DNA of 38,690 nt, taken from assembly GCF_023501975.1 (NCBI RefSeq), contig NZ_JAMFLH010000016.1, forward strand, positions 1 through 38,690, given 5' to 3'. This document shows, piece by piece, positions 1-38,690 of this stretch. Origin of the DNA: Altererythrobacter sp. KTW20L. Lineage in GTDB: Bacteria; Pseudomonadota; Alphaproteobacteria; Sphingomonadales; Sphingomonadaceae. The stretch's first letter is position 1, and each line of letters starts with the position of its first letter. The position numbers and the translations under genes were made by a program. The notes under the pieces were generated by a model, which was not told where the DNA came from, searched no databases, and saw nothing but the letters and a program-made list of their open reading frames with translations.

Positions 1-221
1 GTGTGGGGCTCTACAGTCAGGTGGGGCGATAAAGGTTGCGACGGCTGATTGCCGGTTGCGCGGGAAATATGGGCAAAAGCCAGTCTTTATCCGCAGTGAG
101 CGGCATTTTCCTCGTTGCTCCCCCTGTCTGGGTTGAGCCACGACCCGCCGCGCAAGCGGTTATCATCGCGGGTCGGGCTCCTTACGCTTGCTGCACCCCT
201 CCCGGAATTGAAGGAAGTTTC

Positions 222-599
222 ATGAAAACCGCACTCCTGCTCATGTCCGCCCCGTTGCTGGCCGTGGGCGTCGCCCAGGCTCAGGAAGCTCCGCAGCAGG
301 CACCGCCCATGCAGCAGCAGGCACCGACTGCTCCGGCCGAAGTTGCCGACGACGAGGTTGCCCGCTTTGCCCTTGCGGCGCTCGTCATCGAGCAGATCGC
401 CGCTGACGAAAACATGGCGCAAGAACAACAACAATCGGCCATGATGGAAGTCGTCACACAGGCGGGGCTTGAACCCCAGCGATACAACCAGATCGCGACC
501 GCCAGCCAGAGCGACACCCAGTTGCAACAACGCATCCAGGCCGCTGCAGACCAGCATATTGCGGCGGCGCAACAGGACCAGGCAGCGCAGAACCAGTAA
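222..599 (+). CDS. Secreted DUF4168-type protein
   Basis: The 125-residue product starts with a signal peptide (residues 1-20, ending AQA before QEAPQQ), so it is probably periplasmic. A Gln/Pro-rich linker follows, then a helical domain with the pattern YNQIATASQSDTQLQQRI. That pattern is typical of DUF4168, a family of unknown function in proteobacteria and cyanobacteria. The ATG at 222 was chosen over upstream in-frame starts because it has a GAAGGAAG ribosome site and opens directly into the signal peptide. A strong hairpin terminator follows the stop codon, so the gene is probably monocistronic. The family call rests on remembered motif shape. Confidence 0.8.
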   Translation: MKTALLLMSAPLLAVGVAQAQEAPQQAPPMQQQAPTAPAEVADDEVARFALAALVIEQIAADENMAQEQQQSAMMEVVTQAGLEPQRYNQIATASQSDTQLQQRIQAAADQHIAAAQQDQAAQNQ

Positions 600-603
600 C
601 GCC

Positions 604-635
604 ATCGGGGAAGGTTCGCAGCCTTCCCCGATTTT
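604..635 (+). terminator. Rho-independent terminator after the DUF4168 gene
   Basis: Perfect 11-bp arms, ATCGGGGAAGG and CCTTCCCCGAT, enclose a 7-nt loop and run into TTTT. It lies 5 bases after the stop codon. Confidence 0.85.
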
Positions 636-759
636 CGCTCAGAAGCCTGTCGCAAGGGCTTGATGCGCCTGTGTCAATGGCTCGCTCCGCCATGCTTCGT
701 CACCCGGCCCGATGAACTCCGCCCGCCAGTCAGCCAGCGCAGGATTGTTCAATCTTGCG

Positions 760-785
760 GGAACCTGCCCTGCTTCCCGACCGTC
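760..785 (+). promoter_or_regulatory. Possible EcfG-type general-stress promoter
   Basis: GGAAC at 760-764, a 17-base spacer and CGTC at 782-785 resemble the alphaproteobacterial EcfG consensus GGAAC-N16/17-CGTT, with one mismatch in the -10 box. It sits 46 bases upstream of the DUF1328 gene, a family often linked to stress. The rest of 636-831 shows no gene. Confidence 0.4.
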
Positions 786-831
786 TGGAGAAGGAGCAAG
801 CAACCACGCAGATGTCTAGCCGGAGAAGACC

Positions 832-1005
832 ATGATCAAATGGGCAATTATTTTCGCTGTCCTGTCCCTTGTGATGGCGGTTCTGGGTTTCGGCGGCCTT
901 GCAGGTGCCTTCATGGACATCGCCCAGGTCCTGTTCTGGCTGGCTGTGATCATCACCGTCATTCTCTTCGTGCTCGGTCTCACGATCTACAAGAAGATCA
1001 CCTAG
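832..1005 (+). CDS. DUF1328 family small membrane protein
   Basis: A 57-residue protein that is almost entirely two hydrophobic helices around a glycine-rich turn (LGFGGLAGAF), ending in YKKIT. This is the layout of the DUF1328/YtjA family of inner-membrane peptides of unknown function. The ATG at 832 follows a GGAGAAG ribosome site with 3-base spacing. The transporter gene starts 30 bases downstream on the same strand, so the two may be cotranscribed. A possible EcfG promoter lies upstream, which would make it a general-stress gene. Confidence 0.8.
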   Translation: MIKWAIIFAVLSLVMAVLGFGGLAGAFMDIAQVLFWLAVIITVILFVLGLTIYKKIT

Positions 1006-1035
1006 CACGGCGGGGATGGCACACGGGATGGTAGC

Positions 1036-2092
1036 GTGACCGGGCAGGCATCGGGAATCGGCGAACGCGCATTCATCAGGCGCACGCTGATCGTACTGAC
1101 GCTGGCAGCGCTGTTCTTCCTTACCTGGCAATTGCGATCTCTCCTGCTGTTGTTCTTCGGAGCAGTGCTGATCGCGGTAATTTTCCGTTCGATTGCGCGG
1201 CCGATCCGGCGCTTCACCAAAGCCCCCGACGGCTTGGCCGTCGCGCTGGCGGTCCTGGCGGTAACCGGTGTCCTGGCTGGCGCAAGCTGGATGTTCGGTT
1301 CGGAAGTGAGCGCACAAGTGCGAACGCTTACGGAGGCATTGCCGGATGCGTGGCGAGTGATCGAACGTCGAATCAGCGAATGGGCCTTGGCCGAGAGCGT
1401 GGAGGATATGCTCGGAAGCGCGATACCGAGCGGCAGTGGCGTGCTTTCGGGTTTGAGCCGCTTCGTGTTGTCGTTCGGCAGCGGGCTGGCGGATATTCTG
1501 GTCGTGATGGTTGGCGGAATTTATCTCGCCGCGCAGCCGCAACTCTACCGGCGCGGAGCCTTGCAGCTGTTTCCGCCGCAACGCCGTGAACTGGCCGGCA
1601 AGGCCTTCGACGAGAGCGGACGAGCTCTGCGCTTGTGGTTGAAAGGTCAGCTCATCTCGATGGTCATCGTCGGCCTCCTGGTCGGGGTCGGTCTGTGGTT
1701 GATCGGGGTTCCATCCGCACTTGCGCTTGGACTTCTTGCCGCCCTTCTTGAATTCATCCCTCTGGTTGGCCCGATCCTGGCAGCCTTGCCAGCCTTGTTG
1801 ATCGCCCTGGCACTGGGACCGCAGACTGCGCTGTGGGTGCTGGGCCTTTACCTGATTGTCCAGCAGATCGAAGGCAACATCCTCCAGCCCGTGGTTCAGC
1901 AATATGCGGTCGATCTGCCGGCAGTCACCTTGCTGTTCTCTGCTGGGTTTCGGCATGCTGTTCGGTGCCGCCGGAGTTGTCCTTGCCGCACCGCTGACCG
2001 TTGTGTGCTATGTGCTGATAAAGCGGCTATATGTCAGGGAAGCTCTGGGAACTCCCACCGCGATTCCGGGTGAGGAAGTGGGCCGGGACTAG
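1036..2092 (+). pseudogene. AI-2E family transporter, frameshifted
   Basis: From the GTG at 1036 the product is a multi-helix permease of the AI-2E/PerM family. Typical signatures are LLEFIPLVGPILAALPALL, the pore-proximal amphipathic segment, and QQIEGNILQPVVQ. After residues AVTLLFS, at about 1939-1945, the frame degenerates into Cys/Arg-rich sequence. The expected last helices (LLGFGMLFGAAGVVLAAPL, then VVCYVLIKRLY) continue in the next frame to a stop at 2092. A 2-base loss within a CTCT run, or a 1-base gain, explains the shift. It is either a disrupted gene or a sequencing error. The substrate is unknown; family members export diverse small molecules or ions. Confidence 0.8.
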
Positions 2093-2335
2093 GGGCTGCA
2101 AAACTTTCCTACAGTCCTCGCGACATGCCACATCGCTGCCATGGTATCCATCAGCCCCCTTCGGCGCGTTCTTCGTCCCCCGGCTCACGTCCCCGACGAT
2201 CACGTCTTCGCCCGGGCAGGTGTCACTTTGTCCGCCGGTGCGCAAACCCGCCCGAATTCCCCGCTTTTACCCCCAAAACGAAAGTGACACCCTGTCTCTT
2301 GTGTCACCTTTATTCGCCTCCTCCGCCCACGCCAA
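2093..2335. other. Intergenic region with GTGACA/TGTCAC mini-repeats
   Basis: No convincing gene is visible. It holds TGTCACTTTGTCC (2221-2233) and an inverted pair GTGACAC (2284-2290) / GTGTCAC (2301-2307). Related motifs recur at 3431-3480 and 28939-29026. Confidence 0.5.
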
Positions 2336-2367
2336 AACGGCCCGGAACGTGAGAGTTCCGGGCCGTT
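2336..2367 (-). terminator. Flagellin terminator
   Basis: Perfect 13-bp arms AACGGCCCGGAAC and GTTCCGGGCCGTT surround a 6-base loop. Read on the minus strand, the stem lies about 48 bases past the fliC stop and ends in GTTTT. Confidence 0.8.
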
Positions 2368-2414
2368 GGGGGTGTGTGGGAGGCCTCGGGGAAAGGCCCC
2401 CCGGGGTGCTTGGT

Positions 2415-3230
2415 TTAGCGCAGCAGCGACAGGACGTTCTGCTGGCTCTGGTTGGCCTGGGCCAGCATCGCGGTCGAGGCCTGGCTCAGGATCTGCGACT
2501 TGGCGAGCGCGGTCGTTTCGGCCGAATAGTCGGTGTCAACGATGCGGCTGCGGGCGTCGCTGAGGTTGGTGGAATTGGTGGTCAGGTTGTTGATCGCCGA
2601 TTCCAGGCGGTTCTGGCCGGCACCCAGCGTGGCGCGGGTGGCGCTGATATCGCCCAGGGCATCATCAACGTTGCCGATCGTGGTGTCGGCCAGGGCCGCC
2701 GTGCTCACGTCGAGCGCCGCGCCGAGGTTCGTGCCATCGATGCCCACGCTGGTCAGGGTGACCGTGTCGGTGGCATTGGTGGCGATATCGACCGTCACGT
2801 CGGTGCCGGCGGTGGTGCTAAACAGGGTCACGCCGTTGAACTCGGTGTTCGCCAGGATGTCGTCGATCTGGGCCGACAGTTCCGCCACTTCGGCATCCAT
2901 GTAGCCACGGTCATCGGCGGAATAGGTTTCCGTCTTCGACTGGACGGCCAGTTCACGAACGCGCTGGAGCATGTTCGATACTTCGTCGAGAGCGCCTTCG
3001 GCGGTCTGGGCGAGCGCAATGCCATCATTGGCGTTGCGGATGCCCTGGTTCATGGCGCGGATGTCGGCGGTCATCGTGGTGGCGATGGCCAGGCCGGCGG
3101 CGTCGTCCTTGGCGCCGTTGATGCGCTTGCCGGTGGACAGGCGTTCCATCGCCACGCCCATCATCTTTTCGGCAGAGGTCGAGGCGTTCGAAGCACGCAG
3201 GGCACTGATGTTGGTGTTGATAACGGCCAT
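2415..3230 (-). CDS. fliC: Flagellin, short form
   Basis: The filament subunit, exported through the flagellar type III apparatus. At 271 residues it has the conserved N-terminal D0/D1 helices (MAVINTNISALRASN; LSTGKRINGAKDDAAGLAIA) and C-terminal D1/D0 helices (ILSQASTAMLAQANQSQQNVLSLL). The middle is only a short Thr/Asp-rich segment, so the outer D2/D3 domains are essentially missing. The ATG follows AGGAGA with 6-base spacing. It is transcribed divergently from the flagellar operon and ends at a strong terminator. No good -24/-12 element was found upstream. A weak sigma-28-like pair (TAAA near 3343-3346, GCCGCTCT on the minus strand at 3328-3321) is the best promoter candidate. Confidence 0.97.
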   Translation of the reverse strand: MAVINTNISALRASNASTSAEKMMGVAMERLSTGKRINGAKDDAAGLAIATTMTADIRAMNQGIRNANDGIALAQTAEGALDEVSNMLQRVRELAVQSKTETYSADDRGYMDAEVAELSAQIDDILANTEFNGVTLFSTTAGTDVTVDIATNATDTVTLTSVGIDGTNLGAALDVSTAALADTTIGNVDDALGDISATRATLGAGQNRLESAINNLTTNSTNLSDARSRIVDTDYSAETTALAKSQILSQASTAMLAQANQSQQNVLSLLR

Positions 3231-3350
3231 TGTAGGTCTCCTGGTTGGTATCTCGGTTGGTCTTCGTCACATGCATTTGCCGCAGCCTGCATTCGTCGTT
3301 TGGCGCGGCTGCCAACCACAAGAGCGGCCCTGTCGCCGGATGTTTAAGGC

Positions 3351-3365
3351 TGGCCCCGCAGATGC
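3351..3365 (+). promoter_or_regulatory. Candidate sigma-54 promoter of the flagellar operon
   Basis: TGGCCC-N5-ATGC matches the Caulobacter-type flagellar -24/-12 consensus TGGCCC-N5-TTGC at 9 of 10 fixed positions, with correct GG-to-GC spacing. It lies about 117 bases upstream of the sigma-54 activator that heads the operon, which suggests autoregulation. It is a sequence match only. Confidence 0.45.
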
Positions 3366-3430
3366 GCCGTTTTGGGCGATAGGTGTTTTTGCGCAGGGTT
3401 AAGTTTCCGCATTGTTGGACGTTGGAGCGC

Positions 3431-3480
3431 CACTTTGTCCCCACAGATCGCAGGGTGATCAGGGTTAACGGGGACAAGTG
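3431..3480. repeat. Inverted repeat before the flagellar regulator
   Basis: CACTTTGTCCCC (3431-3442) and GGGGACAAGTG (3470-3480) pair across a 27-base loop, with one extra T in the left arm. The right arm ends 2 bases before the regulator's ATG. The arms resemble the GTGACA-type mini-repeats elsewhere in the window. It could be an operator or a 5' UTR structure. Confidence 0.5.
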
Positions 3481-3482
3481 AC

Positions 3483-4744
<1,262 letters not shown>

Positions 4745-4748
<4 letters not shown>

Positions 4749-5113
4749 ACGGCGTTGGCGGGATTGGCGCTGCGGGAGGGGGCCTGCAACAGGTCCTCGC
4801 CATCCGTCGCCAGGTGGTCGAGCAATCCGATGCCCTGCGCAACCTGCGCGAGGCGGGGGCGAGCGGACAGACGGGCGCTACCCCCGAAGTCGGCGGCGGC
4901 TTTGCCGATACGCTGCGCTCCACGCTGGACCAGGTCAACACGACCCAGGCCCGCGCAAACGACATTTCCGCCGCCTACGAACGTGGCGAAGTGACCGACA
5001 TCGCTCAGGTGATGATGGCCCGCCAGGAATCCAGCGTGGCCTTCGAGGCCACCCTGCAGGTGCGCAACAAGCTGTTGTCCGCCTACCAGGACATCATGCG
5101 GATGGGAGTGTGA
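4745..5113 (+). CDS. fliE: Flagellar hook-basal body complex protein FliE
   Basis: FliE joins the MS ring to the proximal rod and is among the first rod proteins exported. The 122-residue product has the usual C-terminal helical region: [13 protein letters not shown], then [22 protein letters not shown] and the [19 protein letters not shown] tail. It starts at a GTG inside the regulator's stop codon and ends 3 bases before fliF. The N-terminus is glycine-rich and divergent, which is normal for the family. Confidence 0.95.
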
Positions 5114-5116
5114 TAG

Positions 5117-6742
5117 ATGGCTGAAGCCGATCTTCCCGCGACCCGCAGCCTTTCACCGCTGGGCGGCACGGGGACGCTGACCGAGCGGCTTAGCGGCCTG
5201 ATGGCCAATCCGCTGGTCCGCCGCAGCCTGCCTGGCTTTGCCGGCGTGGGCACCCTGGCGGCAGTAGGCCTGCTGTACATGGCCCTGGCCGAAGGGCCGA
5301 GCCGCATGCTCTATTCCAGCCTGACCGACAGCGAGCGCGCCAGCGTGACCGCCGCGCTCGATGCGGGCGGCATATCCTACAATATCGATCCGGGCACCGG
5401 GGCGCTCAGCGTGGCTGAGGAGAACCTCTACCGCGCGCGCATGCTGGTGGCATCGGACGGCGCGCTGGCCAGCCCGGACAGCACTTCCGAAATGCTCGAC
5501 GCGATCCCGCTGGGTTCCAGCCGCACGCTGGAAGGCGAGCGGCTCAAGAACGTGCGCGAGCGTGAACTGATGCGCACGATCGAGGAGATCGACGGGGTGG
5601 AGGCGGTGCGCGTCCATCTCGCTTCGCCCGAACGCAGCGTGTTCGTGCGCGACAATGTGGCCCCGACGGCATCGGTCATGCTGCGGCTGGCGCGCGGGCG
5701 GTCGCTGTCGAATGACCAGGTCCAGGCGGTGGTCAACCTCGTCGCGGGATCCGTCCCCGGCCTGTCGCCCGATGCGGTGCGGGTGGTGGATCAGCAGGGA
5801 CGCCTGCTGTCCGATACCGGCGGCAACGCGGGTGACGCGCTGGAACTGCAACGCCAGTTCGAGGACAAGCTGCGGCTGCAGGTGGCGCAATTGCTGTCGC
5901 CGATGATCGGAGCAGGCAATTTCTCCACCGAAGTGCAGGTGGAGCTGGAAATGGCCGAGACCACTTCGGCGCGCGAAAGCTATGACAACGAAGGCGTGGT
6001 GCGATCGATCAGCGAGAGCAATTCGACGCGCGGCGGTGAAGCACTGGCAGGCGGCGTGCCCGGTGTAACCGCCAACACCCCGCCGCCGCCCAACGGGCTG
6101 GAGGAAGGCCCGCCGCAGGGCAATGCGCCCGGCGGGCAGCCTGCCATTGCCAATGGCGACACCAGCTCGCAGCGGACCTATGAACTGGGCCGCGAGGTCG
6201 CCGTATCGAGCACGAGGCCCGGCAGCGTGCGCCGCATATCGGTGGCCGTTGCCCTGTCGGAAGAAGCACTGGCAGCCATTGCCCCCGCCACCGCCGAACA
6301 GGTCCAAGAGCTCGTCTCTGCCGCCGTGGGCGCCAACGAGGCGCGCGGCGACCAGGTGCGGGTGGTCACCGGCGCATTCGAGGCAATCGAAGAGAACACC
6401 ATCCCGTTCTACGAAACCAGCTGGTTCGCCATGGCGCTGCGCTATGGCACGGCGCTGATCGCGGTACTCCTCGGCCTGCTCCTCGGCGTACGGCCGATTA
6501 TCGCCGCCTTGCGCGGTCCCAAGCGTGATGAGGCAAGCGTTGATGATGGCAACGAGGCTGAAGCCGCCGCCGAGGGCTCGCCCGCATCACCGATCCAGAT
6601 TGTCGGCCAGCAACCGGGCAATTCGCCCCAGGATGACCTGCGCGAGCAGGTCGATCTTGCCCGTCGCCTCGCCAATGAGCAGCCCGAACGCGCCGCCGCC
6701 GCCCTGCGCCGGATGCTCGCCGCCCCTGTTGCCGGGACCTGA
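5117..6742 (+). CDS. fliF: Flagellar MS-ring protein FliF
   Basis: FliF builds the inner-membrane MS ring on which the export gate and C ring assemble. The 541-residue protein has an N-terminal membrane helix (about 38-57), YscJ/RBM periplasmic domains (SLTDSERASVTAALDAGGI; VRVHLASPERSVF), a Pro/Gly-rich loop (about 312-345), a second membrane helix (about 440-460) and a cytoplasmic C-terminal tail that binds FliG. The tail ends LARRLANEQPERAAAALRRML, the usual FliG-binding helix. It is followed 2 bases later by fliG, the partner gene. Confidence 0.97.
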   Translation: MAEADLPATRSLSPLGGTGTLTERLSGLMANPLVRRSLPGFAGVGTLAAVGLLYMALAEGPSRMLYSSLTDSERASVTAALDAGGISYNIDPGTGALSVAEENLYRARMLVASDGALASPDSTSEMLDAIPLGSSRTLEGERLKNVRERELMRTIEEIDGVEAVRVHLASPERSVFVRDNVAPTASVMLRLARGRSLSNDQVQAVVNLVAGSVPGLSPDAVRVVDQQGRLLSDTGGNAGDALELQRQFEDKLRLQVAQLLSPMIGAGNFSTEVQVELEMAETTSARESYDNEGVVRSISESNSTRGGEALAGGVPGVTANTPPPPNGLEEGPPQGNAPGGQPAIANGDTSSQRTYELGREVAVSSTRPGSVRRISVAVALSEEALAAIAPATAEQVQELVSAAVGANEARGDQVRVVTGAFEAIEENTIPFYETSWFAMALRYGTALIAVLLGLLLGVRPIIAALRGPKRDEASVDDGNEAEAAAEGSPASPIQIVGQQPGNSPQDDLREQVDLARRLANEQPERAAAALRRMLAAPVAGT

Positions 6743-6744
6743 CC

Positions 6745-7749
6745 ATGAGCCTTGCCGCCCCAGCCTCCGAAGCCGAACGCGCCGCCGTCATCCTGATGCT
6801 GATGGACGACACCGAGGCCGCCAGCCTGCTCGGCCAGCTCGAGCCGGCCGAACTGCAGCTGCTGGGCGAAAAGATGATCGCGCTGGGCGATGTCGGGCCC
6901 GATCGCATTGCCACGGCCATCGAAGGCTTCGTCCGCCACGCCGCCAGCGGATCCCTGTCCGGCCATGACCGGCCCGCGCAGTTGCGCAGCCAGATGGCCA
7001 TGGCGCTGGGCGAGGTGAAGGCCGATTCCATCATGCAGCGGATCGCCCCTGCCGAGCGTCCGCGCAGCCTCGAACTGGCGCGCTGGCTGGCGCCGCCAGT
7101 GCTGCTGGGCCTGCTTGAAGGCGAACACCCGCAGGCCATCGCCGTGCTCCTGCTGTTGCTGGAGGCCGAACCGGCTGCCGAACTCCTGTCGCTGATGCCC
7201 GCTACGCAGCATCCCGAACTGATCGAGCGGATCGCCCGGATGCGCAAGGTTTCGCACCACGCCATGACCATGCTCGACGAGATACTGTCGGCCCGCATCG
7301 CCCGCCGGTTCGGGCAGGAAGCCCTGACGCTTGGCGGCGCGCGCGAGGCGGCAGACCTGATCAACATGGCAACGGGCAATATCGGCAAGGTGGTGATCCC
7401 GGCCATCAGTGAGCGCGATGCTGACCTCGCCCGCGCGATCGAGGCCGAAATGTTCACCTTCGAGATGCTGTTCGAACTCGATCCGATGGCCATGGGACGC
7501 CTGCTGCGCGATGTGGAAAGCGAAGTGCTGGTCGATGCGCTGAAGGGCCTGGAGGAAGAACAGCGCGGTCCGTTCTTCGCCGCCATGTCGAGCCGTGCGG
7601 CCGATGGCGTGCGCGACGAAATCGAGATGCGCGGCCGCCTCAAGCTGTCCGAAGTGCGCGAGGCGCAGCGCCGCATGGTGGCCAAGGCCCGCGAGCTGGC
7701 CGACAGCGGCGAGATTGTCCTTGGGGCAGGGGATGGCGACTTTGTTTAG
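6745..7749 (+). CDS. fliG: Flagellar motor switch protein FliG
   Basis: A C-ring component that takes torque from the stator. The 334-residue protein contains the middle-domain EHPQ motif (E127-Q130, GEHPQAIAVLL) and a C-terminal charged helix region (FTFEMLFELDPMAMGRLLRDV). It ends with the typical FliG sequence MSSRAADGVRDEIEMRG...VREAQRRMVAKARELADSGEI. The length matches the family. The last 17 bases overlap fliH. Confidence 0.97.
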   Translation: MSLAAPASEAERAAVILMLMDDTEAASLLGQLEPAELQLLGEKMIALGDVGPDRIATAIEGFVRHAASGSLSGHDRPAQLRSQMAMALGEVKADSIMQRIAPAERPRSLELARWLAPPVLLGLLEGEHPQAIAVLLLLLEAEPAAELLSLMPATQHPELIERIARMRKVSHHAMTMLDEILSARIARRFGQEALTLGGAREAADLINMATGNIGKVVIPAISERDADLARAIEAEMFTFEMLFELDPMAMGRLLRDVESEVLVDALKGLEEEQRGPFFAAMSSRAADGVRDEIEMRGRLKLSEVREAQRRMVAKARELADSGEIVLGAGDGDFV

Positions 7750-8377
7750 TCCCGCCTTTGCCTCCGGCTTTACGCCAATGTTCGCCGCGTCGCCCGAAGC
7801 CGGTCCCGATGCAGGACCGGCCTGGCTTTCCGCCCTGGCCAATCGCGGGGGATTTTCCGCCGATACCGCCTTTGCCCGCGCTGCTGCCGATGCACCCGCC
7901 GACCTGGTGCAAGAAGAGCAAGCGGCCATCGCCGCCGCTCTGGCCGAAGGCGAGGCCCGGGGTCGCGCGCTGGCCGAGGCCGAATTTGCCGAGCTGGCCG
8001 AAGTGCGCGCCACCCTGTCGCTGTCGATGGCCCAGCTCGACGAGATCATGCAGCAGCAGCTTGCCGCGCACCTTGCGGAAGCCGTTGCCGCGCTGTGCGA
8101 AACCGCGCTCGCCCCGCTGGTGCTTGATCGCGCGGCGCTGGAGCGCAGGTGTGTAACAGCGGCTGGCATGGTGGGTGAAGGGATCATCGACGCCAGCCTG
8201 CGACTCCATCCCGATGATGTGGCTCTGCTCGATTCCGGCTTCGCCTCCACCTGGCACATCCTGCCCGACGTGACGCTGGAACGCGGCACTGTAGTATTCG
8301 ACACGGTCGAAGGTGCGGTGATCGACGGTCCGAGCGAATGGCGCCTGGCCTTGCGCGAGGCGCTGGGCCTGTGCTGA
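7733..8377 (+). CDS. fliH: Flagellar assembly protein FliH
   Basis: FliH regulates the FliI ATPase of the export apparatus. The 214-residue product has an Ala/Glu-rich coiled coil in the middle (EEQAAIAAALAEGEARGRALAEAEFAELAEV) and a globular C-terminal domain with LRLHPDDVALLDSG, the FliH/HrpE signature. The ATG at 7733 was chosen for the GGGGCAGGGG ribosome site and for the fit between fliG and fliI. An open frame extends further upstream but reads through fliG. Confidence 0.88.
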   Translation: MATLFSPAFASGFTPMFAASPEAGPDAGPAWLSALANRGGFSADTAFARAAADAPADLVQEEQAAIAAALAEGEARGRALAEAEFAELAEVRATLSLSMAQLDEIMQQQLAAHLAEAVAALCETALAPLVLDRAALERRCVTAAGMVGEGIIDASLRLHPDDVALLDSGFASTWHILPDVTLERGTVVFDTVEGAVIDGPSEWRLALREALGLC

Positions 8378-9732
8378 GCGTGATCGAGGACCAGATGCGG
8401 CGCATGGGCCGCTCCGCTCCGCTGCCACCCGCCACATTCGGCCCGGTTCCATTGGGCCGGATCGTCAGTTGCGATGGCGGGATGATCGAAGTTTCGGGCC
8501 TAGCCGCGCCCATTGGCACCCTGTGCCGCGCACGGGTGCGGCCGGGCGAACATGCTCCGGCGGCGGAAGTCGTCGGCTTTCGCGGCGGGCGCAGCCTGAT
8601 GATGCTGCTGGGCGATACGGTGCGGCTGCAGCCCGGCACGCTGGTGCGGGCGGAAGGCCGCCCCGGCATGGTCATGGTGGGCGAGGATTATCTTGGCCGC
8701 GCAGTCGATGGCACCGGCACGCCGATAGACGGCGGGCCGCCGGTGAACGGCAGTGCCGCCTGGCCGCTGGGCGGTTTGCGCGAAGGGGCGCTGGAGCGGA
8801 CTTCGGTCAGCCAGCCGTTCGATTGCGGCATCCGCGCCATCAACGCGCTCGCCACCCTGGGTGAAGGCCAGCGGGTTGGCATCGTGGCAGGGTCCGGCGT
8901 AGGCAAGTCGGTGCTGCTCGACATGATGGTGCGCGGCGCGGACTGCGACGTGGCGGTGATCGGCCTGATCGGCGAACGCGGGCGCGAGGTGTCCGACTTT
9001 GTCGCCCGACACATGGGTGGCGACCGGCGGATGAAGACCGCACTGGTCGCGGTTCCGGCAGACCACGCCGCCAACCTGCGGCTGCGGGGCGCGCAGCTGG
9101 CTTGCAGCCTGGCCGAATATTTCCGCGCCCAGGGCAAGCGCGTGCTGCTGGTGCTCGACAGCCTGACCCGCGTGGCCCACGCGGCGCGCGAGATTGCCCT
9201 GTCTCTGGGCGAACCCGGTGCGGCGCGCGGCTATCCTCCCTCCGCACTTGCGGCCATTACCAAGCTGATCGAGCGGGCGGGCAATTCCGCCACATCGGGC
9301 GGGGCGATCACCGGGATCTATACCGTCCTGGCCGATGGCGACGATGCCAACGATCCCGTGGTCGATACGGCGCGCGCGATCCTCGATGGGCACATCGTGC
9401 TCAGCCGCGAGATTGCCCAGCGCGGGGTCTATCCCGCGATCGACGTGCCAGCCTCGCTCAGCCGGGTGATGGAGGCCGTGGCCGACCCGGTCCACCGCAG
9501 GCAGGTGCGCGAATTGCGCGGGCTGGTGGCGGCAATGGACAGCAACCGCGATTTCCTGCTGATGGGGGCCTATCGCGCGGGCGTCGATCACCAGCTCGAC
9601 CGGGCCATCGCCATGCAGGATGCGATCCGCATGTTCATGGAACAGGAAGCTGGCGAGACCGTGCCGCTCCACGCCAGCATTGCCGCGCTCGGCGGGCTGA
9701 TGGGCCATGCGCAATCCCAACCGCAGGGTTGA
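8371..9732 (+). CDS. fliI: Flagellum-specific export ATPase FliI
   Basis: A cytoplasmic ATPase that powers substrate unfolding and loading at the type III export gate. The 453-residue product has Walker A GSGVGKS (174-180), the LIGERGREV segment, Walker B RVLLVLDSLTRVAHA and the T3SS-ATPase signature region GAARGYPPSALAAITKLIERAG. The GTG at 8371 overlaps the fliH stop; the GTG at 8380 is an alternative. The last 26 bases overlap fliJ. Confidence 0.97.
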   Translation: MLSVIEDQMRRMGRSAPLPPATFGPVPLGRIVSCDGGMIEVSGLAAPIGTLCRARVRPGEHAPAAEVVGFRGGRSLMMLLGDTVRLQPGTLVRAEGRPGMVMVGEDYLGRAVDGTGTPIDGGPPVNGSAAWPLGGLREGALERTSVSQPFDCGIRAINALATLGEGQRVGIVAGSGVGKSVLLDMMVRGADCDVAVIGLIGERGREVSDFVARHMGGDRRMKTALVAVPADHAANLRLRGAQLACSLAEYFRAQGKRVLLVLDSLTRVAHAAREIALSLGEPGAARGYPPSALAAITKLIERAGNSATSGGAITGIYTVLADGDDANDPVVDTARAILDGHIVLSREIAQRGVYPAIDVPASLSRVMEAVADPVHRRQVRELRGLVAAMDSNRDFLLMGAYRAGVDHQLDRAIAMQDAIRMFMEQEAGETVPLHASIAALGGLMGHAQSQPQG

Positions 9733-10138
9733 CCTGCTGCGCCGCATGACCCGCCTGCGCGAGGTCGAACAACGGGCCGCCGCCCTGCGCGTGGCCGAGG
9801 CAGCGGGACTGCACGGCCAGCTTATCCACCTCCACCAGCGCAGTGGCGAGATCGCGGCGGCCTATGCCAGCCACGAACATACCCACAATGCGGGCGATCT
9901 GGCCGGGCGCTTGCGCTTCCTGGCGGGCCTGCAGGCGATCCTCCACGAAACCGAAGGCGACCGGCGCAAGGCCGAACGGTCGAGCGAGGAGGCGCTGAGC
10001 GAACTCAAACTGGCCGAGCGCCGCCGCGACGTAGTGGGCGAGCGGCTGGTGGCCGAGCGGCAGGCGGCGGAAAAACAGCTCCGCGCGCGCGACGTTGCGG
10101 GGCCCAGTCCAATTTTGGCACGGAAATTGAAAGGCTGA
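9707..10138 (+). CDS. fliJ: Flagellar export chaperone FliJ
   Basis: FliJ is the coiled-coil stalk of the FliHIJ ATPase complex. The 143-residue product is almost entirely charged alpha-helix, with Arg/Glu/Ala-rich heptads (LLRRMTRLREVEQRAAALRV; SEEALSELKLAERRRDVV). This is the expected length and make-up for FliJ. Sequence conservation is low in this family, so position between fliI and fliK carries much of the call. Confidence 0.85.
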   Translation: MRNPNRRVDLLRRMTRLREVEQRAAALRVAEAAGLHGQLIHLHQRSGEIAAAYASHEHTHNAGDLAGRLRFLAGLQAILHETEGDRRKAERSSEEALSELKLAERRRDVVGERLVAERQAAEKQLRARDVAGPSPILARKLKG

Positions 10139-10172
10139 AGGCAAGCGTCATACTCCAGCGGGAATTCGACAC

Positions 10173-11519
10173 GTGAACCTGGCCTCGATCCTCAACCTGA
10201 CACCCGCCGCACCCGGCACGCCGACCCTGCCAGAAGCCGCAAATACGCCTGCAACGTCGCTGGTTGGCGAGTTTTCCGCACTGCTCGGCCTTGCTGTCCT
10301 GCCGGCTACGGTTGAGGAACCGGCACAAGATGCGGCAAGCACCGGCAAGGACTTGCCGGGCCAGCACGGCAACCTCCTGCCGGAAGCTGCCGCTAATGAC
10401 ATGCTGCCGGGCGAACCGGCATCGCTGATGGCCTTGCCATCGTTCCTGATAATCACCTTACCCAAACAGCCTGAGGTGCGCGGAGCGGCAGTTTCCGCCG
10501 AAGTGCCCGGGCAGGTGCTGCAGACTATTCTGCCCGAAGCGCTGGCGGCAAAGCAGGCTGCCGCCAGCCCGCAACCCGCTCCCCCCGCGACAGGCGGGGC
10601 GATGCCAGCACCCGCAGCACCAGCAACTTCCGCAGCGCCCGCAGCGGCAACAGCACCCGCACCCGCAGCCCCCGTCTCCGCAGCCCCCGTCTCCGCAGCC
10701 CACGCTCCCGCGCAGGGTCTGCACATTCAGTTCGACCTGCTCCCGCCTGCCGCACCTGCCATCCAGCAAGCGCGCACCCCGCAGGCCGAGGCTGCCGCGC
10801 CGACCGCGCAACAGCTTGCCGCCATGCCGGCGGTCCAGGCGCTCGATCCGCGCCGCGAGCTGGCCGAACGGTCAGCCAACCCGCCCGTCACCGCCGCCGC
10901 TGTCATTCCCAAGGAGGGTGAGCTCCAGGCCACCGCGCCGGTCGCACCCGCTGCAGCGCCTGTGTTGCCCAGTCCCGTTGCAACCCCAGTCGCTGCGCCC
11001 GAGGCGGCACGAGTCGGCCCGATCGACACTCCAGCTGCACCCGCATCCGCCCCCCGCCACGATTTCGAAGCCGTGGTCGAACGCTTGTCGGAAGCGCGCG
11101 AGCTGGCCCGCCCGGGCCGCGCCACGATGCAGCTGGCACACCGCGAGTTCGGCGCAGTCAGCGTGCAGTTCGACATGGCGGGCCAGTCGCTCAAGGTCGG
11201 CCTGGCCAGCAGCGATACCGCCTTTGCTCCTGCGGTCCAGGCGGCGCTGGCTGTCCAGGCAGAGCGTCCGGTCATGGCCAGCGGAGAAGCGCAGGGCAGC
11301 CGCAGCGACCAGCAACGGTCCGACCAGCAGTTGCCTGCCGCGCAGTCCTCCGCTGCTCCGGCTTCGCAGGGTGACGGACAGGCCCGCGACCAGCAGGCCC
11401 GCAATACGCAAGGCCGCCATCCATCCGATCAGGTGCAGCGCCAGCCGCAGGACGGCGGTGAGCGCAGCGACAATGCCGCCGCCTCCGGCCGTGCGCGCGA
11501 TGGCAGCCTGTTCGCCTGA
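10173..11519 (+). CDS. fliK: Flagellar hook-length control protein FliK
   Basis: FliK measures hook length and switches export specificity through FlhB. The 448-residue product is mostly Ala/Pro/Gln-rich low-complexity sequence. It has one conserved block near residues 290-360 (FEAVVERLSEARELARPGRA, then LAHREFGAVSVQFDMAGQSLKVGL), matching the FliK C-terminal Flg_hook domain. The C-terminus is again disordered (Gln/Arg/Asp-rich). The GTG start at 10173 was chosen after CAGCGGGA. A 15-bp tandem repeat lies in the linker. Confidence 0.88.
   Translation: MNLASILNLTPAAPGTPTLPEAANTPATSLVGEFSALLGLAVLPATVEEPAQDAASTGKDLPGQHGNLLPEAAANDMLPGEPASLMALPSFLIITLPKQPEVRGAAVSAEVPGQVLQTILPEALAAKQAAASPQPAPPATGGAMPAPAAPATSAAPAAATAPAPAAPVSAAPVSAAHAPAQGLHIQFDLLPPAAPAIQQARTPQAEAAAPTAQQLAAMPAVQALDPRRELAERSANPPVTAAAVIPKEGELQATAPVAPAAAPVLPSPVATPVAAPEAARVGPIDTPAAPASAPRHDFEAVVERLSEARELARPGRATMQLAHREFGAVSVQFDMAGQSLKVGLASSDTAFAPAVQAALAVQAERPVMASGEAQGSRSDQQRSDQQLPAAQSSAAPASQGDGQARDQQARNTQGRHPSDQVQRQPQDGGERSDNAAASGRARDGSLFA
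10666..10710 (+). repeat. 15-bp tandem repeat in the fliK linker
   Basis: CAGCCCCCGTCTCCG occurs twice head to tail (10666-10680, 10681-10695), followed by a degenerate third copy CAGCCCACGCTCCCG. It encodes the in-frame repeat AAPVS and can change linker length without a frameshift. Confidence 0.8.
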
Positions 11520-11543
11520 ACCTGACATCAAGGAGCTGAAGCA

Positions 11544-12113
11544 ATGAGCAAGAAGAAGGAAGAGGGCGAGGACAAGCCCAAGTCCGGCAAGATGAAGCTG
11601 CTGGTCGGCGCGCTGGTCCTGATGGGCCTTGGTGCGGGCGGAGCCTATGGCGCGGTGCAGATGGGCTTCCTTGGCGCACAAACCGGGGATGCCGGCCCGA
11701 ACCTGCCACGCCTGGTTGGCAAGACCGAGGCCGATCCCTTTGCCCCCCCGGCCGATGGCGCGGGCGTGGCCGTGCTGGGTGAAGGCGGCAGTGAATACCG
11801 CACCGCCTATTACAGCTTCGAGGAACCGTTCACGTCCAACCTCAAGGACTCGTCAGGCCTGGTGCAGGTGAGCATCGCGGCATCCACCCGCCACGATGGC
11901 CGGGTGATCCAGTGGCTCGCCCTGCACGAACTGGCGATCCGCTCCGCCATCCTGGTCGAACTGGCCGACACGCCGGAGGAAGATGCCTTTACCGTGGAGG
12001 GCAAGGACCGCCTGCAGCATCGGCTGGCAGGCGCCATGAACCGCGTGCTGGAAGAGAACGAGGGCTTTGGCGGGGTCGATAAGGTCCACTTCCGCAGCTT
12101 CCTGGTGCAATGA
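11544..12113 (+). CDS. fliL: Flagellar basal body-associated protein FliL
   Basis: FliL is a single-pass inner-membrane protein that surrounds the stator and supports torque. The 189-residue product has a Lys/Glu-rich cytoplasmic start, one membrane helix (about 18-38) and a periplasmic stomatin-like domain (YYSFEEPFTSNLKDSSGLVQ; NRVLEENEGFGGVDKVHFRS, then the terminal FLVQ). A good AAGGAG ribosome site precedes the ATG. It overlaps fliM by 4 bases (ATGA). Confidence 0.95.
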   Translation: MSKKKEEGEDKPKSGKMKLLVGALVLMGLGAGGAYGAVQMGFLGAQTGDAGPNLPRLVGKTEADPFAPPADGAGVAVLGEGGSEYRTAYYSFEEPFTSNLKDSSGLVQVSIAASTRHDGRVIQWLALHELAIRSAILVELADTPEEDAFTVEGKDRLQHRLAGAMNRVLEENEGFGGVDKVHFRSFLVQ

Positions 12114-13027
12114 TTTCCGAAGGCTTCCTGAAGGCGGAACGCGCGCTGGCTCAGCACAGCAACAGGCTGGGCGTGCGCGCGCCTGCGCCAGAGGAGCTGG
12201 CAGGCGCGCTGGGCGAGGCTGCCAAGCGCCTCAGCCGCGCGCTGGCCGAGGGCTTGCGTCCCCTGCTGGGCGGTGACCTGGCCGAAGTGACTTGCGGCAA
12301 GGTGGAAAAGTCCGCTGCGCCGCGCCTGCACAAGATGATCGATGCGGTGGCGGTGAACCTGGTGCTGGAAGATGCAGGCGGCGCGCAATTGCTCGCCAGC
12401 CTCGACTATCCCAGCGCGCTGGTACTGACCGACCAGGTGTTCGGCGGACCGGGCGAGGCACCGTCGCAACTGCCAGACCGGCTGCCTGCCGCGACCGACC
12501 TGACCATGGCGCGCCTGGCCGACGTGCTGGGCGAAGCGCTGGGCCAGGCATTCGAGCGCGAACAGCCGATGACCCTTGCCGCCCGCAGCGAAGTTCTGGG
12601 CAAGCTGGTCCGGGCCCGCGACGAGGACACGTTCCTCACCATGCGTTGCGACGTGGCGCTGGCGGGCAAGATGCCGTGGAGCCTGCTGCTGGTGCTCCGC
12701 CAGTCGCAGGCCGAACTGCTGCTGGCAGATCACGCCCGCGCCCCTCGCGCTACCGCTGCCGATGCAGCGCGCCCGCTGGCCGAACCCTTTGCCACCCTGC
12801 CGCTGGAACTGGTGGCGGTGCTGGCGGAAATGCAACTGCCCGTCAGCCGGGTTTCCACCTTGCAGCCGGGCGATACGATCCCGTTGGTCATTCCTGCGCA
12901 GATCCCGCTGCGGCTGGCCAATGTCACGCTTGCTCGCGGGCAGGCCGGTAGCGCCGATGGCGCCCTGGCCCTGCGCCTCACCCATATTTCGCTTCCCCAT
13001 GAAGGACTTGCCCAAGATGACCGATAA
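12110..13027 (+). CDS. fliM: Flagellar motor switch protein FliM
   Basis: The middle C-ring protein linking FliG and FliN. The 305-residue product contains the FliG-binding loop (VFGGPGEAP) and a C-terminal SpoA domain (LVAVLAEMQLPVSRVSTLQPGDTIPL). Unusually, the N-terminus (MISEGFLKAERALAQHSNRL) lacks the LSQxEIDALL motif that binds phosphorylated CheY in most FliM proteins. It overlaps fliL by 4 bases and fliN by 11. Confidence 0.93.
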   Translation: MISEGFLKAERALAQHSNRLGVRAPAPEELAGALGEAAKRLSRALAEGLRPLLGGDLAEVTCGKVEKSAAPRLHKMIDAVAVNLVLEDAGGAQLLASLDYPSALVLTDQVFGGPGEAPSQLPDRLPAATDLTMARLADVLGEALGQAFEREQPMTLAARSEVLGKLVRARDEDTFLTMRCDVALAGKMPWSLLLVLRQSQAELLLADHARAPRATAADAARPLAEPFATLPLELVAVLAEMQLPVSRVSTLQPGDTIPLVIPAQIPLRLANVTLARGQAGSADGALALRLTHISLPHEGLAQDDR

Positions 13028-13301
13028 TTTGCGCGGCCTCGACCTGATCCGCGATGTCGATGTGACGCTGACCGTGGAGCTTGGCCGTACTCGGCTGGCC
13101 CTGAAGGATGTGCTGGCACTGGGAGAGGATTCGATTGTCCCGCTCGGCCGCCAAGTGGACGAACTGTTCGACGTCTTCGTCAACGGCAAGCTGATAGCGC
13201 GCGGCGAAGTGGTGACGGAAGGGAACCGCTTCGGCCTGCGCATCGTGGAACTGGCGGGCGATGATCGTGCCAGCCAGCGCGCTGTGGCGGAACGCGGTTG
13301 A
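13017..13301 (+). CDS. fliN: Flagellar motor switch protein FliN
   Basis: The lowest C-ring component and dock for FliH. This 94-residue version is little more than the SpoA domain ([48 protein letters not shown]). It lacks the variable N-terminal extension found in the longer E. coli protein. It starts inside the end of fliM and its stop overlaps the fliO ATG. Confidence 0.95.
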
Positions 13302-13588
13302 TGGTCTGGTATGTCCTCAAGCTGCTGCTGCTCCTGCCGCTGCTGGCGGGCCTGATCTGGGGCAGCCTGTGGCTGACCCGCAAGGCGCAGAGCCACATGA
13401 CCCGCGCCGAAGGCAACAAGGTCAAGGCCGCGCGGCTGGTCGAGACGACTTTCCTCGCCCCCGGCATTCGCCTGGCGGTGATCGAATTCCGCGGTCGCGA
13501 GATACTCGTCGGCGCAAGCAAGCAGGGCCTCGTGCGGCTGGCCGAAGCCGATCTGCCGGTTACCCGCGCAGTGGAGTTGCAGCCGTGA
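13301..13588 (+). CDS. fliO: Flagellar biosynthetic protein FliO
   Basis: FliO assists assembly of the FliP ring of the export gate. The 95-residue product has one N-terminal membrane helix (about 3-22) and a small cytoplasmic domain with [20 protein letters not shown] and [17 protein letters not shown], the FliO pattern. The ATG overlaps the fliN stop, and the fliO stop overlaps the fliP GTG. Confidence 0.88.
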
Positions 13589-14343
13589 AGCGCCTTGCCC
13601 TTACCCTGATTTTGTCCGCCACTGTCTTGCTGCCCGAAATCGCCCACGCCGCGGCGCCCGCTGCCGGGCTTGGTGGAGCGCTGGAGCGCGCGATGGACGG
13701 GGCCAATGGCGGGGCACCGCTATCGACTTCGCTCCAGCTCCTGCTCATCATGGGGCTGCTCACCATCCTGCCCGCGCTGGTGCTGATGATGACGAGCTTT
13801 ACCCGCATCATCATCGTGCTGGGCATCCTGCGCCAGGCGCTGGGCCTGCAGCAATCGCCACCCAACCAGGTGCTGATCGGGCTGGCGCTGTTCCTCTCGC
13901 TGTTCATCATGGCGCCCACGCTGGAACAGGTGAACACCAATGCCATCGAACCCTATGCCGCCGGAACCATCGCGGCGGACGTGGCGATTGAGCGGTCGGG
14001 CGATGCCTTCCACGCCTTCATGATCCGCCAGACACGCGAGACCGATCTGGCGATGTTTGCCGACATGGCAGGCTATGGCAGCTTTGCCAGCGCCGATGAC
14101 GTGCCGTTTTCGATCCTGCTGCCGGCCTTCGTGACCAGTGAGCTGAAGACCGCGTTCCAGATCGGCTTCATGCTGTTCCTGCCGTTCCTGGTGATCGACC
14201 TGGTGGTGGCCAGCGTGCTGATGAGCCTGGGCATGATGATGCTTTCTCCCACGATCATTTCCTTGCCGTTCAAGTTGTTGCTGTTCGTTCTTGTCGATGG
14301 CTGGGCACTGCTGATGGGCAGCCTTGCCCTCAGCTTCGGATAG
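13585..14343 (+). CDS. fliP: Flagellar export gate protein FliP
   Basis: A core component of the type III export channel. The 252-residue product has a cleavable-type signal sequence ([21 protein letters not shown]) and four hydrophobic helices. Conserved motifs are [35 protein letters not shown] and [20 protein letters not shown]. The GTG at 13585 overlaps the fliO stop codon; longer upstream readings run through fliO. Confidence 0.97.
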
Positions 14344-14353
14344 GAGCCGGACC

Positions 14354-14629
14354 ATGGATGACAGTGCATCGCTGCTCTCGCTGTTTGACCGGATGCTGTG
14401 GACGACGGCACTGGTTGCCGCACCTATCCTGGTGGCGGCCCTCGCCGTGGGCCTGCTGGTCGGCGTGATCCAGGCGGCTACCTCGATCAATGAACAGACC
14501 CTCACCTTCGTGCCAAAGCTGGCGGTTTCGGCGGTTGTGCTGGTGCTGCTGGGCGGGGCGATGTTCGGCCTGATCGGCGATTTCGCGCGCGAGATCTTCA
14601 GCGAGATTGCGGGAATATCCCACCAGTGA
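14354..14629 (+). CDS. fliQ: Flagellar export gate protein FliQ
   Basis: A small export-gate subunit of two membrane helices. The 91-residue product has the family motif VGLLVGVIQAATSINEQTLT followed by FVPKLAVSAVVLVLLGGAMF. The ATG at 14354 has an AGGAGCC ribosome site; an in-frame upstream start is an overrun into fliP. Confidence 0.97.
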   Translation: MDDSASLLSLFDRMLWTTALVAAPILVAALAVGLLVGVIQAATSINEQTLTFVPKLAVSAVVLVLLGGAMFGLIGDFAREIFSEIAGISHQ

Positions 14630-14639
14630 AGCATAGGTC

Positions 14640-15422
14640 ATGAACCTGCCCGATTTCGGCCTTGGCGGAATCGAAGACCAGTTGTGGATGCTGGTCTTCG
14701 TGATGATTCGCATTGGCGCGGCGCTGTTGGCGGCCCCGGTATTCGGCGCGCGCAATGTGCCGGTTCAGGTGCGTATCGTGATCACGGCGGCGCTGGCGGT
14801 GTTCGTGCTCAACTGGACCCCGGTGCAACTGCCGCAGGACATGCTGGCAATCGAGACCATCCTGGCCGTGGTGACTGAAGTCGTGATCGGGGTGACGCTG
14901 GGCTTCGTGCTGCAATTGGCCTTCGTGGCCCCGCTGGTGGCGGCAGAACAGATCTCGGGCGGGATGGGCATGGCCATGGCCACTGCAGTCGATCCGGCAA
15001 CCGGCGGGCAATCGGGCGCGCTGGGGCAGATGTTCAGCCTGATGTTGACGCTGGTGTTCCTGGCTATTGGCGGGCACCTGTTATGGCTTGGGCTTGTGGT
15101 CGAAAGCTACCAGCTGTTCCCGCCCGGCGCCGAATGGGATGTGGGCGAGCGCGGCTGGCTGGTAGCGAGTTTCGCCTCGCAGGCCCTCGCCACTGCCGTC
15201 GCCATCGCGCTCCCGGTAACGCTGGTCCTGCTGCTGGTGCAGGTCGTGACCGGCGTGATCAGCCGGTCGGCCCCGTCGCTCAACCTCTTTGCCCTGGGCC
15301 TGCCTGCCAGCGTACTGGCCGGGCTCGCCGCCCTGATCGCCGCCGCGCCCTTGCTGACCGACCAGTTCGTCATGCTGGCCCAGAGCGCGATCGAACAGGT
15401 GGCCACGGCGGTGCAGCCATGA
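14640..15422 (+). CDS. fliR: Flagellar export gate protein FliR
   Basis: An integral membrane export-gate protein of 260 residues with about six helices. Family features are MIRIGAALLAAPVFGARNVP, VTEVVIGVTLGFVLQLAFVA and the Gly/Met-rich segment AAEQISGGMGMAMATAVDP. It ends 10 bases before flhB, its functional partner. Confidence 0.95.
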   Translation: MNLPDFGLGGIEDQLWMLVFVMIRIGAALLAAPVFGARNVPVQVRIVITAALAVFVLNWTPVQLPQDMLAIETILAVVTEVVIGVTLGFVLQLAFVAPLVAAEQISGGMGMAMATAVDPATGGQSGALGQMFSLMLTLVFLAIGGHLLWLGLVVESYQLFPPGAEWDVGERGWLVASFASQALATAVAIALPVTLVLLLVQVVTGVISRSAPSLNLFALGLPASVLAGLAALIAAAPLLTDQFVMLAQSAIEQVATAVQP

Positions 15423-15432
15423 AAGTTGCGAG

Positions 15433-16569
15433 ATGAGCGAGCAGCCTGCCGGCGAAAAGACTTTCGCCCCGACAGAAAAGCGCAAGAAGGACGCGGCGCA
15501 GAAGGGCAATGTCCTGCGCTCGAAAGAGGTTGCGACGGCCGTGTCGGTGCTGGCAGGCGCCCTGTGGCTCAAGCTGGCGGGGCCTTGGCTGCTGGGCACG
15601 ATCGAGGGGGCGACCGAGCGCACACTCACTTTCGACCGCAATGCGATCGAACATTTCCGCCCGGGCGTGCTGATGCAGGACATGATCTGGGCGGTCGTCC
15701 CGCCGCTTCTCACCCTTGGGCTGGTCGTCATGGCTGTGACCATGGCCGTCCAGCTCGCGCTGGGCGAGGGGCGCTGGGTCATCAAGAACATGGAACTGAA
15801 GGGATCGCGCATCAACCCACTGGCGGGCCTTGGCCGGATGTTCGGGCCCACGGGCCTGATCGAACTGGGCAAGGGCATTGCCAAGCTGGTGTTGCTCGGC
15901 TCCATCGCGTGGTTCTGGGGCAGTGCCAACCTGGCCACGGTTATGTCCCTCGGGCGTGGCGAACTGACGGGGCAACTCGCCGCTGCCTGGGAAGCTATCG
16001 CCGTGCTGCTACTGCTACTCAGCGCTGGACTGGTGGTGATCGCCATGATCGACTGGCCGATCCAGTATGTCCTGCGCCTGTCGAAGCTTAAGATGACCAA
16101 CCAGGAAATGCGCGACGAGCACAAGGAGGCCGAAGGCAGCCCCGAGAAGAAGGCCGCGATCCGCCAGCGCCAGCGCGACATGGCGCGCGGCGGGGTGGCG
16201 GGCGCGATCGGCCAGGCGCAGTTCGTGCTGACCAATCCCACGCATTTTTCGGTGGCGATGACCTATGATCCTGCCGTGGCGCCTGCACCCTATGTGCTGG
16301 CCAAGGGCCGGGGCGAAAAGGCGCTGGCGATGCGCGAGCTGGCGGCGGAAATGGGCGTGCCGGTGCTGGAATATCCGCTGCTTGCCCGCTCGGTCTATTT
16401 CACCACCCGCGAACACCAGGTGATCCGCGGCGAACTCTATTCCGCGATTGCCAGCGTGCTGGCCTTTGTCATGTCGCTGAAACGGGGCGAAAGCCCGCCG
16501 CGCCCCACTATTTCGGTGCCGCTCGAACTGCGTTTCGATGCCGACGGGCACAAGCTCGTCCAGGCCTGA
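15433..16569 (+). CDS. flhB: Flagellar export switch protein FlhB
   Basis: FlhB controls the switch from hook to filament export. The 378-residue product has an N-terminal hydrophilic start (EKTFAPTEKRKKDAAQKGNV), four membrane helices and the autocleaved cytoplasmic domain. The NPTH cleavage motif is intact (N268-H271), followed by FSVAMTYDP. All catalytic features needed for the switch are therefore present. It is downstream of fliR, and a 42-base gap separates it from fliD. Confidence 0.98.
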   Translation: MSEQPAGEKTFAPTEKRKKDAAQKGNVLRSKEVATAVSVLAGALWLKLAGPWLLGTIEGATERTLTFDRNAIEHFRPGVLMQDMIWAVVPPLLTLGLVVMAVTMAVQLALGEGRWVIKNMELKGSRINPLAGLGRMFGPTGLIELGKGIAKLVLLGSIAWFWGSANLATVMSLGRGELTGQLAAAWEAIAVLLLLLSAGLVVIAMIDWPIQYVLRLSKLKMTNQEMRDEHKEAEGSPEKKAAIRQRQRDMARGGVAGAIGQAQFVLTNPTHFSVAMTYDPAVAPAPYVLAKGRGEKALAMRELAAEMGVPVLEYPLLARSVYFTTREHQVIRGELYSAIASVLAFVMSLKRGESPPRPTISVPLELRFDADGHKLVQA

Positions 16570-16611
16570 TTGCGGGCTTAACTCCAGGCACCGGGAACCG
16601 TCCTTCGCATT

Positions 16612-18048
16612 ATGGAAACCAGCACCACATCCACCATCATCAGCGCACTCGGCGGCGGCAGCGGGGTCGATATGGTCAAGCTGGCATCGGACCTCTCGCG
16701 CGCCCGCTTCCTGCCGCAGGTCGGCCAGATCGAGAGCCGCAGCCAGGCGCTGGAGGCGCGCATTTCCGCCGCATCCACCTTGCGCAACCAGCTCACTTCG
16801 CTGGCGAGCGCGCTGGGCGACCGGATCCGCAACGGCGACCTGTCGCCCACGGCCACCATCGGCAACGGAGCAGTGGCGCAGGTGTCGGTGCTGACAGGCG
16901 CTTCGGGCAAGGGCACCTATTCGCTTGAAGTAACTGCTCTTGCGGGGTCGCAGACCCTTGCCGGCAACTCCTATTCGGCTGCTACCGACTTGGTCGGCGA
17001 AGGCCAGCTCACCATCCGTTTCGGCGCGATTGACGGGACATCGTTCAACGAGGATCCAGCCCATGCCGCCGCCGTGATCGACGTAAGCGATACCGACACG
17101 CTGGCCAGCCTGGCGACCAAGATCAGCGCTTCGGGTAGCGGCCTCACCGCCTATGTCGCGCAGTCCGCCACGGGCGCCCGGCTGGTGGTCAAGGGCCAGG
17201 ACGGCGCAGCCAATGCTTTCGTGATCGAGGCTTCGGGCGCCAGCGTCAGCGGATCGCCCGCGCCCGGCGCGCTCGACTATCTCGACTGGAACCCGGCCAT
17301 CGACAGCGGCCAGCGCAAGGCCAGCGCAGCCGATGCTGCTTTCCTGCTCGACGGGGTGGAGATGACCAGCGCCAGCAACAAGGCCTCCGGCCTGCCAGGC
17401 GGCCTGGTCCTGACCCTGACCGGCACGAATGCCGGTGCGCCGACGCAGATCGGCTTTGCCGACAAGAGTAAGCAGATCACCGCAATGATGGGCGATTTCA
17501 CCGCCGCACTCAACGATATCACCGCCAGTCTGGCCGAACTGGCCGCGCCGCAGGGCGGTGAACTGGGCAACGATCCGGGCGCGCGGGCGCTGAAAAGGGC
17601 GCTGGCCACCCTGTCCACCCAGGTTATCATGCCCAACGCGGCAGAGGGGGAGCCGCGCACGCTGGGCGACCTCGGCCTCGTATTGACCCGCGAAGGCAAC
17701 TTCCGCCTCGACAGCACGCGCCTGCAGGAAACCCTGTCGAACAACTTGTCCGCTGCGGGCGCCATGTTCACCACCGGGCTGTTCGGCGTGTTCGGCACGG
17801 TTGACAGCATGGCCCGCAACCTTAGCCTCAGGACCAATCCCGGTTCGCTTGGCGGATCGATCGAGCGCTATACCGACCAGCTAGAGAAGCTGGACGAGCG
17901 GCTGGCCAAGATCGCCGAACAGCAGGAGCGGGTGCGCGAGCAACTGGTCAAGACTTTCGCCGCCACTGATCGCAATGTGGCCGCCTCGCAATCGACCATG
18001 GCATTCCTGAAGAACCAGATTGCCGCGTGGAATACGGATAACCGGTAA
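16612..18048 (+). CDS. fliD: Flagellar filament cap protein FliD
   Basis: FliD forms the cap under which flagellin polymerises. The 478-residue product has the N-terminal signature TIISALGGGSGVDMVKLASD, then EIESRSQALEARISAAS-like helices, D2/D3 domains with TLASLATKISASGSGL, and the C-terminal coiled coil (YTDQLEKLDERLAKIAEQQE and QSTMAFLKNQIAAW). Length is typical. Its stop overlaps the fliS ATG (TAATG). Confidence 0.95.
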   Translation: METSTTSTIISALGGGSGVDMVKLASDLSRARFLPQVGQIESRSQALEARISAASTLRNQLTSLASALGDRIRNGDLSPTATIGNGAVAQVSVLTGASGKGTYSLEVTALAGSQTLAGNSYSAATDLVGEGQLTIRFGAIDGTSFNEDPAHAAAVIDVSDTDTLASLATKISASGSGLTAYVAQSATGARLVVKGQDGAANAFVIEASGASVSGSPAPGALDYLDWNPAIDSGQRKASAADAAFLLDGVEMTSASNKASGLPGGLVLTLTGTNAGAPTQIGFADKSKQITAMMGDFTAALNDITASLAELAAPQGGELGNDPGARALKRALATLSTQVIMPNAAEGEPRTLGDLGLVLTREGNFRLDSTRLQETLSNNLSAAGAMFTTGLFGVFGTVDSMARNLSLRTNPGSLGGSIERYTDQLEKLDERLAKIAEQQERVREQLVKTFAATDRNVAASQSTMAFLKNQIAAWNTDNR

Positions 18049-18416
18049 TGCTGAAACCCGCCAACCCGTCCGAAGCCTATCGCAAGGTGGCCTTCGATGC
18101 TTGCGTCGCAGGGTCCAAGGGCCCCGAGCTGGTGCGCCTGTGCATCGAGGATGTGGGGGCGGCGCTGGAGCAGGCGCTGTGGGCACATGCCAATGGCCGC
18201 GAAGATATCCGCCGCAGGGCACTCGTCCGCGCGCAGAACGGCCTTGCCGCCCTGCGTGTCGGCGTGGACCGCAAGAACCCGCTCGGTCCGGCGCTGCTTA
18301 CGCTGTACGATGCGATGGCGAGCACTGTCACCGCCTGCCGCTTCCGGTTCGATCCTTCCGCCATCAGCCGTGTGCGCGAGGACCTTTCCGATATCGCGCG
18401 GGCGATGCTGGGCTAG
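18048..18416 (+). CDS. fliS: Flagellin export chaperone FliS
   Basis: FliS holds flagellin unfolded in the cytoplasm before export. The 122-residue four-helix protein has the expected start AYRKVAFDACVAGSKGPELV, the LYDAM-type helix (LGPALLTLYDAMASTVTACR) and a helical C-terminus. It is translationally coupled to fliD and is the last flagellar gene in the operon; a hairpin follows. Confidence 0.9.
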   Translation: MLKPANPSEAYRKVAFDACVAGSKGPELVRLCIEDVGAALEQALWAHANGREDIRRRALVRAQNGLAALRVGVDRKNPLGPALLTLYDAMASTVTACRFRFDPSAISRVREDLSDIARAMLG

Positions 18417-18421
18417 AGGCG

Positions 18422-18439
18422 TTAGGGTCCGAACCCTAA
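18422..18439. terminator. Hairpin between convergent fliS and recF
   Basis: Perfect 7-bp arms TTAGGGT and ACCCTAA enclose a 4-base loop. The right arm contains the recF stop codon. There is no long T-run, so termination on either strand is only probable. Confidence 0.5.
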
Positions 18440-19521
18440 ATCCGCTCCACCGCGCCGCCCGCCACTTGCCATACTGCCGCTTCGCCCGCGATCTCCTCGA
18501 ACGGGGCGAGCTCGGTGCCGGTCAGCCACACTTGCGAACCGCCGCTGCGCAGCCGCTCGAACAGCGCGGCGCGGCGCAGCGGATCAAGGTGGGCGGCCAC
18601 TTCATCCAGCAGCAGAACGCCGGGCCTGCCGTCCGCCGCCAGCCCGGCATGGGCCAGGGTAATGGCGATCAGCATGGCCTTCTGTTCGCCGGTCGAACAT
18701 TGCGCGGCGGGCATGGCCTTGTCGCTCAGCGTCACGTCCAGCTCGTCGCGGTGCGGCCCGGCCAGCGTGCGCCCGGCGGCGCGATCGCGTGCGCGGTTGC
18801 GGGCCCAGTCGTGCCGCAGGGCATCGGCGGTCATGCAGCCTCCCGGCATGTGGGCGAGGGCAGGGCGGGCGAATGGCTCGCCCGGAAGCCGCTCCAGTTC
18901 TGTGGACATGCGGTGGACCAGCTGCGCCCGACCCTGCGCTAGGGCGGCCCCTGCCACCGCCATCTGCGCCTCGATGGATTCGAGCCAGGCGGGATCGGGC
19001 TCCTGCTCCCCCGCCAGCAGGCGGTTGCGTTCGCGCAGGGCCGCTTCATAGCGCGAGGCGTGGCGGGCATGGGCGGGGTCCAGCGCCACGGCTAACCGGT
19101 CAAGATAGCGGCGGCGGGCCGAGGCGCTGTCGGCAAACAGGCGGTCCATAGCGGGCGTCAGCCAGCCGATCGCCAGCCACTCGCCCAATGCCAGGGCGCT
19201 GGCCGACGCGCCGTTGACCTGCACGATGCGCCTGCCGGGCGCTTCCGCCGCGATGCCGGTGCCAAGCATGACTGCCTCGCTGCCATCGCGCTGCGCCAGC
19301 GCCGCGCTGACAGTGAAGGTGCCGCCACCGCTTTGTCCGGCCATTTCTGCCAGAGCAGCCCGACGCAGGCCGCGCCCCGGCGCGAGCAGCGACAGCGCTT
19401 CGAGCACATTGGTCTTGCCCGCGCCGTTTTCGCCCACCAGCAGGTTGAAGCGCGCGGTCCCGTCCAGCCGGGTCGCGGCATGGTTGCGGAAGGTGGCAAG
19501 GGTGATCCGGTCGAGCGACAT
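18436..19521 (-). CDS. recF: DNA replication/repair protein RecF
   Basis: An SMC-like ATPase that loads RecA at single-strand gaps. The 361-residue product has Walker A GENGAGKT (30-37), a signature region STGEQKAMLIAITLAHA and Walker B GRPGVLLLDEVAAHLD near the C-terminus. It faces the flagellar operon and is not next to dnaA or dnaN here. A long spacer on the far side carries the sigma-54 elements of the next unit. Confidence 0.95.
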   Translation of the reverse strand: MSLDRITLATFRNHAATRLDGTARFNLLVGENGAGKTNVLEALSLLAPGRGLRRAALAEMAGQSGGGTFTVSAALAQRDGSEAVMLGTGIAAEAPGRRIVQVNGASASALALGEWLAIGWLTPAMDRLFADSASARRRYLDRLAVALDPAHARHASRYEAALRERNRLLAGEQEPDPAWLESIEAQMAVAGAALAQGRAQLVHRMSTELERLPGEPFARPALAHMPGGCMTADALRHDWARNRARDRAAGRTLAGPHRDELDVTLSDKAMPAAQCSTGEQKAMLIAITLAHAGLAADGRPGVLLLDEVAAHLDPLRRAALFERLRSGGSQVWLTGTELAPFEEIAGEAAVWQVAGGAVERI

Positions 19522-19589
19522 GGTGCGGCTGGACGACTAGGGCAGCGCTGGGCCCGAAGCCATGAAAATTCGCGTTTCCAATTATTGGT

Positions 19590-19603
19590 GAAAATTCCCA
19601 AGG
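19590..19603 (+). promoter_or_regulatory. Candidate PspF enhancer site
   Basis: GAAAATTCCCAAGG is identical, base for base, to the reverse complement of 33531-33544 beside pspF. It lies about 80 bases upstream of the -24 element at 19677, a normal distance for an enhancer-binding protein. Its role is inferred from that double match. Confidence 0.6.
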
Positions 19604-19676
19604 TTCAGCATCTGGCGGCACCAAACCTTGCGGCGCCATGAACGGAAACGGCAGAATTCCGCCATTTTTCACGAAT

Positions 19677-19692
19677 TGGCACGCCCCCTGCG
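19677..19692 (+). promoter_or_regulatory. Sigma-54 promoter for the small peptide/PspC pair
   Basis: TGGCACG-N4-CTGCG has a perfect -24 box and correct 12-base GG-to-GC spacing. The transcript would start about 43 bases before the 19747 ATG. Confidence 0.7.
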
Positions 19693-19746
19693 AAGTGTCC
19701 TGCATCGGATGAATGGTCATCCGCCAAACAGGAAAGGGTATCTCTC

Positions 19747-19875
19747 ATGTCTCACGAAAACAGCCTCTTCACCCGTGCCATGGCCGCTGCGGCCGCCGCG
19801 ACCATGTCGCTCGCCATCCTCGTCAACTATGTCGCCACGCCGCATATGCAGGTCGCCACGGGTATCCTGGCATGA
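19747..19875 (+). CDS. 42-residue single-helix membrane peptide
   Basis: The peptide begins MSHENSLFTRAMAAAAAATM and continues into a hydrophobic helix (about 10-30), ending ATGILA. It has a GGAAAGGG ribosome site, a sigma-54 promoter upstream, and an ATGA overlap with the PspC gene. I do not recognise a family. Its context implies a role in envelope stress with PspC. It is too short for routine gene calling and is easy to miss. Confidence 0.7.
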   Translation: MSHENSLFTRAMAAAAAATMSLAILVNYVATPHMQVATGILA

Positions 19876-20084
19876 GCAATCTGGATCATCGTTCGAACGG
19901 GTCGGTGCCGAAGAAGTTCGGGCTGGACCGCCAGCATGGCAAGATGGCCGGCGTCTGCGCGGGCATTGCGCGCTATTTCGGGTTCGATCCGCTGCTGGTC
20001 CGCATCGTGTTCGCGGTCGGCGCGATCGCCGGATTCGGTAGCTTCATCCTGCTCTACCTGGCCATCTGGGCGCTGGCCGACTGA
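19872..20084 (+). CDS. PspC domain protein, unlinked copy
   Basis: A 70-residue inner-membrane protein with the PspC core KMAGVCAGIARYFGFDPLLV followed by a membrane helix (about 43-68). It is coupled (ATGA) to the 42-residue peptide and lies 12 kb from the main psp locus. Both loci share a -24/-12 promoter and a 14-bp enhancer-like site, so this is probably a third PspC under PspF control. Confidence 0.88.
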   Translation: MSNLDHRSNGSVPKKFGLDRQHGKMAGVCAGIARYFGFDPLLVRIVFAVGAIAGFGSFILLYLAIWALAD

Positions 20085-20093
20085 CAGGACGGG

Positions 20094-20834
20094 CTATTTG
20101 CGGCCAATTGCGAAGGGGGAAAAATCGGTGTCCGTATCGAATACATCGACCCCCTCGCGCTTTTTCAGGAAGCCAACGACCTTGTAGGTGACCGGCGTGA
20201 GCAGGGCTTCCCAAGCGGTTTTCAGCGCCCACTGGGTCAGGGCCACGGTGATGACCAGATCGGTCGTCCAGCCCGCGGCTCCCAGGAAGGCAATGGGATA
20301 GAACAGCGCGGAATCCACGCCCTGGCCCACCACGGTCGAACCGATCGTGCGGCTCCACAGCATTTTCCCGCCGGTCCATACCTTCATCCGCGCCATGACA
20401 TAGGAATTGGCAAACTCGCCCGCCCAGAAGGCGATCATCGAGGCCAGCACGATGCGCGGGACCTGGCCGAATACCTGTTCGTAAGCTGCCTGTCCGCCCC
20501 AGTTGGCAGCAGGCGGCAGGGCTACCACCACCATTGCCATCAGGGCCATGAACAGCAGGGCGGCAAAGCCCGCCCAGATGCAGCGGCGGGCATGGGCATA
20601 GCCGTAAACCTCGGTCAGGATGTCGCCGATGATATAGGCTACGGGGAAGAACAGGATGCCGGCTCCGAACTCCCATGCGCCAATGCTCGGCAGGTCGAGC
20701 ACTGCCACCTTGCCCGCCCCGATCACGTTCGACAGCAATAGGATGGTGACAAAGGCCGCCATCACCAGGTCGAAATAGCGGAAAGGGCGACGCGTGCCCT
20801 GCTGTCCGTCAATGCGCTGCGGCTGATCCCCCAT
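20094..20834 (-). CDS. Queuosine precursor transporter (VUT family)
   Basis: An inner-membrane transporter of 246 residues and about six helices, YhhQ/QueT-like, thought to import 7-deazaguanine precursors of queuosine. Family features include the early helix AFVTILLLSNVIGAGKVAV, AYIIGDILTEVYGY and FWAGEFANSYVMARMK, and GQGVDSALFYPIAFLG. The ATG at 20834 was preferred over an upstream start because of the AGGTG ribosome site and fit to the family start. No preQ1 riboswitch is visible in the short upstream gap. Confidence 0.9.
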   Translation of the reverse strand: MGDQPQRIDGQQGTRRPFRYFDLVMAAFVTILLLSNVIGAGKVAVLDLPSIGAWEFGAGILFFPVAYIIGDILTEVYGYAHARRCIWAGFAALLFMALMAMVVVALPPAANWGGQAAYEQVFGQVPRIVLASMIAFWAGEFANSYVMARMKVWTGGKMLWSRTIGSTVVGQGVDSALFYPIAFLGAAGWTTDLVITVALTQWALKTAWEALLTPVTYKVVGFLKKREGVDVFDTDTDFSPFAIGRK

Positions 20835-20893
20835 GGACGCAACACCTAACCCGATTTGCGACAGGCGCAAACACCGCTATGGGGCCGTAATGC

Positions 20894-20970
20894 GCGCCCG
20901 TAGTTCAACTGGATAGAGCACGAGCCTTCTAAGCTTGGAGTTGCAGGTTCGAGTCCTGCCGGGCGCGCCA
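20894..20970 (+). tRNA. tRNA-Arg (anticodon TCT)
   Basis: All four arms fold: acceptor GCGCCCG/CGGGCGC, D stem GTTC/GAGC, anticodon stem CGAGC/GCTTG around loop CTTCTAA (anticodon TCT at 20928-20930), and T arm GCAGG-TTCGAGT-CCTGC. The CCA end is encoded. TTTTT follows directly and may terminate it. The region downstream differs in composition, so this may be an integration site. Confidence 0.97.
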
Positions 20971-20987
20971 TTTTTCAGATACTTATG

Positions 20988-21021
20988 TTGGTTCACTCTT
21001 ACCCTGCCCCTAGTGAACCAA
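20988..21021. repeat. Inverted repeat just downstream of tRNA-Arg
   Basis: Perfect 10-bp arms TTGGTTCACT and AGTGAACCAA flank a 14-base loop, 18 bases from the tRNA CCA end. The remaining 21022-21257 shows no gene I can support. A smaller hairpin ACACT/AGTGT lies near 21165. Confidence 0.6.
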
Positions 21022-21257
21022 GGTGGCAACCAACGATTCCCACCTACCTCAGCGAACGGCTTCATCTCGACGTTCTTCGGGCCGGATCGATATGATTAGA
21101 GAGGCAGTCGGTTCCGATCGCGTCCTCTTTCCCCCCGTTATTGAGCCGTCAAAATTTTGAGCGTGACACTCTTTAGTGTGAACACCGCCGCCAACAGCAA
21201 CCCAATATCAAACTTGTAGGTGCAACGGTTCCATCCCCCGCGATGGAGATTCAGAAG

Positions 21258-21941
21258 ATGACGGCCGAACACCTCCCGAAATTTTTCCGCAAAGCTAAGA
21301 ATGGAGCCAGAGGCTTCGCGAGCGATCAGCGCGATGGGATAGCGATATTCATTCGGCTAAATGACGGAGACCGCTTGGATCTGGTCACAGCCTTGATTGA
21401 CGCTTGGGATAATGACGAATCTTGCAACACGGCGATCTATGGCGGGGCGCTGCGGCAGGCCTGGGAGAGTGAACCTTACATCAACGGTCGACGAATGGGA
21501 TCCTACATAAGCGCCGTTGCTGCTGCCCGCGCCTCACAAGGGGTCATGTGGTCGACGGCCGAGTTTGTCGAGGAGTGGGGCCCGGCAATGATGACGTCTG
21601 CGGAGATGCGCCAACTCCAAGCTATGGATTTCCCGCTCACCGTTTATCGCGGCGGCACGGGGACCTTCAAAGAAGTTGCAGAAGGCGTGAGCTGGACATT
21701 GAAGCCGGAAGTGGCGGCGTTTTACGCGAGCACGTGGCCGAAGCGATGGGGCGATGAGCGCGAGCCGCTCATTCTGTCGATGGAAGTCGAAGAAGACGAA
21801 GTTCACGCTTACCTCGACGGGCGCGAAGAGGCAGAATTGCTGATCCCGTATTCGGCTGACTTAATGGACTCTATGCAGGCCGTGGACATCGAGGAATTCA
21901 CCCCCCACAGCCGCCTGACATTTTCAGGTCCTACTGGCTAA
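21258..21941 (+). CDS. Unrecognised protein with ADP-ribosyltransferase-like motifs
   Basis: I do not recognise an ortholog. The 227-residue product has, in its C-terminal half, the order VYRGG (R131), GVSWT (S145-T147) followed by LKPEVAAFYAS, and GREEAELLI (E191 and E193). This resembles the R-S-E triad of arginine-type ADP-ribosyltransferases and related phage proteins. The N-terminal half is helical. The ATG at 21258 is preferred because GGAG lies 9 bases upstream; an ATG at 21243 is also possible. It is in the tRNA-adjacent island, with lower GC than the flagellar genes. A toxin or phage function is possible but unproven. Confidence 0.7.
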   Translation: MTAEHLPKFFRKAKNGARGFASDQRDGIAIFIRLNDGDRLDLVTALIDAWDNDESCNTAIYGGALRQAWESEPYINGRRMGSYISAVAAARASQGVMWSTAEFVEEWGPAMMTSAEMRQLQAMDFPLTVYRGGTGTFKEVAEGVSWTLKPEVAAFYASTWPKRWGDEREPLILSMEVEEDEVHAYLDGREEAELLIPYSADLMDSMQAVDIEEFTPHSRLTFSGPTG

Positions 21942-21962
21942 GGTGATAGCTGCGCCCCCGGC

Positions 21963-22562
21963 CTAGAACCGCAGCGGTCTTGCCTTTTCGATTATCTTCC
22001 AGGCTTGAAAGGCAGCGAACAGGTTTTGCGCCTCGCTCTCTTTCAGATTGGTCGCGACGTATGCCAGCCAAACCAACTGCGCGCGCACATCGGCGAAACG
22101 CGCCTTATCGATGAGTCCAGTGGCGGGGGGATCAGGCAGCCCAAACGCGGCCGCCAGCCCTCGCATTCTCGGCTCAGTGACCGCCTGAAGGGTTAGCTCC
22201 AAAGGCTGGGCTTCATTGTCGGCGGCAATGATGTCGAGGAATGTGAGACCGTCGCGCAGGATGTGCGCGCGGTCCTGAAAGCCTTCCACAGCATGCGGCG
22301 ATCCGAGGACGACATGACGGCTGGCAGCCAATGCACGCGTGCTACGATGAATAAGATACCGCTCTGCATTTCCGATAGACAGCCGCCGGTGTGACGCGAA
22401 CATGGGCTCCCCCTGTATCAGGTTTACCTCCAGCGCGCCGAAACAGGTATCCAAAGCCGATGCCTTCGAGATCATGAACCTTGGGCCCAAAGAGGGCACC
22501 GCAGTGTTCGCTGAGACTCGAACGGGGAAGGGCGAAAGGACCAAATTGCTTTCGGTCGCCAC
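21963..22562 (-). CDS. Hypothetical protein in the tRNA-adjacent island
   Basis: The function is not recognised. Up to 199 residues from a GTG at 22562. The sequence looks coding: balanced composition, amphipathic helices, and a Trp-containing C-terminus AFQAWKIIEKARPLRF. The start is uncertain. An ATG at 22403 has a GGGGAG ribosome site and gives 146 residues, which may be the true protein. No signal peptide or membrane helix is visible. It converges on the ART-like gene with a 21-base gap. Confidence 0.55.
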   Translation of the reverse strand: MATESNLVLSPFPVRVSANTAVPSLGPRFMISKASALDTCFGALEVNLIQGEPMFASHRRLSIGNAERYLIHRSTRALAASRHVVLGSPHAVEGFQDRAHILRDGLTFLDIIAADNEAQPLELTLQAVTEPRMRGLAAAFGLPDPPATGLIDKARFADVRAQLVWLAYVATNLKESEAQNLFAAFQAWKIIEKARPLRF

Positions 22563-22734
22563 TGCGCTGGAGTTGGGGCAACGTCACATCACCTCTACTG
22601 AAATGGCCCTCCGTCGTGGCGTCAGCATACAGCTCGCCTACAACGATGCGGTGAGCGCTGGCGTGCCGCTCCTCAGCCCTGCCGGCTTCTGCCGGCGCGC
22701 TGCGGAAGCCACTTTCTTCACGTCAAACAATTGA
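22402..22734 (+). CDS. Doubtful hypothetical ORF
   Basis: A 110-residue open frame that overlaps the 5' part of the opposite-strand gene. It includes KLLSVATALELGQRHITSTE and ALRRGVSIQLAYNDAV, which could be a small helical domain. There is no clear ribosome site and no family resemblance. If the opposite gene starts at 22403, the two would be divergent and almost non-overlapping, and both could be real. Confidence 0.25.
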   Translation: MGSPCIRFTSSAPKQVSKADAFEIMNLGPKEGTAVFAETRTGKGERTKLLSVATALELGQRHITSTEMALRRGVSIQLAYNDAVSAGVPLLSPAGFCRRAAEATFFTSNN

Positions 22735-22938
22735 TCGAACGAGCAGCGTTGTTCCTCGAAAGAGCGCATTTTCGTTCACCTGCCTTCTTGCGGAGGTGCA
22801 GGGTATGCAACTTTTCAAGTTGTGTAGGTGCAGGCTTGTGCAAACGCTAAGCTTGCAACTAGCGCCGCTAGTGCGAAACCAGGTGCAGGTCTGATGCCAC
22901 TGCACATTTTCCTCGATCTAGCAACGCGCTGATGCCGC
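22735..22938. other. Gene-free stretch with AGGTGCAGG triplication
   Basis: AGGTGCAGG occurs at 22794-22802, 22826-22834 and 22881-22889. A CAACTT/AAGTTG hairpin and a CTAGCG/GCTAG inverted pair lie between copies. No gene is visible. Confidence 0.5.
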
Positions 22939-23100
22939 TCATCTTCCGGCGAGAGCATTGGCAATGGTGTTGAAGATATCAGCAAGGTTCAAACCGAGCG
23001 TTTGGAAAGCGATGATCGCAGCCATCGCGATCAGCGCGGCGATCAAGCCGTATTCCATGGCCGTTGCGCCACATTCGTCCTTCATGAGATTGGCCAACAT
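22939..23100 (-). CDS. Flp family type IVb pilin
   Basis: The 53-residue prepilin has the class IVb signature CGATAMEYGLIAALIAMAAI. Prepilin peptidase would cut after G, leaving a Glu at +5 of the mature pilin. The ATG at 23100 has a perfect GGAGGTG ribosome site at 4 bases; a longer frame upstream is not needed. No tad/cpa secretion genes are in this window, so it is either an outlying pilin gene or an orphan. Confidence 0.9.
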   Translation of the reverse strand: MLANLMKDECGATAMEYGLIAALIAMAAIIAFQTLGLNLADIFNTIANALAGR

Positions 23101-23317
23101 GGGCACCTCCGAACTAGACCCTATCTGCGATCCATTCTCGATAAGTGAAAGGGAATGGTTGTCGGCCCGGTCAGGCTGTTGCACTTGGCGCCAATTCCGT
23201 CGGAAAACCTTACACCTGCCGCTGTCGGTAACTTTTCGCCAACCATCGTGTCCCGCACAAATCCTTGGCCTGCGCAAACTGGCACGGGGCGTGCAATGTT
23301 ATTTGCGTACCCAGTAG

Positions 23318-23383
23318 GTCTTCGAACGAGGCGGGATCGATCCCCAGATCCCCAAAGTCTCTCGGTCCCGCCTCCCCGAAGAC
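23318..23383. repeat. Large imperfect palindrome beyond the SRAP gene
   Basis: GTCTTCG (23318-23324) pairs with CGAAGAC (23377-23383), and GAGGCGGGA (23328-23336) with TCCCGCCTC (23366-23374), separated by a 3x2 internal loop. The centre is a 29-base loop. It lies 13 bases after the minus-strand SRAP gene stop and may act as a 3' end or structured RNA. There is no T-run. The rest of 23101-23396 shows no gene. Confidence 0.6.
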
Positions 23384-23396
23384 ACTCTCCCCAAAC

Positions 23397-24011
23397 TCAC
23401 CGCATTCCGGCCCACGGCACCCTGGTGGAATCGACCGTGATCAGTCCGGCATAAGGGTAGCATAGCGACAGCGCCTGGTGCGGATCGCCCGCCAGCCATT
23501 GCTGCCAGCTATGCGGCGGCAGGATCACCGGCATGCGGTCGTGCAGGCAGGCGATGGTCTCGTTCGCGGACGTCATCACCATGGTATAGGCCTCGCCCCA
23601 TTCGGCGGTCGGGCGCCAGAGCCCGGCAATGGCCATGACCGGCGCATCGGGCAGGGAGAACCAGCAGCGCGTCTTGGAGCCCTTCTCGCCCTCGGCCTCG
23701 GCAAAGGCGCTGACCGGGATGAGGCAGCGGCGGCTGCGGAAACTGGCCGACCAGAAGGGGCCGGACAGCTTGTCGGTGCGGGCATTGTTGACCGGTTTGG
23801 GTTTGAGGGGCTGGCCCTTCGCCCCGGTCAGGGCGAGCGGGAAGCCCCAGACCATCGGGCGCACGCTGTCCTCGGTCACCACCAGCCCGGCATAGCCGGG
23901 ATAGACCTCTTCCGGCACGTTGCCTGGAAGGACGCGCATGTCCTGCGCGATCGCGACGAAGAATTGCGCAACTTCGTCAGCAGAATTTGTCAGGCGGTAG
24001 AGGTTGCACAT
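23397..24011 (-). CDS. SRAP/HMCES-type abasic-site protein (YedK-like)
   Basis: YedK/HMCES proteins crosslink to abasic sites in single-stranded DNA through Cys2 and shield them. The 204-residue product has Cys2 (MCNLYRLT), the conserved Asn in VNNARTDKLS, the Glu in RCLIPVSAFAEAEG, and the His in LHDRMPVIL. The usual FYEW segment is replaced by FAEA, so this is a divergent subgroup, but the Glu is kept. A GGAGGGG ribosome site precedes the ATG, and a small CAGGGC/GCCCTG hairpin sits in the 5' leader. Confidence 0.88.
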   Translation of the reverse strand: MCNLYRLTNSADEVAQFFVAIAQDMRVLPGNVPEEVYPGYAGLVVTEDSVRPMVWGFPLALTGAKGQPLKPKPVNNARTDKLSGPFWSASFRSRRCLIPVSAFAEAEGEKGSKTRCWFSLPDAPVMAIAGLWRPTAEWGEAYTMVMTSANETIACLHDRMPVILPPHSWQQWLAGDPHQALSLCYPYAGLITVDSTRVPWAGMR

Positions 24012-24083
24012 TTTGCCCCTCCGTCAGGGCTTTGCCCTGCCACCTTCCCATTTGCGCCAAACGAAAACGGGGAGGAACCTGGT

Positions 24084-24425
24084 TCAGCCCGCTTTGGCTA
24101 CCTGCTTCTCGTCCAGCAGGGTCTGCAGTTCGCCAGCTTCGTACATCTCCATCATGATGTCGCTGCCGCCCACGAATTCGCCCTTCACATAGAGCTGCGG
24201 GATGGTCGGCCAGTCGGAAAAGGCCTTGATACCCTGGCGCACTTCCATGTCCTGCAGCACGTCCACGCTGTCGAAAGCGACGTTGCAATGGTCGAGGATG
24301 GCGACCGCCTTGTTGGAAAAGCCGCACTGCGGGAACAGCGGCGTGCCCTTCATGAACAGCACCACGTCGGCGCCGTTGACGATGCTGGAGATACGTTCGT
24401 TGGTCTTGTCGTTGACGTCGGCCAT
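24084..24425 (-). CDS. grxD: Monothiol glutaredoxin, Grx4 type
   Basis: A CGFS glutaredoxin (C34-S37 in [10 protein letters not shown]) of 113 residues that binds and transfers [2Fe-2S] clusters with BolA. The glutathione-binding features [20 protein letters not shown] are intact. The ATG at 24425 is chosen over a GTG nine bases upstream because GGGTGG lies at suitable spacing. The bolA gene is 35 bases upstream on the same strand, matching the known Grx4-BolA partnership. Confidence 0.95.
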
Positions 24426-24460
24426 GTGATCCACCCGGTAAATTGAATACTGCTGTACCG

Positions 24461-24688
24461 TCAGTTGGGAACGGCGGTGCTCAGTTGCAAGGCGTGGAGC
24501 GCGCCGCCCATGCGGCCGCCCAGCGCATCATAGACCATCTTGTGCTGCGCCACGCGCGGCTTGCCGGCAAATGCGGCAGAAGTGACCTTGGCCTTGTAGT
24601 GGTCGCCATCATCGACCAGTGCCACGATTTCGACCTCGGCATCGGGCAGGGCGGCGCGGATCAGGGCCTCGATGTCGGCAGCGGCCAT
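24461..24688 (-). CDS. BolA family protein
   Basis: A 75-residue BolA-like protein with the class II KH-like fold, seen in [34 protein letters not shown] and the conserved His/Cys-region ligand HALQLST. It partners Grx4 in iron-sulfur handling. The ATG at 24688 has AAGG at 5 bases. It sits 10 bases downstream of the zeta-inhibitor gene and just ahead of grxD. Confidence 0.92.
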
Positions 24689-24698
24689 CGCCACCTTA

Positions 24699-25022
24699 TC
24701 AGGACTCGCTCATCAGCTGGCGGCGGGCTTCGACGCCCTTTTCCTCCAGCGTGGCGCGGACCGTGGCTTCGTCCACATCGACCCCGGCAGCGGTGAGGTC
24801 GCCCAGCACCTTGCGGATCACGTCCTCGTCACCCGCTTCCTCGAAATCGGCCTGGATCACGGCCTTGCGATAGGCGTCGGTCTCTTCCGGGGTGAGGTTC
24901 ATCTTTTCGGCTGCCCAGCCGCCCAGCAGGCGGTTGCGGCGCGCGGCCACGCGGAAGGCGGTGTCCTCGTCCATGGCGAACTTGGCTTCTTCGCCGCGCT
25001 TGCGGTCATTGAAATCGGTCAT
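24699..25022 (-). CDS. F1Fo-ATPase zeta inhibitor (DUF1476)
   Basis: A 107-residue alphaproteobacterial protein that blocks ATP hydrolysis by F1Fo-ATPase. The N-terminal inhibitory part FNDRKRGEEAKFAMDEDTAF and the four-helix part (RNRLLGGWAAEKMNLTPEE; DEDVIRKVLGDLTAAGVDVD) match the family. It lies in the leuD-bolA-grxD series on the minus strand. Confidence 0.93.
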   Translation of the reverse strand: MTDFNDRKRGEEAKFAMDEDTAFRVAARRNRLLGGWAAEKMNLTPEETDAYRKAVIQADFEEAGDEDVIRKVLGDLTAAGVDVDEATVRATLEEKGVEARRQLMSES

Positions 25023-25067
25023 GGGGTTCCTCGTCGATCGGGAGTGATAGCAATAGGCTGTGGCCGC

Positions 25068-25670
25068 TCAGGCGGCAAGTCCCGTCCCCTTGGCGATCCA
25101 AGGCTGGCTTTCGCGCTGGCGCGCTTCATATGCCGAGATGGCGGCATCGCTTTTCAGCGTGAGGCCGACCTCGTCCAGCCCTTCGGTCAGGCAGTGCTTG
25201 CGGAACGGGTCGATGGCGAAGGTCCAGCGGTCTTGGAACGGCGTGGTCACGGTCTGCGCTTCAAGGTCGATGGTGATCGGATCGGTCTCGGCCACTTCCA
25301 TCAGCCGGTCGATCGCCTCCTGCGGCAGGGCCACGGTGACGATGCCGTTCTTGAAGGCGTTACCAGCGAAGATGTCGGAAAAGCTGGGTGCGATCACCGC
25401 CTTTACGCCCATGTCGAGCAGCGCCCAGGCGGCATGTTCGCGGCTGGAACCGCAGCCGAAGTTGTCGCCCGCGATGATGATCGGCGCGCCCTTGTGGGCC
25501 GGATCGTCGAACACGTTGGCCGGATCCTTCCGCAGCGCTTCGAACGCCCCGCGGCCAAGGCCGTTGCGGGTCACGGTCTTGAGGTAATGTGCCGGGATGA
25601 TGATGTCGGTATCGACGTTCTTCATCCCGAACGGATAGGCGCGGCCCTCGACCGTGGTGACAGGTTCCAT
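25068..25670 (-). CDS. leuD: 3-isopropylmalate dehydratase small subunit
   Basis: The small subunit of the LeuCD aconitase-like enzyme of leucine synthesis. The 200-residue product has [20 protein letters not shown], the swivel-domain motif [15 protein letters not shown] and the usual C-terminus. The ATG at 25670 overlaps the stop of the small membrane-protein gene (TGATG), so the two are translationally coupled. The large subunit gene is separated from it by two genes. Confidence 0.97.
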
Positions 25671-25825
25671 CAATCGGTCTCCGGGTTCTCGCCCGAGGGG
25701 ATCGGCGGGAGCTGCTTGGGCACGGCCTTCTTGCGGCGCTTGCTGGCATAGAGCAGCGCGGCAGCAACAGCGGCAGAGCCGATGGCCGCCCCGGCGGCGA
25801 TGAGCTTTTTCTGGTCGTCAGTCAT
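25670..25825 (-). CDS. 51-residue membrane protein between leuC and leuD
   Basis: The product starts [20 protein letters not shown], has one membrane helix (about 8-26), then [20 protein letters not shown] and an acidic end. The layout suggests N-out/C-in by the positive-inside rule. GGAGG lies 4 bases before the ATG, and the stop overlaps the leuD start. No family is recognised. It is a small gene that gene finders may skip. Confidence 0.75.
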
Positions 25826-25864
25826 GTGTCCTCCATTATCCCTGCCGCAGCGCTAGGCAAGTGT

Positions 25865-26374
25865 TCAGCGGACAAAATCGCCGACATGCCGCCATAGTTC
25901 CTCTTTGCGGGCCAGCGGCATGGCCGCATGGGCCGGGCTGGAACTGGGCAGGTCGATCAGGGTGAGAGGGCTTGTCGCCAGCAGCCTGCGCCCGACCTTT
26001 GCGGCTTTTGCTCCGTTGAAGGCGACCGCGCGCAAAGCGGGGAGGGTGGCCGCAAGGTCCGCCAGCGGGTTGTGCGCCTCGTTACGGATCGCCGCATCGA
26101 GGCTGCCGCGCCGCTCGGCACTGGCGATTGTATCCCACAGGCCGACATGATGCGCGAGCAGCGTGGTGAGGCGCTCGTTATAGGGCAGGGCTGTCAGATC
26201 GCAGCCGATGGCCTGGCCCACCAGATGCCAGAACCGGTTGCGCGGATGGGCGTAATAGCGCTGCTCTGCCAGTGACACCTCGCCTGGCAGGCTGCCGAGG
26301 ATCAGCAGGCGGGTGCGGACATCGACCACCGGGGCGAAGGAGGACTTGCGCCCCTCGCCTGCCGGATCGGGCAT
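25865..26374 (-). CDS. DNA-deoxyinosine glycosylase (UDG superfamily)
   Basis: A 169-residue protein of the hypoxanthine-DNA glycosylase group. The first catalytic motif region ILGSLPGEVSLAEQRYYAHP, followed by RNRFWHLVG, is characteristic, as is the second motif region LIDLPSSSPAHAAM. It should excise deaminated adenine from DNA. Its ATG overlaps the leuC stop by 4 bases. A longer upstream reading of the same frame is an antisense-free overrun through leuC and is rejected. Confidence 0.88.
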   Translation of the reverse strand: MPDPAGEGRKSSFAPVVDVRTRLLILGSLPGEVSLAEQRYYAHPRNRFWHLVGQAIGCDLTALPYNERLTTLLAHHVGLWDTIASAERRGSLDAAIRNEAHNPLADLAATLPALRAVAFNGAKAAKVGRRLLATSPLTLIDLPSSSPAHAAMPLARKEELWRHVGDFVR

Positions 26375-27807
26375 CACCCCGTCAGTTCCCGCACATCGGT
26401 GAGCCTGCCCGTGACCGCCGCCGCCGCCGCCATCGCGGGGCTGACGAGGTGGGTGCGGGCGCCGGGGCCTTGCCGTCCGACGAAGTTGCGGTTGGAGGTG
26501 GAGGCCGAGCGTTCGCCCGGCGGCACCTTGTCGGGGTTCATCCCTAGGCAGGCCGAGCAACCCGGCTCGCGCCATTCGAGGCCGGCTTCGGTGAATACCT
26601 TGTCCAGCCCCTCGGCTTCGGCCTGAAGCTTGACGAGGCCCGAGCCTGGCACCACGATGCCCCACTTGATGTTGGGATGGACGTGGCGGCCTTTCAGCAC
26701 TTCTGCCGCGGCGCGCAGGTCTTCGATGCGGCTGTTGGTGCAGGAGCCGATGAAGATGTTCTGCACTTCCACCTCGGCCATCGGCTGGCCGGGTTCGAGG
26801 CCCATGTAGTCGAGGCTGGCGCGGGCGGCGCGCTGCTTGGACGGGTCGGCAAAGCTGGCGGGATCGGGGACCACGCCGCCGATGGCCACGGTGTCTTCCG
26901 GACTGGTGCCCCAGGTTACCGTGGGCTGCACGTCCGAGGCCTGGATAACCACGCTCTTGTCGAACACCGCGCCTTCGTCGGTATGCAGCGTTTTCCAATA
27001 GGCTACCGCCGCGTCCCAGTCCGCACCTTGCGGGGCGAGCGGGCGGCCCTTGAGATAGGCGAAGGTGGTTTCATCAGGCGCGATCAGGCCGGCCCGCGCG
27101 CCGCCCTCGATGCTCATGTTGCAGACCGTCAGACGGCCTTCGATGCTCATCTTTTCAAACACCGGCCCGCGGTATTCGATCACGTGGCCGGTGCCGCCCG
27201 CCGTGCCGATCACGCCGATGATGTGGAGGATCAGGTCCTTCGACGAAATGCCGGGTCCAAGTTCGCCCTCGACGCGGATCTCCATCGTTTTCGACTGGCG
27301 CAGCTGCAGCGTCTGGGTGGCCAGCACGTGCTCCACCTCGCTGGTGCCGATGCCGAAGGCCAGCGCTCCCACGCCGCCGTGGCAGGCGGTATGGCTGTCA
27401 CCGCAGACGATGGTGGTGCCGGGCAGCGAAAAGCCCTGCTCCGGGCCGACCACGTGGACGATGCCCTGTTGCGCGGCGGTGGCCCCAAAATAGCGCACGC
27501 CGAATTCGGGCGCATTGCGTTCCAGCGCTTCAAGCTGCTGGCGGCTTTCCACGTCGGCAATCGGCACCCGCGCGCCGCTCGCATCGACCCGCGCCGTGGT
27601 GGGCAGGTTGTGATCGGGCACGGCCAGCGTGAGTTCCGGGCGGCGGACCTTGCGGCCATTGAGGCGCAGCGCCTCGAACGCCTGGGGGCTGGTGACTTCG
27701 TGGACCAGGTGCCGGTCGATGAACAGCAGACAGGTGCCATCGGGCCGCTGTTCGATGACATGCGTGTCCCAGATCTTCTCGTACAAGGTGCGCGGTTTGG
27801 ATGCCAT
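26374..27807 (-). CDS. leuC: 3-isopropylmalate dehydratase large subunit
   Basis: The 477-residue catalytic subunit of LeuCD. It has all three [4Fe-4S] cysteines (C356 in IGSCTNSR; C417 and C420 in GCSACLGMN) and the substrate loop [11 protein letters not shown]. Start chosen at ATG 27807 ([17 protein letters not shown]), which fits the family. It is the first gene of a minus-strand series and has a plausible sigma-70 promoter at 27861-27889. Confidence 0.98.
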
Positions 27808-27860
27808 GATGCGGCACTTACGCCCCGGGCGGCGCATTGCAAGCGGGCGCGCGCATAGGA

Positions 27861-27889
27861 ATTCTTTTTGCGCCGCAAATGGTGGTCAA
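27861..27889 (-). promoter_or_regulatory. Candidate leuC sigma-70 promoter
   Basis: On the minus strand TTGACC, a 17-base spacer and AAGAAT lie about 50 bases before the leuC ATG. The -35 box matches 5 of 6 and the -10 box 4 of 6. Confidence 0.5.
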
Positions 27890-27929
27890 ATGCCTTGGTT
27901 TTGTCACGGTTCTGCGATAACTGACATTC

Positions 27930-28352
27930 ATGTCAACTAACACCCATGCGATTCCCATCACGATCACGCCCGACGATATCGATTTCATGGGCCATGTGAA
28001 CAACGCGCGCTACCTCGGCTGGGTGCAGGACGTAGTGCTGGCCCACTGGCACCGTTTTGCCCCGGCAGAGACGGCGGCGGCGCACCTGTGGGTGGCGCTG
28101 AAGCACGAGATCACCTATCGCCGCCCGGCTTTCCTGTCGGATGACGTGGTGGCCCGCACCATGCTGGAAAAGGTCGCCGGTGCGCGCTCGTTCTACAACA
28201 CCGTGATCGAGCGCGGCGGCGAGGTGCTGGCCGAGGTGCAATCCGTGTGGTGCTGCATCGACAGCGAGACCCATCGCCCGGCCCGCATCTGCCGCGACCT
28301 GGCCGAGACCCATTTCGGCATTCCCAAGAAGGCCGCCGCTACGGCTGATTGA
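27930..28352 (+). CDS. Hotdog-fold acyl-CoA thioesterase
   Basis: A 140-residue YbgC/FadM-like thioesterase. The catalytic-loop motif DDIDFMGHVNNARYLGWVQD contains the Asp and His-Val-Asn-Asn of the family. The substrate is unknown. There is little room for a leader: GATAAC at 27916-27921 could be a -10 box that starts the mRNA at the ATG. It is divergent from leuC and 43 bases ahead of crtZ. Confidence 0.9.
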   Translation: MSTNTHAIPITITPDDIDFMGHVNNARYLGWVQDVVLAHWHRFAPAETAAAHLWVALKHEITYRRPAFLSDDVVARTMLEKVAGARSFYNTVIERGGEVLAEVQSVWCCIDSETHRPARICRDLAETHFGIPKKAAATAD

Positions 28353-28395
28353 CCACCCAAAGGTCTACTTTGCGTCTGCCGCTGCTCCGGCCTAT

Positions 28396-28926
28396 ATGGG
28401 CACTATGAGTGACACCCTGATTGCCGTGCTGATCGTTGTTGCCAGCGTGCTGGCGATGGAGTGGGTCGCGTGGTCGAGCCACAAGTACATCATGCATGGG
28501 TGGGGCTGGGGCTGGCACCGCGACCATCACGAGCCGCATGACAAGGTGCTGGAAAAGAACGACCTTTACGGGGTTGTCGGGGCGATCATGAGCATTTCGA
28601 TGTTTGCGCTGGGCAGCCCGCTGGTGATGGGGGCCAGTGCCTGGTGGCCCGCCACCTTCATCGGTATCGGCATCCTGATCTATGGCATCATCTACACGCT
28701 GATCCACGATGGGCTGGTCCACCAGCGGTACTTCAAATGGGTGCCCAAGCGCGGCTATGCCAAGCGGCTGGTCCAGGCGCACAAGCTCCACCATGCGACC
28801 ATCGGCAAGGAAGGCGGGGTCAGCTTCGGTTTCGTCTTTGCCCGCGATCCGGCGGCGCTGAAGGCCGAACTGAAGCGCCAGCGCGAGGCGGGTATCGCCG
28901 TGGTGCGGGATAGTGCAGGGGCCTGA
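28396..28926 (+). CDS. crtZ: Beta-carotene hydroxylase
   Basis: CrtZ adds hydroxyl groups to the rings of beta-carotene to give zeaxanthin, in the inner membrane. The 176-residue product has all four di-iron His clusters: HKYIMH, HRDHHEPHD, HDGLVHQR and HKLHHA. Four membrane helices are visible. Two close starts are possible (28396 and 28405); neither has a clear ribosome site. No other crt gene is in the window. A hairpin terminator follows. Confidence 0.96.
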   Translation: MGTMSDTLIAVLIVVASVLAMEWVAWSSHKYIMHGWGWGWHRDHHEPHDKVLEKNDLYGVVGAIMSISMFALGSPLVMGASAWWPATFIGIGILIYGIIYTLIHDGLVHQRYFKWVPKRGYAKRLVQAHKLHHATIGKEGGVSFGFVFARDPAALKAELKRQREAGIAVVRDSAGA

Positions 28927-28946
28927 GAGCCCGGCAAAGGTGACAC

Positions 28947-28971
28947 AAGTGACATGCTGTCACTTTTGTTT
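28947..28971 (+). terminator. crtZ terminator
   Basis: Perfect 8-bp arms AAGTGACA and TGTCACTT around a TGC loop, followed by TTGTTTT. The arms are the same GTGACA motif found in other intergenic regions here. Confidence 0.7.
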
Positions 28972-29115
28972 TCGCGCTTAACTACCTGATATACAGTAAT
29001 TTACCTGATAGGGGGCAAAGTGACACGCCCCCGGGAGAAAGTCGCGCGCCAGCTGGATTTACTTGTCAAAAGAGCCACTCGTCACGTGGGGCGGGTCCTG
29101 CCCTGTAGGAAAGCG
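28972..29115. other. AT-rich intergenic stretch with direct repeats and a hairpin
   Basis: TACCTGATA occurs at 28983-28991 and 29002-29010, a spacing near two helical turns. A GGGGGC/GCCCCC hairpin (29011-29032) follows and holds another GTGACAC. No protein gene fits. It could be an operator or a small RNA gene. Confidence 0.4.
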
Positions 29116-29463
29116 TCAAGTGGGCCGGGTGCAGATCCAGGTGCCGCAGGTGAGCGCCACCGCGATTGTCACCCACGCCCAGGGAAAGCCCAGCGTCGCC
29201 GCAGTCACCGCTACACTGATCGCCAGCGCCAGCACCGCCGCCCGCTTGGCCTTGCGCGAGATGGCGCCACGTTGCCGCCATTCCAGCAGCGGCGGACCCC
29301 ACCTGGGATGGGCCAGCAGCCGCGCCTCCCACGCCGGATTGCCCCGTGCAAAGCAGAAGGCGGCCAGCAGCAGGAACGGCACGGTCGGCAGCAGCGGCAG
29401 GAAAGCGCCGACCGCGCCAAGCCCGGTGAAGACCAGCCCCGCGCTCGTCCAGACCGGACGCAT
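29116..29463 (-). CDS. DUF454 (YbaN) family inner-membrane protein
   Basis: A 115-residue membrane protein. The family motif GAVGAFLPLLPTVPFLLLAA is followed by FCFARGNPAWEARLLAHPRW, then two more hydrophobic helices at the C-terminus (about 73-108). The function is unknown. It is 5 bases downstream of sufE on the same strand. Confidence 0.92.
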   Translation of the reverse strand: MRPVWTSAGLVFTGLGAVGAFLPLLPTVPFLLLAAFCFARGNPAWEARLLAHPRWGPPLLEWRQRGAISRKAKRAAVLALAISVAVTAATLGFPWAWVTIAVALTCGTWICTRPT

Positions 29464-29468
29464 GGCGC

Positions 29469-29876
29469 TCAGCCTGCCGCGATGCGCGCGGCGTGGGCCT
29501 GGACCAGCGCGATCATGTTGGGCACGCCCTGGGTGCGGTTGCTCGACAGCTGGTTCTTCAGATCGAACGGTGCGAGTTCATGGCCCACGTCCATGGCCGC
29601 CACGTCTGCCGCCGGCCTGTCCTGAACGGCAGAGATAACCAGCGCCACGATGCCCTTGGTAATGGCGGCATTGCTGTCGGCCAGGAAGTGCAGCTTGTCG
29701 GCATCGCCTGTGGGATAGACCCAGACCTGCGCCGAACAGCCGCGCACCAGCGTGGCATCGGTTTTCAGCGGCTGGGGCATGTCTTCCAGCTCGCGACCAA
29801 GCTCGATCAGCAGGCGATAGCGTTCGTCGCCTTCGAGGAATTCATACTCTTCGAGAATGTCGGGGAGGGTGCGCAT
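29469..29876 (-). CDS. sufE: SufE-like cysteine desulfurase activator
   Basis: SufE takes sulfur from SufS onto a cysteine during Fe-S cluster assembly. The 135-residue product has the sulfur-accepting Cys in LVRGCSAQVWVYP. The family start is MRTLPDILEEYEFLEGDERY; an ATG at 29885 would add three residues. It sits between the psp array and DUF454 on the minus strand, 57 bases after the last psp gene. Confidence 0.93.
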   Translation of the reverse strand: MRTLPDILEEYEFLEGDERYRLLIELGRELEDMPQPLKTDATLVRGCSAQVWVYPTGDADKLHFLADSNAAITKGIVALVISAVQDRPAADVAAMDVGHELAPFDLKNQLSSNRTQGVPNMIALVQAHAARIAAG

Positions 29877-29932
29877 GGGCCGCATGTATGCGCACCGGGC
29901 TGGCAAATCCACCCCGTCCGCAAGTCCGAAAC

Positions 29933-30181
29933 CTAAAGATCCACCCCGTTGGCGATGGCTTCCAGCTTGCGGATGCGTTCCTTGAGGTCGGCGATCTCCA
30001 TCCGCTGGTATCCTTCTCGCGATCCGCCCTCGGCTTCAGCGGGAGCGTGAGAAATGCCCGCGCGGCGGTCGAGTTCGCGTTCCTTCAGCGCCAGCCAGCC
30101 CTGCCAGCCTTTCAGCATGGCGGTGGCGAGGATCACCAGGCCCAGCAGAGAAGCGCTGGCCAACAGCAGTTGTTCGCTCAT
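29933..30181 (-). CDS. PspB-like membrane/coiled-coil protein, array member 5
   Basis: 82 residues: a membrane helix (about 4-24), a charged linker, then a coiled coil ending ADLKERIRKLEAIANGVDL. The core LKERIRKLEAIA matches the PspB heptad pattern (E. coli RIQALESIL), but the IEALR tail found in the other members is missing. The ATG at 30181 has GAGGG 4 bases upstream. It is the last gene of the psp array. The function is inferred from the locus. Confidence 0.8.
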   Translation of the reverse strand: MSEQLLLASASLLGLVILATAMLKGWQGWLALKERELDRRAGISHAPAEAEGGSREGYQRMEIADLKERIRKLEAIANGVDL

Positions 30182-30197
30182 CATTCCCTCTCTTTTC

Positions 30198-30449
30198 CTA
30201 TTCGTCCCGCAACTGTTCGATTTCGGAAGACAGGCGCTTGGCGGCGCGGTCCTCGGTGGCAATGCGTTCGAGCACTTTCAGGCGCTCCTTCAGGTCGTGC
30301 ACTTCTTCCTCCAGCTCAAGCTCGCGGGGCGAGGGGCCTTCGGGCGGCATCGTGTCCTGCCGGTTGATGTCGCGCTGGCGGCGATTTGATATCAGCATAA
30401 CCAGCATCATCACGGCAAACATGGCAAAGATGGCAAGCGGCCAGTTCAA
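30198..30449 (-). CDS. PspB-like membrane/coiled-coil protein, array member 4
   Basis: 83 residues: a membrane helix (about 3-20), then RRQRD, and a coiled coil with LKERLKVLERIATED followed by LSSEIEQLRDE. It uses a rare TTG start overlapping the upstream stop (TTGA), with AAGGAG 8 bases before. This indicates tight translational coupling. It is clearly related to members 2, 3 and 5 by the same core. Confidence 0.8.
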   Translation of the reverse strand: MNWPLAIFAMFAVMMLVMLISNRRQRDINRQDTMPPEGPSPRELELEEEVHDLKERLKVLERIATEDRAAKRLSSEIEQLRDE

Positions 30450-30793
30450 CGCACTTTCTCCTTCACGTCGATTGGCTCCTTCAGGTCGATCGGCACGCCG
30501 CTGTCTGCCACGTGCTGCTCATACCGAAGCGCCTCGATCTCGCGCGCCAGGTCGGCGCTGACGTTCGAGCCGCTGTCGGTGGCGATGCATTCCAGCACGC
30601 GCAGGCGCTGTTCCATGTTGTCCAGCCGGGCGGCGGCTTCTGCTACGAGTCCACCGGTGCCGCCAGCGTGTTCGAGTTCCAGCTTGCGCTCCTTGAATGC
30701 CATCTGGCGTTTGGCGACCTCCTTGATCGTGCCCATCATGATCGCGAAGACGACCACGATGAAGCAGAAGACGAAGACAATGGTCATATCCAT
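30446..30793 (-). CDS. PspB-like membrane/coiled-coil protein, array member 3
   Basis: 115 residues: a hydrophobic N-terminus (about 3-24), a charged KRQMAFKERKLELEH helix, then RLRVLECIATDSGSNVSADL and AREIEALRYEQ. The C-terminal part after the tail is acidic/basic (DLKEPIDVKEKVR). A Cys replaces the usual Arg in LERIATDSG. The start could be three residues further in (30787). It is separated from member 2 by only 3 bases. Confidence 0.8.
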   Translation of the reverse strand: MDMTIVFVFCFIVVVFAIMMGTIKEVAKRQMAFKERKLELEHAGGTGGLVAEAAARLDNMEQRLRVLECIATDSGSNVSADLAREIEALRYEQHVADSGVPIDLKEPIDVKEKVR

Positions 30794-30796
30794 GGC

Positions 30797-31132
30797 TCAG
30801 TTCACTCCGTCTTTGTCACGAAGGGCTTCGATCTGGTGGGTCAGGCCAAAGCCGCTGTCGGTCACGATCCGCTCCACCGTGGCGAGACGTTCCTTCATGC
30901 TCGACAGTTCGGCGCGCAGGGCGGTGTTTTCCTGGGTGATCAGCTTGACCCGTTCCATGGATTCGCTGGTCATGGATGGCTTCAGGGACTGGCCCCACAT
31001 GCCTTCCAGCGGATAGCCGTTCTTGATCTTGAGCCGGGTGGTGTGGACCGAGGCGGCAATGCCCGCCGCGCCGAGGCCGATACCACCGGCTACCATCCAG
31101 CCGATGTAGGGGAGCAGGTCGGCAAATTCCAT
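30797..31132 (-). CDS. PspB-like membrane/coiled-coil protein, array member 2
   Basis: 111 residues: a Gly/Ala-rich membrane helix (about 9-29), a longer linker with YPLEGMWGQSLKP, then a coiled coil ending RLATVERIVTDSGFGLTHQI and EALRDKD. The ATG overlaps the upstream stop (TGATG). A GTG three bases earlier is the alternative start. Confidence 0.8.
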   Translation of the reverse strand: MEFADLLPYIGWMVAGGIGLGAAGIAASVHTTRLKIKNGYPLEGMWGQSLKPSMTSESMERVKLITQENTALRAELSSMKERLATVERIVTDSGFGLTHQIEALRDKDGVN

Positions 31133-31431
31133 CACACACGCTCCTTCTCGAAGGCCAGCGGGACACCCGCCGGGCTGGCGGGTTCATCGCGCAGCGCATC
31201 GATCTGTGCGGCCAGCGAAGGGCCGCTGTCGGTGGCGATGCGTTCCAGCACGCGGACACGGTCCTCCAGTTCCTTGACCCGGCCTGCCAGTTCGGCGTTC
31301 GGGCTTTCGTTGTCGCTCGAGCCCAGGTGCGCACGCATCTCGGCCATCTTGCGCTGGTGGGTGGTCCAGATCGCCACGATCGGGATGGCCAGGGCGAAGA
31401 TCGGGATCAGCAGAGGTGATATTTCGAACAT
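31132..31431 (-). CDS. PspB-like membrane/coiled-coil protein, array member 1
   Basis: 99 residues: a membrane helix (about 6-23), then HQRKMAEMRAHLG, a coiled coil KELEDRVRVLERIATDSG and the tail LAAQIDALRDE. Eleven consecutive G residues on the coding strand (31448-31438) lie 6 bases before the ATG and form or abut the ribosome site. Slippage in that run could alter translation. It follows pspC by 29 bases. Confidence 0.85.
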   Translation of the reverse strand: MFEISPLLIPIFALAIPIVAIWTTHQRKMAEMRAHLGSSDNESPNAELAGRVKELEDRVRVLERIATDSGPSLAAQIDALRDEPASPAGVPLAFEKERV

Positions 31432-31437
31432 GGTATT

Positions 31438-31448
31438 CCCCCCCCCCC
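31438..31448 (-). repeat. 11-base homopolymer in the ribosome-site region
   Basis: A run of 11 C on the plus strand (G on the coding strand) lies 6 to 16 bases before the start of array member 1. Such tracts are prone to replication slippage and to sequencing error. Confidence 0.8.
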
Positions 31449-31460
31449 GGAACAGGTTGT

Positions 31461-31838
31461 TCAGCGCAGCCGTTCGATCTCGTCGGACAGGCGCGGGTTG
31501 CTGGAGACGTAGTACTGCTCGACCTCGGCCAGGCGGCGGTCGATGGCGCGGAACTGGCTGCGGATCTCGCGCGCCGTGCGCTTGGGCGACTGGCGCACGC
31601 GCTGCCAGTACTGCTGCTCCTTGTCGTCGCGGTAGAGGTGCGGCGGCTTCTTGCTCAACAGAATCCACATCAGGAGATAGGCCGGCACGGTGATCCACGA
31701 CAGGACGGGCAGGGTGAGCAGGAAGCCGAACCGGACCCAGAACGGGTTGATCCCGGTATAGTCCGCAACCCCGGCGCAGACGCCGCCCAGCTTGCCGGTC
31801 TCCTTGTCGCGATAGAGCGTGGTGTGGGTCGTATTCAC
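31461..31838 (-). CDS. pspC: PspC domain protein with IERLR tail
   Basis: 125 residues. The PspC core KLGGVCAGVADYTGINPFWV is followed by a membrane helix (about 36-62) and a charged C-terminal helix ending VEQYYVSSNPRLSDEIERLR. The tail resembles the IEALR ending of the PspB-like array members, not that of ordinary PspC. The GTG start overlaps the preceding PspC stop (GTGA). Confidence 0.9.
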   Translation of the reverse strand: MNTTHTTLYRDKETGKLGGVCAGVADYTGINPFWVRFGFLLTLPVLSWITVPAYLLMWILLSKKPPHLYRDDKEQQYWQRVRQSPKRTAREIRSQFRAIDRRLAEVEQYYVSSNPRLSDEIERLR

Positions 31839-32119
31839 TGGTCCTCGTTCCTCTTGTGCGGGCGCCTCGGCCCTTGGTCATCGCCAAATATTTCCCGGTA
31901 GTTCTCGCGGTACAGGTGCACCGGCTTCCTCGGCAGGGCCAAGGCCAGCGCGATGTAGCCCAGGATCGCGATCGGCGCGGCGGGGGTCAGGATCAGGATG
32001 ATCACGGCCAGTCTTGGCCACATGCTGTTGATCCCGGCGTAATCCGCAATTCCCGCACAGACCCCGAACAATTTTCCGTTGAACTTGTCGAGGTAGAGGC
32101 GGTCGCGCTCATCACTCAC
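31835..32119 (-). CDS. PspC domain protein, first copy in the locus
   Basis: 94 residues with KLFGVCAGIADYAGINSMWP and a membrane helix (about 37-61), then a short charged tail without the IERLR motif. It uses a GTG start overlapping the pspB stop. It is a tandem duplicate of the following gene: both share LYxDK, GVCAGxADYxGIN and the RKPxHLYR-type segment. Confidence 0.9.
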   Translation of the reverse strand: MSDERDRLYLDKFNGKLFGVCAGIADYAGINSMWPRLAVIILILTPAAPIAILGYIALALALPRKPVHLYRENYREIFGDDQGPRRPHKRNEDQ

Positions 32120-32409
32120 CTGCGGGCTCCCTTCTTCACCGCGAGCATCTGTTCCAGTTCGGCCAGCTGGTCGTTGTCTTCCTGCAGGTCGGCCAGCACG
32201 CGGGCGGGCTTGAACTCCGCATGGTCGCTGGCGACCAGCCGTTCGACCGTGTCCATCCGTTCATCCAGCCGCTTGGCGAGTTGGTAGAGCTCCTCCAGCA
32301 GCGTCTCGTCGTCCACGGTGATGGTCGCGGCAGTTTTCCACTTGGTGACATAGTGCAGGATCACCCAGGGAACCCCGATGAAACCTGCCAGGACAAAGAA
32401 TTCATCCAC
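32116..32409 (-). CDS. pspB: Envelope stress response protein PspB
   Basis: 97 residues: N-terminal membrane helix (about 4-21), then a coiled coil with LAKRLDERMDTVERLVASDH, matching the family core around LEsILDAE in E. coli. PspB helps PspC release PspA from PspF. It is longer than the E. coli protein (74 residues) because of an extra C-terminal coiled coil. GTG start with GGAGG 8 bases upstream. Confidence 0.9.
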   Translation of the reverse strand: MDEFFVLAGFIGVPWVILHYVTKWKTAATITVDDETLLEELYQLAKRLDERMDTVERLVASDHAEFKPARVLADLQEDNDQLAELEQMLAVKKGARR

Positions 32410-32412
32410 CGC

Positions 32413-33111
32413 TCAATCCTCCTTCTTCGCTGCATCGGGGGCAGGGGTGCCCATGCCGAGAGCGCGCTTCATTTCTTCCAGTTCCTCGTCCACCTTGTCG
32501 GTCCCCTCGAGCGCGGCGAATTCATCCGCCAGCGTGCGCGGCCCGCCGGACATGCCCAGCGCATCGGCGCGGCCTTCGGCGTAATCGACACGGCGTTCGA
32601 GCTGGTCGAACCGGGTCAGAGCCTCGTCCACCCGCTCGTTGGTCATCAGGCTGCGCAGCTTGAAGCGGTTTTCCGCGCTTTCGAGGCGGGCGGCGATCTG
32701 GCTCTGCCGGCTGCGGGCTTCGCGCAGGCGGTTCTGCAGCTTGTTGATGTCCACTTCATAGGCCCGCAGTGCATCGTCGAGCACGGTCACTTCGGCCTTC
32801 AGCTGTTCGGCCATGTCGGCCGCCTTGCGCCGCTCGACCAGCGCGGCGCGGGCCAGGTCCTCGCGGTTCTTCGACAGGGCGAGCTGCGCCTTGTCGGCCC
32901 AGTCGGCCTGCAGCTTGTCGAGCTTGACCGAATGGCGGTGCATTTCCTTCTGGTCGGCAATGGTGCGGGCAGCGCTGGCGCGCACTTCCACCAGCGTTTC
33001 CTCCATCTCCAGGATGATCATGCGGATCATCTTGGAAGGATCGTCGGCCTGGTCCAGCAGCTCGTTGAAATTGGCGGCGATGATATCACGGGTACGGGAA
33101 AAAATGCCCAT
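32413..33111 (-). CDS. pspA: Phage shock protein A
   Basis: A 232-residue ESCRT-III-like coiled-coil protein that binds stressed inner membrane and inhibits PspF. It begins with the standard MGIFSRTRDIIAANFNELLD and contains the DPSKMIRMIILEMEETLVEV hairpin. AGGAG lies 8 bases before this ATG. The frame is open 48 codons further upstream, to an ATG at 33255 that overlaps the previous gene's stop and also has a GGAG site, so a 280-residue form is possible (see the extension feature). Confidence 0.92.
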   Translation of the reverse strand: MGIFSRTRDIIAANFNELLDQADDPSKMIRMIILEMEETLVEVRASAARTIADQKEMHRHSVKLDKLQADWADKAQLALSKNREDLARAALVERRKAADMAEQLKAEVTVLDDALRAYEVDINKLQNRLREARSRQSQIAARLESAENRFKLRSLMTNERVDEALTRFDQLERRVDYAEGRADALGMSGGPRTLADEFAALEGTDKVDEELEEMKRALGMGTPAPDAAKKED

Positions 33112-33255
33112 CAAGGCGGCTCCTGCAGAAGTGGGGTAGGCGGCGGACAGCGAATTGCGGGTGGGGGTGGGGCTGGTGCGCAGACGCTCGATCTCGCGAT
33201 CAAGGCGCGAATTGTCGCTGATCGGGGTCAGCTGGTTGCGCGTTTCGTCGCTCAT
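33112..33255 (-). other. In-frame 48-codon extension ahead of pspA
   Basis: From ATG 33255 the sequence begins MSDETRNQLTPISDNSRLDR, continues EIERLR and ends SAAYPTSAGAAL before the usual PspA Met. The ATG overlaps the upstream stop (ATGA) and follows GGAG by 5 bases. The SRLDREIERLR segment echoes the tail of pspC and of the array members. It may be a true N-terminal extension or a second start. Confidence 0.55.
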
Positions 33256-33428
33256 GCCAGCTCCACCATCGGCACCGCGATCACCGGCGCGCCCGAATAG
33301 CTGGTCGGCTGGTAGCGCGGGTGGGCTTCGGCCTGGGCGATCGCGAACAGGTTGAACGCGACCATCGCGGCCACGCTCACCAGCGCGGACAGGCCGAGCT
33401 TGCTGGCGAAGAAACGGTGGTCGATCAT
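33252..33428 (-). CDS. Small membrane protein, first gene of the psp operon
   Basis: 58 residues with one membrane helix (about 10-32), then EAHPRYQPTSYSGAPVIAVP. The ATG at 33428 is preferred because AGGAG is 9 bases upstream; the ATG at 33437 would have no spacing. The stop overlaps the extended pspA start. No family is recognised. It is the first product of the sigma-54 transcript. Confidence 0.7.
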   Translation of the reverse strand: MIDHRFFASKLGLSALVSVAAMVAFNLFAIAQAEAHPRYQPTSYSGAPVIAVPMVELA

Positions 33429-33463
33429 CTTTTTCATCTCCTGAACGGTGTATGGCAGATGAT

Positions 33464-33480
33464 TTGCAAGCGCCGTGCCA
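33464..33480 (-). promoter_or_regulatory. Sigma-54 promoter of the psp operon
   Basis: On the minus strand TGGCACG-N4-TTGCA is a full match to the -24/-12 consensus with correct spacing. The GG is at 33479-33478 and the GC at 33467-33466. It lies about 40 bases before the 33428 start. It is the best promoter in the window. Confidence 0.9.
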
Positions 33481-33522
33481 AATGCATTTACGCTTGGGCC
33501 AGGTCCTACGATATGGGAAGGA

Positions 33523-33552
33523 TTGCCAAGCCTTGGGAATTTTCGCTATAAC
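33523..33552 (+). promoter_or_regulatory. Candidate pspF sigma-70 promoter
   Basis: TTGCCA (33523-33528), an 18-base spacer and TATAAC (33547-33552). Transcription would start at or next to the pspF ATG, giving a leaderless mRNA. The PspF enhancer candidate lies inside the spacer. Confidence 0.5.
33526..33544. promoter_or_regulatory. Candidate PspF enhancer between psp and pspF
   Basis: CCAAGCCTTGG (33526-33536) is a perfect 5-bp-arm palindrome. It overlaps a 14-bp stretch (33531-33544) whose reverse complement GAAAATTCCCAAGG occurs again at 19590-19603. It is about 55-60 bases upstream of the psp -24 box. Confidence 0.65.
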
Positions 33553-33558
33553 TTGGCT

Positions 33559-34587
33559 ATGGAGCGGGGAAATCAGTTTGTCGGCCAGTCGGGCGCCTTT
33601 CTCGATGCGGTGGAACGCGCCAGCCGCGCCGCTCCATTGCGCCGCCCGGTGCTGGTGATCGGCGAGCGCGGGACCGGCAAGGAACTGATCGCCGAACGCC
33701 TCCACCGCCTGTCGAACAGGTGGGAAGAACCGCTGGTCACGATGAACTGCGCGGCCCTGCCCGAAACGCTGATCGAGGCCGAGCTGTTCGGGCATGAGGC
33801 GGGCGCCTTCACCGGCGCCACCCGCGCCCGCGAAGGGCGGTTCGAGGAGGCCGACAAGGGCACGCTGTTTCTCGACGAACTCGCCACGCTCTCCATGGGC
33901 GCACAGGAACGCCTGCTGCGCGCGGTGGAATATGGCGAGGTGACACGCATCGGCTCGTCCCGCCCGATCCGGGTGGACGTGCGGATCGTGGCGGCCACCA
34001 ACGAGGACCTGCCGCGCATGGCGGCGGAAGGGCGCTTCCGCCTCGACCTGCTCGACCGGCTGTGCTTCGAAGTCATCACCCTCCCGCCCCTGCGGGTGCG
34101 CGAGGGGGATATTCCGGTGCTGGCCGACTACTTCGGGCGGCGCATGGCGGCGGAACTGGGTTGGGAAGAATGGCCGGGCTTTGCCGCCCACGTGGCCGAG
34201 GCGATGGAACAGCACCCCTGGCCCGGCAACGTGCGCGAACTGCGCAACGTGGTGGAGCGGGCAATCTACCGGTGGGATGACTGGTCCGAACCTGTCGGCC
34301 ATGTCCAGTTCGATCCGTTCGACAGCCCGTGGAAACCCGCAGGATCGCCACGGGCAGCAGCGACCGAAGGCACCAGCGCTCCCCACCAGCCATCCCCCGC
34401 GCCCGATCATTCGCAAGTGACCGACCTGCGCGCGGCGGTGGACCTGCATGAAAAGACCATCGTCGAACACGCGCTGGGTCGCCACCGGTGGAACCAGCGC
34501 CAGACGGCTGCCGCGCTCGGCCTGTCCTATGACCAGTTGCGTCATTGCCTGAAGAAGCACAGCATCACCGGCAGCCCGCCGGAATAG
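33559..34587 (+). CDS. pspF: Phage shock operon activator PspF
   Basis: A 342-residue sigma-54 activator without a regulatory N-terminal domain, as expected for PspF. Walker A is GERGTGKE (35-42), GAFTGA is at 82-87, Walker B is KGTLFLDELA, and the [15 protein letters not shown] motif is present. The C-terminal Fis-type helix-turn-helix is RWNQRQTAAALGLSYDQLRH. A Pro/Ala-rich linker (about 265-295) separates the AAA+ and DNA-binding parts. ATG at 33559; it has no ribosome site and a promoter that would start at the ATG, suggesting leaderless translation. PspA would inhibit it. Confidence 0.93.
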   Translation: MERGNQFVGQSGAFLDAVERASRAAPLRRPVLVIGERGTGKELIAERLHRLSNRWEEPLVTMNCAALPETLIEAELFGHEAGAFTGATRAREGRFEEADKGTLFLDELATLSMGAQERLLRAVEYGEVTRIGSSRPIRVDVRIVAATNEDLPRMAAEGRFRLDLLDRLCFEVITLPPLRVREGDIPVLADYFGRRMAAELGWEEWPGFAAHVAEAMEQHPWPGNVRELRNVVERAIYRWDDWSEPVGHVQFDPFDSPWKPAGSPRAAATEGTSAPHQPSPAPDHSQVTDLRAAVDLHEKTIVEHALGRHRWNQRQTAAALGLSYDQLRHCLKKHSITGSPPE

Positions 34588-34695
34588 GCCGGCCAATGGT
34601 TACTTTCGCCCAAACACAGGGTTAACGGCCCCGAAACTCCCCCCTGCTACGTAGTTCCCCTTATTCGGGGATCCATGGGTTCTGGGGAGACTGCC

Positions 34696-35004
34696 ATGTT
34701 CGCTTTTGCTCGTTACGTCGTCCGTCACAAGGTGGGCGCTACTGCTGTCGTCGCCCTTGGCGTGTTTTTCATGACGCCCGGCCAGGGTGAAGAAGTGGCG
34801 AAGTCGAACAACCCCTGGGCGGTCGATGCTGCGCCCGCCGCAGCTTCTGCAGCAGGCGAACCCGGCATGATCGACGGCATGATCGACAGCACCGTGGCCT
34901 TTCTCGACGAAAACGGCATGAACCTGCTGAGCGCCGGTGATGAAACGACCGGACGGCTGGAAGACACGGCCAGCGCCATGGGTGCCGCCAACAGCAGCAA
35001 CTGA
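34696..35004 (+). CDS. Hypothetical membrane-anchored protein
   Basis: 102 residues beginning MFAFARYVVRHKVGATAVVA, with one membrane helix (about 12-34), then an acidic soluble part rich in Gly, Met, Asp and Ala. The ATG at 34696 has GGGGAGA upstream; a hairpin (TCCCC/GGGGA) lies in the leader near 34655-34675. No family is recognised. The next small gene follows after 30 bases and probably belongs to the same unit. Confidence 0.7.
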   Translation: MFAFARYVVRHKVGATAVVALGVFFMTPGQGEEVAKSNNPWAVDAAPAAASAAGEPGMIDGMIDSTVAFLDENGMNLLSAGDETTGRLEDTASAMGAANSSN

Positions 35005-35034
35005 TCGGGCCATCCGGCCCGAAAGGAACATCGC

Positions 35035-35343
35035 ATGGATCTGGTGAAGGGACTTGTCGGTCTGGCGGCTACCGTTGGCATCGCGGCAGTGGTCGCCTAC
35101 GGGTTATCCGCGCCGCGCAACGTAAACAACTTCATGGACCAGGAGCAGTCCTCGCTGGACGGCAAGTCGATCAACCAGACCATTGCTGAAACCTAGGCCG
35201 AAGTCCGTCAGGAGCAGTGCGAACAATCCACGCGCATGGCCGAGGAAGCCTGGGACCGCGCAATGGACCAGGGCAGGGTCGATCGCGACGCCGCCACTCT
35301 CGACGAACTGGATGCGGCAGTCGTCCGTTTCTGCAGCGGCTGA
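35035..35343 (+). pseudogene. Small membrane protein interrupted by an in-frame amber codon
   Basis: From ATG 35035 (AAAGGA upstream) the product is MDLVKGLVGLAATVGIAAVV and a soluble part to SINQTIAET, where TAG at 35194-35196 stops it at 53 residues. The same frame continues with good coding character (AEVRQEQCEQSTRMAEEAWD, then RAMDQGRVDRDAATLDELDA) to TGA at 35341. A single C-to-T change of a CAG codon would explain it. It may be a recent nonsense mutation, read-through or a sequencing error. No family is recognised. Confidence 0.6.
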
Positions 35344-35512
35344 ACCTAGCTGCGGCAATTCGCCGCACGGACAGCGAAGCTCTGTTGCTTTTCGTGGCGT
35401 GAGGTTCTAAAGGACCCCCCATACCGACATTGTCTTGGCAGAGTCTGGTGCTGGCGCCTTCGGGGGCCGGCTCCGAACCGCTTTGCACGATGCCGCACCA
35501 GATGGAGACCGA

Positions 35513-36070
35513 GTGGCCGATATTGCCCGCCTGACACAGTTGATCGAAACCGAAGCCACCGCGCTCGGGTTTGAACTCGTGCGCGTGCGGTTGTCCGGCC
35601 AGGGCGAGGAGCGCACCCTGCAGGTCATGGCGGAAGATCCCGCCACCGGGCAATTGGTGATGGGCCAGTGCGCGCAGTTGAGCCGCGCCATTTCTGCCAG
35701 CATCGATGCGGTGGAAGAAGCCGAGGGCGAACTGGTCGAGGGTGCCTACATGCTCGAAGTCGGCAGTCCCGGCATCGACCGCCCGCTGACCCGCCCCAAG
35801 GACTATGCCCAGTGGATCGGCCACGATGCCAAGATCGCCATGGTCGATGGCTATACCGAATTCCGCCGCCTGTCCGGCCCGCTGCTCGCCTTCGAGGACG
35901 GGCAGGTTTCGATCGAGGATCGCAAGGCTGGCCCGGTCACCGTGCCGCTCAGCGCAATCAATTATGCCCAGCTTGTCCTGACCGACAAGCTGATCGCCGC
36001 TACCCAGCCGCTCGACATGTCGGGCGCGGACGAGTTTGACGAAACACCCGCAGAAGAGGTCCAAGACTGA
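35513..36070 (+). CDS. rimP: Ribosome maturation factor RimP
   Basis: RimP is needed for late 30S assembly. The 185-residue product has the family pattern ETEATALGFELVRVRLSGQG and YMLEVGSPGIDRPLTRPKDY, the GSPGIDRPL signature, and an SH3-like C-terminal part. The GTG at 35513 has GGAG 5 bases upstream; the frame is open further upstream but not family-like. It overlaps nusA (TGATG). The region 35344-35512 holds only a TGCGGC/GCCGCA hairpin near 35351-35367. Confidence 0.95.
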   Translation: MADIARLTQLIETEATALGFELVRVRLSGQGEERTLQVMAEDPATGQLVMGQCAQLSRAISASIDAVEEAEGELVEGAYMLEVGSPGIDRPLTRPKDYAQWIGHDAKIAMVDGYTEFRRLSGPLLAFEDGQVSIEDRKAGPVTVPLSAINYAQLVLTDKLIAATQPLDMSGADEFDETPAEEVQD

Positions 36071-37734
36071 TGGCCACCCCGATTTCCGCCAACAAGGCAG
36101 AGCTGCTCGCAATCGCCACCGCGGTCGCTTCGGAAAAGATGATCGACAAGGCGATCGTCATCGAAGCGATGGAAGAGGCGATCCAGAAGGCGGCCCGAGC
36201 GCGCTATGGCGCCGAGAACGACATCCGCGCCAAGCTCGATCCGCTGACCGGCGACCTGCGCCTGTGGCGCGTGGTCGAAGTGGTCGAAGAGGTTGAGGAC
36301 TATTTCAAGCAGGTTGACGTCAAGCAGGCCGAAAAGCTGCAGCCCGGCGCCGTGCTGGGTGACTATATCGTCGATCCGCTGCCCCCGGTGGACCTCGGCC
36401 GTATCGACGCGCAGAGCGCCAAGCAGGTGATCTTCCAGAAGGTCCGCGATGCCGAGCGCGAGCGCCAGTTCGAGGAATTCAAGGACCGCGCCGGCGAAGT
36501 CATCACCGGCGTGATCAAGTCGGTCGAATTCGGCCACGTGATCGTCAACCTGGGTCGCGCCGAAGGCGTGATCCGGCGTGACCAGCAGATCCCGCGCGAA
36601 GCTGCGCGTACCGGCGAGCGTGTCCGCGCGCTGATCATGAAGGTGGAACGCAACAACCGCGGCCCGCAGATCTTCCTGTCCCGCGCCCATCCCGATTTCA
36701 TGAAGAAGCTGTTCGCGCAGGAAGTGCCCGAAATCTACGACAACATCATCGAGATCAAGGCCGCCGCCCGTGACCCTGGCAGCCGCGCCAAGATCGGCGT
36801 GATCAGCCGCGATTCCAGCATCGATCCGGTCGGCGCCTGCGTCGGCATGAAGGGCAGCCGCGTGCAGGCGGTCGTGCAGGAACTGCAGGGCGAGAAGATC
36901 GACATCATCCCGTGGAGCGAGGACACCGCGACTTTCGTGGTCAACGCGCTCCAGCCCGCCACCGTTTCGCGCGTGGTGCTGGACGAGGACGAAGGCCGCA
37001 TCGAGGTGGTCGTTCCCGATGACCAGCTGTCGCTCGCCATCGGTCGCCGCGGCCAGAACGTGCGCCTCGCCAGCCAGCTGACCGGGCACCAGATCGACAT
37101 CATGACCGAGGAAGAAGCTTCGGAGAAGCGCTCCAAGGAATTCGCCGAGCGGTCCAAGATGTTCGAGGAAGAACTCGACGTCGACGAGACGCTGTCGCAG
37201 CTGCTGGTGGCCGAAGGCTTCGCCGAGCTGGAAGAGGTCGCCTATGTCGATCTGGCCGAACTGGCCGGGATCGAAGGCTTTGACGAAGAGCTGGCCGAGG
37301 AACTCCAGACCCGCGCACGCGAAGCGATCGAGCGCAAGGAAGAGTCCTATCGCGCCACCCGCCGCGAACTGGGCGTCGAAGACGACTTGGCCGAACTGCC
37401 GCACCTGACCGAAGAAATGCTGGTCGTGCTGGGCAAGGCCGGGATCAAGACGCTGGATGACCTGGCCGATCTCGCCACCGACGAACTGATCGCCAAGAAG
37501 CGCGAAGCGCCGCGCCGCCGCAATCCCGAAGGCCCGCAGCTGCGTCGTCCGCAGCGGCCCGAGGACAAGGGCGGCGTGCTCGGCCTGTTCGGCTTGAGCG
37601 AAGAGCAGGGCAACGAAATCATCATGGCCGCCCGCGCGCACTGGTTCGAGGACGAGGAAGAGGCCGCTCCGTCTGCCGCAGCCGAAGCCGAGCCCGCATC
37701 AGAGGAGGCCGCAAATGCGGAATCCTCGCAATGA
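36070..37734 (+). CDS. nusA: Transcription termination/antitermination protein NusA
   Basis: A 554-residue RNA-polymerase-binding factor. Domains in order: N-terminal domain (about 1-130), S1 ([20 protein letters not shown]), two KH domains ([40 protein letters not shown]), and C-terminal helix-hairpin-helix repeats ([40 protein letters not shown]). The C-terminus is acidic and Ala/Glu-rich. It is in the rimP-nusA-ylxR-infB operon; the last 20 bases overlap the ylxR-like gene. Confidence 0.98.
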
Positions 37735-38494
37735 GCCGCTAGGTTCCCCTGCCCGGGGCAAGCGTGCCGCGAGCGCGCGTGACGGGAGTGGCGACACTCC
37801 CGAGCGTCGCTGCGTGCTCACCGGCCGCACGTCCGCCCGCGACGACCTGATCCGGCTGGCGATTTCGCCCGAAGGCCAGGTCCTGCCCGATGCCCTGGCG
37901 CGTGCACCGGGGCGGGGGGCATGGATCGGGGTGGACAAGGCGGCGCTGGCCGAAGCCCTTGGCAACGGCAAGCTGAAGGGCGCATTGGCGCGGGCCTTCA
38001 AGGGGGCGCAGCTTGTAATCTCGCCCGACCTTCCCGATCTTGTCGAGGCGGCCGTGCGCCGTGCCTTCCTTGACCGGCTGGGGCTGGAATTCCGTTCAGG
38101 CAAGCTGCTGCTGGGTTCCGACAAGATCGCCAACGAGGCGCGGATGGGCAAGGTGTCGGCCCTGTTCCATGCCGCCGATGCCAGCCAGGATGGCGCGCGC
38201 AAGCTCGACCAGGCGTGGCGCGTCGGCACCGATCGGGAAGGCAGCGGCGCGACAGGAGAACGGCTGCCACTGGACCGCGAGGCCCTGTCTGTGGCATTGG
38301 GCCGCGACAATGTCGTCCACCTGGCGCTGGTCGACCACGCTTCGGCACAGCGGGTAATGGTCCCGCTGCGGCGTTTGCAGACCTTTTTGGGGGCCGCTGG
38401 GCCCGAAGCAGATGGATCCGGTGTCACCCCGGCCGACGAGGCCGCCGGTGCTGCCGACACGATTGAATTTGAAGGACTAGATAAGAGCGTATGA
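37715..38494 (+). CDS. YlxR (DUF448) domain protein with L7Ae-like part
   Basis: A 259-residue protein. The N-terminal YlxR domain has ERRCVLTGRTSARDDLIRLA and GRGAWIGVDKAALAEAL. A second domain (about 105-175, FRSGKLLLGSDKIANEARMG) resembles the L7Ae-type RNA-binding fold often joined to YlxR in alphaproteobacteria. YlxR proteins are RNA-binding and may affect RNase P or transcription. It is coupled to infB (ATGA). Confidence 0.9.
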   Translation: MRNPRNEPLGSPARGKRAASARDGSGDTPERRCVLTGRTSARDDLIRLAISPEGQVLPDALARAPGRGAWIGVDKAALAEALGNGKLKGALARAFKGAQLVISPDLPDLVEAAVRRAFLDRLGLEFRSGKLLLGSDKIANEARMGKVSALFHAADASQDGARKLDQAWRVGTDREGSGATGERLPLDREALSVALGRDNVVHLALVDHASAQRVMVPLRRLQTFLGAAGPEADGSGVTPADEAAGAADTIEFEGLDKSV

Positions 38495-38690
38495 GCGATA
38501 ACGATGAAACTCCGCAGCGCGAACGCAAGCCTCTGGGGCTGAAGCTTTCGGCTGGCTCGGGCGAGGTCAAGCAGACCTTCAGCCACGGCCGCACCAACAA
38601 GGTGGTGGTCGAGGTGAAGCGTCGCCGCCTGGTCGGCAAGCCCGGAACTGGCGCAGGCGCTGCGCCCGAGGTTGCCCCTGCGCCTGCACC
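38491..38690 (+). CDS. infB: Translation initiation factor IF-2, N-terminal part
   Basis: Only the first 66 residues are in the window. They include RKPLGLKLSAGSGEVKQTFS and HGRTNKVVVEVKRRR, the usual alphaproteobacterial IF-2 start, followed by an Ala/Pro-rich linker. The G domain lies beyond the end. The start overlaps the ylxR-like stop. Confidence 0.95.
   Translation, partial: MSDNDETPQRERKPLGLKLSAGSGEVKQTFSHGRTNKVVVEVKRRRLVGKPGTGAGAAPEVAPAPA

Follow-up and report, generated by a model that had tools for sequence, protein, structure and literature searches.

How do PspB and PspC sense membrane damage and relay it to PspA? The psp locus of Altererythrobacter sp. KTW20L raises this question in an unusual form: five small genes, b1 to b5 (here called the array), follow pspA, pspB and two copies of pspC. 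Are they copies of PspB, unrelated proteins with coiled coils, or a family of their own, and what might they do in a psp operon? We analysed a window of 38,690 nucleotides, the whole stretch of contig NZ_JAMFLH010000016.1 under study, together with the psp loci of relatives.

The psp locus and its operon

According to the ORF coordinates in the window, the order of the locus on the minus strand is pspA-pspB-pspC1-pspC2-b1-b2-b3-b4-b5. Its features are as follows:

33559..34587, plus strand: pspF, the divergent sigma54 activator (TIGR02974, 474.1 bits against a cut-off of 443.6; PF00158), start codon chosen by eye
33466..33480, minus strand: sigma54 (-24/-12) promoter of the operon, TGGCAC-N5-TTGC, the sole exact match in the window
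33252..33437, minus strand: leader ORF of 61 aa between promoter and pspA, overlapping the long PspA start (ORF call)
32413..33255, minus strand: pspA in its long form, the core preceded by an in-frame N-terminal extension (PF04012, E 1.7e-36; TIGR02977 above cut-off)
33179..33207, minus strand: RLxxEIExLR in the PspA extension, one of three matches in the window
32413..33111, minus strand: pspA core with its own start and an AGGAG ribosome site (from the sequence)
32116..32409, minus strand: pspB, GTG start (PF06667 65.2 bits and TIGR02976 81.2 bits, both above cut-off)
31835..32119, minus strand: pspC1, 94 aa, PspC domain without cytoplasmic tail (PF04024, 53.9 bits)
31461..31838, minus strand: pspC2, full-length PspC, tail ending in RLSDEIERLR (TIGR02978, 127.6 bits, above cut-off)
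31132..31431, minus strand: b1, array type T1, 99 aa, ATG (module match, E 1.1e-17)
30797..31132, minus strand: b2, array type T2b with a KxGYPLExxWG linker, 111 aa, ATG (module match, E 4.5e-16)
30446..30793, minus strand: b3, array type T3, 115 aa, ATG (module match, E 1.4e-11)
30198..30449, minus strand: b4, array type T4, 83 aa, TTG start, RLxxEIExLR at 30208-30236 (module match, E 5.5e-11)
29933..30181, minus strand: b5, array type T5, 82 aa, ATG, half module only (LKERIRKLEAIA) (ORF call; type profile)

The divergent pspF, along with the sigma54 promoter ahead of pspA, makes this a psp operon of the PspF/sigma54 type. All five small ORFs that the preliminary description had placed after pspA-pspB-pspC-pspC are present at their coordinates, and its view that they belong to one operon agrees with the single sigma54 site ahead of co-directional, nearly always abutting genes (spacings of 29, -1, 3, -4 and 16 bases for pspC2/b1, b1/b2, b2/b3, b3/b4 and b4/b5). 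The genes and their shared operon can be taken as established at the sequence level. In the loci of relatives, a sigma54-like site (looser pattern) lies upstream in 93 of 95 cases, against 3/95 on the control strand, and one of 97 loci has such a site within the operon. Of 709 gene gaps, 699 do not exceed 60 bases, and 399 are zero or overlapping. A comparable leader ORF was detected by a crude test in 65 of 97 loci.

Two peculiarities of the window can be noted. The tandem pspC is unusual: among the family loci, pspB-pspC-pspC was parsed only in the window and in L033, and L225 is another instance. An 11-G run precedes b1 in the window only, other loci having 2-6 G at this place. Phase variation by this run was considered; the run falls outside any reading frame, in the region of the ribosome site, and may be a sequencing error.

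A shared module and its relation to PspB and PspC

In every product of b1-b5, a single hydrophobic stretch lies near the N-terminus and an (L/V)ExI core follows. The layout and core previously ascribed to all five were therefore recovered, with the restriction that b5 carries only the first half of the module. A membrane helix is predicted from a mean hydropathy above 1.6 in 481 of 513 array proteins, and K/R are commoner after this helix than before it in 510 of the 513, which predicts its orientation. The b2 monomer model, of modest confidence (pLDDT 73.5), contains helices at 3-37 and 56-106. The proposed PspB-like layout, in which a cytoplasmic helix comes after the N-terminal membrane helix, is consistent with both the charge rule and this model. 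The pspC2 monomer model is also of modest confidence (pLDDT 70.7), and a search of solved structures with it returned one chance-level match (E 0.94). Small proteins of the array type are mostly annotated as "hypothetical" in databases.

The likeness among b1-b4 extends over a cytoplasmic module of about 35 residues, related to the PspC tail and PspB. A search of the genome itself with the module profile found b1-b4 with E-values between 1.1e-17 and 5.5e-11, followed by the pspC2 tail (E 0.19) and a match on another contig (E 0.37); b5 was not matched. In mutual profile comparisons, types T1-T4 reach probabilities of 97.7-99.8, which is 14-34 SD above shuffles (40 per pair, with the hydrophobic pattern preserved; reversed profiles were also used). 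T5 is the weakest member, its profile matching T4 at 91% and T3 at 79%. Between types within one genome, identity is 51% in the module and 18% in the first 35 residues (214 pairs from 40 loci, T5 excluded). It might still be argued that these short membrane proteins are unrelated and have only generic coiled coils in common, as single-sequence Pfam matches are weak and several are to eukaryotic coiled coils. However, the profile scores far exceed those of the hydrophobic-pattern shuffles and reversed profiles, and arrays occur in 97/97 parsed loci, so that this explanation retains a negligible probability; judged by profile comparison, it is already refuted for T1-T4, whose homology we regard as established. 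The similarity beyond a generic coiled coil expected in the preliminary description is thus confirmed for these types, and stays weak for T5.

The relation to PspB is less direct. None of the five array proteins passes the curated PspB cut-offs (PF06667, TIGR02976), the best score being that of b1 (20.9 bits vs 25.6 for PF06667 and 21.7 vs 51.7 for TIGR02976); therefore, the significant PspB-family matches proposed as a check for at least three products were not obtained on single sequences. Profile comparison gave a divided answer to the same question. Against PspB of other alphaproteobacteria, the probabilities are 89% for T1, 86% for T3, 80% for T2a, 62% for T4, 56% for T2b and 4% for T5, but against own-family PspB they are only 0.4-29% for all types.

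The cytoplasmic tail of PspC is a second likely relative. Against own-family PspC tails, the type profiles score 95.6% (T2b, z 16.9), 79% (T2a), 64% (T3), 59% (T4), 15% (T1) and 0% (T5), and against the tails of other alphaproteobacteria 86% (T2b), 84% (T2a), 78% (T1), 68% (T3), 11% (T5) and 7% (T4). By these profiles, the own-family PspC tail appears to be a better relative than PspB for T2b and an equally good one for T2a. A profile link of the array to PspB and PspC is seen at this level, for the PspC tail with scores that differ widely between types; PspB and the PspC tail compared directly match weakly (1-47%). The PspC domain with its two membrane segments (PF04024) had no match in b1-b5.

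In a tree of the module (midpoint root, no support values, short alignment), the array types sampled fall together with small standalone membrane proteins from other lineages, and PspB stands apart; therefore, the array genes are not duplicates of the resident pspB. An origin by such duplication was rejected on this separation and on the low own-family PspB scores, with the shortness of the module and the lack of support values in mind. T5 nests in T3, and two proteins, a T3 and an outside one, are placed among other types; the array types do not form clean clades.

Conservation of the array and the RLxxEIExLR motif

All 97 parsed loci of close relatives encode 3-9 array genes after pspC, together with pspA and pspC, and the types follow a recurring order across genera. 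In more distant family members, 0-4 array genes were found in the loci read, T5 being the sole one after pspC in L217 and L218. The module is present in 276 of 298 family genomes. The locus counts were made after removal of duplicate loci (one organism in two collections, recognised by identical sequence after pspA) and of L093 and L108, where pspC was not assigned; the locus parser still mislabels some genes, and array sizes at loci that stop at contig ends are lower bounds. The conservation of the array is well established from these loci. The preliminary description had offered to give way if the five lacked similarity beyond a coiled coil or if related psp loci lacked the array; with a shared core and the array in relatives, it withstands that refutation.

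Among hand-picked module-positive family genomes, pspA is present in 20/20, while no PspA match was found in 14 of the 20 module-negative ones listed. Two family genomes (L214, L215) encode zinc-ribbon proteins with the module away from psp. Standalone single-TM proteins from other classes of the phylum and other alphaproteobacteria (L206-L213) have the same module and layout as the array proteins, with one or two matches per genome. Three were tested, and one of them matched both TIGR02976 (2.2e-10) and TIGR02978, the PspC tail model (3.2e-6), with scores below the cut-offs. In the stretches read, pspA was not next to any of these relatives; the module is therefore not bound to act in Psp.

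The motif RLxxEIExLR, for which 100 shuffles gave an expectation of 0.00, matches the window three times: in the PspA extension, in the pspC2 tail (31465-31493) and in b4. The pattern R[LFI]xxE[IV][ED]xLR gave 213 matches in 96 loci. PspC accounts for 90 of them, the PspA extension for 77 and array genes for 44, with 2 elsewhere; there were none on the other strand. The strict motif is limited to 44 array proteins, 32 of them T4, and in the window's array to b4. This is a new observation: in the loci examined, RLxxEIExLR is nearly confined to the PspC tail, the PspA extension and array genes (strictly, mainly T4), and its presence in PspC, PspA and T4 alike is secure as a property of the sequences. 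The PspA extension is found in relatives and is conserved at the codon level; the long start is presumably in use. It is weakly marked: the best long start has a ribosome site of at least 4 bases in 51 of 94 loci, and the core pspA start in 96 of 96.

Possible function and comparison with known systems

We propose, at about even odds (roughly 0.5), that the array is a set of tandem one-helix membrane adaptors, expanded in sphingomonads within a PspF/sigma54 psp operon, which would serve as alternative partners of PspC and PspA. The preliminary suggestion of a multi-subunit sensor or of alternative PspA partners is plausible. The types differ in anchors and linkers, and T1-T4 would expose one common helical module to the cytoplasm. 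According to the parts of the reports available to us, the C-terminal cytoplasmic domain of Yersinia PspC binds PspA in the on state (PMC5596341), and the PspA interaction in E. coli requires the PspC zipper (PMC3068692). If this is transferred from enterobacteria, the module may act as the PspC tail does, capturing PspA in the on state and thereby freeing PspF. The array would then supply several partners, each with a membrane helix possibly sensitive to a different state of the membrane; stress sensing and PspA recruitment would thus fall to a mixed adaptor set rather than one PspB-PspC pair. Long-form PspA, which has the same motif, would be a competitor in cis for their docking site.

Several observations speak against the adaptor model: the own-family PspB scores of 0.4-29% and the T1 score of only 15% against the own-family PspC tail; T5, which lacks half of the module and has no PspB or PspC link, yet is the sole array gene in L217 and L218; and the rarity of the strict motif in the array outside T4, together with the weakly marked long PspA start. 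A more specific version is tentative: RLxxEIExLR may be a docking peptide shared by the PspC tail, the array proteins (strictly T4, more loosely T1-T3) and long PspA, so that PspA would be set between PspF, the membrane and itself by cis/trans competition for one site, with the array as modular membrane-state readers gained, lost and duplicated between species. The scarcity of the strict motif in array proteins other than T4 and the poor marking of the long PspA start lower our rating of it.

Other functions can be envisaged. The array proteins might be effectors rather than regulators: as anchors or scaffolds in the membrane, they would keep PspA assemblies on damaged membrane after the response has been induced, without taking part in PspF control. 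Their place in the downstream part of an induced operon is as expected for effectors, and Yersinia PspB and PspC have an effector role apart from regulation, as far as the available part of the report tells (PMC5596341); however, the module is similar to those regions of PspB and PspC that are linked to regulation, and the ordered retention of distinct types would be left unexplained, so we consider this possible but rather unlikely. More doubtful still is a non-Psp process, e.g., a general membrane scaffold, merely captured by the psp operon: the standalone proteins and the zinc-ribbon proteins of L214 and L215, all away from pspA or psp, agree with it, whereas the co-occurrence with pspA in the picked and listed genomes and the motif common to PspA and PspC do not. 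Simple dosage, i.e., redundant PspB duplicates without division of labour, could account for copy numbers varying from 3 to 9 between relatives and would accord with the PspB duplicates noted in one survey, in its accessible part (PMC11237479), but it appears highly improbable given the separation from PspB in the tree, the recurring order of types across genera and their strongly different anchors.

If the adaptor model is true, it would give a first role to small proteins mostly called hypothetical. A lineage with one PspB and a panel of adaptors with varied anchors and a common module would be a natural experiment, with the anchor as sensor and the module as output, and the peptide common to PspA, PspC and T4 is a ten-residue candidate contact.

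The array proteins resemble PspB in having one N-terminal membrane helix, a charged linker and a cytoplasmic (L/V)ExI helix, and in their location together with pspA and pspC in an operon of the PspF/sigma54 type. They differ from it in that T1-T4 have a second half (IExLR) absent from the PspB consensus, and in occurring several per operon beside a true pspB. The PspC tail (the C-terminal part of TIGR02978) has a similar module and terminal IExLR, and b2 (E 0.0024) and b3 (E 0.0063) match this model with scores far under the cut-off; unlike PspC, the array proteins have no PspC domain and only a single membrane helix. Ravi et al. (PMC11237479) already mentioned "PspB duplicates" in psp operons in 2024; the array is thus a variation on a known system, although the available part of that work describes neither an array this large nor types, their order or a PspA extension. 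The same part reports a divergent PspB fused to PspC and shares with our results the idea of a PspB-like part in PspC; there it is a fusion, whereas the array of the window consists of free-standing genes.

Layout of the psp operon

The genome carrying the window is 3.09 Mb in size. On the minus strand, a sigma54 site is followed by a leader ORF, pspA, pspB, a tail-less pspC (pspC1), a full-length pspC (pspC2), five small array genes (b1–b5), sufE, and a DUF454 gene. The pspF gene (TIGR02974, over the cut-off) is divergent from this operon. The features are as follows.

33480-33466, minus strand: sigma54 site, perfect, the sole exact match in the window
33252-33437, minus strand: leader ORF of 61 aa, placed after the sigma54 site and overlapping the long start of pspA
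33111-33255, minus strand: N-terminal extension of PspA, in frame with the core, conserved in relatives and containing RLxxEIExLR
31835-32119, minus strand: pspC1, extra pspC without the cytoplasmic tail

When up to one mismatch was allowed, the sigma54 pattern had 10 matches in the window versus 4.5 expected. The leader ORF has no Pfam match; according to a crude test, similar ORFs, of the form FFxSKLGxAALVSIAAM...VELA, are present in 65 of 97 relative loci. The extra tail-less pspC is rare among the parsed family loci, being found in the window and L033, and also in the separately read locus L225. A run of 11 G (31433-31443) lies in the ribosome-site region of b1, where the longest run in other loci is 2–6; it is a possible slippage site or sequencing slip.

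Conservation and spread of the array

Related loci were collected by scanning genome contigs with the window PspA. Of 523 confirmed matches, the 80 highest-ranking were kept; the family (Sphingomonadaceae) loci are therefore mostly close relatives. Further relatives were added, duplicates were removed, and 97 loci with an assignable pspC were counted (L093 and L108 were dropped). The preliminary description expected the array in related psp loci and joint expression of its genes, and both expectations agree with these loci. All 97 parsed loci contain 3–9 small genes after pspC, before sufE where the parse extended that far (three genes in 8 loci, four in 17, five in 27, six in 33, seven in 9, eight in 2, and nine in 1). 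Between pspA and the end of the array, 699 of 709 gaps separating successive genes are at most 60 bases, and 399 are zero or overlapping. A sigma54-like site precedes pspA in 93 of 95 loci, compared with 3 of 95 for the control strand; within the operon, such a site occurs in 1 of 97. Thus, as far as sequence can show, pspA through the array is a single PspF-controlled unit.

Similarity clustering of the 513 array proteins gave eight clusters, which were merged to six types with the usual order T1-T2a-T2b-T3-T4-T5; some types are absent or repeated in some loci, and the window has T1, T2b, T3, T4, and T5. On contig C3 of genome G575, two pspA loci in opposite orientation lie about 40 kb apart (near 3.58 and 3.62 Mb) with equal-scoring array matches. 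The whole psp locus looks duplicated there, which could be an assembly effect.

A search profile of 35 residues was made from the cytoplasmic module of T1–T4. In its own genome it matched b1–b4 (E 1.1e-17 to 5.5e-11), and the next two matches were the pspC2 tail at E 0.19 and, at E 0.37, part of another contig. Module matches were found in 276 of 298 family genomes: by our count, one in 22, two in 23, 3–5 in 207, and at least six in 24. All 20 module-positive family genomes picked have pspA; among 20 listed of the 22 negative ones, PspA is unmatched in 14, matched above the cut-off in 5, and matched as a fragment in 1. Class-wide, 6 of 289 genomes matched, four of them in the family; one of the two others, a long unrelated-looking frame in G119, may be a chance match. 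In a draw from the phylum, 46 of 398 genomes matched; 19 belong to the family, and each of the other 27 has one or two matches.

Eight more distant family loci have a smaller array or none: T5 alone after pspC (L217, L218), one T4-like gene (L219), a T4-like gene with T5 (L220, L222), T5 preceded by a poorly parsed gene (L221), four array genes (L225), and no array gene after pspC (L216). A range of 3–9 therefore holds for close relatives but cannot be extended to the entire family. Among the loci listed outside the family, most operons read pspA-pspB-pspC; one module gene lies further along in two loci of family f8 (L146, L151), and L188 carries an additional PspB-like gene and an additional pspC. 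Small zinc-ribbon proteins encoded outside the psp locus (L214, L215; DUF6487-like, just below the cut-off) carry the same module at the C-terminus. In another class of the phylum (L206), two module genes are adjacent, with no adjoining pspA in the stretch read.

Relation of the module to PspB and PspC

Single array sequences match PspB or PspC-tail models weakly. Profiles were compared with each other, with most of the membrane part excluded and 40 hydrophobic-pattern-keeping shuffles per pair. T1–T4 match one another at 97.7–99.8% (z 14–34 above the shuffles); judged from these profiles, they are homologous, in line with the shared core proposed for the array products. T5, which has only the first half of the module, is linked to T4 (91%) and T3 (79%), and more weakly to T2b (34%) and T1 (25%). 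The proposed kinship with PspB stood in part: matches to PspB of other alphas reach 89% for T1 (T3 86, T2a 80, T4 62, T2b 56%), whereas T5 gives 4% and own-family PspB only 0.4 to 29% across all types. Against the own-family PspC tail, the values are 95.6% for T2b (z 16.9), 79 for T2a, 64 for T3, 59 for T4, 15 for T1, and 0 for T5; against PspC tails of other alphas, they are T2b 86, T2a 84, T1 78, T3 68, T5 11, and T4 7%. PspB and the PspC tail match directly at 1% in the family and 47% in other alphas. The relation of the module to PspB and PspC is real but uneven across types.

In a midpoint-rooted tree of a sample of full-length proteins, which carries no support values, the array types cluster with standalone one-membrane-helix proteins from other alphas and other classes of the phylum, the latter probably gammaproteobacteria; PspB is separate. 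T4 lies beside the genes that occur singly in families f5 and f8 and beside those of minimal arrays. We suggest that a standalone T4-like gene entered the psp operon and duplicated afterwards. One standalone protein matches both TIGR02976 (PspB, E 2.2e-10) and TIGR02978 (PspC, E 3.2e-6), each below the cut-off, and in this way the standalone and array proteins connect PspB with the PspC tail.

K/R residues are more numerous after the membrane helix than before it in 510 of 513 array proteins, so the module should face the cytoplasm; mean hydropathy exceeds 1.6 in 481 of 513. Between types within one genome, the module is on average 51% identical and the first 35 residues 18% (214 pairs, 40 sampled loci, T5 left out), which suggests differing anchors with a common output. 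In the monomer models of both b2 (pLDDT 73.5) and pspC2 (pLDDT 70.7), the membrane part contains a predicted helix and the cytoplasmic part a long one.

The PspA extension and comparison with known Psp systems

In relatives, the PspA extension has the form SRLDxEVERLRxSPTPT; a strict pattern detects it in 89 of 97 loci, and inspection by eye adds seven (L087 weakly), but neither way revealed it in L182. It is absent in the eight more distant family loci, an absence that tracks the phylogeny and cannot count as an independent test. Summed over eleven extension codons, base entropy reaches 6.5 bits at the first codon position, 2.9 at the second, and 15.0 at the third, as would be expected of a peptide that is translated and under selection. 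A ribosome site of at least 4 bases precedes the ordinary PspA start in 96 of 96 loci, versus about 23% of in-frame places within pspA; for the best long start, the count is 51 of 94. By these counts, the ordinary PspA is surely made and the long form probably.

PspC ends in a similar string, RLSxEIERLR. As a DNA pattern on both strands of the window, RLxxE[IV]ExLR has three matches (PspA extension, pspC2, b4), with 0.00 expected. Over six frames of 96 relative loci (1.07 Mb), a slightly looser motif gave 213 matches, all on the strand of the operon. PspC accounts for 90 of them, the PspA extension for 77, and array genes for 44 (32 T4, 7 T2b, 3 T2a, 2 T3, no T1); the remaining two look like T4 genes overlooked by the parser. 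In consensus lines, T1–T3 mostly carry the looser IExLR.

In Yersinia, PspB joins PspC in a membrane complex (PMC5596341), and in E. coli PspA interaction and signalling require the PspC zipper (PMC3068692). Going by analogy beyond homology, the operon, and predicted topology, we infer that the array would provide PspC and PspA with several partners anchored in the membrane. The available parts of two surveys of Psp systems (PMC9239133, PMC11237479) do not describe an array of such size, the type order, or the PspA extension, and a literature search, with most subscription journals outside its reach, found nothing closer. Among 120 listed of 698 b1 relatives, those named in the source are mostly 'hypothetical protein', with a few other unrelated names and none called PspB. 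The mechanism is put forward as a proposal, and the anatomy of the array in a known Psp system is well supported; given the lack of closer precedent and the names of the b1 relatives, the array appears to be new within that system.
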